Positions 1-64,000 of a DNA stretch of 64,000 nt are shown here, piece by piece; position 1 is the stretch's first letter, and the number at the start of each line of letters is the position of its first letter. The notes under the pieces were generated by a model. The model saw nothing but the letters and a program-made list of their open reading frames with translations, had not been told where the DNA came from and searched no databases. The translations under genes were made by a program, and so were the position numbers. Source of the stretch: Agelaius tricolor (taxonomy: Eukaryota; Chordata; Aves; Passeriformes; Icteridae); assembly GCA_023055355.1 (NCBI GenBank), contig JALJCS010000035.1, positions 372,001 to 436,000 on the forward strand, read 5' to 3'.

Positions 1-113
1 GAAGGGTGGCACAAACGTCCCCTCAGAAGGATGGCACGAACATCCCCCTCTGAAGGATGGCACAAATGTCCCCTCTGAAGGGTGGCATGAACATCCCCTC
101 TGAAGGATGCTCT
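1..113. repeat. 25-bp minisatellite cut by the window edge
   Basis: Four and a half copies of GAAGGATGGCACAAATGTCC plus CCTCT; it continues beyond the left edge. Confidence 0.93.
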
Positions 114-1718
114 GGATACTGGGGTGCTCAAGGGACCCCAGACTGAAGAGGAATGACCACGAGGTGTTTGGCACCTGCAGCACCCACACTTCCCAGGGTA
201 TTTCTGGCAGGAAAGGCCCAGGCCAGGCCGAAGTTCAGGCTCCAGACTGAGCCTGCCCATGCTGTGTGAAGCGCTGGCAGGGCTGGAGGTGGGCTCTGCT
301 TCCAGGGTGGTTTTTGCAAGCTGCAGAGGGTGAACGAGAGAACACCAGGTGAGGGCTGGGAGCACAAGGGCTGCTCACAGGGGCACTGCAGAACCTGCTG
401 CTCTGACCAAAGCACATCTTCAAAACTCACCCTGAACAAAGCCCTCCCTGGGGAGCAGCATCATGGGGGGAAGAACCTGCTCCAAGCCAGAAGTGCCATT
501 AATTTGAAACAAGATCATCAGGCTAAGGATTTTTCATTACAAAAATGTCATAATCCTTTGTGAAAGGGAGGGGAGGGGTTCACTGACCCATTTCCAGCGA
601 CAGAAGTGCTCAGGGGATCTCTGCAGCCCAGTCATGGCCAACCATTGGGTCCTCCCATTGCCATGGCAGGAAAAACCTCCAAGGGACTCAGTGGAGCCCT
701 GAGAGCACCATGAGCAGGAGCTGATGCTGTGAGGGCACCTGGGATGCTCCTGGGTGAGGACCAGAATTCCAGCTGCAGGGATTTGTGCAGCCTCTGTGCT
801 CAGAGGGCTTTGGGAAGATGCTGACTTCAGGCTGTGGGGGCGAGAGGGGATTGAGGCTGGCATCACTCCATCTCCTCGTAATTGCTTTTTATAAAATTCT
901 GCACCTGCAGGACGAGGTGATTGATTAACGTGCTTCATAAATCTCAGGCAGTTCAACAGCTACGACGTGGTTACAATTTTCTTCATAAAGTTCTAGCCAT
1001 GAAAAATAAAAGGGGTTTCCAAGGGAACCCAGGAGTTTCCACAAATGTAGTTGATTTGGTTGAATTCTTTTTCTAATGAAAACTTTCAAAATGAAGCAAA
1101 ATGATAAATGTTCACTTTGAAAGGTGTCATTTTGGGGTTGTTCTCCAAATCTGGAAGGATTCTGGCTTTTCATTCCTTTCTTTCTCCCCTCTTATTCTTC
1201 CTCTTTAAAGTTATCTCTCTTTCAAAGACTGGAGAAATACCCACAGAACGATTTCCTCTTTTTTCCTTCTTAACTTCCCTCATTCTTGCAAGTGGAATAT
1301 AAAATGAGAAACAAATTGAAAGGAGTCTAAACACATCTTTAAATAACAACAAAACCTCTCTTCCATGGCATAATTAAACTCATCATCTTCTTTTAAGTAT
1401 TTCATAAAATAAACAGCGTTTCCCAAACAGATCTACTTTCTGTGTTCATTCATTATCTGACACTGGATCTCAAAGGGGATTTGGGCAATGGATGTGTGTC
1501 CCTCAAAAGGGGCACCATCAATGCACAGAGCTGTGAAATTCTGGAGAGTGGGGATTCCCCATTCCACATCCAGGGAAAAGATCCAAGGGAGAGCTGAGCA
1601 CAAGCTCAGGATTCCTGGTGATCTGAGCTGGGGCCCTGGGCACAAACACCCCCCTGAGCATCTGAGTCCCATCCTGAGTGACCAGAACTCAGGGAGAAGG
1701 CAGGAGCATTAAACAACA

Positions 1719-1760
1719 GAGGGTTAATGTGAGGCTGATGCTGCAAAAGCAAATCAAACC
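1719..1760 (+). repeat. Dispersed repeat, first copy
   Basis: GAGGGTTAATGTGAGGCTGA plus TGCTGCAAAAGCAAATCAAA is shared with 2980-3022, 1.26 kb away in the same orientation. Family not recognised. Confidence 0.6.
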
Positions 1761-2979
1761 AACTCCACCAAGAATCTGGGCAGTAGGTGTTGCCACACCC
1801 AACAGTCCAAATGGAGACACAGCCCAATGCTGTCTCCACACCATCTCCATGCTCCTGGAACCTTTGCCCAGCAGGACTTTTGGCTCTGCCCATGTTTGTC
1901 TACGGGATTTATTTTAAACATGAAAAATCTGTGCTACAAGAAAAAAAAAAATAAACAAAATCATCCTTTTCCCCCCCTCTGTGGAAGTGTCTCCCTGAAG
2001 GCAAATATTTTAGTTACTCACATTTAAGGGTCCCAAAGAAGCTGTAGTTTAACAATGAATAACACAATTTCTACCTCAATATTTGCTTTTTCCTTGCAGA
2101 AGACCTTCAGGCGTGCAAAGGGCTGCCCAGTGCAGCGCCTGAGCTCGCACCCCTGGGAGGCAGAGGATGCTGCAGGCTGACCCAGCCCTTCCCAGCCCCT
2201 CCCCAGGGCCTCTCCCCTCTCCACCGCTTTGCCCCTTCTGCTGCATCTCTCTCCCCAAACCCCCTCTGATCCTCGTGGCACTGCAGGGATGCAGCAGGAA
2301 ATCCCAGCTGCCAGATGCCACCGAATGTTCCTGAGCAGCTGAGCGGATGCAGCTTGGCAGAGAACTCCCCAGTTCGATCCAATTGGCCCCATCTGTCTGT
2401 CCCTTATGGGAGCTACAAAGCTGACACTGAAATATTCTGTGTGCACTCGGCGATTTTCCCTCTCTCTCCATTTTCATGAGCCCAATTGTGCAATCACTGC
2501 TATTTTTATGTTGCTCTACAAAGGTTTCATGGCCACATCAGAGCCTTAGCACTTCATTCCTGGTGCCCACATTCTCCCACAGCTCTGTGTGAAAGGAAGA
2601 TCTCGGGGCAGATGATAATTCCAAGCAGCAGGAGCTAAAAGGGAGTTATTAGAGGATTGCACAAGCACATGGCCATGGAGGCAGGAAGGGTAAGGTGAAT
2701 GCTTTAAAAAAAGAGGGAACATTATTATTTTTCCCTTTGCACTGGGGGGGAAACATTGATTTTATTCCCTGCTCTGGAACACCTCTTGCTTTTTCCTTCT
2801 GCACATAAATTGGATGCGAATTCTTAGGTGAAATGGAAACATCATTCAGGGAGTAATTTCTTCTTCATTATTATTGTTTGAGGCCAACTCCATGGGCTGT
2901 GCAGGACTGCTCATTTCAGACGGGCAAAGCTCCTTTCTCCAGCGTCTGAGGCTGCAACCTTTCCCTGACCTCCTGCTCT

Positions 2980-3022
2980 GAGGGTTAACGTGAGGTTAAC
3001 GCTGCAAAAGCAAATCAAAGCC
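2980..3022 (+). repeat. Dispersed repeat, second copy
   Basis: GAGGGTTAACGTGAGGTTAA plus CGCTGCAAAAGCAAATCAAA matches 1719-1760 with a few changes. Confidence 0.6.
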
Positions 3023-3378
3023 CAACGACAGCAGTTCCCTGTTCCGGTTTGTGTTGCTTTATGGCTCCTGGGACCCCATGGCCGAGCGCCTGCATCCCCC
3101 GGGGGCTCCCCGGGAATAATGGCTCTTTATTTCCTGCCTGGGAGCTGCCCCTGCCTCTAAAAACAGCCAAAGACATTTCTCTCTTGCAAGCCTTCATTGT
3201 GAGCAGGGCGAAGGAAAGTGGAGATGATGATAACCTAATCACTGGGCTCTTTTGGTACTTTGGTACGGGGAATTTCCTCTGAAGTAACGGGGTTGAGCAT
3301 CTGCCAAGCACCAGAGCTGCCACCGTGCCCACCAGGCAGCCAGAGTGCCAGGAAAGAAAGGGGAGGAACTGCTCTGGG

Positions 3379-3885
3379 TTTGGGTATTGCATGAGCTGAT
3401 CCCTGAACAGGAGGGCCAGGCTCTCAGCCCATGCTCTCATGGAAATGTGGTGCTGAGCCTTGGTTTGGGTATTGCATGAGCTGAGCTGGTCCTGAACAGG
3501 AGGGTCAGGCTCTCACCCCATGCTCTCCTGGAAATGTGGTGCTGAGCCTTGGTTTGGGTATTGCAGGAGCTGATCCTGAACAGGAGGGTCAGCTCTCACC
3601 CCATGCTCTCATGGAAATGTGGTGCTGAGCCTTGGTTTGGGTATTGCAGGAGCTGGTCCCTGAACAGAAGGGCCAGGCTCTCACCTCATGCTCTCATGGA
3701 AATGTGGTGCTGAGCCTTGGTTTGGGTATTGCATGAACTGGTCCCTGAACAGGAGGGCCAGGCTCTCACCCTGCTGCTCTCATGGAAATGTGGTGCTGAG
3801 CCTTGGTTTGGGTATTGCAGGAGCTGGTCCCTGAACAGGAGGGTCAGGCTCTCACCCCATGCTCTCATGGAAATGTGGTGCAACT
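3379..3885. repeat. 85-bp minisatellite, six units
   Basis: TTTGGGTATTGCA recurs at 3379, 3464, 3553, 3636, 3721 and 3807. Units also contain CTGAACAGGAGGGTCAGGCT and CATGGAAATGTGGTGCTGAG. Small indels make the spacing vary from 83 to 89 bp. Confidence 0.95.
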
Positions 3886-6800
3886 CTCCCAAGGTGTTGA
3901 GCTTTGGCCTGGGACAGTGACACGGGGTTAGAGCCAGGAGCAGGCCACGGAAGGAGGAAGATCTGGTGAGGTCATTGTGGTGTGCACTGGGGACGTTTCC
4001 TCGTGGATGCTGTTTCTGGAGGGGTTGTGGGGATGTGCCCAAGGCTGCAGAAGGAATCTGGGCAAAGGAGGGGTTTGCTCAGGACCCCCTGGATGCCTCA
4101 GCCAGGCACCAGATCAGGTTCTAAACACAAACTGGAGTGCCCTGCTCGGAGCACATCTGATGATCTGGTAGAGAATCCCAAAGAGGAATAATAAGAACCA
4201 TAGGAAGCTGCTTTCCCTGCACAGCTCCACGCAGCCAAGTCCTTAATCCATTTGCTTTCATCTCAAGCAGAGGAATTTTTCATCTCCTGTTTTGTGATCT
4301 CTTTTCTCAATAGGTTGGGGCTGGGCAGAGGGGTTGTGTGTTCTCCTTATAATGAGAACAATCAGAGCTGAGCAGTTATTAATCACTCGGTCATATGATC
4401 CATTACAACAAATTCTTATTAACCACAAGACATATGTTTTTCTCCTGAACTCCAGAGATAATGCCTGGAAGCAGATGGAAGAGCCGCTCTCACAAATTAA
4501 ATTTGATGGGGCTTTTAAAAATAAATTAAGGCTGACAGGCCTCTCCCCGTTTAATTAAGCTGCAATGTAACTTTGAGAACGTACTCGTTGTTTGCTACAG
4601 GTGCTGCTGAGGCTCTGGGTTCTACCTGTTCCTTCCCTGCTGGCTGCTCTGGTAGCTAAAAACTTTGGTGAATTAATTACTTTGCCTGTGTATTGCTCCC
4701 TAGATGAACACAGGAGGGACTCGAACTAGTCTAAAATGTTATTATAAAGATTCAAATCAATATTCTCAGATTGGGGTGTTTTTTCTTTTTTAATACAGCA
4801 TTTTCCCCATTTATTCCAAGCTCAACTCAGGAGGAAAGTGTATTTTCACATGGAAAGGAAAAGTAAAATAATTTTGAAGAGTGTGAATTTAGGAGGCAGA
4901 TTCACTCACATGCTACAGGGAAACTTAAAGTCGAGACAAGGAGAAGAAAATGCCTGAGGAACAGTGAGTGATTTATCAAAGGATTTCTGCACTACTTTTA
5001 TATCCTCTTTTCATCCCCAGCCCTCACTAATCACCATGATTTCCATTACCTAAGAAACCTTCTCTGCCTTTAGAGAGTAGAACATGAATTGCTCAAGTAT
5101 TTGGGAGGGCTATTAATAGAACATGCTAAAATTAGTCAGACAGGTTAAATCCAAGGAATCCACCCCTCCTTTAACCCTCGCAGAGCAGAGCCCCCTGTGC
5201 AGAGTGAACCTCGGGTAATGACATGTTCAATCAGGGGACTTATTTGAACAGGTTTGTTCAAATGCCTGGAAGTATTTAAGGTGTGTGCACAGGCATTTCT
5301 CAGGGGTGCTAAACCAGAGCTGGAACAGAAGTTATTGCAGTGGAAAGCTGTTTTCCCTTGCTCACAGAAGCCCTGGAGATAGTCCCTCTGTCAGCCCAGA
5401 CAGGAAATGCACATTAAAATCTGAGAACCCTTCCCCGTGACTGTCCATTGTGAGTATCATCTTTATTACGTGCATGTGGGAGGTTTCCTCAGTGGGATGG
5501 CACATTGTGAGCAGGGGCACTGGCTCCTGGCTCTCCCTGGGGCTGATTTGGGATTAAGGACCTGAGTCCCAGCCCTGGTGCACGGGGACAGGATGGCAGG
5601 GGACATCCCACAGACACACAGAGCATTTCCATCTCCAGCAGTCAGCACCAAACCTTCCACCAAGCACTTGTGGACACGAAGATAGGGCAGATTTATTAGA
5701 AATTCCCCAACTTAAAGATCCTCTTAATTTCAGTCTGAAGATTTCAGTGGTTTGAGACTACCTGGAGCAGGTGACCTGGTCAAAACACTTCACCACTCCA
5801 CAAAACGAAGCATTCCACCAAACTCTGCCCCAAAGCCCTGCCCCAGCTGGCCTGGAGGCAGAGCAGCACAGAAAAGCCAGGGAAAGCTCGGCAGCCTGAG
5901 GAATCTGCCCAGGCCCTGGGTCCCCCTCCTCCCAGAGCGATGCTGCACCAGCAGGGAACCATCAGGTCACCAAAACAGCACAAATGGCCCCAAATGGATA
6001 TTGTCATTCCCAGCAGAGACTTCATTTATCACTGAAGAACCACTTTAGGATCAGACCAGAAAGGCACTAATCACTCTCCAAGTACTTTATGTCTATTTAA
6101 TAAGCAGCCTTCTTGCCCCGCTTTACAGCAGTTCTTGCATCCAGAATGTAATAGAAAGTTTGTACAATAAAATAGGATTTCCCCAGCTGTGAGGGACAGC
6201 AGAGCCCCCGAGGCCCCTCGGGGGGCACTGCCTGGCTGGCTGTGTTTGCATGGTGCCATCCTGCATCTCCTGCACTCTGCAGAGCACTGCAGCAATCCCT
6301 GCAGCTCTGCCTCCCACCATCCCTGCTGGGACTCAAGACATACGAAATTCATGCTGGTTTTATGAGCTGACCTTGTCACCCACCACTCCAGACAAACAAC
6401 AAAATCCATGAGATTCAGCCCAGACCCTCTCTAAACTTATCCCACGTCTGATATTCACCATCCACGAGCAGGGGGCTGCAGTGAAATGCAAAGCCAAGGT
6501 AAACCTGCCCAGGCACAGGTCCTGCTGCCAAGCCAACACCAGGGCAGGCTCTGCAAAGCTTTGATCACCACCAGACAAAGTGCCAGGTGAGCCCAGTGCC
6601 ACTATGATGCAAATGGAGCACTCACACTCACACTGAGCAGACCACGGAGGTCTGGCTTGAATTTGCACACCCAAAGCTCTCTGTCAGGAATGCTCTGAAC
6701 TCTGCCAGAGGCTCCAGTGGTCCTGGCTGTGCTCACAGGGATTTCTGCTCCTGCCTCTGCTGCCTCTTGCTCTCCTGCTGCCTTGGTGCTCCCCTGTCCC

Positions 6801-6944
6801 TGAGGGCCCCCAGGAGCCTCCCATGGCACAGCCAAGAGATAAAACCACAGCAGGAAACTCCTGAAGCACTCGCAGTGAGGAGCCACAGCTGCTGCTCCCA
6901 ATGGCTGGAGGGGCATCCCAGAGGACACAGGCTGCAATGCCAGG
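3886..6944. other. Intergenic, with a 1.2-kb AT-rich unique island at about 4200-5460
   Basis: The island includes GGTCATATGATCCATTACAA, CAAATTAAATTTGATGGGGC and CCCGTTTAATTAAGCTGCAA. It is the longest repeat-free AT-rich stretch in the left part. No coding frame is evident. The remainder is ordinary GC-richer DNA. Confidence 0.5.
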
Positions 6945-7320
6945 GGACAGGCACACACACACACACACACACACACCTGCAATGCCAGGGGACACACACA
7001 CAGGCTGCAGTGCCAGGGGACACACACACACACAGACACACACACCTCTAATGCCAGGACACACACACACACAGACACACACAGGCTGCAATGCCAGGGG
7101 ACACAGACACACACACACACTGCAATGCCAGGGGACACACAGACAGAGGCTGTAATGTCAGAGGACACACACACACACCTGCAATACCAGGGGACTCACA
7201 TGCTGCAATACCAGGACACACACACACACCTGCAATACCAGGGGACTCACATGCTGCAGTGCCAGGGGACACACTCACATGCTGCAGTGCCAGGGGACAC
7301 ACTCACATGCTGCAGTGCCA
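6945..7320. repeat. Compound CA-microsatellite and TGCAATGCCAGGGGA array
   Basis: CA runs of varying length alternate with about 12 copies of CTGCAATGCCAGGGGACA. Later copies carry CACATGCTGCAGTGCCA instead of CA runs. Confidence 0.93.
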
Positions 7321-8389
7321 CCTGCTCAGGCCCCAGGAGCAGCTGCAGCAGCAGAGCCCTGGCACATCCTGTGCCGTGCCCCAGGCACAGCCCGGAGCAG
7401 GCTCTGTCCCTGCCCTCAGCCCTGGCGCCACCTCCCCTGTCCCAGCCCGCAGGAGCTGCCCCAGCCCAGCTCAGAGAGGCCTCGGGGGTTCTTCACACAG
7501 GATCCTGGGGCTGGACTGAGCCCTGGGCTCTGCCACCCCCGATCCCAGCTCCTGCCCCAGCGTCATCCCCACCACGGGGGCCAAAGGGCTGAGCTGCCAG
7601 CCAGGCTGATAGCGTGAGATTAGCAAAGAAAGGCACTGTGCGGGAACGTTTCCCCTCTGATTGCACAGCAGACACAGGAGCAGGCTCCTGCTCCCTGCCA
7701 GGGCAGGCAGGACCAGCCCCAGGAGCACACAGCTCCCAGGAGGAGGAGGAGAACGTGGCAGCTCAGCTCCCAGTTTGCTCCTGAAGCCTCCCTCATTTGC
7801 AGCACTTAGCCCCATTGCTGCCTTTGGGAACATCAGAGCTCTTTTTTAAATCCATCTTCACATCTTTGTCTATGACTTCTTTTAAGTTTCCAACTGGTGG
7901 GACCTGCCCTGCTCTTTGTTCAGATCACAATAATTTGTCGTTTGTGTGCAGACGGTTTCTTAACTACTCCTGTGTTGGAAATAACCTTTGAAGGAATATT
8001 GGTTCTTTTATCTCCAGGGCCCTGCAAAGCGCAGAGCTATTGAATGCTGAGGCATTAAGGATGCAAAGAAAGCCCCACAAGGCAGCACATTAAACGTGAG
8101 CTCTCTTCCCTGGAAATGCAAGGGTTGCACAGCACAATTGCTCCAGCCCAGCCTGGGTTAGGAATAAAGCCCTGCTTGAAAAGTTCATGGCACCGCTGCT
8201 GTTCTACCATCGGCAGCCTTAATGCCGGAGGCTGCAAAGCACGGGGACAGTTTTATTTTAATGACAATCCAGGCACATTCGCTCCTCGCTCTGCATTTCC
8301 CTCCTCCCAGCACTGTCGTTCCTGGAGCTGAGCAAGGCAGGAGCTCAGCTGGGCTGGCCTGAGGTGCTGTGGGACAGAGGGGAGGGACG

Positions 8390-8492
8390 GGGGACACCCC
8401 AAAGCCACCCCAAATCCGCTGATGGGGGACACCCCAAAGCCACCCCAAATCCACTGACAGGGGACACCCCAAAGCCACCCCAAATCCGCTGG
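8390..8492. repeat. 36-bp array, three units
   Basis: Copies of GGGGACACCCCAAAGCCACC plus CCAAATCCGCTGAT. Confidence 0.92.
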
Positions 8493-8988
8493 CACTGTGC
8501 AGTTACTCCCACGAGCCTCCAAGGAGCTGGCTGGGAGCTCTGGGCCTGGGATTTTTATGTCTAACTTCTCCAGACTACAGATCCTGAGGGATGAGGTTTG
8601 GAGCAGAGGATTTAAAAAAGGGGGAAACAAAAAAAACAAAGCTGCTACATATTTCTACCATCTCCACCAGCATTTCACACGTTAGGGCTTCTCAGCATCC
8701 CTCATTATCAGCCTGGCTTACAAATAATGGCTTGAGATCACTCAATTACCCTGCCCCCACTTAACGCAGTGTTTAATCCACAGACTCTGTTTTTCCTTTT
8801 TACAGTATTTGCCACAACAGCATTCCTATCAACAGATGCAATCTGACACCTCACTTCTGTTCCAATTCAAGCTGAAGATTGACCTAAGTTTTAAAATAAA
8901 ACTTGCTGATGTTTTAGGACAGTTTGATTGCCTACCCAGTCGCTGGGGCAATATGAACCAGCTTTCTCCAGCAAGCAGAAGCTCATAA

Positions 8989-9100
8989 ATGGAATGAGCT
9001 TCTCAATCACAGGGAAGGAGGAAATTTAAAATGTGGTGGTACAGATGGAATGAGCTTCTCAATCACAGGGAAGAAGGAAATTTAAAATGTGGTGGTACAG
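8989..9100. repeat. 56-bp perfect-type tandem duplication
   Basis: Two adjacent copies beginning ATGGAATGAGCTTCTCAATC differ by one base (GGAGG against GAAGG), implying a recent duplication in otherwise unique AT-rich sequence. Confidence 0.97.
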
Positions 9101-12100
9101 ATTTTCCTTTCAGCCACAGAAACCTTTTCACACAGCATGAACCAAACCTGTACAAGTTTACAGCACGTTTCCCTGTGAGCAGCTCTCGCTCAGCCAGGTG
9201 TTCAACATGAGAGCAAAGGAGCACCTGGGGACTCCTCCACCACCTCCCAACTCCCCCAGCACTCGTGCAAGGAAAAGGCTTCAGGGTGAAATAACAGCCA
9301 GGAAAGCCCTCATGGATTTCCACCCTTCCCAGGCCAATCCCACCGCATCCACTCCCTCCAGGCTCACCCTTCTGCAGGAGCCCCCGTGGCTCTTCCCAGC
9401 AGTTGCTGCCATAACACCCCTGCCTCCATCCCCAGATCCCAGCTGGGGCTGCCCCAGCCCCATCTCCCTCCAGCACCTCCCAGTTGGAGCCCAGCGGCCA
9501 AACTGGTCCCCAAAGGGGCTGCAGCCCCTCTTCCATGTCCTGGGGTGGCCAAGGGGTGTTCCACGTTAGGACAAGCCAGGTGCCAGCTCCAGAAGCATCC
9601 AGGGCCCTCCTGCCTGTTCCCCTGGGACAGCAGTGCTGCTTCAGGCACTGTCAGAGCCTCTCCCCACACAGACTCCATCCTCTTCTCCTGCTTTCCTCTT
9701 CCTCTGTTCACTACCCAGAGGTTTAGCAGCCCAGATGCAGCTTGGAATGTCTTTCTCCCTCTTGAAGGAAAGGCTGATTCTATTTTTCTGCCTGTCACCT
9801 GGCTCTTGAGCCCCAGAGCCTTGCAGCTGAGCCCCAGGGCGGCCGCTGTGCTCTCCCTGCTCCCATGGCTGCTGGTCCATCCCCACAGGAGCTGCTCTGC
9901 TCTGCCCTGCTCTGCTGGGAACAGGCCCCAGAACCAGCTTCAGCATAGCAGAGATTCAAAGCCCAGGCAGAGAGAAACCCCAGGGATTTCTATCCCCAGG
10001 TTCATTGCAGGCCACCTCTGGCCCTGAATGTTGCCTGGAGCAGCCCCTGCAGGAACAAACTGCGGGAGTGAAGTTCCACAATGAGCATCCCCTGCAGCCC
10101 AGGGAGCAGCCAGAGCACTCCCTGCAGAGCTGAGAGAGCAGGGCTGCAGCTCCTGAGCCACGGGGCCGGCTCTGCAGGGCTTTCTGCGAGCTCCACACCC
10201 GGCAGAGCAGCATTACAGCCCAAATGAAGTAATCCTTTGATAAAGTGCAGTCATTTATTTGAAAAGTGTAGTCTTGCCATTAAAATGCAAATGAAATGAG
10301 TGCTAATACATTAACTGGGGATGGGAGTTGGAATGGCTTATGACACGTGTGCTTTCATGTGGAATAGAGCTGAGTGATAACAGTGTGAGTGAGAGAAGTC
10401 ATGTTCAGATGTACATGTTTGTTTATTGAAGATATTAATGAAGGGCACTGCTTAAAGAGCATTATTATTCCCTCATCTTGTCTTTCTTTTGTGCCTGCCT
10501 GGTTCAAGTTTCCTGCTGAGGGGACCCTCCCGAGGGGACTCTGATCAAAAGTCACCTTTGATGGATGATCTGAGTCCACGCTGAAGCGACACAAAAGCTG
10601 AAATGTATTTAAAGCTCTGCTTTGAAGAGGAGCAGCAGGTCCCCCCCATGGAAACCCCATGGGCTGCAGCTGCTCTGACAGCTGATTCAGAAAATACCAG
10701 AAAATACCTACAAAAGCAGGCTCCATTGCCTCTCAGGGATATCCCTTGGGAACATGGCCATGCCAGGGTGGCTCTGGGTCTTCTCTCGGGGAAAAGCCAG
10801 AGCTGGGATGCAGGGAGAGCCCCAGGGCTGGGAGCAGCAGGGCCTTGAGGGGGCAGGGAGCCCATTCAGGGTCTGTCACCTGCAGCAGGGTCTGAGGGGC
10901 CCTAAGCAATGCCAGGCTCTGCTGGGGCACCGGTGCTGCTGCAGGAAGGAAAGGGGAAACAAGGAAGTTTCTGGAGTGCTGGTTTTCCCTGCCAGGTGCT
11001 GTCCACACTCCCCAGAGCTGGGCTCCGAAAGCAGAGGGTGCTGGATTCTGTGGCTGTGGGTGACACCAGTCACTGGCATGGTGTGACATCCTCAGCCCTC
11101 TGTGCCAGGGCTGCAGCTCCCTCAGGTGCCCAGGCCTGGCAGAAACAGCCTAAGCCCAGATGTTCCATTCAGAGAGCACTGCAGGGCCACGACCACAGGA
11201 AAGGCAGAGGTTTGGGGCCCTCACTGTCCTGCAGGGACACCAGGCACGGCCTGGCTCCACTGCCACAGCCCCAAGAGCTCTTCAAACACGAGGCCGTGTG
11301 GCTTTTGCCTTCACCTCATCCCCCTGACCTCCCTGGCACTTCCCCGAGGCAGAATGAGCAGGGCAAGCACTCCCTGTCTCTCCTTTGTCTGACACGGGCT
11401 GTGGGGAGAGAGCTGCCGACTTTGCCTTTCCCCCTGTCCCCAGGGCAGGTGCGTGCCAGCGTCTGAAACAACTGTGTGACACTTTGAAATGAAATCCTGC
11501 TGCTGCTGCCACCCTTCCCCATCTCCTGTGTTTGTGCACACACACGTTTGTTTTTGTAGGGTTGCTCATAAGTGCTCTGGCTTTGTCTCCATTACACAAA
11601 AGGTTTTTCCCATCAAAACAACTAATTGAAGTTCATTCTCTTGTTGTGAGATCATTGTCTAGACAAAGAATTATAGATTTTGCCCAGATATACCTAGGGA
11701 AGAAAAAGCCAGCCAGTCCCTTTTAGGTAACACTATCTTATCACAGTTTGCAATGTACACCGAGGTGGATATCTGCAGTAATTATCTGTGTAAAAACACC
11801 TCTCCTTTCACAGTGAAGACATAACAAGGGATACACATGCTTGATCTGCCTGCGTTTTGTTGTTATTATAAAGTTGTCATCGACTCCACGTATGTTCTGT
11901 GGGTGCTGTACTGCTGTGAGCCAGGACAAGGCTGCCAAAATTATTTGCAGCTCTCAATTTGCATAAAGAAAAGCAAACTTATTCCAGCAGCCTTGGAATC
12001 ACCCATCCATGGGAAGGAAATGCTGTCTGCAAGGACATTTTTGGAAATGATAGTCACACCAGGAGGGGCTACTTTGGGAGGTTTCTCCAAACCTGAGCAG

Positions 12101-12262
12101 GAGCTGGGAGCAGTGAGAGCCTCAGCCTAAAGGAGGGGAGGGAAATCCACGAAAAGCTGCACCCAGTGACCCCAGCCATGCCCACCACAGTGCTCGTCCA
12201 GCTGGGGATGAGGCTCTGTGCTTCAGGCAGACTGGGGGTCCCAGCCTGGGCCAGGCTGTGGT

Positions 12263-12480
12263 GCTGTTCCACCTCCATCCTTCCCCAGACCAGCCCCAAC
12301 CTTGGGGAATTCGCTGTTCCACCTCCATCCTTCCCCAGACCAGCCCCAAACCTTGGGGGATTCACTGTTCCACCCCTGTCCTCCCCCAAACCATCCCCAA
12401 ACCTTGGGGGATTTGCTGTTCCACCCCTGTCCTTCCCCAAACCAGCCCCAACCTTGGGGGATTCACTGTTTTCCCCCATC
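12263..12480. repeat. 51-bp array, four to five units
   Basis: Copies contain CTGTTCCACCTCCATCCTTC and CCCAGACCAGCCCCAAACCT plus TGGGGGATT; CCTCC and CCCCTG subtypes split left and right. Confidence 0.92.
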
Positions 12481-12639
12481 CTTCCCTCCAGCACCTGGGC
12501 CACTCTGGGGCAGCCCCCCCAGCTGTCCCAGCTGTGCCACATGCTCAGGAACCTTAGAAATGAGAGAAAACAAACCCACAGAGTCCCACAGAGCTGCTTC
12601 CAGGGCTCCCATTCATCCCGAGCAGTCACAGAACGCGCT

Positions 12640-12708
12640 TCACAAAGCTCAGCCCAGCCCGGTCCCTGTGCCCAAGCCGAGCCTTTGGGGGCAGCGCTGC
12701 CCGGCTGG
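12640..12708 (+). repeat. Left flanking copy of a direct repeat around the 27-bp array
   Basis: CAAAGCTCAGCCCAGCCCGG, CCCTGTGCCCAAGCCGAGCC and TTTGGGGGCAGCGCTGCCCG match the right flank at 13132-13202 with scattered changes. Confidence 0.9.
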
Positions 12709-13140
12709 GCCCTGGCAAAGCTGGCACTTTACAAGGCCTTGGCAAAGCTGGCACTTTACAAGGCCCTGGCAAAGCTGACACTTTACAAGGCCTTGGCAAA
12801 GCTGGCACCTTACAAGGCCTTGGCAAAGCTGGCACTTTACAAGGCCCTGGCAAAGCTGGCACTTTACAAGGCCTTGGCAAAGCTGGCACTTTACAAGGCC
12901 CTGGCAAAGCTGGCACTTTACAAGGCCTTGGCAAAGCTGGCACTTTACAAGGCCCTGGCAAAGCTGGCACTTTACAAGGCCCTGGCAAAGCTGGCACCTT
13001 GCAAGGCCTTGGCAAAGCTGGCACTTTACAAGGCCTTGGCAAAGCTGGAACTTTACAAGGCCCTGGCAAAGCTGGCACCTTGCAAGGCCCTGGCAAAGCT
13101 GGCACTTTACAAGGCCCTGGCAAAGCTGGCACTTTACAAA
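12709..13140. repeat. 27-bp minisatellite, 16 units
   Basis: Sixteen copies of GCCTTGGCAAAGCTGGCACT plus TTACAAG, exactly 432 bp, with variants CCTTGCAAG, GACACT and GGAACT. The unit is a multiple of three, so one plus frame reads ALAKLALYK sixteen times. It is nested inside a direct repeat (12640-12708 and 13132-13202). Confidence 0.97.
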
Positions 13141-13202
13141 GCTCAGCCCAGCCCAGTCCCTGTGTCCAAGCCAACCCTTTGGGGGCAGTGCTGCCCAGCC
13201 AG
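13132..13202 (+). repeat. Right flanking copy of the direct repeat
   Basis: CAAAGCTCAGCCCAGCCCAG, CCCTGTGTCCAAGCCAACCC and TTTGGGGGCAGTGCTGCCCA. It overlaps the last unit of the 27-bp array. Confidence 0.9.
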
Positions 13203-13286
13203 GCCCCAGCTCCTCTGGGCGCTGCCCGGCCAGGCCCTGGCAAAGCTGGCACAGGGACACAAAGGACAATTGTTCCTCGACACCCG

Positions 13287-13312
13287 AGGGAGGGAGGGAG
13301 GGAGGGAGGGAG
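13287..13312. repeat. GGGA simple repeat
   Basis: Six tetramers in a row. Confidence 0.9.
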
Positions 13313-13329
13313 CCCTGAGGTCCTGCCGA

Positions 13330-13640
13330 GCCCTTGATTTATGGCTTGCAATAATATGTGCTGGAGCCCCGCAACCCAGAGTGCTGTGCGGGTGACCTGG
13401 AAAAATAAGTCTATTAACCCTAATCAATCTCCCATTATCCACCCTGGGCCACGGTTTAGCCAGCGAAGGAGTCGCCAAGGCCTCTCAAGTCGGCTCGAAC
13501 TAATCCCATTGTCTTTCCTAATCAGGGCCATGAACGAGGAGCGGCTTCTCCGGCGCAGAATTATCGCCCCGTGTTCGAGGGGAGAGAACCGGGGGGACCA
13601 AGGCTCTTCTCTTTCATCTTTTAATGAGAAAGTGCAGGAT
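13330..13640. other. Unique island with clustered homeodomain-like sites, candidate conserved element
   Basis: The stretch breaks sharply from the flanking minisatellites. It carries TAACCCTAATCAATCTC, CGAACTAATCCCATTG and TTTCCTAATCAGGGCC, giving three TAATC sites of the OTX/PITX type, with CATTGT overlapping the second. CpGs are scattered. No coding signal or repeat is seen. Confidence 0.35.
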
Positions 13641-14631
13641 TGTTTTCCTTCTGAATCGCTGGGAGTCCGTGAAGCCCCGGGCCCCGGTGGGTGTCAGTTC
13701 CCAGGGTCTGCAGGGCACAGCAGCGGCAGCAGCAGCAGAGCAGCACTGCCAAAACTGCAGTGCAATCACCAAAGCCATGGCTGCACATTAGGACAGCTAA
13801 TTGTGAGCTTTATCAGGGCTGGGCTGTAGCTTGGCTCAGCTGTGGCACCATGCAAAGGACAGGGGGGACAAAGGGACCTGGCGTGTCACTTGGGTGGACT
13901 CAGGGTAATGGATTCAAAATGTCACTTGAATCTGGACCAGGAAAACCAGGAATACAAAGCCTCTTTCTGACTGAGGTCTTTTCTTTCCTTCCCATCCCTT
14001 CCTCCCCTAGCCTTTAAAAAAGATTAAAAAAATAAAATAAAACTGGAAGTCCTATCAACTATGTCCTATCAGCAATGCCCCAAAGAGCAGTAAATCAGGA
14101 AACCCTGCCATGCTCCCCGTCAGATCCTGCAGCAGGGTAGGACTCGGCAATCAAAGGATGCTCCGTGGTGAAACATCCACCAAATTAGTCCAGCAGCAAG
14201 CTAATTTTCTTTAGCCCTTTTATGTTAATCAAAAAGGAAAAGAGAAAGTGGGGACATTATCCTGCTAGAAATGAAAACAATCCCTGCAAAATTTCCCCCC
14301 TTCGGCATGAATTAGAGCAGAAGCAAACACACCACAGGGCTCCAGCAGATCTTCCAGGATTAATTATTATATTCACAGCAGCTCAGCATTTTCTTAGGAA
14401 ATTAAATTGTTCAAAGCCCTCTCATGTGCACACAAGCCCGTTGCCACCTCACAGCGTTCCTGTGTAGCAGAAGAATGAAAATTCCCGTGGTTTTGGGGTG
14501 CTTCTCTTTTGAGGGCACGTAAAACACCTTGAGTGGCCTTGGAGCAGGGCATGGAACTTCCCAAATGCCCCAAGTGCCAGATGAAGGCATCTCCATGCAT
14601 CTGAGCAGCTGCAGTGAGGGCAGAGCCAGCC

Positions 14632-14935
14632 CTGCAGGGACAGGGACATCGGGGCAGCTGTGATGGTCCCAGGACAGGGACAGGGGACATCAGGGCAGCT
14701 GTGATGGTCCCAGGACAGGGACAGGGACATCAGGGCAGCTGTGAGGGACAGGCAGGACAGGGGCATTCCCAGCCCCAGGACTCCCCCAGCCCCAGGAGGG
14801 GACAGGGGAATGCCCAATGCCAGGACAGGGGAATGCCCAATGCTGGGACTCTGCCAGCCCCAGGACAGGGGGGTGCCCAGCCCCAGGACAGGGGCATGCC
14901 CAGCCCCAGGACAGGGACACGCTCCCAGCCAGCAT
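14632..14935. repeat. Mixed GGACAGGG-based arrays
   Basis: Three copies of a 40-50-bp unit (GGGCAGCTGTGATGGTCCCA) are followed by about six shorter units built from AGCCCCAGGACAGGGG and AATGCCCAATGC. Confidence 0.85.
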
Positions 14936-16270
14936 CAGGAGCTGTTGACACAGCTCTGGAAGTTGGGCTCTCCCGGAGGGACAGAAAAGAGCAGGTCTGG
15001 CCCACATCTGCCCTGGCTCACTCCCCAGAGTCTGGGAGTGGTTCAGGTGCCTGCACAGACACAGTTTTCTCCTGCAGGTGGGGAGGTGTGGATAAATCCA
15101 CCTGTGCCTGTGCCACACACACCTCAGAGAGAGGGAAAATGCACTGACAGCCTCGTTAGAAGGAGACTTGAATATCCTGGGTGTTATGGACTGGACGAGG
15201 CATGGGATTTATTTAAGGAATTAGGATCCTGCCGTGTTATTTACAGGATGCCTTTGGAGATAGAGCTGTAACTCACGGCTGCCATGGGAAATTCTCCACC
15301 GAGGCCTTGAGGAGAAAGCATTCACTTTTTTATGGTGTCCATTGGGGAGGGAAATTAATGCTAAGCAGGCAGTGATAATTTGCTGCTTTATAGGATTGAA
15401 TTATCGCCCTGTCAGCACGGAGATGAAAACCCTGAGCCATGAACAAATACACCTTTGCACCTGAAGCTGCCTGGAGCAGCCCCCGTGAGCTGCCACGGCG
15501 GCTCTGCTGTTCCAGTAATTAATTCTGAATTTCGCCCCATCCGTTCGATTGCTGGCCATGCCTTCATTTGGCACTCCAGCATTCCGTGCTCCTTCGCCAG
15601 GCTCATAAATCACACACAAACCCTTCCTGAGAACAGAAAGGGGATCTGTTCTGCTCTCCATGCACAGGCACAACTTCCCAGAGTTAATGCAAGTTTGGCA
15701 CGTGCACGGGAGAGGTGGCTGAGCCCCACGGACCGAGAAGTCATTGGCATGGAAAAATAATTGCAAGAGAAACAGCTGCCTGAAAAGCAGGAATACCATG
15801 GCTTGGATCAAATACATTGTGCTGCATTTTGAAATAGCTTTATTGAGCACTATCTGGTCTGCATTTGCTGGAGGGCAAAGTCTGGGCCTGTGATCAACCT
15901 TTCCTTGCTCCATTTCCTACTGTCCCTTCTCCCCACTGCAGTTACTGACACGGGGAAAGGCTGGGTTGTCTCTAATTTTTCCCAGATGTTGAAGAAAGGT
16001 CTTTTGTCCTGTACCCAGCCTGGGGCAGAGGGATGTGGAATGAGGGATGAGGTGGCTGTGGGCCTCAGTCTCCCACTTCCTCAGCTTGGGCAGTCCCTGC
16101 TGATGGGGCTGAGGTTGCCAGTTCTGGGTTCTGCTCCAGATTCCCAGCACGAGAAGGTGTGGATGCATCCCAAAGGATGTGCCTCTTTGCTCCAGGAAAA
16201 GCCTGGGTCCAGGTGCAGTCCTGCCAGCACCCGGGGTTTTCCAGCTGTGTGCGTTGGCCTGAGGCTGCTC

Positions 16271-16303
16271 CCAGGTAAATTCCAAGGCCAGGAATCAGCC
16301 AAT
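16271..16303 (+). repeat. Dispersed repeat, first copy
   Basis: AAATTCCAAGGCCAGGAATC plus AGCCAAT is shared with 18291-18328. Confidence 0.6.
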
Positions 16304-17165
16304 CACCCCTGCAGCAGAACATTCCCTGCCTCTCACTTACAGCAGCTCTGCTTGTTTTCCAGGGCTGAGGGAGCTGTCCCTGTCTCTTCAACGGAGCTGC
16401 CAGGACTCATCAAACACTTTCTGGTGACCTGGGCTGCACCTTTTTCTCATCCCCAAAACACTCACTCACTCAAAGTGTGGATTTTACTCAATGCCACAAG
16501 CAGACAGTGCTGAATTTTCAAACTTCACTCCACTTTGGCTCAGACAGCTCTGGCATTTCTACAGCAAAAAAAAAAAGGTAGCCTTACAAATGCCATTAAA
16601 AGGGAGTTATTTTTCATGTTTCAAGGTCTGAATTGTATGTGCCCGTTTGGAATTGGAGACTCTCAAGCTCCTGGAAATCCTTGTGAGTGTGGGGAAAAGC
16701 CATCTCCCACCAGCCCTAACAGCATTCCAAACTGATCCTGGAACTGGTGGAAAGGCTGCTGGGGACTGGGGAACAACCTCCCTTCATTTGCCCTCCCCCA
16801 GCAGCCCTGGATGGCTCCTGAGTGAGGATTTGTACACAAGGAGCCAGTGGGACGATGCTGTTCAGCCCTGCAGTCACTCAGTTTGGCTGGGAGGTGCTGG
16901 GGAGGGAGGGTGAAAGTTGATGATCCATCCTGGGCTCCCTGAGCCCTTCCCATGGCTCCCATTTGGCTTTTGGCCATTCTGCAGGAGCCTGGCTGTAAAT
17001 CAGGACCAGCCTGACAGGCTCAGCCGTTTATCCCTGGGGCTGGTGCCCCTGATATCCCGTGCCATGCACAATCCTGTTCTCCCTCCGGCCCTCGCACAGG
17101 CTCTTGCTTTAGTGGGATTACTGTAAGAAAGGCATCCCATGGCAAGAGCCCATCTCCAGCCCCAG

Positions 17166-17757
17166 GCAGCGCCCTGAGCGCAGGGGACAATCCCCAGACC
17201 AGGGCTAATCCACCCTGGGCCCCATCCCTGTGGAAATGCAGACAGCCACAGAGAGCAGGCACACTGCTGCGCTGCAAACGTGAACGCCCTGAGTGCAGGG
17301 GACAATCCCCAGATCAGGGCTATTCCACCCTGGGCCCCATCCCCGTGGAAATGCAGACAGCCACAGAGAGCAGGCACACAGAGAGCAGTGCTGCAAATGT
17401 GAATGCCCTGAGCACAGGGTACAATCCCCAGATCAGGGCTAATCCACCCTGGGCCCCTTCCCCGTGGAAATGCAGACAGCCACAGAGAGCAGGCACACTG
17501 CAGCGCTGCAAACGTGAATGTCCTGAGCACAGGGGACAATCCCCAGACCGGGGCTAATCCACCCTGGGTGCCATCCCCGTGGAAATGCAGACAGCCACAG
17601 AGAGCAGGCACACTGCAGCGCTGCAAACGTGAGTGCCCTGAGTACAGGGGACAATCCCCAGACCGGGGCTAATCCACCCTGGGTGCCATCCCCGTGGAAA
17701 TGCAGACAGCCACAGAGAGCAGGCACACTGCAGCGCTGCAAACGTGAACGCCCAGCA
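17166..17757. repeat. 116-bp minisatellite, five units
   Basis: Units at about 116-bp spacing contain GGGGACAATCCCCAGATCAG, CCATCCCCGTGGAAATGCAG and ACAGCCACAGAGAGCAGGCA. One unit carries an internal 16-bp duplication (CACAGAGAGCAGG). Confidence 0.94.
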
Positions 17758-18290
17758 CAACATCCCCACTCCTGTCTGCAGGCTTTAGTCTCACTCAGCA
17801 TTACTGCACTGAGGGCAGCTCCCAGAGCCGTCCAGGGAGGCATTCCTGTACCATCCTGGCCTCCATGCAGTCACTGGTAGGTTTTCTGAGAGTTTCTATG
17901 GGGATAGTATTTATCATTATCCCTATTTCACCACAGCACAAAGGAGCCATGGTGCTTGCACAGCTGCATCTGCGAGGCTGAAGGAAAACCCAGCTGGGTC
18001 TCAGAGATGCGAGAAAAGCTGGATAAAGCCATGCCACCCCTCCGGCTTGGCTTTTCTGCCCATTATTTATTCCACACACAGGTCTTGCTGCACCACAAGA
18101 CCAAGGGATTCCTCTGTGTCCCAGCAGAAGCTCCAAGAAAAAGGGAGAAGCAGTTGCTGCCCCAGCCTCGTGTCCCAGTCACCATCTCTCCCTGCCTGGC
18201 ACAACAAACACAACAATGCTCGTGTTCTCTGTCATATCACCTCACCCTGGAGAAACCAGGAGGGCAAGGAAACGGTGCTTGCAGGGCGTT

Positions 18291-18328
18291 GCCAGGGCAG
18301 GTGAATTCCAAGGCCAGGAATCAGCCAG
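18291..18328 (+). repeat. Dispersed repeat, second copy
   Basis: GAATTCCAAGGCCAGGAATC plus AGCCAGT matches 16271-16303 with about two differences. The family is unknown; the pair is 2 kb apart in the same orientation. Confidence 0.6.
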
Positions 18329-18339
18329 TTTCACCTTCC

Positions 18340-18376
18340 ACAGCAGGGCCACAGCAGGGCCACAGCAGGGCCACTG
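18340..18376. repeat. 12-bp short array
   Basis: Three perfect copies of CAGCAGGGCCAC. Confidence 0.85.
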
Positions 18377-18999
18377 CTCCTGCACCTGTGCCATGGTGCC
18401 CAAGGCTGGAAGTCAGGAGTTTCCTTCTCCAGGGTGCAGTGAACGCACTCCTGATCCATGGTGTCCCAAAGCCCAGGCTGGGCCAGCCTCAGCTGTGTGG
18501 AGCAGTGTGTGCAGGGCAGCACCACCTGCCTCTCTGCTCCCTGGGATTGCCAGCGTGCATTTCAGCACAGAAATGAAAGGCCTTTACCATTGGCTCTTCC
18601 TGGCTTCTGAATCCATCAACATCATCATGCACACATTGATTTTAGGCAGGGATAAGTGGGCCAAAACTTCCCTGCCAGGTGCCTGATTGGCATTTTTCCT
18701 CTATTAAATAATTATATGTTTTAGGAAGGGACCCTCTTTATTTACAGTGATTACCACGTCCAGATCCCTTGGGATGTCAGGACTCGGTGAAGATTCAATT
18801 AGAGCACCTCTGTGGGGCAGGGAATTCTCCTGCTGATCTGCCACACTCCACTCGAATTGTGCCACAAACTGCACCAGTTCTGCTCACTAGCACAGCAACT
18901 GCACCTTCCACCTTGCCAGGGGAGGGACGGGGGGCACAGAGCCCTCCCAGCCCTGCACCCACCCTGGAGCGTTGGGCTTGGGCTGTTCTGGGCTGCCCC

Positions 19000-19190
19000 A
19001 GCAGCCCCTGGCCCCAGCACAGGGAGGAAAATGAGAATTGTTCTGTCCGGGGCTGACAGCAGCCCCTGGCCCCAGCACATGGAGGAAAATGAGAATTGTT
19101 CTGTCCAGGGCTGACAGCAGCCCCTGGCCCCAGCACAGGGAGGAAGATGAGAATTGTTCTGTCCAGGGCTGACAGCAGCCCCAGGCAGCC
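19000..19190. repeat. 58-bp array, about three units
   Basis: Copies contain CAGCCCCTGGCCCCAGCACA and GGGAGGAAAATGAGAATTGT, then TCTGTCCAGGGCTGACAG. Confidence 0.92.
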
Positions 19191-22100
19191 TGGGTGTGCA
19201 GGAGCTGCCTGGGGCTCACAGCTGGGAAGGTTCAGCTTGGCCCTTCCTTCTCTGCACCCTGGGACTCCTTCCCAGAGCAAACTCTCATGGACAGGGCTGT
19301 CCAGGGGCTCTCGAGCTCTCCTGGCAGTCACAAAGCCCAGGACACCTCCACAGACCCCTCAGGACCTCAATACCATCCATACTTTTCAGGAGTGCCTGGG
19401 AGCATCAAAGCTAAAAGAGCAATATTGTTCCTACTACAAAAAAGCAACTAAAAGCAAGATTTATGGAGGAAAACCCGAATTAATTGCAATCTATTGATAA
19501 TAAAGGACTGGTTTTCCACATTTCCCTGTGCCATCCATGAGCAGAGCTCTCATGCACATGTCCCACTGCTGCTGAGACCTCACAGGAGCACACGCAGCCT
19601 TTGGATTTAGAAGATCTGACCTATCACAAAAGATTTGTTTTCTGTTTTGACAGCCGAAAATGAGAAAAAACATTGGCCCAAATTTACTGTTAACTAGGTC
19701 AAAAAAACGTTTCAGGCAAATGCTTGTTTTGCTTATTAGTGTTCTACTTCCAGTCATCATTTACAATAGGGGAAAAAAAAAGAAATAAAAGAGGGAAAAA
19801 AGCCAAAGCCTAAATCCCACTCAGTTTCCAAAAAAGAAAAAAAAAAAAAGAAAAGGAAAAAAAAGTTACTTAATCAGAACTCTCCACCATAAAGTTTCAG
19901 GCACCTAACAACCAACCAGCACCAACCAGCACTGGAATCAGGGGTAACTTCTCAGATCACCCCAACAGCTTCCATAAACATTCCTGATTTGTGACATTCC
20001 CAATTCCAAGCTCCAAGCCTGGCCTCTCCTCCAGGGCAGCAAACCAGGGCAGCCCCAGGCTGTCACTGCCAGCCCAGGGACAGCCAGGGCTCCCCTCTGT
20101 GGGCTGAAACACAGGGGAAGGAGGGGAAGGCTGGGAAGAGGCTGAAAGAAAGAATAATTTATAATATGGTGGAGATTGGAAAAAAAAAATCCAATTGTTT
20201 TAAAACCAGATGAGCTGGGAAGGGGAAATATTAACTGGTTAAAACAGGGAATGTGTGAGGGCTGGGAGTGAGGGGAAGATGTCCCTGCCTAATATAGGAG
20301 GTGATTGAAATGACACAAGAAGGCAGCAGAGGCTGGGAGAGAAAAGCTTCTCTCTGAGCTGGGCCCTTTAAAAGCAGCTGCAATTGAAGTGGAAGAATAA
20401 AGCACAGCAGCTGAGGGCTGGGATAAGATTGATTTAAGACAAGATACAATTTAAAGGCAAGGCAGAGGTGGAAGCAGAGGCTGCAGTGAAATCAATTTAC
20501 ACCAAGATGCGATTTAAACTGATGAACTCAGGCTGGGAAAATGGAGCTGGGGAGGGAAAGGGGGATGGGGAGCAGCAGGTTCAGGAGAGATGTGCCTTGA
20601 ACCTGCTGCGATGGGAGGTGATGGGAGGTGATGGGTTTGGGACAAAGGGCTGGTCCTGAAAAGCTGCACAGAGCCCAGATCTGATGTGAGAGCACCAGGA
20701 GAGAGCCTGCACAGGCTGGGTGCCCCATGGGCTCGGACAGACACAAAGGTTTCACCAGTCCCAGCCAGCTGGGGGTGTCTGAAGTGCTCCTTACCCTGGA
20801 CCGTGGCTGCCATTGAAGTTTCCCTTTCTAGTGGCCGTGGGTTTGGTTGAAGGTCGTTGTCTTTGGTTTTGGCTGGGTCTGTGCCAGCTCCAGGGGGCAC
20901 AGGGGGAGCTCTGCAGGACAGAGCAGCCCCAGGGCTCTCCAAGGTCCCTCTGTGGAGCCTGGCACAGAGCAGGGAGCACTGCGGGTGTGTGATGTGCAGG
21001 AGATGCCCTACAAATAAACCTGGCACTGCCTGGAGGAAGAGCAGCCAACAACAAAGGCAGTGCAGAACCCGATGTGTGAAACCTGAAACGCTGCAGGGAA
21101 GGGGCTGCATGGGAAGGGAAGCGAAGATAAAGAAAGCTTCATTCCCTTGGGAGGGGAGCTGTTTACACTGCTAAGACATTTATGGAAAGAGAAAACTTTA
21201 TTTTAAGTCAAGGCAGGAATGATTGCTGGTCCATCCAATGCTGCCTGGGCACGCTGGCTGCGGCTCAGGACGAGCAGCGGATGCCGAGTGTTTTTCTTGT
21301 CAAGGTACAAATTTATTCCTTTGCACACATTGCAGCCAACAACGCTGGGTTAAAGGGAGGGCTGGTGGCAGTGGGGGGACACAGTGGCCTTTCCACAAGG
21401 ATAACAGGAATCAGTTCAGAGCTTGGCCTCTCCAGGGGCCATGGAAAGGACTCCCAGAGAGCTTCTCCCACGCCTCCCCAGGACTCTCTAAAGAGGTGCC
21501 GTGCCTGAGGCTGCCCAAGACCATTCCAGGGAGCCCTGCAGGTGAGCAGGAGGCTGCCCAGGGCTCAGCAGCCAGGCCTGGAGCTCACAGCCATAAATAC
21601 CCACGGCCAGCTCCAGTAAATCTCTCAGCAGCCCCTGCAGTCGCCACTCAGTCTAAGAGCCGAGACTAAACAGAAAAACCCGGAGGAGCTCAGCCCAAAG
21701 TGCTCCCAAAAGGATCCATTTGCTGCCTCTGCAGGGGCAGGATGAGCCAGGGCTGAGCTGGGCTGGGCTCTGCAGCGGTGTGGGCTGAGCTGGGCTCAGC
21801 AAAGCCCCGACAGGAGGCACAGCTCAGCCAGTCCCCGGCTGTGGGGACGTCCCTGTGCCCCCAGGTCTGCGCAGGCCATCAGAGCAGGGGTGCATGCCCA
21901 GCAATGCCCTGCAGCTGCTCCCCAGCCCCACGCAGGTGTTTCCACCTGGAGTCTTGATGAGGAGGTGCCCACTGGCTGCAGGGAAGGCTGGCAGCTGACG
22001 GGAGAACTCAGGTTCTGCCCGGGCAATCAGCAGATCAAACCCTTAATCCCAGACCAGAGAGAGGGGAGCAAACAAACCTGGGAGAGGGGAGCTCCAGCTC

Positions 22101-23802
22101 TGGCTCTGTGTGCAGAGGGCACCTGGCTGCTCTGGGGCCCTGCCACTGACCACACCTGGTGTTATTCTGTTCCCTCCAGCCCATCCCCTTCTCTTTCAGG
22201 ACCTGCCTCAAGCTTCCACTCAGCTTTCAAGGCATTTTAACTCACCCTGGACTGAGCACTGCTGGGGAGATCAGTCACAAAACACAGGTCTGATGTGGGA
22301 ATAAAGCCCCTCTGTCCCCCCCCAGGGACCCAACATAGTGGCTCAAAGATTCCTGTCCTCAATAAATGAGCATCAGAAGTGTGTGAAGGACTCCCTGTGC
22401 CTCGTGTCCCTTCTCTCAGCCCATGAATGCAAAGCACTTTCCTTGTCCTTTGCAATTAGCTTGATTTTGAACAGGCTGAGTATGAAAGAAAACCAGACAT
22501 TTCCAGTACTTTTAAGCCCCATTTGGTCTGATTAAAGAAGTCTTTAAAAAACGAGAAAGGAGGGAGAAAGCAATAACTTTTTAAAACTTGTCCTGAATGC
22601 AAAGGAAAATGGAGTGCAGCGTATGAGTAATTCAGGATTAATTGTGGAATTACGTTATTCATGCAATGCTGGTTGAAGGAAAGAACAAGCACTTCTGAAG
22701 TCATTAAAGGAAATCCCAGTAAAATGTGACTTTAGCTGCCGTGTGCAGGCTCGCAGGTCTGGAGGGAATGTGTGCAGCAGAAATGTCCAATTTATAGCTC
22801 TGAGTTAGGGAAACACAGAGGCCACAGCCCCCTCTCTTTGTAGGTCCAGGGAGGGGGAAATGTTTGTCTGTAGGATATTGTGGCTGACCTAAGACAGGAA
22901 AACACGGCTGCCCAGGAAAGTGTGGGGCACATCATTAATTCAAAGCCATTGGGACTGAAGCCAGGCTTCAGACCACAAGCAGTTCCTTTCTTCTCCAGGG
23001 ATGGTTCCTGTGCCCGGCTGACGTGTGACTTCAGGCCCAGCTTTTTACACAGCAGGGATGTGAAGGTGTCTGGGTGTCCCTGCTGGAGCTCAGCGTGAGA
23101 GCAGCATCCCTGCACTGCCACAGCTCCCTCTGCACCTTCTGCCTGGGAAAGCAGAGGCCTTTCCTCAGCCAGGTCCCACCTCTCGCGGTGGGGAAGGGGG
23201 TTCTGACCCGAGGGAACTTGGAAAGCATTTGGCTGTGTCCAGGGTGGGTTCCAGCCCAGGCAAGGAGAGCCTGGGCAGGGGGATGGAGGGAGGGAGACGC
23301 TCCTGGAGGGATCAGGGAGGGCAGAGCTGGGCTCAGAGATCAGCAGCTGGGAGATGTGGGGCACATGGGCACCTCCTGGCCTTTCCCAGTGGGAAACAGC
23401 CCCTGCCCAGCTTCCACTGGGGACTGGCTCCTGCGGGCAGTTTAACAAACGCGGGCGTTTCTGCCGGCCTGCCAGGGCACAGACACAAACACAGCTCTCA
23501 CAAGCTGTGAGAGCATCCAGAGAGGGAGCACAGGAACCTGGGAACAGCAGAGATGGCTGGCAGAGCTCTCCTGGGCTTGGGACAGGGAGGCTGAAGCACA
23601 AGGCACGGGACTGAGCAGGGTTTTGGGAGTGGGAGTGCTGCCCCCAGGCCTGCAGGGTGCTGAGTGGTTTCACCACTGCTAAGCCCTTCCCAAAGCCCCT
23701 CCCGAGTGTTCTAAGGAGCGTTCCAGTTGTGCTGTGGAAACTGCAGTAAAACACTGGCAGCTGCCCAGGAAGGGAGTGCCTGGAACCCCCTGGCTGTGGG
23801 AT
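19191..23802. other. Intergenic, no gene seen
   Basis: Includes A-rich low-complexity sequence at about 19770-19865 and an AT-rich unique patch at 22440-22740. The 341-codon minus frame at 22792-23817 has no recognisable domain and is rejected. Confidence 0.55.
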
Positions 23803-24083
23803 CATCACCTGGATCACTCACCTGGATCATCACCTGGATCATCACCTGGATCAGCACCTGCATCACTCACCTGGATCATCACCTGGATCATCACCTGGAT
23901 CAGCACCTGCATCACTCACCTGGATCATCACCTGGATCATCACCTGCATCAGCACCTGGATCAGCACCTGCATCACTCACCTGGATCATCACCTGCATCA
24001 CACCTGGATCATCACCTGGATCATCACCTGGATCATCACCTGCATCAGCACCTGGATCACTCACCTGGATCATCACCTGAACA
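23803..24083. repeat. 12-bp CACCTGGATCAT minisatellite (23 E-boxes)
   Basis: The basic word CACCTGGATCAT varies to CACCTGCATCAG and CACTCAC blocks, forming a higher-order pattern of about 60 bp. CACCTG occurs 23 times from 23806 to 24079. Confidence 0.94.
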
Positions 24084-24209
24084 CCTCTGACTGCCCCACC
24101 GGTGTCATGGAGGGATAATTCACTCATTCACTCCCAGCAAACTCCATTAACCTCCCACAGGAGCCAAGAGGGTTCTGGAGCTCACGGATGCCCCATGAGC
24201 CTCTCCATG

Positions 24210-24480
24210 ACACCAGCTAATTATCTCCTCATTAACAACAACATTAGCGTTCCATTTGACATATACAAGATAATTTGTTAATTGCACTTTAATTACAAAG
24301 TTATTAAGAGCTCAGAGGCGTTCAACAGAAGATTGCAATTACCACAAGCTGCAAAATTGCTCCCAGCAATTTGGAGATGTTATCAGAAACTGATTCCCCG
24401 TGTTCAGCTGAAGATGGAGAGGAGAGAGGAGATTTATGGGCTGACAGCACAAATTATTTCTACTGCCTCTGAAGGTGCTT
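24210..24480. other. AT-rich unique island
   Basis: Contains GCTAATTATCTCC, CATATACAAGATAATTTGT and GCACTTTAATTACAAAG, followed by TTGCAATTACCACAAGCTGC. Non-coding and repeat-free; candidate conserved element. Confidence 0.3.
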
Positions 24481-24649
24481 TCAGTTGTGCCCTGGGAACA
24501 GCAGGAGCTGCCATGCTGGGGCACTGCAGACACCACTGATTTTTGGTGTTCCTGTTCCCCAGGCTCCAGCCCCGAGGCAGGAGGGAGGGACGGGAGCACA
24601 GAGGAACACCCAGAGCTGAGGGGGCTCGGGAGCCCCAGGAAACATTTGG

Positions 24650-24886
24650 CTATTGGGGAGAAATTGTGCCCTGGCAGGGCGGGCAGGCCCTGGCACAGGT
24701 GCCCAGAGCAGCCCCTGGATCCCTGCAGTGCCCAGGGCCAGGCTGGGCACTGGGGCTGGAGCACCTGGGACAGGGGAAGGTGTCCCTGGGACAGGGGAAG
24801 GTGTCCCTGCCATGGCAGGGGTGGATCTGGCTGATATTTAAGGTCCCTTCCAGCCCAAATCTCTCTGGGACTCTGATTCTGGTTTT
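24650..24886 (+). mobile_element. CR1 LINE, 5'-truncated 3' end
   Basis: Blocks CCCTGGCACAGGTGCCCAGA, GTCCCTGCCATGGCAGGGGT and GGTCCCTTCCAGCCCAAATC occur in CR1 order. GGGACAGGGGAAGGTGTCCC is duplicated in tandem. Confidence 0.88.
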
Positions 24887-26715
24887 GCCATCATCCCAAA
24901 GGGAACCTGTTGTGCCAGAGGCGGGAGGAACAGGGGTGAGCTGCTCTCACTGGTAAGGGCGGGGACTGAAAGGGACATCTGGCTCTGATCCCAGCTTAGT
25001 GCTGTGTAAAATGCTCCTTTTCCTGTAGCTCAGCTTTTCCTGATGAAAGCAAAGTTGAGAACAGGGAGAAGAGCAGCCAGATTCCCCTGCAGCCCAAGGA
25101 TCTTTGCTCTTCCCGTCCCAGCAACATCCAGGTGCTGCTGTGCCCAGGAGGGATGGGCACACTGGCACAGAGAGCCGAGCTGAGCAGCCAGAATTAACCC
25201 TGTGCTCCCCCAGAGACACTGGATCTGTGGATCCTGTCCCTCCCAGGTCAGCAGGGATGCAGGGAACACAAACCTGAGCACAGCTGGGGTTAAACCACCC
25301 TGCTCAGCTCCAAGTGCTGAAGTGTTTGTGCCTTCCTTTCCACCCCACAGCAGCTTCATAGCAAGGTTTTGAAGTGGAATGCTCCTCAGAGGCAGGAGTT
25401 TCCAGGGCACACGGGAGCAGCTCCAGGGCTCCAGCCCAGAGGCGTCAGGCACACGCCCAGCACCACGGCAATTTCGCATTTCTGTTCGAATATCCCTGCA
25501 AGTGCCACTCCTGAGCTGATTTAACACCAGGGCTGTGGTGTCTAACAGCTCTCCAGTGATTAATAACAGCCATTTGTTCAAAGCTAACAGCCCCAGTGTG
25601 ACAGTAACAGATAAATTAGCAACATTAAAAATACGCTAAGGAAAACATTTATGTACTGGCTGAGTGTAGTGTGGGATGGGAGCACACATCAGTTGTGCCA
25701 ATAAGAAGCTATTAATGAGGAGGGCTGGGTGTTTGAGCCGTTTTTGCCCTGTTCTCCCATAATGGTTCTGACATGGTTCATATTTAGCCTGATGAGCTGG
25801 GCCAGTTCCTGTGGACAGGAATGTTTTCATGTGCTGGGGCAGGAATATTGCAAGCAGATGGTGGGAGGAGCGAGGAGAAGGTGGAACATTGTTCCCTCTC
25901 AGCTCCCTTTGTCACAGAGCAGCCAACATGCCAAGTAATATCTGGGCATCAATTACGGGGCTGTTTCCCAAATTACATCCCCAGCTTCGGATGTCACACA
26001 AGACATTTTAATAATGCCAACTAAAATTCTTCTGCTCACCAGGTCCCGGGATGCTCCTCGTGCCCAGCAGGAGCCTCAGCAGCACCTTCCTGTCCCCAGG
26101 GGTGGCAGGGCCCTGGAGGGGAGCTGGGCCTTTGCCCTGGGCCACAGCCCTGCCCCAGCCCGGGGAGCTTTGGGGGGAGCTGGAGCCGAGCCACATCCCA
26201 GAGCAATCGGACACATCTCCACCTGTTCCATGTGGGAACCGTCCCAGGGCATCACTGCACCCTCTGACAGAAAACTGCAAGCCAAGGGCTGAAAGTGCAG
26301 CCCTTTGTCACCACCAAACCCCAGACTGTGGAGTTTTGTTCAGCTGTTGAGGTGAGAAGGTCCTTCTGCTGAAATTCCGCTTTGCAGTGCCAAGCCCCCC
26401 CCAAACCTGCCTGTCCCTATGGATTGGCTTTTGTTCCATTGTTCTCAGCACTGATGCTCAGGAGCAGGCCGTGGGGCAGAGCCGTGAACAGCTCCATTGT
26501 ACAAAGGAGCCCCAGCAGGTGAGAGATGCTCGGCCTGCTGCAAGCAGAAATCCTGCAATGCTCTCAGCAAATCCTGCAAGGCAAGCGGAAAACTCCAAAT
26601 TTAGGACTAGGCAGTGGAAAAACTTGAACAGAGTCCAGCCCCTGTTCCCAGCCCTGCACAAACAGCCCCAGGCACTGCTGGGGGAGGCTGAGGGAAAATC
26701 CCCCGGGCTGAGCTG
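24887..26715. other. Intergenic, no gene seen
   Basis: Unique sequence, AT-richer at 25560-26040. No repeat or coding signal recognised. Confidence 0.55.
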
Positions 26716-27056
26716 CTGGGGGGCTCTGCAGAGGGGCTGGGGGCTGTGAGAGGGGCTGGGGGCTGTGGAGAGGGGCTGGGGGCTGTGAGAGGGGCTGGGG
26801 GCTGTGGAGAGGGGCTGGGGGCTCTGCAGAGGGGCTGGGGGCTGTGAGAGGGGCTGGGGGCTGTGAGAGGGGCTGGGGGCTGTGGAGAGGGGCTGGGGGC
26901 TGTGAGAGGGGCTGGGGGCTGTGGAGAGGGGCTGGGGGCTGTGAGAGGGGCTGGGGGCTGTGAGAGGGGCTGGGGGCTGTGGAGAGGGGCTGGGGGCTGT
27001 GCAGAGGGGCTGGGGACTCTGCAGAGGCTCTGGAGGCTCTGCAGAGGGGCTGTGGA
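26716..27056. repeat. 20-bp minisatellite, about 16 units
   Basis: Units GGGGCTGGGGGCTGTGAGAG and GGGGCTGGGGGCTGTGGAGA alternate, with TCTGCAG and GTGCAG variants at the edges. G-runs on the plus strand are quadruplex-prone. Confidence 0.94.
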
Positions 27057-27957
27057 GTGGGGCTCTGGGGCAGCCCTGGCTGTCAGCCCAGCCCAGCCCA
27101 GCCCAGCCCGTGCAGGTGGGAGGGCAGCCCCTGCTGACAGATTCAGAGCTCCCTGGTCAGGCACGGAGCTCAGCCCCCCTGACAGGGATGCTCAGCAGCT
27201 CCTCATCTCCCTTGTCAGGAGCAGTGGACCAGGGTGATTAGAGCTGTTTCATTGCCCCTAAACGCCGCTTCCAAGCTGTGTCTTGCTCTGAGGTGTTTGT
27301 TTAAACACTCCCATGTTCCATTTGGAAATGTTCTTTGAAAAAAACCCAAATGGTTTTCAACCATAAGCTTCCCGTTTTGCTGATAATTGCTTCCTCAGTT
27401 TGAAAAAAAGAAAAAGTTTCTACTTTAGGGGAAAATTCCCCACTCCCTTTCCCTGGGTGTTGTCCTCCCTGGGTCTCTGGTGGTTTTTCAAGGGGGGGGC
27501 TCAGAGCCACCTGCTCCCTCCCCATCCCAGAGTGAGCTCATGGGCCAGGCATCCCCCAGCATGACCTCACAGCTCAGCAAGCTCAGCACCCCTTGGCCGC
27601 AGCCTGTGGGAAAATGTGAGCGTTTCCCTCTGCTCCTGCCTTCAGAGGGCACAGCTCTGTCCTCCCCAGGACTCGCCCAGGGCGCAGTGAGGTCCGGAGG
27701 GCAGGGGGATGAAGGCTCTCGCCTGCCTTGGCTGGGGTTCCAGGGAGCCCCTGAGCCCAGCCCTCATTCCCGTCTCCATAGAGGCCTCATCAGGCAGACT
27801 GTGCAGCCTTGGCCTGCATTACACCCCAGGTGTGAGTGGCTGTCAGGGGTGTGACACAGGATTTGTCACCTGAGCCCGGTGCTGAGCTCCCTGCCCGGCA
27901 AGCTGGGCACTGCTGCCCCACAGCCTGGCCCTGGGCAGCAGTGCCAGGGAGGGGACA

Positions 27958-28262
27958 CTGCTCACAGAACAGAACAGAACAGAGCAGGACACTGCTCACA
28001 GAACAGAACAGAGCAGGACACTGCTCACAGAACAGAACAGAACAGAGCAGAGCAGGACACTGCTCACAGAACAGAGCAGAACAGAACAGAGCAGAGCAGA
28101 ACAGAACACTGCTCACAGAACAGAGCAGAGCAGAACAGGACACTGCTCACAGAACAGAACAGAACAGAGCAGGACACTGCTCACAGAACAGAACAGAGCA
28201 GAGCAGAGCAGAACACTGCTCACAGGCTCAGAACAGAGCAGAGCAGAACACTGCTCACAGCC
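27958..28262. repeat. Compound AGAAC/AGAGC array with GACACTGCTCAC spacers
   Basis: Blocks of pentamers AGAAC and AGAGC of varying number are separated by nine or so copies of GGACACTGCTCACAG, making a two-level repeat. Confidence 0.93.
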
Positions 28263-28782
28263 TTCTGGGCACCCACACAAGCAGGAGAGTCAGGGCTGAA
28301 AGGCTCTGATGGGAGGCAGCAAAAGGCCAGGAAATGTAATTCCCTAAGGAGAGAGGACAGGAGCAGTGACCCCAGCCCCAGTGCCTGAGTGTGGGGCCCT
28401 GCAGGCACGGCTGGGCAGTTTTCCTTCCCAGTTGCAGGACTCCAAGTGCTGTGAAACCAGTGCTTCTGAGCCTGGTTTCCATCTGAGGCTGCTGCCCAGA
28501 CCCAGCCCTGCAGCAGGCCACGCTTTGCCATCCTCCAGCAGCTCCACCCTCTCGGGGTCTTTTTGGGTCGCTGTGACCCCGAGATTGTTAAAAGTCTCTT
28601 TTCCCAGCCTGACACTTGAAGGAGGAGTCAGGGCCCTTCATTTCTCGGTCTCAAGGTTGTTTATTGTTTCTTATCTATATAATTCTTTCTCCTGCCCTGC
28701 CCAGGTCCATCCAGCAGGACAGTTCCAGGCACTCTCCCTGCCCCTGGGCAGTGTTATGTCTTTATACTAAGACATAACACTA

Positions 28783-29524
28783 AGGGTTTTGGTTAAAGGA
28801 GAAATTTGTGAAGGGTTTTGGTTGAAGGAGAAATTTGTGAAGGGTTTTGGTTAAAGGAGAAATTTGTGAAGGGTTTTGGTTAAAGGAGAAACGTGTGAAG
28901 GGTTTTGGTAAAAGGAGAAGCGTGTGAAGGGTTTTGGTTAAAGGAGAAACGTGTGAAGGGTTTTGGTAAAAGGAGAAACGTGTGAAGGGTTTTGGTTGGA
29001 GGGGAAGCGTGTGAAGGGTTTTGGTTAAAGGAGAAACGTGTGAAGGGTTTTGGTTGGAGGAGAAACGTGTGAAGGGTTTTGGTTGGAGGAGAAGCGTGTG
29101 AAGGGTTTTGGTTGGAGGAGAAGTGTGTGAAGGGTTTTGGTTGGAGGGGAAGCGTGTGAAGGGTTTTGGTTGGAGGAGAAGTGTGTGAAGGGTTTTGGTT
29201 GGAGGGGAAGCGTGTGAAGGGTTTTGGTTGGAGGAGAAGTGTGTGAAGGGTTTTGGTTGGAGGGGAAGCGTGTGAAGGGTTTTGGTTGGAGGGGAAGCGT
29301 GTGAAGGGTTTTGGTTAAAGGAGAAACGTGTGAAGGGTTTTGGTTGGAGGGGAAGCGTGTGAAGGGTTTTGGTTGGAGGAGAAGCGTGTGAAGGGTTTTG
29401 GTTGGAGGGGAAGCGTGTGAAGGGTTTTGGTTAAAGGAGAAACGTGTGAAGGGTTTTGGTTGGAGGGGAAGCGTGTGAAGGGTTTTGGTTAAAGGAGAAA
29501 CGTGTGAAGGATTTTGGTTGGAGG
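28783..29524. repeat. 29-bp minisatellite, about 25 units
   Basis: The unit is GGGTTTTGGTTAAAGGAGAA plus ACGTGTGAA. Subtypes use TTGGAGG or TTAAAGG and GCGTG, ACGTG, GTGTG or TTTGTG. TTTGTG units cluster at the left end, and the remaining variants intermix to the right. The 29-bp period rotates through all frames and leaves a 189-codon minus frame open. Confidence 0.95.
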
Positions 29525-31669
29525 CTCCCCCTGGCAGCCCAGCCCTGCGCCCTGGAGCTGCCAGAGCTCTGACACAGCTCCCCAATCCTTCCATGGATTA
29601 ACCAGGCACCCAGTGTGGGGTGAGGCTGTTTGTGCGCCCTGGCAGATTCGTGGGGAGGGCAGCTGTGGTCAGAAGGATTTGCAGGGGATGGCAGCAGACA
29701 GAGAACCCTCTCCAGGCCGAGTGGACAGGAGGAGCTGTGCTGAACTTGGCAGCCTGGCTCTGCTTTGAAGGCAGGAGCTGCGCTTGCTCCCACACAGGCA
29801 GGGTCAGATGTAGCTCTGGATGCAGATGGTGCATCAATAACCCACTGCTGCTGCTGCTGGCCATGGATTTGGCTGGGCAGTGCTGGGAAGGAGCCCTGGA
29901 AGCCACCAGAGTGCAGGTGAGACAGGCAGGGCTCAGGTGAGAATCAAATCTGGCTCTCCTGCCTGGTCCTGCTCTGCCTTTATTTTGTCTGTGGCCAGAA
30001 GCTGGGACTGGCTGTGCTGCTGCTCAAAAGAGAATTCCAGATTTCATTCCTTCCAGCCAAATCTCAACCCGGCCAAGAAAGCAGGGAGCAAAGCAGATCA
30101 GACCCATCAATTGCTTGGGTTGGCTTTGACATTTCTTACAGGCAGCAAAGCCTTAATAAATATCAACTGCAGGAGATTCCTGACATTGCTGGAGAAGTTT
30201 TCCAGGTTTCTGGAGGAGCAGAAGTTAACTGGAACCCGGTGGGGATGCTGGAGGAATGGAGAGGGCCACGGGGATCTGAGCCACAGCCAAGTGAGCACAA
30301 ACCACCCAGAGACTCGGGGTGTGCAGGAAGGAGACGAAAGGGAATAACTAAAAAGGCTGGAAAAAGCAGCCCAGGGAATTGCTTGGTGGCATTAGAGGAC
30401 AATAAACCCCAAACTGTGCTGTTCAGACCCAAGTTAACTCCTCATTGCAAAGGAGATGGAGACCAAATTTCTAGGCAGGAAATCTGCCTCCCTGAGCAGG
30501 GCTGCTCATGTTGCAGACCTTTGCCCCCACGGTGTGAGCGCTGCACGTTCCCCCTTCCCCGGCTCCAGCCCCGTGTTCGAGGTGCTTATTCTGGCTTCTT
30601 TCAGACCACGACTCATTTGCAAGAGCCCAACTGTCATCACATTTATTTTTCTTCCTCCTGCTTCCCCTGGCCTGGGCAGGGCTGGTATTTGGGCCCCTGG
30701 GAGCCCAGATGTGCCCTGGGATGACGCAGAAGCCTCAACATTTTCCCTTGGAACGCATCTGTGTTTGTGCCATCGCCAGCTCCTCGCGGTCCAGGGCGTT
30801 CGGGGCTTGGAGAGAGGGAAAGCCCTGATGGAAACAAAGGAGGGAAGGAATGCTCAGGTGCAGTGGCCAGGGGGAGATGGGCTCAGCAGGGCTGACAAGG
30901 ATGCAGAAATGGAGCTGATGAGAGCTGAAGCCACGGCTTCACTGCTGCTGAATCTCTGGGAACAGCTCGGCAGCAAACCCAGCACAGGCACGTTCCTGGA
31001 GCTGACTGCAAAGGCACTGCTGCCACAGCCCTGCAGGGAAGGGGCTGACCCTGCCCACACAGGCTCCTGTGGGCTGGGAGCCCCTCGCTGCCCCTGTAGG
31101 ACATGAGAAAACACGGGTGCACAGCGCTGCTCTCAAGGTGAATAAAGGGGAAGTTTATTTTCTGACTCCAACATTATAGATTTCCAACAGTGACAGTGGA
31201 TTGGAGGGTGGCAGTGCCACCTCTCCAATGACACTGGACAAACCAACAGTCCATCAAATTTCTCCTCCTCCATAAAAGAATGCAAAACAATGAGTTATTT
31301 ACAGAAAGTGTGCGAGAAAGTTTTCTACAAGGATGTAAACATCAGAAGGCTTAGAAAATCTTAAAAAATCAGGGTGACACCTGACCAGGCCACAGGCAGT
31401 CAGGTCCTGAGGCAGAGGTGGCACCGTGGAGGGAGGCTCAGGGAAGCTTTGGAATGCAGGCAGCCCAGTAACCACAAGCTTTATAAGGAAGGTGATAGCC
31501 TGTGCCAGGGGTGGTGGATTGGCCAGAAGAAAGGCAGAGAAAGCCCTGGAGAGCCCTCGGGGTCGCAGGCACAGCCCTGCCCCGTTTGTGGTGGCAGCAG
31601 CTGGTGCAGCCCTGGCACAGCTGTGCTGCTCCTGTATGGGCACATCAGCACCAGAGCTGCCATCCAAAG
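29525..31669. other. Intergenic, no gene seen
   Basis: Unique, moderately GC-rich DNA. Frames of up to 236 codons lack any recognised domain. Confidence 0.55.
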
Positions 31670-31736
31670 AGAGTCACAGGATCCTGGAATGGGCTGAAGG
31701 GACCTTAAAGATCACCTCATTCAAACCCCAGGCTGC
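31670..31736 (-). mobile_element. CR1 LINE 3' end, reverse orientation
   Basis: The plus strand reads CCTGGAATGGGCTGAAGGGA, then CCTTAAAGATCACCTCATTC and AAACCCC, the reverse complement of the CR1 3' end. Confidence 0.85.
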
Positions 31737-31952
31737 TTAGAGGCATTCTTGCCTCAGTTTCCCCTTTGGAAAGTGAGAGCAGCAATGCCCACTGGTTTCC
31801 AGCAGGTCCCACCATCACATGGGTGATGTTCCTGTGTTTTTGTGGTTGGTGCAGTGTTGGCATCTGCTGGTCCCAACTGCAGGAAGGCAGCTTTGCTGTA
31901 ATTGTTAAATTTGAGCCCTGAGATCAGGAGCAGCTTTGCTAGAGCTGTGTGA

Positions 31953-32308
31953 GATGTGTGTTCTCTGGAGAGAGGAATTACACACATCTGTAAGATGTGT
32001 GTCCTCTGGAGAAGGGAATTGCACACATCTGTAAGATGTGTGTCCTCTGGAGAAAGGAATTGCACACATCTTACAGATGTGTGTCCTCTGGAGAAAGGAA
32101 TTGCACACATCTGTAAGATGTGTGTCCTCTGGAGAAGGGAATTGTGCACATCTTACAGATGTGTGTCCTCTGGAGAAAGGAATTGCACACATCTGTAAGA
32201 TGTGTGTCCTCTGGAGAAGGGAATTGTGCACATCTTACAGATGTGTGTCCTCTGGAGAAAGGAATTGCACACATCTGTAAGATGTGTGTCCTCTGGAGAG
32301 AGGATTTG
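31953..32308. repeat. 41-bp minisatellite with flipping palindromic core
   Basis: Eight cores lie at 41-bp spacing (about 31981, 32022, 32063, 32104, 32145, 32186, 32227, 32268), joined by TCCTCTGGAGAAAGGAATTG. Each core is a hairpin CACATC-N7-GATGTG. The seven-base centre is CTGTAAG in units 1, 2, 4, 6 and 8, and its reverse complement CTTACAG in units 3, 5 and 7. Confidence 0.95.
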
Positions 32309-33039
32309 GTGTCCATGTAACCCAGCCCTGCTGGGGCTGCAAGGGGAGCTCCCCTCATTCCCAATGCAGTCCCAACACCAAAGCTCACCCACAGGAACCC
32401 ATAATTCAAGATTTTAACCAACAGTGTATTTTTTCTCTGCCACATCATTTTGCTGAAGTCCAACTTAACCTTCTGGACCAAAGAAATGGCAATGGAAAAA
32501 CCAAAGTTTCCCCTTTGAGTGACTCATGCCTGATTCACCCAAAAATGTATGGAAATCCAGGAATTTTCATCATGAAACTGCAGGGAGGGAAGTGGGAAGG
32601 ACTTGGGGCTGCAGCTCCTCAAGCATTTTAACCCAAAACTTCATCTCACTTCCATGAGAATAAAATAAGCTATTGACCATTGGATGGCTCCCCTTCATAA
32701 TCACTTCAGAGCTGGGCTTTGAATATTCATTTGTTGTGCTCCCACACTTCTCCTGCCTGAGTGGAAATGCCCAGAGAGGATTTCTGTGCTGGTTTGCAGA
32801 ACCTTCCCAAGGCACCTTCTGGAGCCCTTCAGAGATCCCTGCTCCAGGCTGCTCCCCCTGTCCCAGCCCAGGACTGACTCAGTGCAGCCCATTCCTGGCC
32901 TGGGAGAAGAAACCCCCAGTGCAGGGGCTTTGATCCCAGCTGCTCCTCCAAACACCTCCTTCCATGGGCTGGGACACATCCCAGCAGTTTCTTTTTTGTG
33001 TGGCAAGGAAAAAACATCCATTTTTAACTCATGCAAATG

Positions 33040-33240
33040 AGGAACAAGACCCTCGTATAAAATAAACAGACAACCCATTTTTCACCTGTAATTGTTTCTT
33101 TGCCACATTAATAAAAATATGGTGTGTATTATGGTTAATGAATATGTAAATGAGATATGATTAATAACTCATTTGGAGAGAAATGGGAAGATTCATTTGC
33201 CTTCTGTCATTTCTCTGTGCCTCACATTCCTCTGTTGGGT
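33040..33240. other. AT-rich unique stretch
   Basis: Contains TTAATAAAAATATGGTG, GGTTAATGAATATGTAAATG and TGATTAATAACTCATTTG. It is non-repetitive and non-coding. Confidence 0.3.
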
Positions 33241-33255
33241 GCCTGTGAGGTGAGA

Positions 33256-33470
33256 GGCCCTGGCACAGGTGCCCAGAGGGGCTGGGGCTGCCCCTGGGTG
33301 TGCCCAAAGGGGCTGGGGATGTCCCTGGGTGTGCCCAGAGGGGCTGGGGCTGCCCCTGGGTCGGTCCCTGGGTGTGCCCAGAGAGGCTGGGGAAGCCCTT
33401 GGATCCCTGGATGTGCCCAAAGGGGCTGGGGATGTCCCTGGGTGTGCCCAGAGGGTGGCAGAGCCAGCCC
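33256..33470. repeat. CR1-derived minisatellite, about 31-bp unit
   Basis: The array opens with GGCCCTGGCACAGGTGCCCA, a CR1 3'-region block, and continues with six or so copies of AGGGGCTGGGGATGTCCCTG plus GGTGTGCCCA. The unit equals part of the CR1 block, so the array seems to have grown from a CR1 insertion. Confidence 0.8.
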
Positions 33471-34013
33471 TGCCTGAGCCCCTGGGCTGGCTCTGGTGTT
33501 CCCAGCCCAGGGGCAGAGGGAAGACTCAAATTTCAGCTCCAAACCTTCCCGGCAGCCCCACAAGGAGCTGCTGCAGGCTCCCAGCCCCAGGGACAGCAGG
33601 GACAGGGGTGTCCCCTGCCGTTCCAGCAGGGCTCCTGCCCAGCAGCCCTCGAAAGGTCCAGAACCATCACTGGAGATAAAGAATTGGAGATCTGAACAGC
33701 CCGAGGCGTTTTCAGTGCCTGGTGGTTCATCCCATGCCCAGTATTGACATCCCCAAAGAGGTGAAAAGCCCAAAGAAGCTGGGCACGGTCTGGAGCTCAA
33801 TATGGGCCATATTCTTCCTGCTAACTTGTTATTTTGTCCGGAATTTTGTGTCAGGGCCCCAGTTCTGTCCAAGGGACCCATTTCAGGGGCTGGGAGGACA
33901 CTGGGCACAGGGGGGGAAGCACAGAAGGTGAATGCACAGAGGTGATGGGAACCTTCTCCTGGAGCACGACTGAAGGTTCTGAGAGACGCAGCAACACCAA
34001 CAGCTTGTGGGGA

Positions 34014-34092
34014 CAGCCCTGCTCAGCCTGCCCTGCTCAGCCTGCCCTGCCCAGCCCGCCCTGCCCAGCCTGCCCTGCCCAGCCTGCCCATG
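34014..34092. repeat. Short GC-rich array (CCTGCCCAGCCTGCCCTG)
   Basis: About six to seven copies of a 10-12-bp word. Confidence 0.8.
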
Positions 34093-34859
34093 CAGCTGCC
34101 AGGAGCACCCGTGCCTCCAGCAAAGGGACCGAGCACTACGGGCACTACAGGGAGGAAAACAGGACTTTGTCCATCCCCTTTCAAGGGGGATTTCCTTCGA
34201 GGGGCAAAGCTTGGTTATAACCAGTGAGTGGGACTCTGAGCTGCAGCCTGGCTCAGCACAGTCACAGCTGCTCTCCACGAGTGCCCTCTTTGCTGAGCTG
34301 TGCTCTGAGAGCTGGAACTGCAGCCAGCAGGAGCAGAGCCCCCCTGGGCCACTCCTTGCACCCTCTCGCCCTCACAGACCCACACAGACATCCCCTCATT
34401 GCTGGGAGAGCCCAGACAGGCAGAAACTCAGCGGCAGAGCTGGCTGTGCACTCCCCATCCAAATGGAAATTTGGCTGCAGACGTGTCACTGGAAATTACA
34501 ATTTTTGCAGGGAAAAAAAACCCCAACGAAACTATGATCAATCATTTGTTCCAATTTTCATTAAAAGCAAGAATTTTCATTAAAGTAAATGTTGGTTACA
34601 GAAAAGCAGCTGTTTGTTTTGTTTTCTGTAACCAGAACCAGAAGGCTGCTCTTTAAAATGTTTTTGAAAAGCAGCTGCTTCGGTCAGCAAAGCAAAAACA
34701 AAGGGAAACTGTCGCAACGACTAAAATAAATGTTTTCCTCAGAACTTCCAAGAACATAAAGGGAAGACACGACTCGATCGTGGTGCCCTGGCTCTGCTGC
34801 AGATGCTGAGTGTTTGCAGCCCCTTCCTGCTCTGGGAGCACTCAGCAGGATGGGCAGCA

Positions 34860-35325
34860 GCTCTGCAGGAGCAAACCCTGCCCCTGTTTCTGCAGGAGCA
34901 AACCCTGCCCGTGGTTATCCCAGAGCAAACCCTGCCCGTGGTTATCCCAGAGCAAACCCTGCCCAGGGTTATCCCAGAGCAAACCCTGCCCATGGTTATC
35001 CCAGAGCAAACCCTGCCTGTGTTTCTGCAGGAGCAAACCCTGCCTGTGGTTATCCCAGAGCAAACCCTGCCCGTGGTTATCCCAGAGCAAACTCTGCCCG
35101 TGCTTATCCCAGAGCAAACCCTGCCCATGGTTATCCCAGAGCAAACCCTGCCCGTGCTTATCCCAGAGCAAACCCTGCCCAGGGTTATCCCAGAGCAAAC
35201 CCTGCCCGTGCTTATCCCAGAGCAAACCCTGCCTGTGGTTATCCCAGAGCAAACCCTGCCCGTGGTTATCCCAGAGCAAACCCTGCCTGTGGTTATCCCA
35301 GAGCAAACCCTGCCCGTGGCTCTCC
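34860..35325. repeat. 27-bp minisatellite, 17 units
   Basis: The unit GAGCAAACCCTGCCCGTGGT plus TATCCCA has point variants (CAGG, CATG, CTTA) and a second subtype ending TTTCTGCAG. Because 27 is divisible by three and no stop falls in any plus frame, all three plus frames and one minus frame are open. Confidence 0.96.
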
Positions 35326-35327
35326 TC

Positions 35328-35519
35328 GAGAGGAGAGGAGAGGAGAGGAGAGGAGAGGAGAGGAGAGGAGAGGAGAGGAGAGGAGAGGAGAGGAGAGGAG
35401 AGGAGAGGAGAGGAGAGGAGAGGAGAGGAGAGGAGAGGAGAGGAGAGGAGAGGAGAGGAGAGGAGAGGAGAGGAGAGGAGAGGAGAGGAGAGGAGAGGAG
35501 AGGAGAGGAGAGGAGAGGA
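35328..35519. repeat. Perfect 192-bp pentanucleotide repeat (GAGAG/AGGAG)
   Basis: An uninterrupted period-5 polypurine run on the plus strand, about 38 copies, follows the 27-bp array with only a few bases between. It can form mirror-symmetric triplexes. Confidence 0.98.
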
Positions 35520-36359
35520 TCAAGACGTCTCTGTGGTTCTTAGGTTATTCATTGATTTTTCAGTTTGGACAAACAAAGTGTCATTCAAAACCCAAACTCT
35601 TCCTCCTTAATGCGCCTTCACTGAATCAAGTTCTACAGCACTCAATTAACACATAAATAATTAAAACACTTCCAATGAAAAGTTCTGTCCACAAGAAGAC
35701 CTCAGTGTGTGAAGTGCAGGGCATTAATTCACACCCAGTTTTCTCAATGGAGCTCGACCTTGGGCCTCGTGTCTGGCACAATGAAGTGGGAATTAATCCG
35801 CCGGATTTCATGGGCTGTCAGCTCATCCCAGCCCCCCAGAGGTCACCTGGATCTGTGGGGCCAGCAGCTGTGGATGGTGTCAGCTTTGGGAAGGGTTGGG
35901 CTCCGCTGCAGGGGGCGCCCCAAGGCTGCAGGGGCACCAGGCCAAGCCTGGGACCACCTTCCCTGCAGCCCTGGGCTTCACCCGCCTGGCTTTGGGGCAC
36001 AGCTTTGGGCTGCCCTTGCAGGGGAAGCTGCAGCGGCCTCCCAGTGCTCAGGCAGGAGCTTTCCCCATGCCCCAGCCTTGGGGTGCAGCCAGGCCAGCCC
36101 CAGCCATGCCCTGGGGGCTGGGAGGGCAGCAGGGACCCCTGTGCCCTCCACCCAGGCCCTGGGCCCGTGGCCAGGCGGGAGCAGAGCTCCTGAGCCTTCA
36201 GCCCCTCATCCCCACCGTGCAGGACCCCGGGGCTGGGCTCCTCTCCAGGCAGCAGCTCCACCCAGCAAAGGGAAAATGCAAATTCTATCACCCATCCCTC
36301 AAGGCCTGCTCCGCTAAAAATCAGATTTGGGCTTGGAACATGTCTGTGCTCCTGCACTT

Positions 36360-36660
36360 TGAGATGAGCTTTAATTAAGAGGTAAAATTATTAAAGCTGC
36401 AAGTTATTATAGCCTGAGGACCCCGGCCCAGTGATATGAAGCAGATGGTCCCGGGGCAAGCAAAAGCCCTTTAATAAAGAAGCGTTTGCAATTCATGAGC
36501 ATTAATTATGTCCACTTCTCTCATTTTAAAATGTTCTGCTTGTCAGCCCAGGTATTGTGCGCAGAGCAAGCATGATGAATTAGGCAAACCCCTTCTGGTT
36601 CAAGCCATATTCTTTGTGTGGCGAAAATTAAAAGTATTATCTCCCAGAAGATGGGGTGAT
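36360..36660. other. Unique AT-rich island, candidate conserved element
   Basis: Non-repetitive AT-rich sequence including TGAGCATTAATTATGTCC, TGATGAATTAGGCAAACC and GTGGCGAAAATTAAAAG. It contains homeodomain-like TAATTA sites. No coding frame or repeat is seen. Confidence 0.3.
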
Positions 36661-37782
36661 TGGAATATGTAAGCACCTGGGGATGGCCAGCCCTTGTCCC
36701 CCGGGCAGGTTTGGAGGGCCCTGCTGGGCTGCAGCCACCCCAGGAGGCAGCAGGGGAGGCCTCAGTCCAGCCCTGGTGGCTGCAGCAGGCAGAGGGGCCC
36801 TGCTGCCCTGGGCTGCAGCAGGGCTGGATTCTGCTGGATGCACCTGGGGGCTGATCCCAGTTCCACTGGGAGAGCTCAGCCTGTCTCGGTGGGATGAGAG
36901 GCCCTGGGCAGAGCAGCACGATGCCATCGAGGGCCCTGTCCACCCTGTGAAGCTCAAAGCCAAGGCCCAAGTGGCTGGAGACCCTGGCACACCAGGAAAT
37001 CCTGCAAATCCCTGGGAAGATGCCAGTCGGGTTTATTCTTGTCATTTGCTTCCTCTCCTCGTGTCTCTTTGCTCTAAGCACTTCAAGAATTCACTAAGAC
37101 CACTTAAAAGCACCAATAATTCTTCCCACCACCCTCGGCAAGGAGAAATTCCTTTTGCTGCTCTGATTCACGGCTGAAAGGTCCCTCCTTGCATTTCCTG
37201 GGTACAAATCCATGTTTTCCCTGCGGGGGAGTCTCACACCATGCCTGATGTTCCGAGACACCCCCGTGTGACCTGGAGCCAGGCTCACCTGCCCGAAATC
37301 CCTTCACTGCACACCTTGGCTGGAGGCATCCTTTGCTTTCATGCAGATTTCTTGGCTCTTCCATCTGCCCTGGATTAAACCCCACCATGGCATCCTTCAG
37401 AGAAGTCCAGGACGGATGAAATCTGTGCAAGCTCCCCACAGAGTCCCAGCGAGGGCTGAGCACCAGGTTCTGGTGCTGCAAATGAACCAGGTCACCCCAA
37501 AAAGCAGCACCACAGGCTGTGCTGGCCAGGCCGAGCACAGTCTGAGCTGCTCTGTGCTGGAGAGAATCCTCAGCCACAAAACTGCGGCTATAAAGTAAAA
37601 ATGCTCCTGCCTGGGGGTCCTTACATGGAATGAGCAAAACCTAACGCCTGGGTTTGGCTTTATTCATCCAGCCCGGGGAGGAGAGGAGGAGGATGCTCTG
37701 TGTGCTGGTTCAGTGCAGGGATGACTGGGTTTCTGGCTGTCCCAGAGCCTGGCTCTGCTGTCCCCTGTGTCCTGTCAGGGCT

Positions 37783-38672
37783 CTGGGCTCCATCCCGGGA
37801 TCTGAGCTCCATCCCGGGCTCTGGGCTCCATCCCGGGCTCTGAGCTCCATCCCGGGCTCTGAGCTCCATCCCTGGCTCTGGGCTCCATCCCTGGCTCTGG
37901 GCTCCATCCCTGGCTCTGGGCTCCATCCCGGGCTCTGAGCTCCATCCCGGGCTCTGAGCTTTATCCCAGGCTCTGGGCTCCATCCTGGGCTCTGGGCTCC
38001 ATCCCGGGCTCTGGGCTCCATCCCGGGCTCTGAGCTCCATCCCTGGCTCTGGGCTCCATCCCGGGCTCTGAGCTCCATCCCGGGCTCTGAGCTCCATCCC
38101 GGGCTCTTGGCTCCATCCCTGGCTCTGGGCTCCATCCCTGGCTCTGGGCTCCATCCCGGGCTCTGGGCTCCATCCCGGGCTCTGGGCTCCATCCCGGGCT
38201 CTGAGCTCCATCCTGGGCTCTTGGCTCCATCCCTGGCTCTGGGCTCCATCCCTGGCTCTGGGCTCCATCCCGGGCTCTGAGCTCCATCCCGGGCTCTGAG
38301 CTCCATCCCTGGCTCTGGGCTCCATCCTGGGCTCTGGGCTCCATCCCGGGCTCTGGGCTCCATCCCGGGCTCTGAGCTCCATCCTGGGCTCTGAGCTCCA
38401 TCCCTGGCTCTGAGCTCCATCCTGGGCTCTGGGCTCCATCCCGGGCTCTGAGCTCCATCCCGGGCTCTGAGCTCCATCCCTGGCTCTGAGCTCCATCCCA
38501 GGCTCTGAGCTCCATCCCGGGCTCTGAGCTCCATCCCGGCCTCTGGGCTCCATCCCGGGCTCTGGGCTCCATCCCGGGCTCTGAGCTTTATCCCGGGCTC
38601 TGGGCTCCATCCCGGGCTCTTGGCTCCATCCCGGGGCTCTGGGCTCCATCCCTGGCTCTGAGCTCCATCCCG
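37783..38672. repeat. 19-bp minisatellite, about 47 units
   Basis: The unit CTCCATCCCGGGCTCTGAG repeats for 0.9 kb. Variants are CTGGG for CTGAG, CCTGG for CCGGG, and rare TTTATCC for TCCATCC. Because 19 is not a multiple of three and the unit has few stops, the reverse strand is open for 329 codons. No gene is implied. Confidence 0.96.
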
Positions 38673-38879
38673 GCTTTGCGGGTCCCTACCGCCCCCTCTC
38701 GCCCAGCGCCGGGCTCGGGGCTGGCTCTGCTCCCCTCTCCGCTCCGTGCCGCAGGATTTCCTTTGGCCCTGGTTTATTTATTTCTAGGCACGCTGATGAA
38801 ACGTGCAGCCCTGTGCAGGCTGTGCACGCCAGCACCTGCGGGACCGAAATCGCTGCCTTGAGCACCCCGGGACAGCCCA

Positions 38880-39218
38880 GGGGACCCTGCCAGGCTGCCC
38901 TGGCCCTGGGGACACCCTGCCCTGCCCAGGACCCTGCCCTGGCACTGGGGACACCGTGCCCTGCCCAGGACCCTGCCCTGGCCCTGGGGACACCCTGCCC
39001 TGCCCAGGACCCTGCCCTGGCACTGGGGACACCCTGCCCTGCCCAGGACCCTGCCCTGGCACTGGGCACACCCTGCCCTCACCAGGACCCTGCCCTGGCC
39101 CTGGGCACACCCTGCCCTCACCAGGACCCTGCCCTGGCACTGGGGACACCCTGCCCTGCCCAGGACCCTGCCCTGGCACTGGGGACACCCTGCCCTGCCC
39201 AGGACCCTGCCAGGCTGC
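38880..39218. repeat. 39-bp array, about eight units
   Basis: The unit is CCCTGCCCTGGCACTGGGGA plus CACCCTGCCCTGCCCAGGA. Subtypes differ at GCACTGGGGA against GCCCTGGGCA and at TGCCC against TCACC. Confidence 0.92.
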
Positions 39219-39770
39219 CCTGCAGCATTACCAGCGGATTTCATGCTCCTGCTCCCTGCCCTGCCCAGCCCAGCCCCGCTGGTCCCTCGGTGCCAGGGGA
39301 CGCCGCTGGTGCCACCAGCTGAGCCCAGAGCCCTCGGGACGCCGCTGCCACCGCATGAAGCTGTTCCAGCACCGTGGCAGCTGTCCCGGGGGTCCCCAGG
39401 GTTTGCTCTGAGACCCCTCAGGAAGAGGAGCAGGTGACCCTGCTGTGGGTTGGTGAACCCCAAATGGTGGAGGTGGCGGCTCAGGAGGTGGCAGGCCCTC
39501 GGGACAGGGCAGAGAAGCATAAATCATTTCTTTCACAGGTGTAATTTGCATATGCAAATATCCCTGGGCTTCCGTTGAGCCTGCCCAACCCGCAAGGGCA
39601 CCACGTGCTGCTTTCCCAGTCCCACAGGGCCAAAGGACCCTCAAATCCCCCCCACACATCCCAAATCCCCACCACGACCTGTCCCGACCCGATAAACCCA
39701 GCGCAGCTCAGCCCCGTTGGTGCCAAAGGCAGCCTGGCCCTGCAGCGCTGGGTGGGGCACGCCAGGGGCT

Positions 39771-39918
39771 GGCAGAGCCTTTGGGGACCCCCAGGGGCTG
39801 TCACAGTGTCGGGGGGCTGGGAGAGCCTTTGGGGACCCCCAGGGGCTGTCACAGTGTCGGGGGGCTGGGAGAGCCTTTGGGGACCCCCAGGGGCTGTCAC
39901 AGTGTCGGGGGGCCGGGA
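39771..39918. repeat. 48-bp array, three units
   Basis: Near-identical copies of GAGCCTTTGGGGACCCCCAG plus GGGCTGTCACAGTGTCGGGG. Confidence 0.92.
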
Positions 39919-39999
39919 ACCCCCCTGAGGACCTGCCCCCCTTGCAGGGTTGTCACAGCCCGGGGACACTGGGAAAGCCCCGCTGGGTCTGGCACAGCC

Positions 40000-40281
40000 T
40001 GGGGCAGGGCTGGGATGGCTCTGGGGCTCTGGGGCTCTGGGGCAGGGAAGGGATGGCTCTGGGGCAGGGCTGGGATGTCCCTGGGCTCTGGGGCAGGGCT
40101 GGGATGGCTCTGGGGCTCTGGGGCTCTGGGGCAGGGAAGGGATGGCTCTGGGCTCTGGGGCAGGGCTGGAATGGCTCTGGGGCTCTGGGGCTCTGGGGCA
40201 GGGCTGGGATGGCTCTGGGGCTCTGGGGCAGGGCTGGGATGTCCCCGGGCTCTGGGGCAGGGCTGGGATACCCCTGGGCTC
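40000..40281. repeat. Variable GGGCTGGGATGGCTCTGGGG array
   Basis: Units of about 24-33 bp consist of GGCAGGGCTGGGATGGCT followed by one to three CTGGGGCT words. The unit length varies with the number of these words. Confidence 0.85.
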
Positions 40282-41111
40282 AGAGGGGGCTCTCATTAAA
40301 GGGGAACAAGAGAGCAGAAGCAGCAGAATTGGACACTGGGCACAAGGAAGGGGGGGTGGGAGGTAATTCATTATCCCAGCCTTGCTCAGCCCATCAAACC
40401 CCCCCGTCCCCTCGGAGCGGGGATCCCGCCCTGCCCGGGGCAGATGGGATCCCCCCAAGCCACCCCCAGGTGCTTCACGGTCAATTAGAGGCGGGGGAGC
40501 AGGGACAGGGGTTAAGGATTGCACCGAGGGCCAGCCCAGGGACACAGCAGGGCTCCTCTGCCCATCTACATCATAGACACTAATTTGGTTTCATTGACTT
40601 CAAAGGCTTTCCTGGGGCTGTGGCGCACGCCGGGCTGGGATCTATTCCTCCCCAAAGAGGTTTGAAAGGGGGCAGGGGCCTTTCTCTGAAAGCAGCCCAG
40701 GGACACAGCTTTGAGGTTTGATTTTCCTTTTTTAATTTTTTTTTACAAGGGCTGCCTCTAAAGGCAGATAAGAGGGAGCCCTGGGAAATGAAAGCTGAAA
40801 AAGTGGATATGAAAGGAGACAGGACCGACAAAGACTGTAATGAAGCAGTTAAAGGACTTTAAAATAAAGCCTCTCCCCACCCAGTGCCTGCAGAGGAGCA
40901 ATAAAACCAACCTGCAAAGTGCCAGCCAAAGATTCCCCCAGGAAAGCTCGGCCTTGGGGAAAGCTGAATGTGTTGAATTATCCCCCGGGAAGCAAATAAA
41001 CCAGGGACAACACGGAGCTTTTATCCTTTCATCAGCCTGGGGGAAGTGCCCTGTTAATGCTGGGAGCTTAGGGAGGCTGGAGAGGCAGGAACAGCCTCGG
41101 ATCTGTGGGGT

Positions 41112-41295
41112 GGGAGCAGAGGATGGATCCAGAGCTCAGCCTGGATCCGTGAGGGGAGCAGAGGATGGGTCCAGAGCTCAGCCTGGATCAGTGACGGGAG
41201 CAGAGGATGGATCCAGAGCTCAGCCTGGATCAGTGACGGGAGCAGAGGATGGATCCCAGAGCTGGATCCCAGGGCTGGATCCCAGGGCTGGAGCA
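41112..41295. repeat. 42-bp array
   Basis: About four copies of GGAGCAGAGGATGGATCCAG plus AGCTCAGCCTGGATCAGTGA, followed by three short GGATCCCAGGGCT units. Confidence 0.85.
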
Positions 41296-41370
41296 GCTCT
41301 GCAGAGGGAGCCCCTTCACCCAGGCTTGGCTGCTGCAGCTGGCACTGGGGCCGAGCTGTGTCCTGCCCCA

Positions 41371-41458
41371 TATCCCGGGTCGTGTATCCTGTATCCCATA
41401 TCCCAGGTCCTGTATCCCGTATCCCATGTCCTGTCTCCTGTATCCCATATCCCGGGTC
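41371..41458. repeat. Short TATCCC-based array
   Basis: Repeats of TATCCCATATCCCGGGTC and TGTATCC. Confidence 0.75.
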
Positions 41459-41489
41459 TCTCGGGGCAGGGCTTGGCCCGGCTGGGCTC

Positions 41490-41790
41490 GGTCCCGCACA
41501 GCTCAGCCCAGCTCAGCTCGGTTCGGCCCGGCTGGGCTCAGTCCCGCTGGGCTCAGTCCCGCTCAGCTCAGCCCAGCTCAGCTCGGTTCGGTTTGGCTCG
41601 GCCCGGCTCGGCTCAGCTCGGCTCGGCCCGGCTGGGCTCGGTCCCGCACAGCTCAGCCCAGCTCGGCCCAGCTCAGCTCGGTTCGGCCCGGCTGGGCTCG
41701 GTCCCGCTCAGCTCAGCCCAGCTCGGCCCAGCTCAGCTCGGTTCGGCCCGGTTCGGTTCGGTTCGGCCCGGCCCGGCCCGGCCCCGCCGC
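41490..41790. repeat. Degenerate pentamer array (GCTCG/GCTCA/GCCCG)
   Basis: Sequence is built from five-base words GCTCG, GCTCA, GCCCA, GTTCG and GCCCG, with a higher-order block containing GGTCCCGCACAGCTCAGCCC. It is CpG-rich at its right end. Confidence 0.85.
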
Positions 41791-41879
41791 CGCCCCGCGC
41801 TCCCGTTCGCGGTCCGGGGCCGCCCCCGCCCGGCCGGAGCGGGGCTGGAGCCGCAGCCGTGCCCGGGCACCCACAGCTT

Positions 41880-42180
41880 CAATTCCCACCGTAATTTTTC
41901 AATTTACAAGGCAGTAAATGAAAGAGGGAGATGAGATCTGCTGAGCGCATTTTCCAGGAGTATTTACTGCTGAGAACGCCGCAAAAGCCATTTAAACAAT
42001 TGCTTTTATGACACAACACACATTAAAGAAACTTCCCGAATATTTTTTTCACCCCTCTGCCGTTTCGTGCCGCGCTGCTGCTGTTGTGCTCTGCTCGCTG
42101 CTTTATGGGCTGTTTGGAATTTAATTGGGCTGGAGCCCCGGGGAGCGCTGAAATTCGGGCTCATTTAGCTCAGGGAGTGC
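41880..42180. other. Unique AT-richer island, candidate conserved element
   Basis: Non-repetitive sequence between a CpG-rich degenerate array and a CR1 copy, with TTTATGAC, CATTTAAACAATTGC and GGAATTTAATTGGGC. No coding signal is seen. Its low GC and lack of repeats contrast sharply with both neighbours. Confidence 0.3.
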
Positions 42181-42269
42181 TCACAGCTGATCGGGCAGCA
42201 GCCCGGGGACCAGGCTGGGACAGCTGGGGGCTCACCTGGAGAAAGGAAGAGAAAAGGAAAGCTCTGCTG

Positions 42270-42495
42270 CTGCTGGGGAGAGCTCAGAGCCCCTGCCAGG
42301 GCCCGAAGGGGCTCCAGGAGAGCTGCAGAGGGACTGGGGACACGGGATGGAGGGACAGACACAGGGAATGGCTCCCACTGCCAGAGGGCAGGGCTGGATG
42401 GGATACTGGGAATCAGGGATTGTTCCCTGGGACGGTGGGCAGGCCCTGGCACAGGGTGCCCAGAGCAGCTGGGGCTGCCCCTGGATCCCGGTCCT
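42270..42495 (+). mobile_element. CR1 LINE fragment lacking its 3' end
   Basis: It matches the copy at 61785 in GGGGAGAGCTCAGAGCCCCT, GGAATGGCTCCCACTGCCAG and CTGGATGGGATACTGGGAAT, then CCCTGGCACAGGGTGCCCAG. It stops at CTGGATCCCGG, where a short array takes over. Confidence 0.85.
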
Positions 42496-42513
42496 GTCCC
42501 CAGCCCGGCCGTT

Positions 42514-42566
42514 TTTGTCCCCAAGCCCAGCCCTGTTTGTCCCCAAGCCCGGCCCTGTTTGTCCCC
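42514..42566. repeat. 22-bp array
   Basis: Three copies of TGTCCCCAAGCCCGGCCC directly follow a broken CR1 copy. Confidence 0.8.
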
Positions 42567-42667
42567 AGCCCGGCGGAGCTCGGGGGTCCCGCGGCCGCCG
42601 CTCCGCTCGCAGCCACCGGAGGGCGCCCGCGCTCCGCGCTCGGCCGGGACCGACGGGAACGGGCTGG

Positions 42668-42975
42668 GAAATAACGGGACAATAACGGGGAATAACGGGG
42701 AATAACGGGATCAATACCGGGGGGAAATAACGGGGGGAATAATGGGGGCGATAACGGGGGAATAATGGGGGGGGGATAACGGGGGGATAACGGGCGAATA
42801 ACGGAGGGGATAACGGGGGGAATAACAAGGGGGATAACGGGCGAAAACAGATCAATAACGGGGAATAACGGGATCAATAACAGGGGGGAATAACGGGGAC
42901 TAATGGGGGGATAATAGGGAATAACGGGGGATAATGGGGGAATAATGGGGGATAATGGGGGAGGGTAACAGGGGA
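42668..42975. repeat. G-rich about 10-bp array (AATAACGGGG)
   Basis: About 25-30 degenerate copies of AATAACGGGG with G-runs of three to seven. It lies 560-870 bp beyond the PMP22 polyadenylation site. The G-rich strand is the PMP22 template strand and could form quadruplexes. Confidence 0.9.
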
Positions 42976-43077
42976 AATGGGCAAAGGAGGTGCCAAAGCC
43001 CTGTGGTGCAGGGGTCACCCAGCAGCTCCCATCCCCACCGAGCTGTGCTGTGTGTTTGCAGCCCCACTGGAGAGCCA

Positions 43078-43140
43078 GGGAAACAGGATGGGATTTGCTG
43101 TCCCTTCCAACAGAAATCACTCTGTGATTCCATGATGCCA
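43078..43140 (+). mobile_element. CR1 LINE 3' terminal fragment
   Basis: TGTCCCTTCCAACAGAAATC and CTCTGTGATTCCATGAT match the CR1 terminus with its ATTCTATGAT-like end. Confidence 0.75.
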
Positions 43141-43246
43141 TGGGATGGCTGTGGATGGCTTGTGATGCCAAGCAGGCTGGTGGAGCAGAGTCCAGCTCTA
43201 ACCCCCCAAAACCCCAACAAGCAGAAGCACCTGAGTTATTCTGACT

Positions 43247-43252
43247 TTTATT
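43247..43252 (-). promoter_or_regulatory. Alternative distal AATAAA signal
   Basis: A second sense-strand AATAAA lies about 310 nt further downstream, beyond a 24-nt poly-U. It would give a 1.3-kb 3'UTR. Confidence 0.35.
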
Positions 43253-43301
43253 TCATTGCTTCTTAGTCCACACAGTCGATATAAAATCAGAAAGGCAAAG
43301 C

Positions 43302-43325
43302 AAAAAAAAAAAAAAAAAAAAAAAA
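43302..43325. repeat. Poly-A tract (24 A, plus strand)
   Basis: An uninterrupted A run between the two candidate polyadenylation signals; it is poly-U in the PMP22 sense direction. Confidence 0.95.
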
Positions 43326-43554
43326 GTAGAACCCCAAAAAACCCCAAGATTAACCAAAAAAAGCAACAGTGTCTGGAGTCCTCAGAGGCAGCCTGGGGTC
43401 TGTGCTGGTGCCTGTTCCATTCATGGCCAGACTCGTTGCTGAAATACAGAGGACTCACATCTTGCTCTGGTGCCAGAGCCCCACGGGCTCCGGCCAGAGC
43501 TGCTTCTGTTCCTCTGCACCACGGAGGGGAAAAAGGAATCTTGGTTATAAATGC

Positions 43555-43560
43555 TTTATT
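43555..43560 (-). promoter_or_regulatory. Polyadenylation signal AATAAA (main candidate)
   Basis: The sense strand reads AATAAAGCATTTATAACC, followed by a pyrimidine-rich TTCCTTTTTCCCCTCC downstream. Cleavage would fall near 43536. Confidence 0.65.
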
Positions 43561-43725
43561 AAAAATAATAGTAAGAGCAAATCTAAGTACAAAAGCAGTT
43601 ATAGCTCATTTATATTACACAGAATTATTTCTCATTTCTAGCTTGGTTGTTTACCTCAAGGTCGTTAACTGAATTTCCAGTGACTAAGGTTAAATGGCAT
43701 AGCAGGGTAAGGAATGGTAAATAGA

Positions 43726-43733
43726 TAGCACCA
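43726..43733 (-). promoter_or_regulatory. Predicted miR-29 8-mer target site
   Basis: The sense strand reads TGGTGCTA, a full 8-mer match to the miR-29 seed. The plus strand here, TAGCACCAT, equals the first nine bases of miR-29. PMP22 is an established miR-29a target in rodent Schwann cells, so conservation in a bird is plausible. Confidence 0.6.
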
Positions 43734-44294
43734 TTTCATACATGTGGTATTGGATTTCAGGGGCAGCTCAGCTCCACGGCAGGGGCAGAGCACGTCCCAG
43801 GCTGGGAGCAGCAGCTCCCAGCGCTCGGCACAGCCCGGCCCCGGCAGCCGCGCCAGGGAGGAGGGCCCGGGCTGGGCTGCAGCTCGGCCTAAGTGATTTA
43901 AAAGCCCAAATTCCCAGCGGGTGTGGCGGCAAGGCAGTGGGACTTAGGCACATAAGTCATTTAGGCACTTGGGGCAATCAAAGCCTTTGCTCCAAAATCC
44001 TTCAAACCTTTTGGAAGCGTCTCCCGTCAGATCTGGACGTGCCCTGTGGATCACAGCATGTGGCAGGAGCAGGGCCCAGCCCTGGCTGTGGAACCAGGCG
44101 TGGCTGATCCACGCCAGCCTAAAACCAGAGCTGGGGGCTCTGACGGGCCGGGACAGGGCAGGAGAGGTCAGCTCAAAGAGGATTTTGCATGAGAGAGAAA
44201 TCACTGCGCTCTGTTACACTGTTAGGAGTGAGAGTTCCTTAGGCACTTGCTTTAGGCTTTAAAACAGCGCATGGTCAACAGAAGCAAACAAGAC

Positions 44295-44302
44295 TATGTA
44301 CA
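44295..44302 (-). promoter_or_regulatory. Pumilio-type element in 3'UTR
   Basis: Sense TGTACATA fits UGUANAUA. It lies in an AU-rich patch with ATATATG repeats. The motif is short, so chance is possible. Confidence 0.3.
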
Positions 44303-44543
44303 TATATGTAAAAAGTGTTATAAATAGGTTTTTTAAACCATAGATACTATATACATCTTCAATTAACAAGGAACCCTTTGAGTGTTTCCTCTGGGGGTCG
44401 GTCAGGTTTGGTTTGGATGGGAGGGTTGATTCCTTTTTTTTTTGTTTTTCTGGTTTTTTGGTTAATTTTCTTTTCCGTTTTCTCGTCTATTCTGCCCCGT
44501 CCCTGGTGAGGAGGTCACGGTGCCGCGGCCCCGTCCCGCGGCG

Positions 44544-44710
44544 TCACTCGCGCTTCCGCAGGATGACGTAGACGATGCCGCTGGCCAGGGCCAGGGGGAA
44601 GGCCAGCCACGCCAGGATGTAGGCGAAGCCGTAGGAGGTGCTTTCCGAGGCTTGGTGCCAGTCCGTGTGCCTCACGGTGAAGATGGCAGCGCCGCTCATC
44701 ACGCACAGCC
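44544..44710 (-). CDS. PMP22: PMP22 terminal coding exon (residues 104-158 and stop)
   Basis: The acceptor is CCTCGCAG, with AG at 44712-44711. The exon completes Gly104 and reads [20 protein letters not shown], then [20 protein letters not shown], ending VYVILRKRE and TGA at 44546-44544. It encodes the rest of the third helix, the second extracellular loop and the fourth helix. The loop is one residue longer than human and diverges there (QASEST against LNSDY). The arginine-rich C-terminus, involved in ER retention and trafficking in mammals, is intact. About 20 nt upstream of this exon the intron turns into a 1.3-kb minisatellite, so the branch point and much of the pyrimidine tract are made of repeat sequence. 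Confidence 0.97.
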
Positions 44711-44721
44711 CTGCGAGGCAG

Positions 44722-46012
44722 CACGGGGACAGTCAGCGACAGCATGGGACAGTGAGTGACACACGGGACAGTGAGTGACAGCATGGGACAGTCAGCGACA
44801 CATGGGACAGTGAGTGACACACGGGACAGTCAGTGACACACGGGACAGTCAGTGACAGCATGGGACAGTCAGCGACACATGGGACAGTGAGTGACACACG
44901 GGACAGTCAGTGACACACGGGACAGTCAGTGACAGCATGGGACAGTCAGTGACACACGGGACAGTGAGTGACACATGGGACAGTCAGTGACACACGGGAC
45001 AGGCAGTGACAGCATGGGACAGTCAGTGACACACGGGACAGTCAGTGACACACGGGACAGGCAGTGACACACGGGACAGTCAGTGACAGCATGGGACAGT
45101 CAGTGACACACGGGACAGTGAGTGACACATGGGACAGTCAGTGACACACGGGGGACAGTCAGCGACACATGGGACAGTGAGTGACACACGGGACAGTCAG
45201 TGACACACGGGACAGTCAGTGACACATGGGGGACAGTCAGTGACACACGGGACAGTCAGCGACACACGGGACAGTGAGTGACAGCATGGGACAGTGAGTG
45301 ACACACGGGACAGTCAGTGACACACGGGACAGTGAGTGACACACGGGACAGTCAGTGACACACGGGACAGTCCGTGACACAGGGGACAGTCAGTGACACA
45401 GGGGACGGTCAGCGACACATGGGGGACAGTCAGTGACACACGGGACAGTCAGTGACACAGGGGACAGTCAGTGACACATGGGACAGTCAGTGACAGCATG
45501 GGACAGTCAGTGACACACGGGGGACAGTCAGTGACACATGGGACAGTCAGTAACACACGGGACAGTCAGCGACACATGGGACAGTCAGTGACAGCATGGG
45601 ACAGTCAGTGACACACGGGGGACAGTCAGTGACACATGGGACAGTCAGTAACACACGGGACAGTCAGCGACACATGGGACAGTCAGTGACAGCATGGGAC
45701 AGTCAGTGACACACGGGGGACAGTCAGCGACACACGGGACAGTCAGTGACACACGGGGGACAGTCAGTGACAGCATGGGACAGTGAGTGACACATGGGAC
45801 AGTCAGCGACACATGGGACAGTCAGTGACACACGGCACAGTCAGTGACACACGGGACAGTCAGTGACACACGGGACAGTGAGTGACACATGGGACAGTCA
45901 GTGACACACGGGGCACAGTCAGTGACACACGGGACAGTGAGTGACACACGGGACAGTCAGTGACACATGGGACAGTCAGTGACACACGGGGCACAGTCAG
46001 TGACACACAGGA
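44722..46012. repeat. Large minisatellite, about 19-bp unit, abutting the PMP22 terminal exon
   Basis: The unit is GGGACAGTCAGTGACACAC, repeated roughly 65-70 times with variants GTGAG for GTCAG, CAGCATGGG for CACACGGG, and occasional extra G. On the gene's sense strand the unit reads GTGTCACTGACTGTCCC. The array ends about 12 nt before the terminal exon's AG (44712-44711). Plus-strand CT, which is AG in the transcript, is absent from 44713 through 46018. The nearest sense CTGAC (44736-44732) puts its A 23 nt from the exon, a normal branch-point distance. Confidence 0.95.
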
Positions 46013-46447
46013 CAGTCCCTGCTAGGAGCCCCAGGCACACAGGGCAGCAGCCAGCACCAGCACAGGGGCTGGCTCTGCTCTGCCCCCTCGGGTCCCGTCA
46101 CCTGGGAGGTTTGGGAGGGGATGCTGTGGGCTCTGGCCTGGCTGGAGGGGAGCAGGGATGTCTCTGCCACGCTCAGCAAGCAAAGCCAGAGGTTCTGGAG
46201 CACCACCTGGGCTAACCCATCCCTCAGGCAGACCAGGGATGCTGCTCCACACCAACCCCGCTCCCCTGGTGCCTTGTGTAAAGCCTGGCCTGAGCCACCT
46301 CCCCGCAGTGCTGCAGGAGGGCACACTCAGAGCTGGGCTTTCAAAGCAAGGTGTCTGTATCACCTCTCTAGGTGACAAAAACCCCAAACCCAGCTGGGCC
46401 TCAGGATGCTCTGGCTGGGATCCCCCATCCTTCACAGCTGCACCAGA

Positions 46448-46590
46448 AGCTCAACTGCAAACCCCATTCCCAGCAAACCCCATTCCCAGTAAACCCTGGT
46501 CCCCACAAACCCTGGTCCCCACAAACCCTGTTCCTCACAAACCCCATTCCCAGCAAACCCTGGTCCCCACAAACCCCAGCTCCCTGCAAA
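46448..46590. repeat. Degenerate about 15-bp array in intron 4
   Basis: About nine copies based on CAAACCCTGGTCCCCA and CAAACCCCATTCCCAG, with mixed order of the two subtypes. Confidence 0.8.
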
Positions 46591-49265
46591 CCCTTCCATG
46601 CCCACGGCTCATCCCTCATGGCCCCCGTGCCCCACCAGGGCCGTCGGGGTCCCAGGGGTGCCCAGCCCCCGTGGGCAGTGTTTAAGGGTTTGTTGTTGCA
46701 AACAGCTCCATCAGGGGTGGGCACCGCCCAGAGTGCACACAAAGCCACCTCTATTCCTGCCCCAAACGAGCTCTTTGAATCCATCCCAGCAGTTCTATTA
46801 TCCAGTCGTGGGGCTGTTGTTGGAGCCGAGTTCCACATCCCCTGCCCGGCCCTCAGGACCACCTACATCTCAGCACGGTGATATTTGAGCTGCAGTTCCA
46901 CTCGACACTGCTCCTTTTGTTCAGGGAAAGTGCACAAGTGGGAATTCACTTCATTAAGGAGCAGTTTCCATTCTCCAAGCACGGGAGCCAACTCCCACTG
47001 CCCGGCCCGGGCACAGAGAGCACAGCCATTGTCTGGGGACAGGGGACGGGCGTGTGGCCCAGTCACCTCCAGAGGCCAGATACAGCAGCAATTGTCTGCA
47101 GCAGGAGCCTGGCCATGGCTGCACTGCACTGCTGGGGCACCTGCCCTGCTCTGGGCTCACAACAGCTGGGCAGGGAGGCCCAGCTGCAGCCAGCTGCAAG
47201 CAATAATGCAGCCACCATGCCTGCAGAGCCTGGCTTGGGGAGCGTGCTGCTCTGGCAGGCCAGGAGGGCAAACGCTTCCCGACATTTGTTCCCGGGGTTT
47301 GTCAGTGCCAGAGCAGCCCCAGCCCTGCAGAGCAGCCAGGGCAGCTCCCCAGGGCAGGTGTTTGCAAAGAGCTGTGGGATGAGGGCAGGCACAGCCCTGC
47401 AGGCTGAGCCCCCTCTGCAGCCCAGCAGCTCTGGGGGGAGAGGGGTGGGAGGGAAGAGATGGAAGTGATGATGAGAAGGATGCAGGAGCTGGGTCAGACC
47501 CCGAGGGGCCCAAACCCACATCCCTGCCATGCTGAGCTACCCATGGACATGCTGGACCCACCGAGGATGCAGGGGAGCCTTTGAGGGCCTTTTGGTGCCC
47601 GTGAGCCCATCAGGACAAACCCAGCTGGGCTTTGGGGGTGATTCCAAGCTGTGAGGAGGTGCTGGGGGTGATCCTGCCTGGCTGCTGCATCACACACCAA
47701 AGTGGCCTCACCCTTCTCTTCCTCCCCTCCCCTGGCTGGGGTCCCTGCAGTGGGTACCGGCCCCTGGCCTCCTCCCTGGCTCTCAGGGCAGCTCTGCCCA
47801 GCTCTGGCACCCAGCAGAGCCCAGTGCTCCTGGCCAGGCTCCCACAGCAGCAGGGAGACCAGAACGGGCTCAGCTCCTGTGACCAAAGCTGTCCCCATCT
47901 CCTGGCAGTGCTGGCACAGCCATGCCCTGTTTCCTACCAACAGCTCTGGCACTGAGGGCCACAAGGATCAAAACTGGCCTGAGCCTCCTCCTCCAGCCCT
48001 GGCAGGGAGAAGAGCAAGGACAGCCAGCAGTGCCCACCTGATCCAGAGCTCTGCCTTCAGTTCCCTGGCCACAGGGAATCTGGATGCAAGGAGGACGCAC
48101 GTCCTCTGTCCTTCACACTGGCTGGGCATGGCATTAACCCATTACCCCACAGCCCAAGAAGACTGTAGGTCTGACCCTGCATCCACTGGGGACACCAGAC
48201 AGGAGGGCTGCAGTCCCTGCTCTCCTCCTCTGACAGTGAGGGCTCACCAGCAGAGAGAAGCCTCCTGCTCCCAGGTCTATTAGAGAAGCTCTAACAGAGG
48301 TAATTGCAGGTAATTGCATTATTAATGCCCATTTCCTCTCCTTGGCTCCGTGGCTCTAAGGGGTTTCCATACATCTCTTTTTCCAGAGGTGGTGAACTGA
48401 TCTGAACTCCACTGGCACTGTGGCCAAGCAGATCCACTCATCATGGAGTTCAAGCCAATAAAGCTTAGCTCTGGATTTCACCAGGGTTTGGGAAGGCCAG
48501 TTGCTTAGAGGATGGCCAGACACTTTAAAGTCTAAGCTCAGTGAATGAGTTTTTCCACTGATAAAATAGCAGGACCTCGGGTGGCTTCTAGTCTAACATC
48601 TAAAGCTCTAGGAAAGAATCAGTCTTCTCCCCAGACACTCTGTCCTAATGCAGCCAGGATCTCGAAGCACAATTACATTTTTTAGCCTGAACTCTTGAAA
48701 ATCCTCTCCACTGGTTTCATATGTGGAAACAGAAACAGAGCCAGTGGCTTTACAACATCAGTGCTCGGGGAGCTGCAGCCTAGGACATGAGCTGTGGCTC
48801 CTTTCCAGCACTGAGTTCTCAAAGAGTTAAAAATAGCAGCTGACAGCCCAAGCCAGAGCTCACCCTGCAGCTCCAGGGCTCTGTGCTCATGGGGAAAGCA
48901 CCAGGCCCCCTCATGGCAAGTTTATAAATAATCACCGAGCCCTCTTTTGCCAAAACAGGATTGTCACGACTTTCCCCACCCCTCCAGCAGCTGTGGAAGC
49001 CTCACCCAGCCTGGTGAAGGGTCCCAGAGCCAGCAGAGCCACCCTGGACATCTAACATCCCACCCTGGGGCACAGGCAGAGCTCTGCTTCCAGCATCCCT
49101 GTGATCTACTGCCCCCAGCTTTGGCACCCTGTCCCTCCAGAGCCTCCCTGGCTGGGGCAGAAACCTCTGGCACCTTCCCTGTGCAAGGGCAGAAGAGCCT
49201 GGATGCACAACAGTCCAGGAGCTGGATTTCATCCCAGGATCCCATCCTCAACACCCCCGAATTGT

Positions 49266-49320
49266 CCCTTCCCTTCCCTTCCCTTCCCTTCCCTTCCCTT
49301 CCCTTCCCTTCCCTTCCCTT
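49266..49320. repeat. Pure pentanucleotide repeat, CCCTT x11 (AAGGG in sense of PMP22)
   Basis: Eleven perfect CCCTT copies on the plus strand lie 103 nt downstream of the exon 4 donor. The transcript carries AAGGG, a G-run motif able to form quadruplexes and bind hnRNP H/F. Confidence 0.97.
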
Positions 49321-49423
49321 CCCTAGGAGTTGTTCCCCTCTCCAGGCCCCTGGGTGCCCACAGCCTGGCCACAGTGGCACCAGGGCCCATGGCAGTGGCA
49401 GTGCCACCCTTGGCCCCACTCAC

Positions 49424-49564
49424 CTGCCAGGATCTGGAAGACTCCGGTGATGTAGAAGCGGCCGCCCTTGGTGAGCGTGAAGAGCTGGCAGAAGAACAGG
49501 AACAGTGACAGCACGCTGAAGATGACGGAGAGGATCATCATGGCTTGGACAGACTGCAGCCATT
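49424..49564 (-). CDS. PMP22: PMP22 third coding exon (residues 57-103, second and third membrane spans)
   Basis: The exon is 141 nt, identical in length to mammalian exon 4. It is bounded by a CCCCAG acceptor (AG at 49566-49565) and a GTGAGT donor (49423-49418). It completes the split Glu57 codon and reads [17 protein letters not shown], then [17 protein letters not shown] and [12 protein letters not shown]. It covers the second membrane helix, the short cytosolic KGGR turn and the start of the third helix. Differences from human are conservative (T to M, I to V). It ends one base into the Gly104 codon. A pure AAGGG pentamer on the sense strand lies about 100 nt downstream in the intron. Confidence 0.98.
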
Positions 49565-49894
49565 CTGGGGACGGACAGACACACAGACGCCTCAGCGCGG
49601 GCACATGGAGGCCCTGCTGTGCCCCTGGCTGTGCCACCAGCCCAGCCTGGCTCCCGTGGGTTTGGGAGCAGCTGGGGGCTGTGCCTGGCGCTGTCCCACT
49701 GCTGAGACCCCCAGCCCGGGCACGGTGCTGCAGGATTCCGGGTGCCACGGGGCTGCCATGGCCCAGCTGCTGGAATGCAACAGATCACAGGCCTGGCACT
49801 GCCCTGGGAGTGTTTGCCACAAAACAGAGCAGAGACAAAACCCTGACCTGCAGACAGAGCCTCTCTCACCCCCAGCTCAGTGCCCAGCCCTGGC

Positions 49895-50213
49895 TGTTCA
49901 GCTGTGCCTCAAACACCAAACCAGGGGCACTGAGCTCTGTTGTACTGCAAACACCAAACCATGGGCACCAGGCTCTGCTCAGCTGTGCCTCAAACACCAA
50001 ACCAGGGACACTGAGCTCTGTTCAGCTGTGCCTCAAACACCAAACCATGGGCACTGAGCTCTGTTGTACTGCAAACACCAAACCATGGGCACTGAGCTCT
50101 GCTCAGCTGTGCCTCAAACACCAAACCATGGGCACTGAGCTCTGCTCAGCTGTGCCTCAAACACCAAACCATGGGCACTGACTCTGCTCAGCTGTGCCTC
50201 AAGCACCAAAGCC
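49895..50213. repeat. About 43-bp array in intron 3
   Basis: Roughly seven units built on CTCAAACACCAAACCATGGG and CACTGAGCTCTG, some missing an internal CTCAGCTGTGC block, begin about 330 nt upstream of the exon 4 acceptor. Confidence 0.85.
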
Positions 50214-51733
50214 ATGAGTTCTGGGACACCACGCTGGCTGAGCTCCGAGGGCAAGTAAACACACAGGGAGGAAAACACCCTGTGCCCCTGTGGAGCTGGA
50301 CCTTTTGGAAGTCGTCCCCAGCTGCCAAACGCAGCTGTGTCCCAGAGCAGACCAGCTAAACCAGCCCGTGTGAGTCACTGCTCAGCTATTTCCAGGCCTA
50401 GTGGGTGTGTAAACCCCACGTAAAAAAAATATAAATAAACAAGCAAAATGCAGCCCCATGCCCTGAGCTGCTGCAGCTTGAGAGAAAGAGGCAGTGCTCA
50501 CAGAAACCTCTGCCTTCCCCTTCCCTTCTAAGGTTTGAAATCAAAATGCAGGACTCAGTGCAGGTAAACTGAGGCACAAACCACCCAGTGAAAGGCAGAA
50601 AAATCCTGCTTGGGGCTGGATCCTTCATTAGGCAGCCCTGAAGCCTCAGACTCAGCCCCATGTCTCTGCCACACTTTTACTCCCACCGATTTCAGTTCCC
50701 TGCCTGCAGAATCGGCTCCCTGCAGCAAATGACTGAAGTGGAAAAACTTCCAAACAAAGCTGTCCTTCAGCTCAGCCACCTCCGGAGCAGCAAACGGGGC
50801 CATCGGGACTGCCCAGGGCAAGGTCTGCCCCAGAAGTGACCACAGGGCCCCCCAAACCCCTGTGAGCTTGGGGAGGGCAGAGCGGGGTTTGGCCCCGAGG
50901 GTGAGGCACAGCCGTGGTGGCAGGGGTGACCCATGGCACTGCCAGCAAACCCAGGGCTGCAGGAGCATCCTGTGCCACTCAGCCAGGTCTGTGTCTGACT
51001 CTGGAGCAGGATTTCCACCCCAGCCCTCTGCCTCTTGTCTCTGGGTGTTCAGGCAATGGAGCAGACACAGCCCCTGCTCCCAAAGCTCTGGAGCCCCCCA
51101 GAGCAGCCCCTGCTCCCCACAGCCAGCCTGGTCCTTCCCCTCCTGGCACTGCCCATTTCCAGTGCTGGCCTTCCCTCACTCCAGCACAGCGGGTCCCTGT
51201 GCACAGGAAATGCCAGAGTGGATTTCAGTGCAATGTGCACACAAAACGTCCAATGGATTTCCTATCTCAGTAGCTGAGCAGGGAAACCCCCCCTGCCTCA
51301 GCCGCACCTGCCCCTGCAGCTCTGGCTGTCCTCCACCAGTGGGAATGGGATGAGGCAGCTCCAGCACCACCAAAATCATCCGGAATCCTTGCTCAGGTCA
51401 GAGCTCCGAGTGCCTGGAGGATGTGCAGTGCTGAAGGGCACCTGCCTCCATTGCCCAGCACAGACAGGGCTCCCATCCCGGCTGAGAGGGGAAGCTGAGC
51501 CCTCCTCCCACCCTCTCCCAGCTCGGAGCCAAGCCCTGCAGCTCCCTCGGACCAGAAAGCCGAGTCCTTTGTGATGCAAAGGCCACGGGATCCGGCCGAG
51601 AGGAGCCTTTCTGCTCGAGGTGGATGCTCCCACTGCTGGTTATTTTAGGAGAGGGCTGTCTAGACGGAAAGCTGAGCTGAGCTGAGCTGCCCTTTAATTG
51701 CATCCGCCTCCCCTGCCCGGTTTTTGCTTCTGA

Positions 51734-51772
51734 ATGCAAATGATTTACAGGGGCTTTGCAGAATCCCATTGT
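51734..51772. promoter_or_regulatory. Candidate POU/SOX element in intron 3
   Basis: A perfect octamer ATGCAAAT (51734-51741) and a SOX-type CATTGT (51767-51772; ACAATG on the other strand) sit 26 bp apart in a non-repetitive, AT-richer patch (about 51640-52080). POU3F1 and SOX10 drive Schwann-cell genes including PMP22 in mammals. That these sites function is inference; each motif alone is common. Confidence 0.25.
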
Positions 51773-53261
51773 AATAAAGAGCCGTGTCAGAGGCACAGAA
51801 AGGCAGCGTGAGGGGGGAGCCCACCGTGGCCAGAGGGTTTGGGCAGCCAGCCTGGCAGCAGGGAGAGCAGGAGATGATCCCGCAGCCCAGAGCTCTGAGC
51901 TCACATCCAGCCCTTTGCTGACTTGTGCTGGCCTCCTCTGTGAAAACAAAGGGCAGAATCCCAGCCCAGGACTGAGACCCGCGAGTTCCAGAGCTCCATT
52001 AACTCCACACCAGCTGCCCACAGACTCCAGCTGGATTAGGACAGCTAATTGCCTTTAATGCGTTTAAAACCACCCCTATAACTGCAGGTGGGGATTCTGC
52101 GGGCTCAGCCCCACGTGCCTTTAACCCTTTGCTGTCGGTGCCATGGCCAGCCCTCGGGATCCCAAACACAGCAAGTTTCCCAGAGCTGCAGCTGGGCTGT
52201 CAGCACTGTTTACTCACAGGCTGTTATTTGTGGTTTCCCCTGGGCAGCAAGCTGGTTATCCCATTTTTTCCCCTGCATCTCTTCAGCTCTGTGTTTATAT
52301 CTGCGTTCTTCAGGAGGAAGGAGGAAAGGAAGCAGCGTGGAAGGGACAGATAACACCCTGCACGGTGGGAGTGGGCACAGCCCTGTCACAAAGACAGCCA
52401 GGCACAAGGCAAGGAGTTCTTACAGAGCAAATGTGAATTTTCCTTGAAGTTCTGCAGGCCCTGATGTGCTCACAGCACTGCTTACAACAGCAGGGAGAAG
52501 ACTTCAGCCCTGGGAAGATAAAGACCACGTTTCACTGCCCTAAAATCCAGCAGGAAAGAAAGAAACCCAGAGCAGGAATTGGAGCCCAGAGCAGGAATTG
52601 GAGCTCCATCTCCCAGAGAGAGCAGCCAGCCCAGCCTGGGCAGCAGAGCCCCAGCCCTGCTTGCAGAGGGGTTTTATGCCCTGACAGGACTGACAGGGTA
52701 GTGAAAATGTGCCCTTGTGCAGGAGCAGAGGCCTTGAAGGACAGGAATCACCTCCCCAGGGTTTAATTCACACCAAAGTGAAAACCAAAGTGCACACTGA
52801 AGACACTTTTTAGAGCTCAGCTTGTCCACTGCTGTAAGAGCTCCCTAAATGAGTGCTGGGCATTAAAACCCCTCTGTGCTGGGATCTGCAGCTGATGGGA
52901 ATGTTCTGCAGATGGAGCTTTCCCTCTGCCAAGTGTGTACACTGTGCATTTAAAAAGCAACCACTTCTGGAGAAGAAAACATCCATTAAGGAGGTAACTG
53001 CAGCACATAACACAGCCAAAGCTGGAGGGAAGGAGGGCAATTCATGTCCCAGCTGTAACACCTGCTGCTCCATGCTGCAAGTTGGGTCTCAGCAGGGTCA
53101 GGAACAGCGCGGGTACAGAGGCAGCAGCCCAGGCTGCCAGGAGAAGCCCCTCTCCTGCAGGGACCCTCTCCTGTCCTTCTGAGACCCCTCTCCTGTCCCA
53201 CAGGGATCCCTCCTGCCCTCTGTCCAGCCGAGGCACTGCACTATCCCAGGGAAGCTCCAGG

Positions 53262-53297
53262 GCCAGTGCAGCTCCAGTGCAGCTCCAGTGCAGCTTT
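53262..53297. repeat. 11-12-bp short array in intron 3
   Basis: Three copies of GTGCAGCTCCA. Confidence 0.75.
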
Positions 53298-54359
53298 CTC
53301 CTGCTGTGGCCCAGCCAGACATTCCCGCTGCTCCTTCCCAGTCCTCCCATCTCCATGGCCTGGGAGCCAGCAGGCTGTGCTGGATCTGGGTGTTGCTGGC
53401 AATCCCAGAGGCAAAGGGGGCTCCAAGGAGCTCCCAGGGTGGGGGGGATGAGCAGGAGGGGAGCCCTGGGGCCGCGGGAGGCAGGGACTGAACACAGAGC
53501 TCCGAGTCCTCCAAGGCCTCCTGCTCCTCTCCTGAGCTCCTTCAGATGGAGATGAACCCCTCAAACCTCTGTCTTCTCCTCTCCTCCTCTTTTCCTCTTG
53601 GCTCTCCTCTCTTTCCTTCTCCTTGAAGCTCCATCCAAGAAGTCCATGAGGGAAGGAGATCCAGAGCTGCCACATCCCACAGGAGCTCACATCCTGCAGA
53701 GGCACTCCTGATGCAGCTGAGGCAGCAGAAAGCTGCTGGCACCATGAAAAGCTCCTTGCAGCAGCTCCAAAAGCCCAAGGCAGCTCCTCTCCCTGGTGGT
53801 GGTGGTGGCTCTGGCCTCCTGCTGGCCTGTGCTGAGGTGGCAGATCCATCACTGCAGATCCTCCCGAGGCTCAGGGATGGCCAGTCCAGCAGCAGGAGTG
53901 GGCAGCAGTGGGGCCTTGGCCCACAGACCTAGGGCAGGCTCACTCAGCCTGAGCCCGCAGGGACATCCAGGGGGCTCACCAAGGCCCAGAAGAAGCAGGT
54001 TGAAGGGTTTTCCAGCACCACACTCTGCAGGGGACACCCCCACCCCTTCTTCTGGCTTGGCAGTCATCCTTTGGCCACATGCTGCCCTCTTCCTGCTGTT
54101 CCTCTGTGGGCCAGAGCACAAATATGGCAGGGAAGGCGTCTGAGCCCTCGTCTCACAGAAGAAATGGGAGCCAAAGACATCTGGGGCAGCTGAGAAAAAC
54201 CCAGCAGCAGCTCCCAAGCTCTCCTTAGCAGATGCTCTTTGTAAGAAGAACAAGCAACAATAAAAAATTGGCTTTAAGCATAGGAAATCCCTTTCCTATT
54301 AAAGGCAAGAAAGTTACGGGACAAACTGATCTGAAATATGAAATATTCTCTTGGAATAG

Positions 54360-54606
54360 GAGATTTTTAGATTTTAGGAGTAAATTCTTTACCCAGAGGT
54401 GGGCAGGCCCTGGCACAGGTGCCCAGAGCAGCTGGGGCTGCCCCTGCATCCCTGGCAGTGCCCAAGGCCAGGCTGGACACTGGGGCTGGAGCACCTGGGA
54501 CAGTGGGAGGTGTCCCTGGGACAGTGGAGGTGTCCCTGCCATGGCAGGGGTGGCACTGGGTGGGATTTAGGGTCCCTTCCAGCCCAAACCATCTGGGATC
54601 CTGTGA
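54360..54606 (+). mobile_element. CR1 LINE, 5'-truncated 3' end
   Basis: The sequence follows the CR1 3' region in order: CCCTGGCACAGGTGCCCAGA, CAAGGCCAGGCTGGACA, GTCCCTGCCATGGCAGGGGT, then GGTCCCTTCCAGCCCAAACC and TGGGATCCTGTGA. The block GGGACAGTGGGAGGTGTCCC is partly duplicated. It is too short to encode the reverse transcriptase and is antisense to PMP22. Confidence 0.9.
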
Positions 54607-54912
54607 GTGCCCCTCAGGTGATTTCAGAGCACCAAGGGATGAGTTTCAGTCCCCCAGGGCTGGCAGAGAGGGCTCAGCCCTGCCTGGGTTAAGCTGGTGT
54701 CACCCATTATTAACATCAATAAAGTCTGCTCTGGGTGAGCACCTGGGCTTTGCTTGTGGCCACCACATCAGCAAACCAGCATGGGCATCCCAGAGCCCCC
54801 AGCACCCAGTGATTGGGCACTTGCCAAGGTTTAGGGTCTCCTTTTCCCTTTAACACAGCCCCAAACCTCCAGCCTGCCTGTGGGCAGGCCACTCAAAGGA
54901 GAAGTTGCCTTG

Positions 54913-55138
54913 GAATATGACCTGGAACAACAGAGCTACTCCCTACACTCAACTAAAGCATTTACTAGGCCCAGTATAGGCGATAGAAAAGACACCATTG
55001 GTGTGATAGAGACTGCGTACCGCAAGGAAAAGATGAAATAATAATGAATAAACTAAGCTATAAACAGCAAAGATCAAGCCTTGTACCTTTTGCATCATGG
55101 TCTAGCAAGAAAAACCAAGCAAAATGAATTTAAGTTTT
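54913..55138 (+). pseudogene. NUMT: nuclear copy of mitochondrial 16S rRNA (5' part)
   Basis: This stretch matches avian mitochondrial 16S rRNA. Recognisable blocks in order are CATTTACTAG, CAGTATAGGCGATAGAAAAG, GTACCGCAAGG, AAAGATGAAATAATAATGAA, AACTAAGCTATAAACAGCAA and CTTGTACCTTTTGCATCATG, then GTCTAGCAAGAAAAACCAAG and AAAATGAATTTAAGTTT. It is AT-rich against a GC-rich intron. Several small substitutions and a missing G in the GCAAGGGAAAG block mark it as a nuclear copy. It runs on the plus strand, antisense to PMP22 intron 3, is about 225 bp long, and neither flank continues into mitochondrial sequence. Confidence 0.93.
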
Positions 55139-55706
55139 GAAAAAGTGAATTTAGGGGAGAAGACAACAGGAAGGACAAACATTTCCTGGCACTGCAGGAG
55201 GGGGGGATCCCATGGACGGCCCCACGGCCTCCCCGCTTTCAGCACTCCCGCCACAACCAGAGAGAACACAGCAGCAAAGGAACCTTCCTTCCTGCACAGA
55301 GCATCCAGCTGAGGGAGGAAAAGGCCATTTTTGGAGGAGGGACCATGGCAGTGTGGGGATCTGGGCTGGAATCTCCCGGAGAGCCCTGCTGGGCCGGGCT
55401 GGCACGCGGCCCTGCCGGCCCACAGGCCGCGCTCGCTGGATTCCTCAGATAAGGCTCCTCCAGGAATGTCTGACAGCGCAAACCAAGCTAAGATTGCTAC
55501 ATTTTTTCCATAGTTCTCGGCCTCTTGAAGAAAAAAAAAAGGCATTATCTAACAGCAGATGCAGAAATCAAAGCGACAAGCAGGCGTTGTACACGGAGAG
55601 GGAGAGGGAATGTGCCCGGGGCTCCTGCGGGGATGGATCAGCCCTCACACACCGAGGGCCATGGGGAACTGGGGAGCTGGGAGCTCAGCCCCACCGGGCC
55701 CAACCC

Positions 55707-56398
55707 AGCCCAGCCTGTGCCCAGGGGCTGCTGAGAGTGCTGAGTGCTCACCTGGCAGCGCTGTGCCCAGCCCTGGCACTGCTCCATGCCCACAGGAGGG
55801 TCTGCAGGGCGAGGAGCACAGCCCAGAGCCTGCCAGGGGCTGCTGAGAGTGCTGAGTGCTCACCTGGCAGTGCTGTGCCCAGCCCTGGCACTGCTCCATG
55901 CCCACAGGAGGGCCTGCAGGGCGAGGAGCACAGCCCAGCCTGTGCCCAGGGGCTGCTGAGAGCACTGAGTGCTCGCCTGGCAGTGCTGTGCCCAGCCCTG
56001 GCACTGCTCCATGCCCACAGGAGGGCCTGCAGGGCGAGGAGCACAGCCCAGCCTGTGCCCAGGGGCTGCTGAGAGCACTGAGTGCTCGCCTGGCAGTGCT
56101 GTGCCCAGCCCTGGCACTGCTCCATGCCCACAGGAGGGCCTGCAGGGCGAGGAGCACAGCCCAGCCTGTGCCCAGGGGCTGCTGAGAGCACTGAGTGCTC
56201 GCCTGGCAGTGCTGTGCCCAGCCCTGGCACTGCTCCATGCCCACAGGAGGGCCTGCAGGGCGAGGAGCACAGCCCAGCCTGTGCCCAGGGGCTCTGAGAG
56301 CGCTGAGTGCTCGCCTGGCAGCGCTGTGCCCAGCCCTGGCACTGCTCCATGCCCACAGGAGGGTCTGCAGGGTGAGGAGCACAGCCCAGAGCCTCCCC
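55707..56398. repeat. 113-bp minisatellite, six units, in intron 3
   Basis: Units recur at 113-bp spacing (CTGCTGAGAG at about 55726, 55838, 55951, 56064, 56177, then a shortened form at 56289). Each includes GGCACTGCTCCATGCCCACA and GGGCGAGGAGCACAGCCC. Middle units are nearly identical; outer ones diverge, as expected when turnover is strongest in the centre. The reverse strand stays open for 293 codons because of the repeat. Confidence 0.93.
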
Positions 56399-56859
56399 AG
56401 AAACACCAGGGCAAACCCTGCTGGCACCTGCATTAAATAGTTGTGCTTCTTGTTGGATATCCACACCAAGGTAACTAAGAAAAGGGTCCCTGTATGACAG
56501 GACAGGGGAGGCTCAGCTGAGACCAAGGGGGCACCACAGCATCACCACCCCCCAAAAATCCCCATCCATGATGAGCACAGGCGACCCAGCACCATCTAAT
56601 TCCAAATTCCACTCACTGAGTCCCACTGCCTTCTGAAAAGAGAAGAACAAATAACCACACCCCAGTGGCCACCGTGATGGCCAAAGCAAAACCTGCCCCC
56701 GTGTGAAGACTGGAAGTGCTGCCAAAATTCCCGACAAGGATTCCTTGCTGTTCTGTCCAAGCAAAACCCCCTTGTCCTGATGCCAGAGCAGAGCCTTTGG
56801 ATAAGTGAGAGCTGCCAGAGAGCACAGTGAACTTCTTACAGGGCAGCTCACTGGGGCAC

Positions 56860-56965
56860 TTTATCCTGGAATCCCAGACTGGTTTGTGTTGGAAGGGACG
56901 TTACAAATGTCCATGGGCCATGCCACTGCATCAGGGCTGTCGCCCCGACTCAGCTGAGGCTCAGC
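56860..56965 (-). mobile_element. CR1 LINE 3' end, reverse orientation
   Basis: The plus strand reads GGAATCCCAGACTGGTTTGT and TTGGAAGGGACGTTACAAAT, which is the reverse complement of the CR1 terminus. The 5' boundary is indistinct. Confidence 0.75.
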
Positions 56966-57242
56966 TGCATTTTCAACAGGATCATCGTGGCCATTGTCCC
57001 TTTAATGATGAAACATCAGCGCTGGAAAGGCTCCAGAGGCTCTGGGAACGGGCAGAGGACACTCCCAGCCCGGCAGGACCGTCGGGTGTGCGGAAACCAC
57101 CCAAGCACAGCTGGGACAGGGCTCTCTCAGCACTGACAGAGTGTCCTGTAAACATCCAGAAAGAGCGGTGCGGGCGTGAAAAGCCAAAGATCTGGGGAGG
57201 CTTTAGAGCGCCGGGGCTGCTGGGAGCCGGCGCTGCCTTTCA

Positions 57243-57318
57243 GCACAGCCGGGGGCTCAGCACAATCGGGGGCTCAGCACAAGCGGGGGCTCAGCACAAG
57301 CGGGGGCTCAGCACTTTC
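57243..57318. repeat. 18-bp array
   Basis: Four copies of GCACAAGCGGGGGCTCA, with point variants CCG and AATC in the first two. Confidence 0.9.
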
Positions 57319-58189
57319 GCAGCTCGCATGACTGGCCCTGCAGCGGGGCTGCCGACGCGGCAATAGCCGGCCCGGCCGATGCGGGCCCGGCTCCAGGGGC
57401 TCGGGATGCGATCCAGCCGCTCCCGGCTGGCCCGGACACCAGCAGGCGTCAGCAGAGACCTGTGCGGGGCCGGGAGCTGCCCGAGGAACCAGAGCGGGGA
57501 CAGCGGGGACAGCCTGGGGACACAGCAGGGCACCGCCTCCCGCGGGCGGAACGCGAGTGCTGTGCTCCCAAAGGATGGGGGTTCTGATGGGAACCTCCAA
57601 AAACCCTCCCCTGAGGCACCCTCCAGGAGCACGGACTGCTCCCCGTGTGGCTGTGAGCCTCACCAGGGCCACACGGCATCGCTGTGCCCGTGTCCCAGTG
57701 ATGGTGCTGGGATTCTGGCACTGGGGCTTGCCCTGGGACAATCTGTTCTCCCAGGAAAGCAAAAACCAGGCTAACGATACAAATGCTGGCCCCAGCACCA
57801 CTGGCATTAGCTGTGTCTTCCAGGGAAACTGAGGCACGGGCTGGCCCAACTCTCGGACACGGATTTTGTGCTCCTGGTGCCACTGGTCACCCTGGGAAGG
57901 GCGCGTCACGTCACGGTGTGTCAGCACACTGTCCTCCCCTGCTGGCCTCAGCAGCCAGCTCAGGGGTGGTGTCACACAGTGTGACACACCAGCCTTCACC
58001 AGCGGGGTCCCGCGGAGGCCGTGCAGCCCCGGTGTGCCCCTGAGTGCCCTCGGGGCACTCAGCTCAGCCCCCACAGCAAACCCCGGGGCCAGGGCTGTGC
58101 CCAAACCTCAGCCCGTGCCAGCACAAAACCAGCACAGATTTCCAGGTAGGGGACAGGTGTCCTCTGGATCAGGTCTTCTCAGGGCCCCG

Positions 58190-58912
58190 ATCCATGGGGG
58201 GGCACAGCCCCGATCCATGGGGGGGCACAGCCCCGATCCATGGGGGGGACACAGCCCCGATCCATGGGGGGGACATCCCTGATCCATGGGGGGGACACAG
58301 CCCCGATCCAGGGGGGGGACACAGCCCTGATTCCAGGGGACACAGCCCCGATCCCGGGGGCACAGCCCCGATTCCAGGGGACACAGCCCGATCCATGGGG
58401 GGGGGCACAGCCCCGATTCCAGGGGACACAGCCCGATCCATGGGGGGGGGCACAGCCCCGATCCCGGGGGGCACAACCCCGATCCATGGGGGGGACACAG
58501 CCCCGATCCATGGGGGGGACACAACCCCGATCCAGGGGGGGGGCACAGCCCCGATCCATGGGGGGGACACAGCCCCGATCCATGGGGGGGACACAGCCCC
58601 GATCCATGGGGGGGACACAGCCCCGATCCAGGGGGCACAGCCCTGATCCCGAGGACACAGCCCCGATTCCAGGGGACACAGCCCCGATCCATGGGGGGGA
58701 CACAGCCCCGATCCATGGGGGGGACACAGCCCCGATCCAGGGGGCACAGCCCTGATCCCGAGGACACAGCCCCGATTCCAGGGGACACAGCCCCGATCCA
58801 TGGGGGGGACACAGCCCCGATCCATGGGGGGGACACAGCCCCGATTCCAGGGGACACAGCACCGATCCAGGAGGGCACAGCCCCGATTCCAGGGGGGGGA
58901 CACAGCCGCGAT
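58190..58912. repeat. G-run minisatellite, about 24-bp unit, next to the exon 3 donor
   Basis: About 30 units based on CACAGCCCCGATCCATGGGG plus a run of six to nine G, with a second subtype CCCGATTCCAGGGGACACAG. Subtypes alternate in blocks. The last unit ends about 14 nt from the GTGAGT donor of the second coding exon. G-runs lie on the plus strand, which is the template for PMP22 transcription. Confidence 0.93.
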
Positions 58913-58926
58913 CCGAGGGCACTCAC

Positions 58927-59017
58927 CGTTGGAGGAGGATGCCGTGCACTGGAAGTGGTTGCCGGTGGTGCAGTTCTGCCACAGGTCTGCCGCGCGTTCG
59001 CCGCTCACCAGCCATTG
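58927..59017 (-). CDS. PMP22: PMP22 second coding exon (residues 27-56, first extracellular loop)
   Basis: The exon is flanked by CCCGCAG (acceptor, AG at 59019-59018) and GTGAGT (donor from 58926). It starts QWLVSGERAADLWQNCTT and ends in SSSN plus one base of a split Glu codon. It holds the claudin-family W-x-x-C signature: Trp39, Cys42 and a second cysteine at 50. The conserved N-glycosylation sequon is kept at Asn41 (N-C-T). It is 91 nt long against 100 nt in human; the three missing codons lie between the two cysteines, so their spacing falls from 10 to 7 intervening residues. Phase is preserved, so this is a clean in-frame length change. The human NGHAT segment is replaced by GERAA. A minisatellite begins about 14 nt beyond the donor. 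Confidence 0.96.
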
Positions 59018-59028
59018 CTGCGGGACAG

Positions 59029-59072
59029 ACACAGCCCGTGAGCGGGTCAGACACAGCCCGTGAGCGGGTCCC
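59029..59072. repeat. 21-bp tandem duplication upstream of the exon 3 acceptor
   Basis: Two copies of GACACAGCCCGTGAGCGGGT lie 11-55 nt upstream of the second coding exon in the sense direction, so they form the polypyrimidine and branch-point region of that splice site. Sense copies read ACCCGCTCACGGGCTGTGTC and carry a CTCAC branch-point-like motif. Confidence 0.8.
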
Positions 59073-59424
59073 GCTCCCCCGCACCCCGGCCGTGTCCCCC
59101 CAGCGCCACCGCGTCCCCCCAGGCTCCGGCACCGAGCAGCCGCAGCCCCGGCGCGCCTGCCCGGCCAGGCGCTCCCAGGGACGCGCTTTTCCGTCCACAG
59201 GGGTTTGGAAAGTCAGTCCCGGTATTTGCTTTTAACCGCTTCAGCCCCGCGGCGCAGGAACAGAAGCTCTTTATGCTCTTCGAGCACGGAGCGAGTCCCG
59301 CCGGGGCCGCGCTTCCCTCCCCTGGCCGGCCTCGCCCGCTGCCTGGCCGGGATATTTGAATGCTTCCACGTGATTCCTAACGGCTCGGAAGATTTTTGTA
59401 ACGTTTTCCGTGACTGTTACCACA

Positions 59425-59452
59425 AAAAGAAAAAAAAAAAAAAAGAAAAAAA
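59425..59452. repeat. A-rich simple repeat in intron 2
   Basis: A run of A interrupted by single G residues on the plus strand. No target-site duplication or retrocopy is recognised beside it. Confidence 0.8.
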
Positions 59453-60184
59453 TAATCCGGGAAAGAAGCCCCTGGTGAAGCAAGCTTGGAAGCCACCAGC
59501 TCCACAGAGCAGCTGCCTCAAAGCCAATTCCAGCCTCTCCCCAGCAGCTGACGTGTTCACTGGGCTGCAGCCCCGGGACAGTGCTGGGAAGCCTCGGAGC
59601 TGCCTCCAGCCCTCGCTCCTGCCGCTGCTCACACAGAGTCAGCCTGGGAAGCTGGGTTAGGAAAGGAGGCTGTGCCTCGTTCCCAGCCCAGGGGAGGAGA
59701 GCTGGGGAGCAGGACTGCTGTGCCGAGGAGTCAGTGCCCAGCCAGCCCTATCCAGAGATTCTGCTCGGCCTGGCTGCTCTGGTCCTGTGCCTGGAGCTCA
59801 ATAGCAGGTGGAGCTCTCTTATGAAAGGGGAGAGCAACATCACCCCAAAGGAGGGGATTTGGGGTGCTCCGAGGCTGCTCCTCGATGTGAACCAGCCTGG
59901 GGATGATGAGGAGATGGTTTCCAGCAGCCCTCGTGTCTCTGTACCAACGTGGATGCCTTGAGCACCACCACAGAGCACAGCCAAGCGTCCCACCAGCTTC
60001 CCCTGACAGCGCAAACTCCCAGGCTCCCAAATCCCATCGTTACTGAGACCAGCGCCCAGCCCGTAAAGGCCTCCTGCCGACAGCCAGGCTGTAAAACCAG
60101 CCATAAACAAAAATAACCCCTCGTGCTCTTGCCACGCCACGGCCGGGCCCGGCGCTAGCCCGGAGCGGGGAAATCCCAACTCAC

Positions 60185-60262
60185 ACTGACGATGGTGGAG
60201 ACGAAGAGCAGCACCAGCACGGTGACGTGCAGCACGATGATCCCCAGCAGCAGGAGCAGCAT
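60185..60262 (-). CDS. PMP22: PMP22 first coding exon (residues 1-26)
   Basis: The ATG reads from 60262 to 60260 and has A at position -3, a good Kozak context. It opens a 26-residue segment that forms the first transmembrane helix and ends IVS. It begins MLLLLLGIIVLH, as in PMP22. Leu16, the residue changed in the Trembler-J mouse and one human CMT1A allele, is present. The exon ends in AGT and is followed by GTGAGT at 60184-60179, exactly at c.78 as in mammals. The 5'UTR part of this exon probably starts at 60284, after a CTGCAG acceptor, which would give 22 untranslated nt. A second CAG nearer the ATG is a weaker alternative. This hydrophobic start acts as an uncleaved signal anchor in the family. 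Confidence 0.97.
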
Positions 60263-60591
60263 CTTGGCGGTGCTGGAGGCAGAGCTGCAGCGGGACAAGG
60301 ATGATGCTGAGGGCGTGTGTCTGTCTGTCCGTGCGTATGGCCGGGGGCAGCGGGAACGCTCCGCTCTGCCCCGCCCGGCGCTCGGGCTCTCTCCGCGGGC
60401 CCCAGCGACGGAGAGGGGTCCGAGCCCTCTGCCCGCTCCCCGATCTCCCCCGGAGCCCCCCGAGATCTTCCCCCGAGCCTGCTCTCCCCGTCCCACCGAG
60501 GGCCTCCGCCCAGTCCCCTCCCCGGACACCTTCAAAGGGGGTGATCCCCAAGAGGGTCCCCCAGCCCCTCTCCCCGGAGGGGTCCGGTCCC

Positions 60592-60660
60592 CCTCTCCTC
60601 CCAAGGGAATGTCCGCTCCCGGTCCCCCTCTCCTCCCAAGGGAATGTCCGCTCCCGGTCC
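60592..60660. repeat. 34-bp direct duplication in CpG island
   Basis: Two adjacent near-perfect copies built on CCCCTCTCCTCCCAAGGG and AATGTCCGCTCC lie in PMP22 intron 1. Confidence 0.8.
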
Positions 60661-61003
60661 CGCCGGGCGGGAGGGCTCGGGCCCAGCTCATGGCCCCCGA
60701 GGGGCGGCCCCAGCCCCGCTACGCAGGGAAACCCACCCATGGGAGCAGTGTGGGTGATTCAACCGGCCCCCACCCCGGGGGGAATTTTACCGCGCTCATC
60801 ACCTCCCCTCTTCTCCGAGGGTGCTCTCAGCCCATCTACCCCCGGCTCCCCCGGCAGAGCCTCTCCTGGACCCTGTCCCGAGCCGGGGGGGACCTTCCCC
60901 AGCCCGTCTCCCCCTCGGTGAACAGGGGAGGGGGCTGCCCTGACCCCTCTCCTTGGACACCCCAGAGCGGGGGTGCTGCTGCCCTCCCTCTCGGCTGCGG
61001 GGC

Positions 61004-61090
61004 CCCGGGGCTCTCCCCGGCCCCGTTCCCGCTGTGCCCGTTCCCCGGGGCTCTCCCCGGTCCCGTTCCCGCTGTGCCCGTTCCCCAGCC
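61004..61090. repeat. about 41-bp direct duplication near exon 1
   Basis: Two copies built on GGGGCTCTCCCCGG and CCGTTCCCGCTGTGCC, followed by a degenerate third, end about 40 nt before the exon 1 donor on the plus-strand map. Confidence 0.75.
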
Positions 61091-61139
61091 CCGTTCCCGG
61101 TGTGGCCGTGCCCCGGCGGGACGGGCGCTCCGTACTCAC

Positions 61140-61260
61140 ATCGCGGCGGAGCGGAGCGCGCTGGCGGCGGCGGAGCGGGCGCGGAGCGGAGCGGGCGGCG
61201 GCGCTGTCAAGTTTCCCCTTTAACCGGGGCCACCGCCCCGTTTGCGTCTGCGGCACGGGG
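61140..61260 (-). other. PMP22: PMP22 non-coding exon 1 (5' end approximate)
   Basis: On the minus strand a strong donor, GTGAGTACG, occupies 61139-61131 inside the CpG island, about 850 nt upstream of the coding start exon. The sequence before it is a GC-rich leader with repeated CGCTCCG motifs. Splicing to 60284 creates no upstream ATG, because the only ATG is broken at the junction. A TATA-like TTTATAGG (61294-61287) would place initiation near 61260, and a second AT-rich element (GGTTAAAGG, 61225-61217) could give a start near 61190. Mammalian PMP22 has alternative leaders 1A and 1B; the CpG context makes this one more like the broadly expressed 1B, which is an inference. Confidence 0.55.
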
Positions 61261-61286
61261 AGGGCTCAGCCGCCGCCCGCCGCCCT

Positions 61287-61294
61287 CCTATAAA
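61287..61294 (-). promoter_or_regulatory. TATA-like box of PMP22 promoter
   Basis: On the minus strand this reads TTTATAGG, about 147 nt upstream of the exon 1 donor in otherwise GC-rich sequence. It could position a start near 61260. No transcript evidence is available, and a CpG-island promoter may not need it. Confidence 0.35.
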
Positions 61295-61784
61295 CGGGAC
61301 AGCGCCCGGCCCCGCCGCCTGCCCCCGGGCACCGCTCCCGGAGCCCTCGCCGTCCCGAACACGGCTCCCGAGCCGCTCCCGCCCCACAGCGAGGAGATCT
61401 GGGGGGACAAGAGACGAGCAGCCCGCTGTCCTGAGCCCCCAGGCGGCCCTGGAGGAAGGCGGGGAGCGGTGGCCGTGCCCCGCTCTCCCAGCAGCCCCGA
61501 GGGTGCGGGTGCCCGCAGCGGGGCAGCCCCGGGCGCCGTGAGCAGGACCGGCCGTGCCCGGGAGGACAGAGCTCCGCGCATCGCGGGGGTTTGCGCAGCC
61601 CTGGACGGGATCCGTGGCTCAGGATTTGGGGAACGAGCGTCTGGCTGAGCTGAAGGGGTTCTAGCCCTTGGAGTCGACCTTTCTTAGCACTCGAGAGCCA
61701 AATTAGGTAGAACTGAGCAACTTTTCACTATCCAGAGGGTGCGATTTTCCACAGCTCTGGAGAACACTCAGAGTTAGGGCTGTT

Positions 61785-62178
61785 CTGCCTGTGGAAGGCT
61801 CTGGGGAGAGCTCAGAGCCCTTCCAGTACCTAAAGGGGCTCCAGGAGAGCTGGAGGGGGACCTGGGACAAGGGCTGGAGGGACAGGACACAGGGAATGGC
61901 TCCCACTGCCAGAGGGCAGGGCTGGATGGGATATTGGGAATTGGGAATTGCTCCCTGGCAGGGTGGGCAGGCCCTGGCACAGGGTGCCCAGAGCAGCTGG
62001 GGCTGCCCCTGCATCCCTGGCAGTGCCCAAGGCCAGGCTGGACATTGGGGTTGGAGCAGCCTGGGACAGTGGAAGGTGTCCCTGGGACAGTGGGAGGTGT
62101 CCCTGCCATGGCAGGGGTGGCACTGGATGGGCTTTGGGGTCCCTTCCAGCCCAAACCCTTCTGGGATTCTGTGACTCA
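61785..62178 (+). mobile_element. CR1 LINE, longest copy in the window (5'-truncated)
   Basis: It begins near GGGGAGAGCTCAGAGCCCTT and includes GGAATGGCTCCCACTGCCAG, CCCTGGCACAGGGTGCCCAG and CAAGGCCAGGCTGGACATTG. It ends GGTCCCTTCCAGCCCAAACC and TTCTGGGATTCTGTGA. It covers only the 3' end of the element, without intact coding sequence, and lies about 650 bp upstream of exon 1. Confidence 0.92.
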
Positions 62179-63335
62179 GGTGCTCGGGAGGGAAGGGGTG
62201 GCTGTGCTGCCGCCCCCGCTCATTCCTCGAGCACAGCCAGTGTGTTCAGACAGCCCCACACACACAGAGTGCACCCCCAGCTCCCAAACAGTCCCGCCAG
62301 GATCCTGCGCTGTCCTGAGCACTCACACCGACCCCCATCGCCCCCCTCTCCTGCACCAGCTCCAGACTCGTCCCGCATTGTTGCACGAACGAGGGAATTC
62401 GGCATCCAGCCACCGGGACTGTAAATCCTGGGAGAAGGGAGCCGGGGAAGCGTGCTTGGCTCCTCTCTCCTGGCAAGCAGAGGCTGTTCCCGCAGCACGG
62501 GCTCCTCGCTCACGGAAGGGGTCCCGGCACAGGCATCGGCAGAGAGTGAGAGCGGAGCTCCGAGCGGCTGAAGCACATTCCAGAGGATGCAATTCCCTTC
62601 CCCTCCAAAAACCCCGCCGATTCCTCTGCTGCTCGCGTCCCTGTGACGCCCGTCAGTGCCATCCAGAGGGCAGGAACACCTGCGCCACCATCAGAACATT
62701 CCCGGCTAGCGAGGCTGATGGGGGCTGTCCTGGGCCGGGTGCCTGGAGGAGCCCCCACGCTCAGGGCTGAGAGAAAGGGCTTGGAAAGGTCTTGTCCCCA
62801 GGGCTGCCATCCAGGCTCGGGTACAGACCATTCTCTGGCTGGGTTTGCCGCTGTGAGATCTCAGCTGCTGCTCCGGGACAGAAGATCCAGGCTGTTCCCC
62901 GGAGCAGAGCGGGATGCACGGCGGGGAAGGCACGGGGTCACTGACAGCTCCCGAGCCCCTCCGTGAGCCTGGCACAGCAAACCACCCCTGCTCTGCTTCT
63001 GAAAAGGTGCCAAAAGCAGCTTCTTAGGCGTGGGGAGAAATATCTGACAGTCAAACCAGGGAAAAGAGCAGTCTGTGGGTAACAAAGCCAGTTTTGGCTG
63101 AGAGCTGTGGGCTGGAAACAGTGGAGAAAGCCCAGGGAGAAAAGAAGAGCACAGCACTCCCCTGCTCCTTGGACACTTCTTTTGGGAAGGTGAACTGCTC
63201 AAACTGAGCAGGGCTTTGGGCAAACATCAGCTGCTGCTGGGAGTGCTGTGACAGAGCTCTGGGGCTGGGGCAAAGCTCCTCTCCACACCTGCCCTCAGCC
63301 CGAGGTGCTGGAGAGAGCCTGTCCCGGGGGGAGAG

Positions 63336-63575
63336 GAGAGGAGGGAGTGAGGATGGTTAGTGGAGCCCTCGGGGCAGTGAGGATGGTCCCAGAGCAGTGA
63401 GGATGGTCCCAGAGCAGTGAGGATGGTCACAGAGCAGTGAGGATGGCCCCAGCAGAGTCCTCGGGGCAGTGAGGATGGTCACAGAGCCCTCAGGACAGTG
63501 ACGATGGTCCCAGCAGAGCCCCCGGGGCAGTGAGGATGATCACAGAGCCCTCGGGGCACTCAGGATGGTCCCAGC
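63336..63575. repeat. GGCAGTGAGGATGGTCCCAG array
   Basis: About nine units of 20-35 bp built on GCAGTGAGGATGGTCCCAGA, with longer forms carrying GCAGAGCCCTCGGG. Confidence 0.9.
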
Positions 63576-64000
63576 AGAGCCCTCGGGGTTTTGCTGGAGG
63601 AACAAGGTCCCACCCAAGGCAGAAGGGCTGGAGGAGCTCCCGGTGCTCCCCAGCGCTCGGAGCTGCCCCCGCTCAGGCTCAGGGTGAGCAAGGCTGGCAG
63701 TGCCACCCCCAACAAAATCAGAGCAGGCACCACAATAAATTGGAAAAATGTTTTGTGTACAGCCAGGATTCACCTCTGGCTGTGCCAGGGATGGGCTGAA
63801 ATGGATCCAATGCTCATTTAGCTGTGACATCCACTGACCCAGCTCTTCAGGGCTCTGCTCAGCCCTTTCCTCGGGCCAGGTGAAGGAAACCCCTCTTAAG
63901 ACAAACCGTTTCCAACTACACAGAAAGGCAACATTTCCTCTGTATGTCCTGGTGAGGATGAACTCGTTTAACCCCGCATTTTGCTCTCTCATCACAATTT

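Follow-up and report, generated by a model that had tools for sequence, protein, structure and literature searches.

A minisatellite at the end of PMP22 intron 4 as the probable source of the exon 5 branch point

Intronic minisatellites are usually taken as inert unless they disturb splicing. In the Agelaius tricolor DNA analyzed here (64,000 nt, hereafter the window), a minisatellite runs almost up to the acceptor of PMP22 exon 5, and this raises the questions of where that exon finds its branch point and whether the long AG-free zone formed by the repeat is a splicing device. An initial annotation had proposed both a branch point supplied by the minisatellite and a functional role for the AG-free zone, in which distal branch points would be used. 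The two proposals fare differently.

The PMP22 gene and its last intron

The gene is PMP22. Four coding exons on the minus strand of the window join into a 158-aa open reading frame, which belongs to the PF00822 family (Pfam match at 1.6e-48), ends in the PMP22 C terminus (ILRKRE) and has the PMP22 last-intron phase; the identity first given to exon 5 is thereby borne out. Introns 2, 3 and 4 measure 1,167, 9,362 and 4,713 nt. With a human PMP22 sequence as the tblastn query, all four coding exons were recovered, at 77% identity in exon 5 and just 46% in exon 3. Exon 5 is presumably the terminal exon of the gene. A PDB sequence search gave no matches at E 0.001, and Rfam gave none on the whole window at gathering thresholds. 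Positions are collected in Table 1.

Table 1. Features of the PMP22 locus discussed in the text (window coordinates)
Feature	Position	Strand	Basis
PMP22 exon 2, coding part	60185..60262	-	tblastn, joined ORF
22-bp tandem duplication, 2.3 copies, at exon 3 acceptor	59020..59070	-	TRF
PMP22 exon 3	58927..59017	-	tblastn, joined ORF
736-bp minisatellite, TRF periods 24 and 45, near exon 3 donor	58184..58919	-	TRF
PMP22 exon 4	49424..49564	-	tblastn, joined ORF
First AGs upstream of the AG-free zone (AGCAG)	46019..46023	-	sequence
AG-free zone, 1,306 nt	44713..46018	-	dinucleotide scan
Minisatellite of about 19 bp, 66 unit cores, 63 yUnAy motifs, no sense-strand AG	44726..46017	-	TRF, core matching
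Array core nearest exon 5, CTGAC, proposed branch A at -23 (44733)	44728..44740	-	motif scan
Non-array tail of intron 4, CGTGCTGCCTCGCAG, sole A that of the acceptor	44711..44725	-	sequence
Exon 5 acceptor AG	44711..44712	-	frame and phase of joined ORF
PMP22 exon 5, coding part, 167 nt including stop	44544..44710	-	junctions, joined ORF, tblastn, Pfam PF00822

The AG-free zone had been described with its exact limits. No longer CT-free run exists on the plus strand of the window, and the next AG above the zone stands at 46020/46019. Exon 4 has an AG exclusion zone of 24 nt and exon 3 one of 54 nt, and distant-branch-point exons are recognized by at least 100 AG-free nt before the acceptor, a length that the exon 5 zone exceeds. 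All of the zone except 14 nt (13 on the exon side and 1 on the far side) is minisatellite, the edge of which lies 15 nt from exon 5.

TRF gave this array a period of 19 and 66.5 copies. Its 66 cores comprise 35 copies of GACAGTCAGTGAC, 13 of GACAGTGAGTGAC, 9 of GACAGTCAGCGAC and 9 others, and the core pattern, with up to 2 mismatches allowed, occurs 66 times in the window, every time inside the array. The units had been said to carry CTGAC or CTCAC, and a yUnAy motif was indeed found in 63 of them (50 CTGAC, 13 CTCAC); it is missing from three, and none has CTAAC. Unit variants are scattered across the array, in which an identical stretch of 157 nt (first copy 45473-45629) recurs at a distance of 98.

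Candidate branch points of exon 5

The 15 nt between the array and exon 5 contain an adenosine only in the acceptor AG, and no other A occurs within 22 nt of the intron end. The next adenosines upstream, at -23 (CGCTGAC), -35, -43 (CACTCAC) and -47, all lie within the array. Because the tail holds no other A, the branch adenosine has to be either one of the array or one over 1.3 kb further up, provided that exon 5 is spliced at its conserved position. Judged from this composition, the former is almost certainly the case. The proposed origin of the branch point in the minisatellite is strengthened, since no adenosine from outside the array stands near the exon except the acceptor's own.

The nearest CTGAC does have its A at -23, as first annotated, and belongs to the last unit of the array; the nearest CTCAC has its A at -43. 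Between the -23 A and the acceptor AG lie 20 nt, 75% of them pyrimidine. In human introns, the segments from branch point to acceptor have a median length of 22 nt, with 87% of them in the range of 15-35 nt, and a median pyrimidine content of 76% (PMC10655562), and 19-23 nt has been termed optimal in humans (PMC9508853). The 3' splice site of exon 5 would be a normal one that has the last minisatellite unit for its upstream half.

In a simple U2-pairing count, the -23 site scores 4.0, the best exon 3 candidate 3.5 and the exon 4 candidate 3.0. Forty array motifs outscore the -23 site, namely 38 CACTGAC (4.5) and 2 TACTGAC (5.5). The -23 CGCTGAC is weaker than these units further up, so upstream sites could compete with it. 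More than one branch point per acceptor has been reported for over 60% (PMC10638238) or 68% (PMC10655562) of human introns.

The reading that we favor, with a probability of about 0.72 for the whole of it, is as follows. The end of PMP22 intron 4 would have acquired a minisatellite, by local origin or by capture, which now constitutes the 3' splice site of exon 5 save for the last 15 nt. Branching would take place mainly on the CTGAC nearest the exon, with the CTCAC at -43 as a minor alternative; both would be ordinary U2-type branch points in a constitutively spliced intron, and the approximately 60 motifs further up would be mostly redundant. The 1.3-kb AG-free zone would be a passive, unselected outcome of multiplying a unit without AG, and permissive because every possible branch point leads to one and the same acceptor. 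We infer branch use, constitutive splicing and passivity from the arrangement described above.

The sequence allows this presumably terminal exon almost no branch point outside the array. It thereby provides a clear-cut natural case for deciding whether distance alone selects one branch point out of dozens of nearly identical tandem copies.

Absence of AG and alternative roles of the array

Set against single-base chance, the run lies far outside expectation: in 100 first-order Markov versions of the window, the longest CT-free run had a mean of 104.8 and a maximum of 146. Such a null does not suit a tandem array. Among the 16 arrays of at least 250 bp in the window, two are CT-free and none is AG-free on the plus strand (2 of 32 array-strands), when the state is required over at least 80% of the array length. 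For a random circular 19-mer drawn from the non-repeat parts of the window, the probability of containing no CT is 0.215. A founder unit without AG, once multiplied, would make the AG-free zone as long as the array.

Of the 57 possible single substitutions in the unit, 7 would produce CT, and each of these is a transversion. The core variants, with linkers left out, fall into 3 transition and 4 transversion classes, and four transversion classes avoid CT by chance with a probability of 0.51; no avoidance of AG was detectable among the array variants by this class test, which is of low power. In simulations with k independent point mutations, the array stayed CT-free with a probability of 0.43-0.55 (k=9), 0.05-0.15 (k=30) or 0.003-0.02 (k=60), so that 30 or more such mutations would speak against mere chance, and duplication within the array, as in the 157-nt stretch, lowers the number of mutations that are independent. 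No AG depletion beyond chance was detected. The zone is more likely a side effect of the repeat unit than a selected device. TT is likewise missing from the unit, and certain large AG-free zones appear to be unrelated to splicing in the survey of Gooding et al. (PMC1431707).

A separate idea on origin found no support, namely that the array was born from the splice site, with the last 17 nt of the intron as a decayed unit: when the inner 11 nt were shuffled 1,000 times, 125 shuffles reached the score of 17.

The initial annotation proposed a functional AG exclusion zone in which distal branch points could compete, with array length possibly tuning exon 5 inclusion and the dose of PMP22. In favor of this are 1,306 nt free of AG and 63 motifs, 40 of them scoring above the -23 site. 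Against this, a conventional candidate stands at -23, and distal branch points become unnecessary when a branch point is available at normal distance; a founder unit without AG suffices for the zone, AG depletion was not detected (at low power), and exon 5, presumably terminal, has no downstream acceptor to which skipping could proceed. Published cases point both ways. Distant-branch-point exons exist and share with PMP22 exon 5 a long AG-free stretch and more than one candidate branch point; 381 and 438 nt are the longest zones named in the relevant passages, whereas the PMP22 zone extends over 1,306 nt and is a tandem array (PMC1431707). Such exons are typically without an obvious near branch point, many of the candidates of Gooding et al. 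having a clear distant site and none that is obvious nearby, whereas exon 5 has a good near candidate in its CTGAC (PMC1431707). The length of a splice-site VNTR in ABCA7 can track exon skipping (PMC5954066), but fission-yeast spliceosomes favor a near 3' splice site over a distant one (PMC9508853). The exclusion-zone function, competition among some 65 sites and dosage tuning are conjectural, and the sequence speaks mildly against them; no sign of distal branching, copy-number tuning or dosage control emerged from it, and we regard them as unlikely.

Array and tail together hold 16-18 stop codons per frame, and their sense strand has 225 GT but neither GTRAG nor GGT; the array therefore offers no acceptors and no consensus-like donors. 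Use of either AG at 46019..46023 as an acceptor would lead to a truncated frame of 123 or 124 aa, and retention of intron 4 to one of 136 aa. An RNA structure that draws distal branch points near the exon was also considered and is not indicated for the last 300 nt of the intron, which fold less stably than 200 of 200 shuffles (z = +3.3).

It is similarly improbable that the array is a branch-point decoy, with tandem motifs that bind SF1 or U2 snRNP and slow the removal of intron 4, so that array length sets retention. A motif in 63 of 66 units and the weak folding of the intron end, which would leave the motifs accessible, are consistent with this role, and in Gomafu/MIAT, where branch-point-like motifs are also tandemly repeated in one transcript, the repeats show SF1 binding and slow splicing in vitro (PMC3116199). 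The Gomafu motif, however, is UACUAAC, which the array lacks (no CTAAC, two TACTGAC), and since all PMP22 motifs feed one acceptor, binding need not inhibit. Gomafu repeats are exonic, in a lncRNA, and proposed to act in trans, whereas the PMP22 array is intronic, carries CACUGAC and would act in cis (PMC3116199).

That the length or order of the array is an assembly artefact is very improbable, in spite of long identical internal stretches such as the 157 nt at distance 98, given that unit variants are dispersed through it and that the window is rich in tandem arrays, with 61 non-redundant ones and 20% of its bases in such repeats.

Related systems and repeats at other PMP22 junctions

Among other genes, PKD1 has a polypyrimidine tract of 2.5 kb. 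The closest published case found is the VNTR in intron 18 of human ABCA7, with a C-rich 25-bp unit the first two bases of which form the exon 18 donor, and the length of which tracks skipping of exon 19 (PMC5954066). Like it, the PMP22 intron 4 array is a C-rich intronic minisatellite that abuts an exon and carries a splice signal inside, its edge being 15 nt from the acceptor and the near adenosines within it. The ABCA7 array holds a donor and has demonstrated length effects, whereas the PMP22 array, known from one sequence, holds the putative branch point of an acceptor (PMC5954066).

Other systems are less similar. The 7-bp repeat in intron 5 of dog LHX3 is also GC-rich and intronic, and its copy number bears on splicing; loss of one unit there leaves a 68-bp intron and the authors discuss intron size, whereas PMP22 intron 4 has 4,713 nt (PMC3223203). 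GC-rich avian genes resemble PMP22 in having introns that are largely tandem repeats, and the relevant passages of that report, in contrast to the present work, contain no branch-point analysis (PMC6792250). Passages on the canine MCHR2 VNTR (PMC8912139), and those on 792 human introns within tandem repeats with dual-specific splice sites (PMC10809524), do not mention branch points in an array. Among the literature matches listed, which consist of titles and beginnings of abstracts and lie mostly outside subscription papers, none describes an array-supplied branch point.

Exon 3 provides a new observation of the same kind at both of its ends. The tandem duplication at its acceptor holds the adenosines at -22, -30, -44 and -52, which are the only ones, apart from that of the acceptor, within 57 nt of the intron end, so the candidate branch adenosines of exon 3 likewise lie within tandemly duplicated sequence. 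At the other end, the edge of the 58184-58919 minisatellite lies at a distance of 7 nt from the first donor base, a layout that resembles the ABCA7 VNTR (PMC5954066). This minisatellite contains 35 sense-strand runs of at least 3 G.

A broader reading, which we put forward tentatively, is that minisatellites have taken over splice signals at several PMP22 junctions. With the branch points of exon 3 as well as exon 5 located in tandem duplications, a dosage-sensitive gene would owe its branch points to DNA that may be hypervariable. The functional variable would be the loss or exchange of the last unit, not total copy number, and the upstream units would form a reserve from which splicing is maintained after mutation of the terminal unit.

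The remaining junctions do not follow this pattern. The candidate branch point of exon 4, at -28 (CTGAG), belongs to no array, and the nearest repeat is 400 nt from the exon 2 donor, 241 nt from the exon 4 acceptor and 99 nt from the exon 4 donor. Three of the six coding junctions are thus within 15 nt of a tandem repeat. When the repeats were slid against the gene, with coding exons kept repeat-free, the observed position included and neighboring shifts non-independent, three junctions were reached in 3 of 16,826 shifts; two were reached in 32 of 21,290 shifts (0.0015) for blocks of at least 100 bp and in 19 of 28,325 (0.0007) for blocks of at least 250 bp. The test is post hoc and covers one gene, in which two of the three junctions belong to a single 91-nt exon; the proximity is a lead and no proof of enrichment.

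Elsewhere in the window, where the 61 non-redundant tandem arrays take up 20% of the 64,000 nt, a second CT-free array is found at 28782-29524 (743 of 743 bp); it has a 29-bp unit and is missing TC and CA too. Short tandem duplications at 24764-24809, 54494-54538 and 62060-62105 share a near-identical unit of 20-21 bp (CCTGGGACAG...GGTGTC), and these three perhaps derive from one interspersed element.
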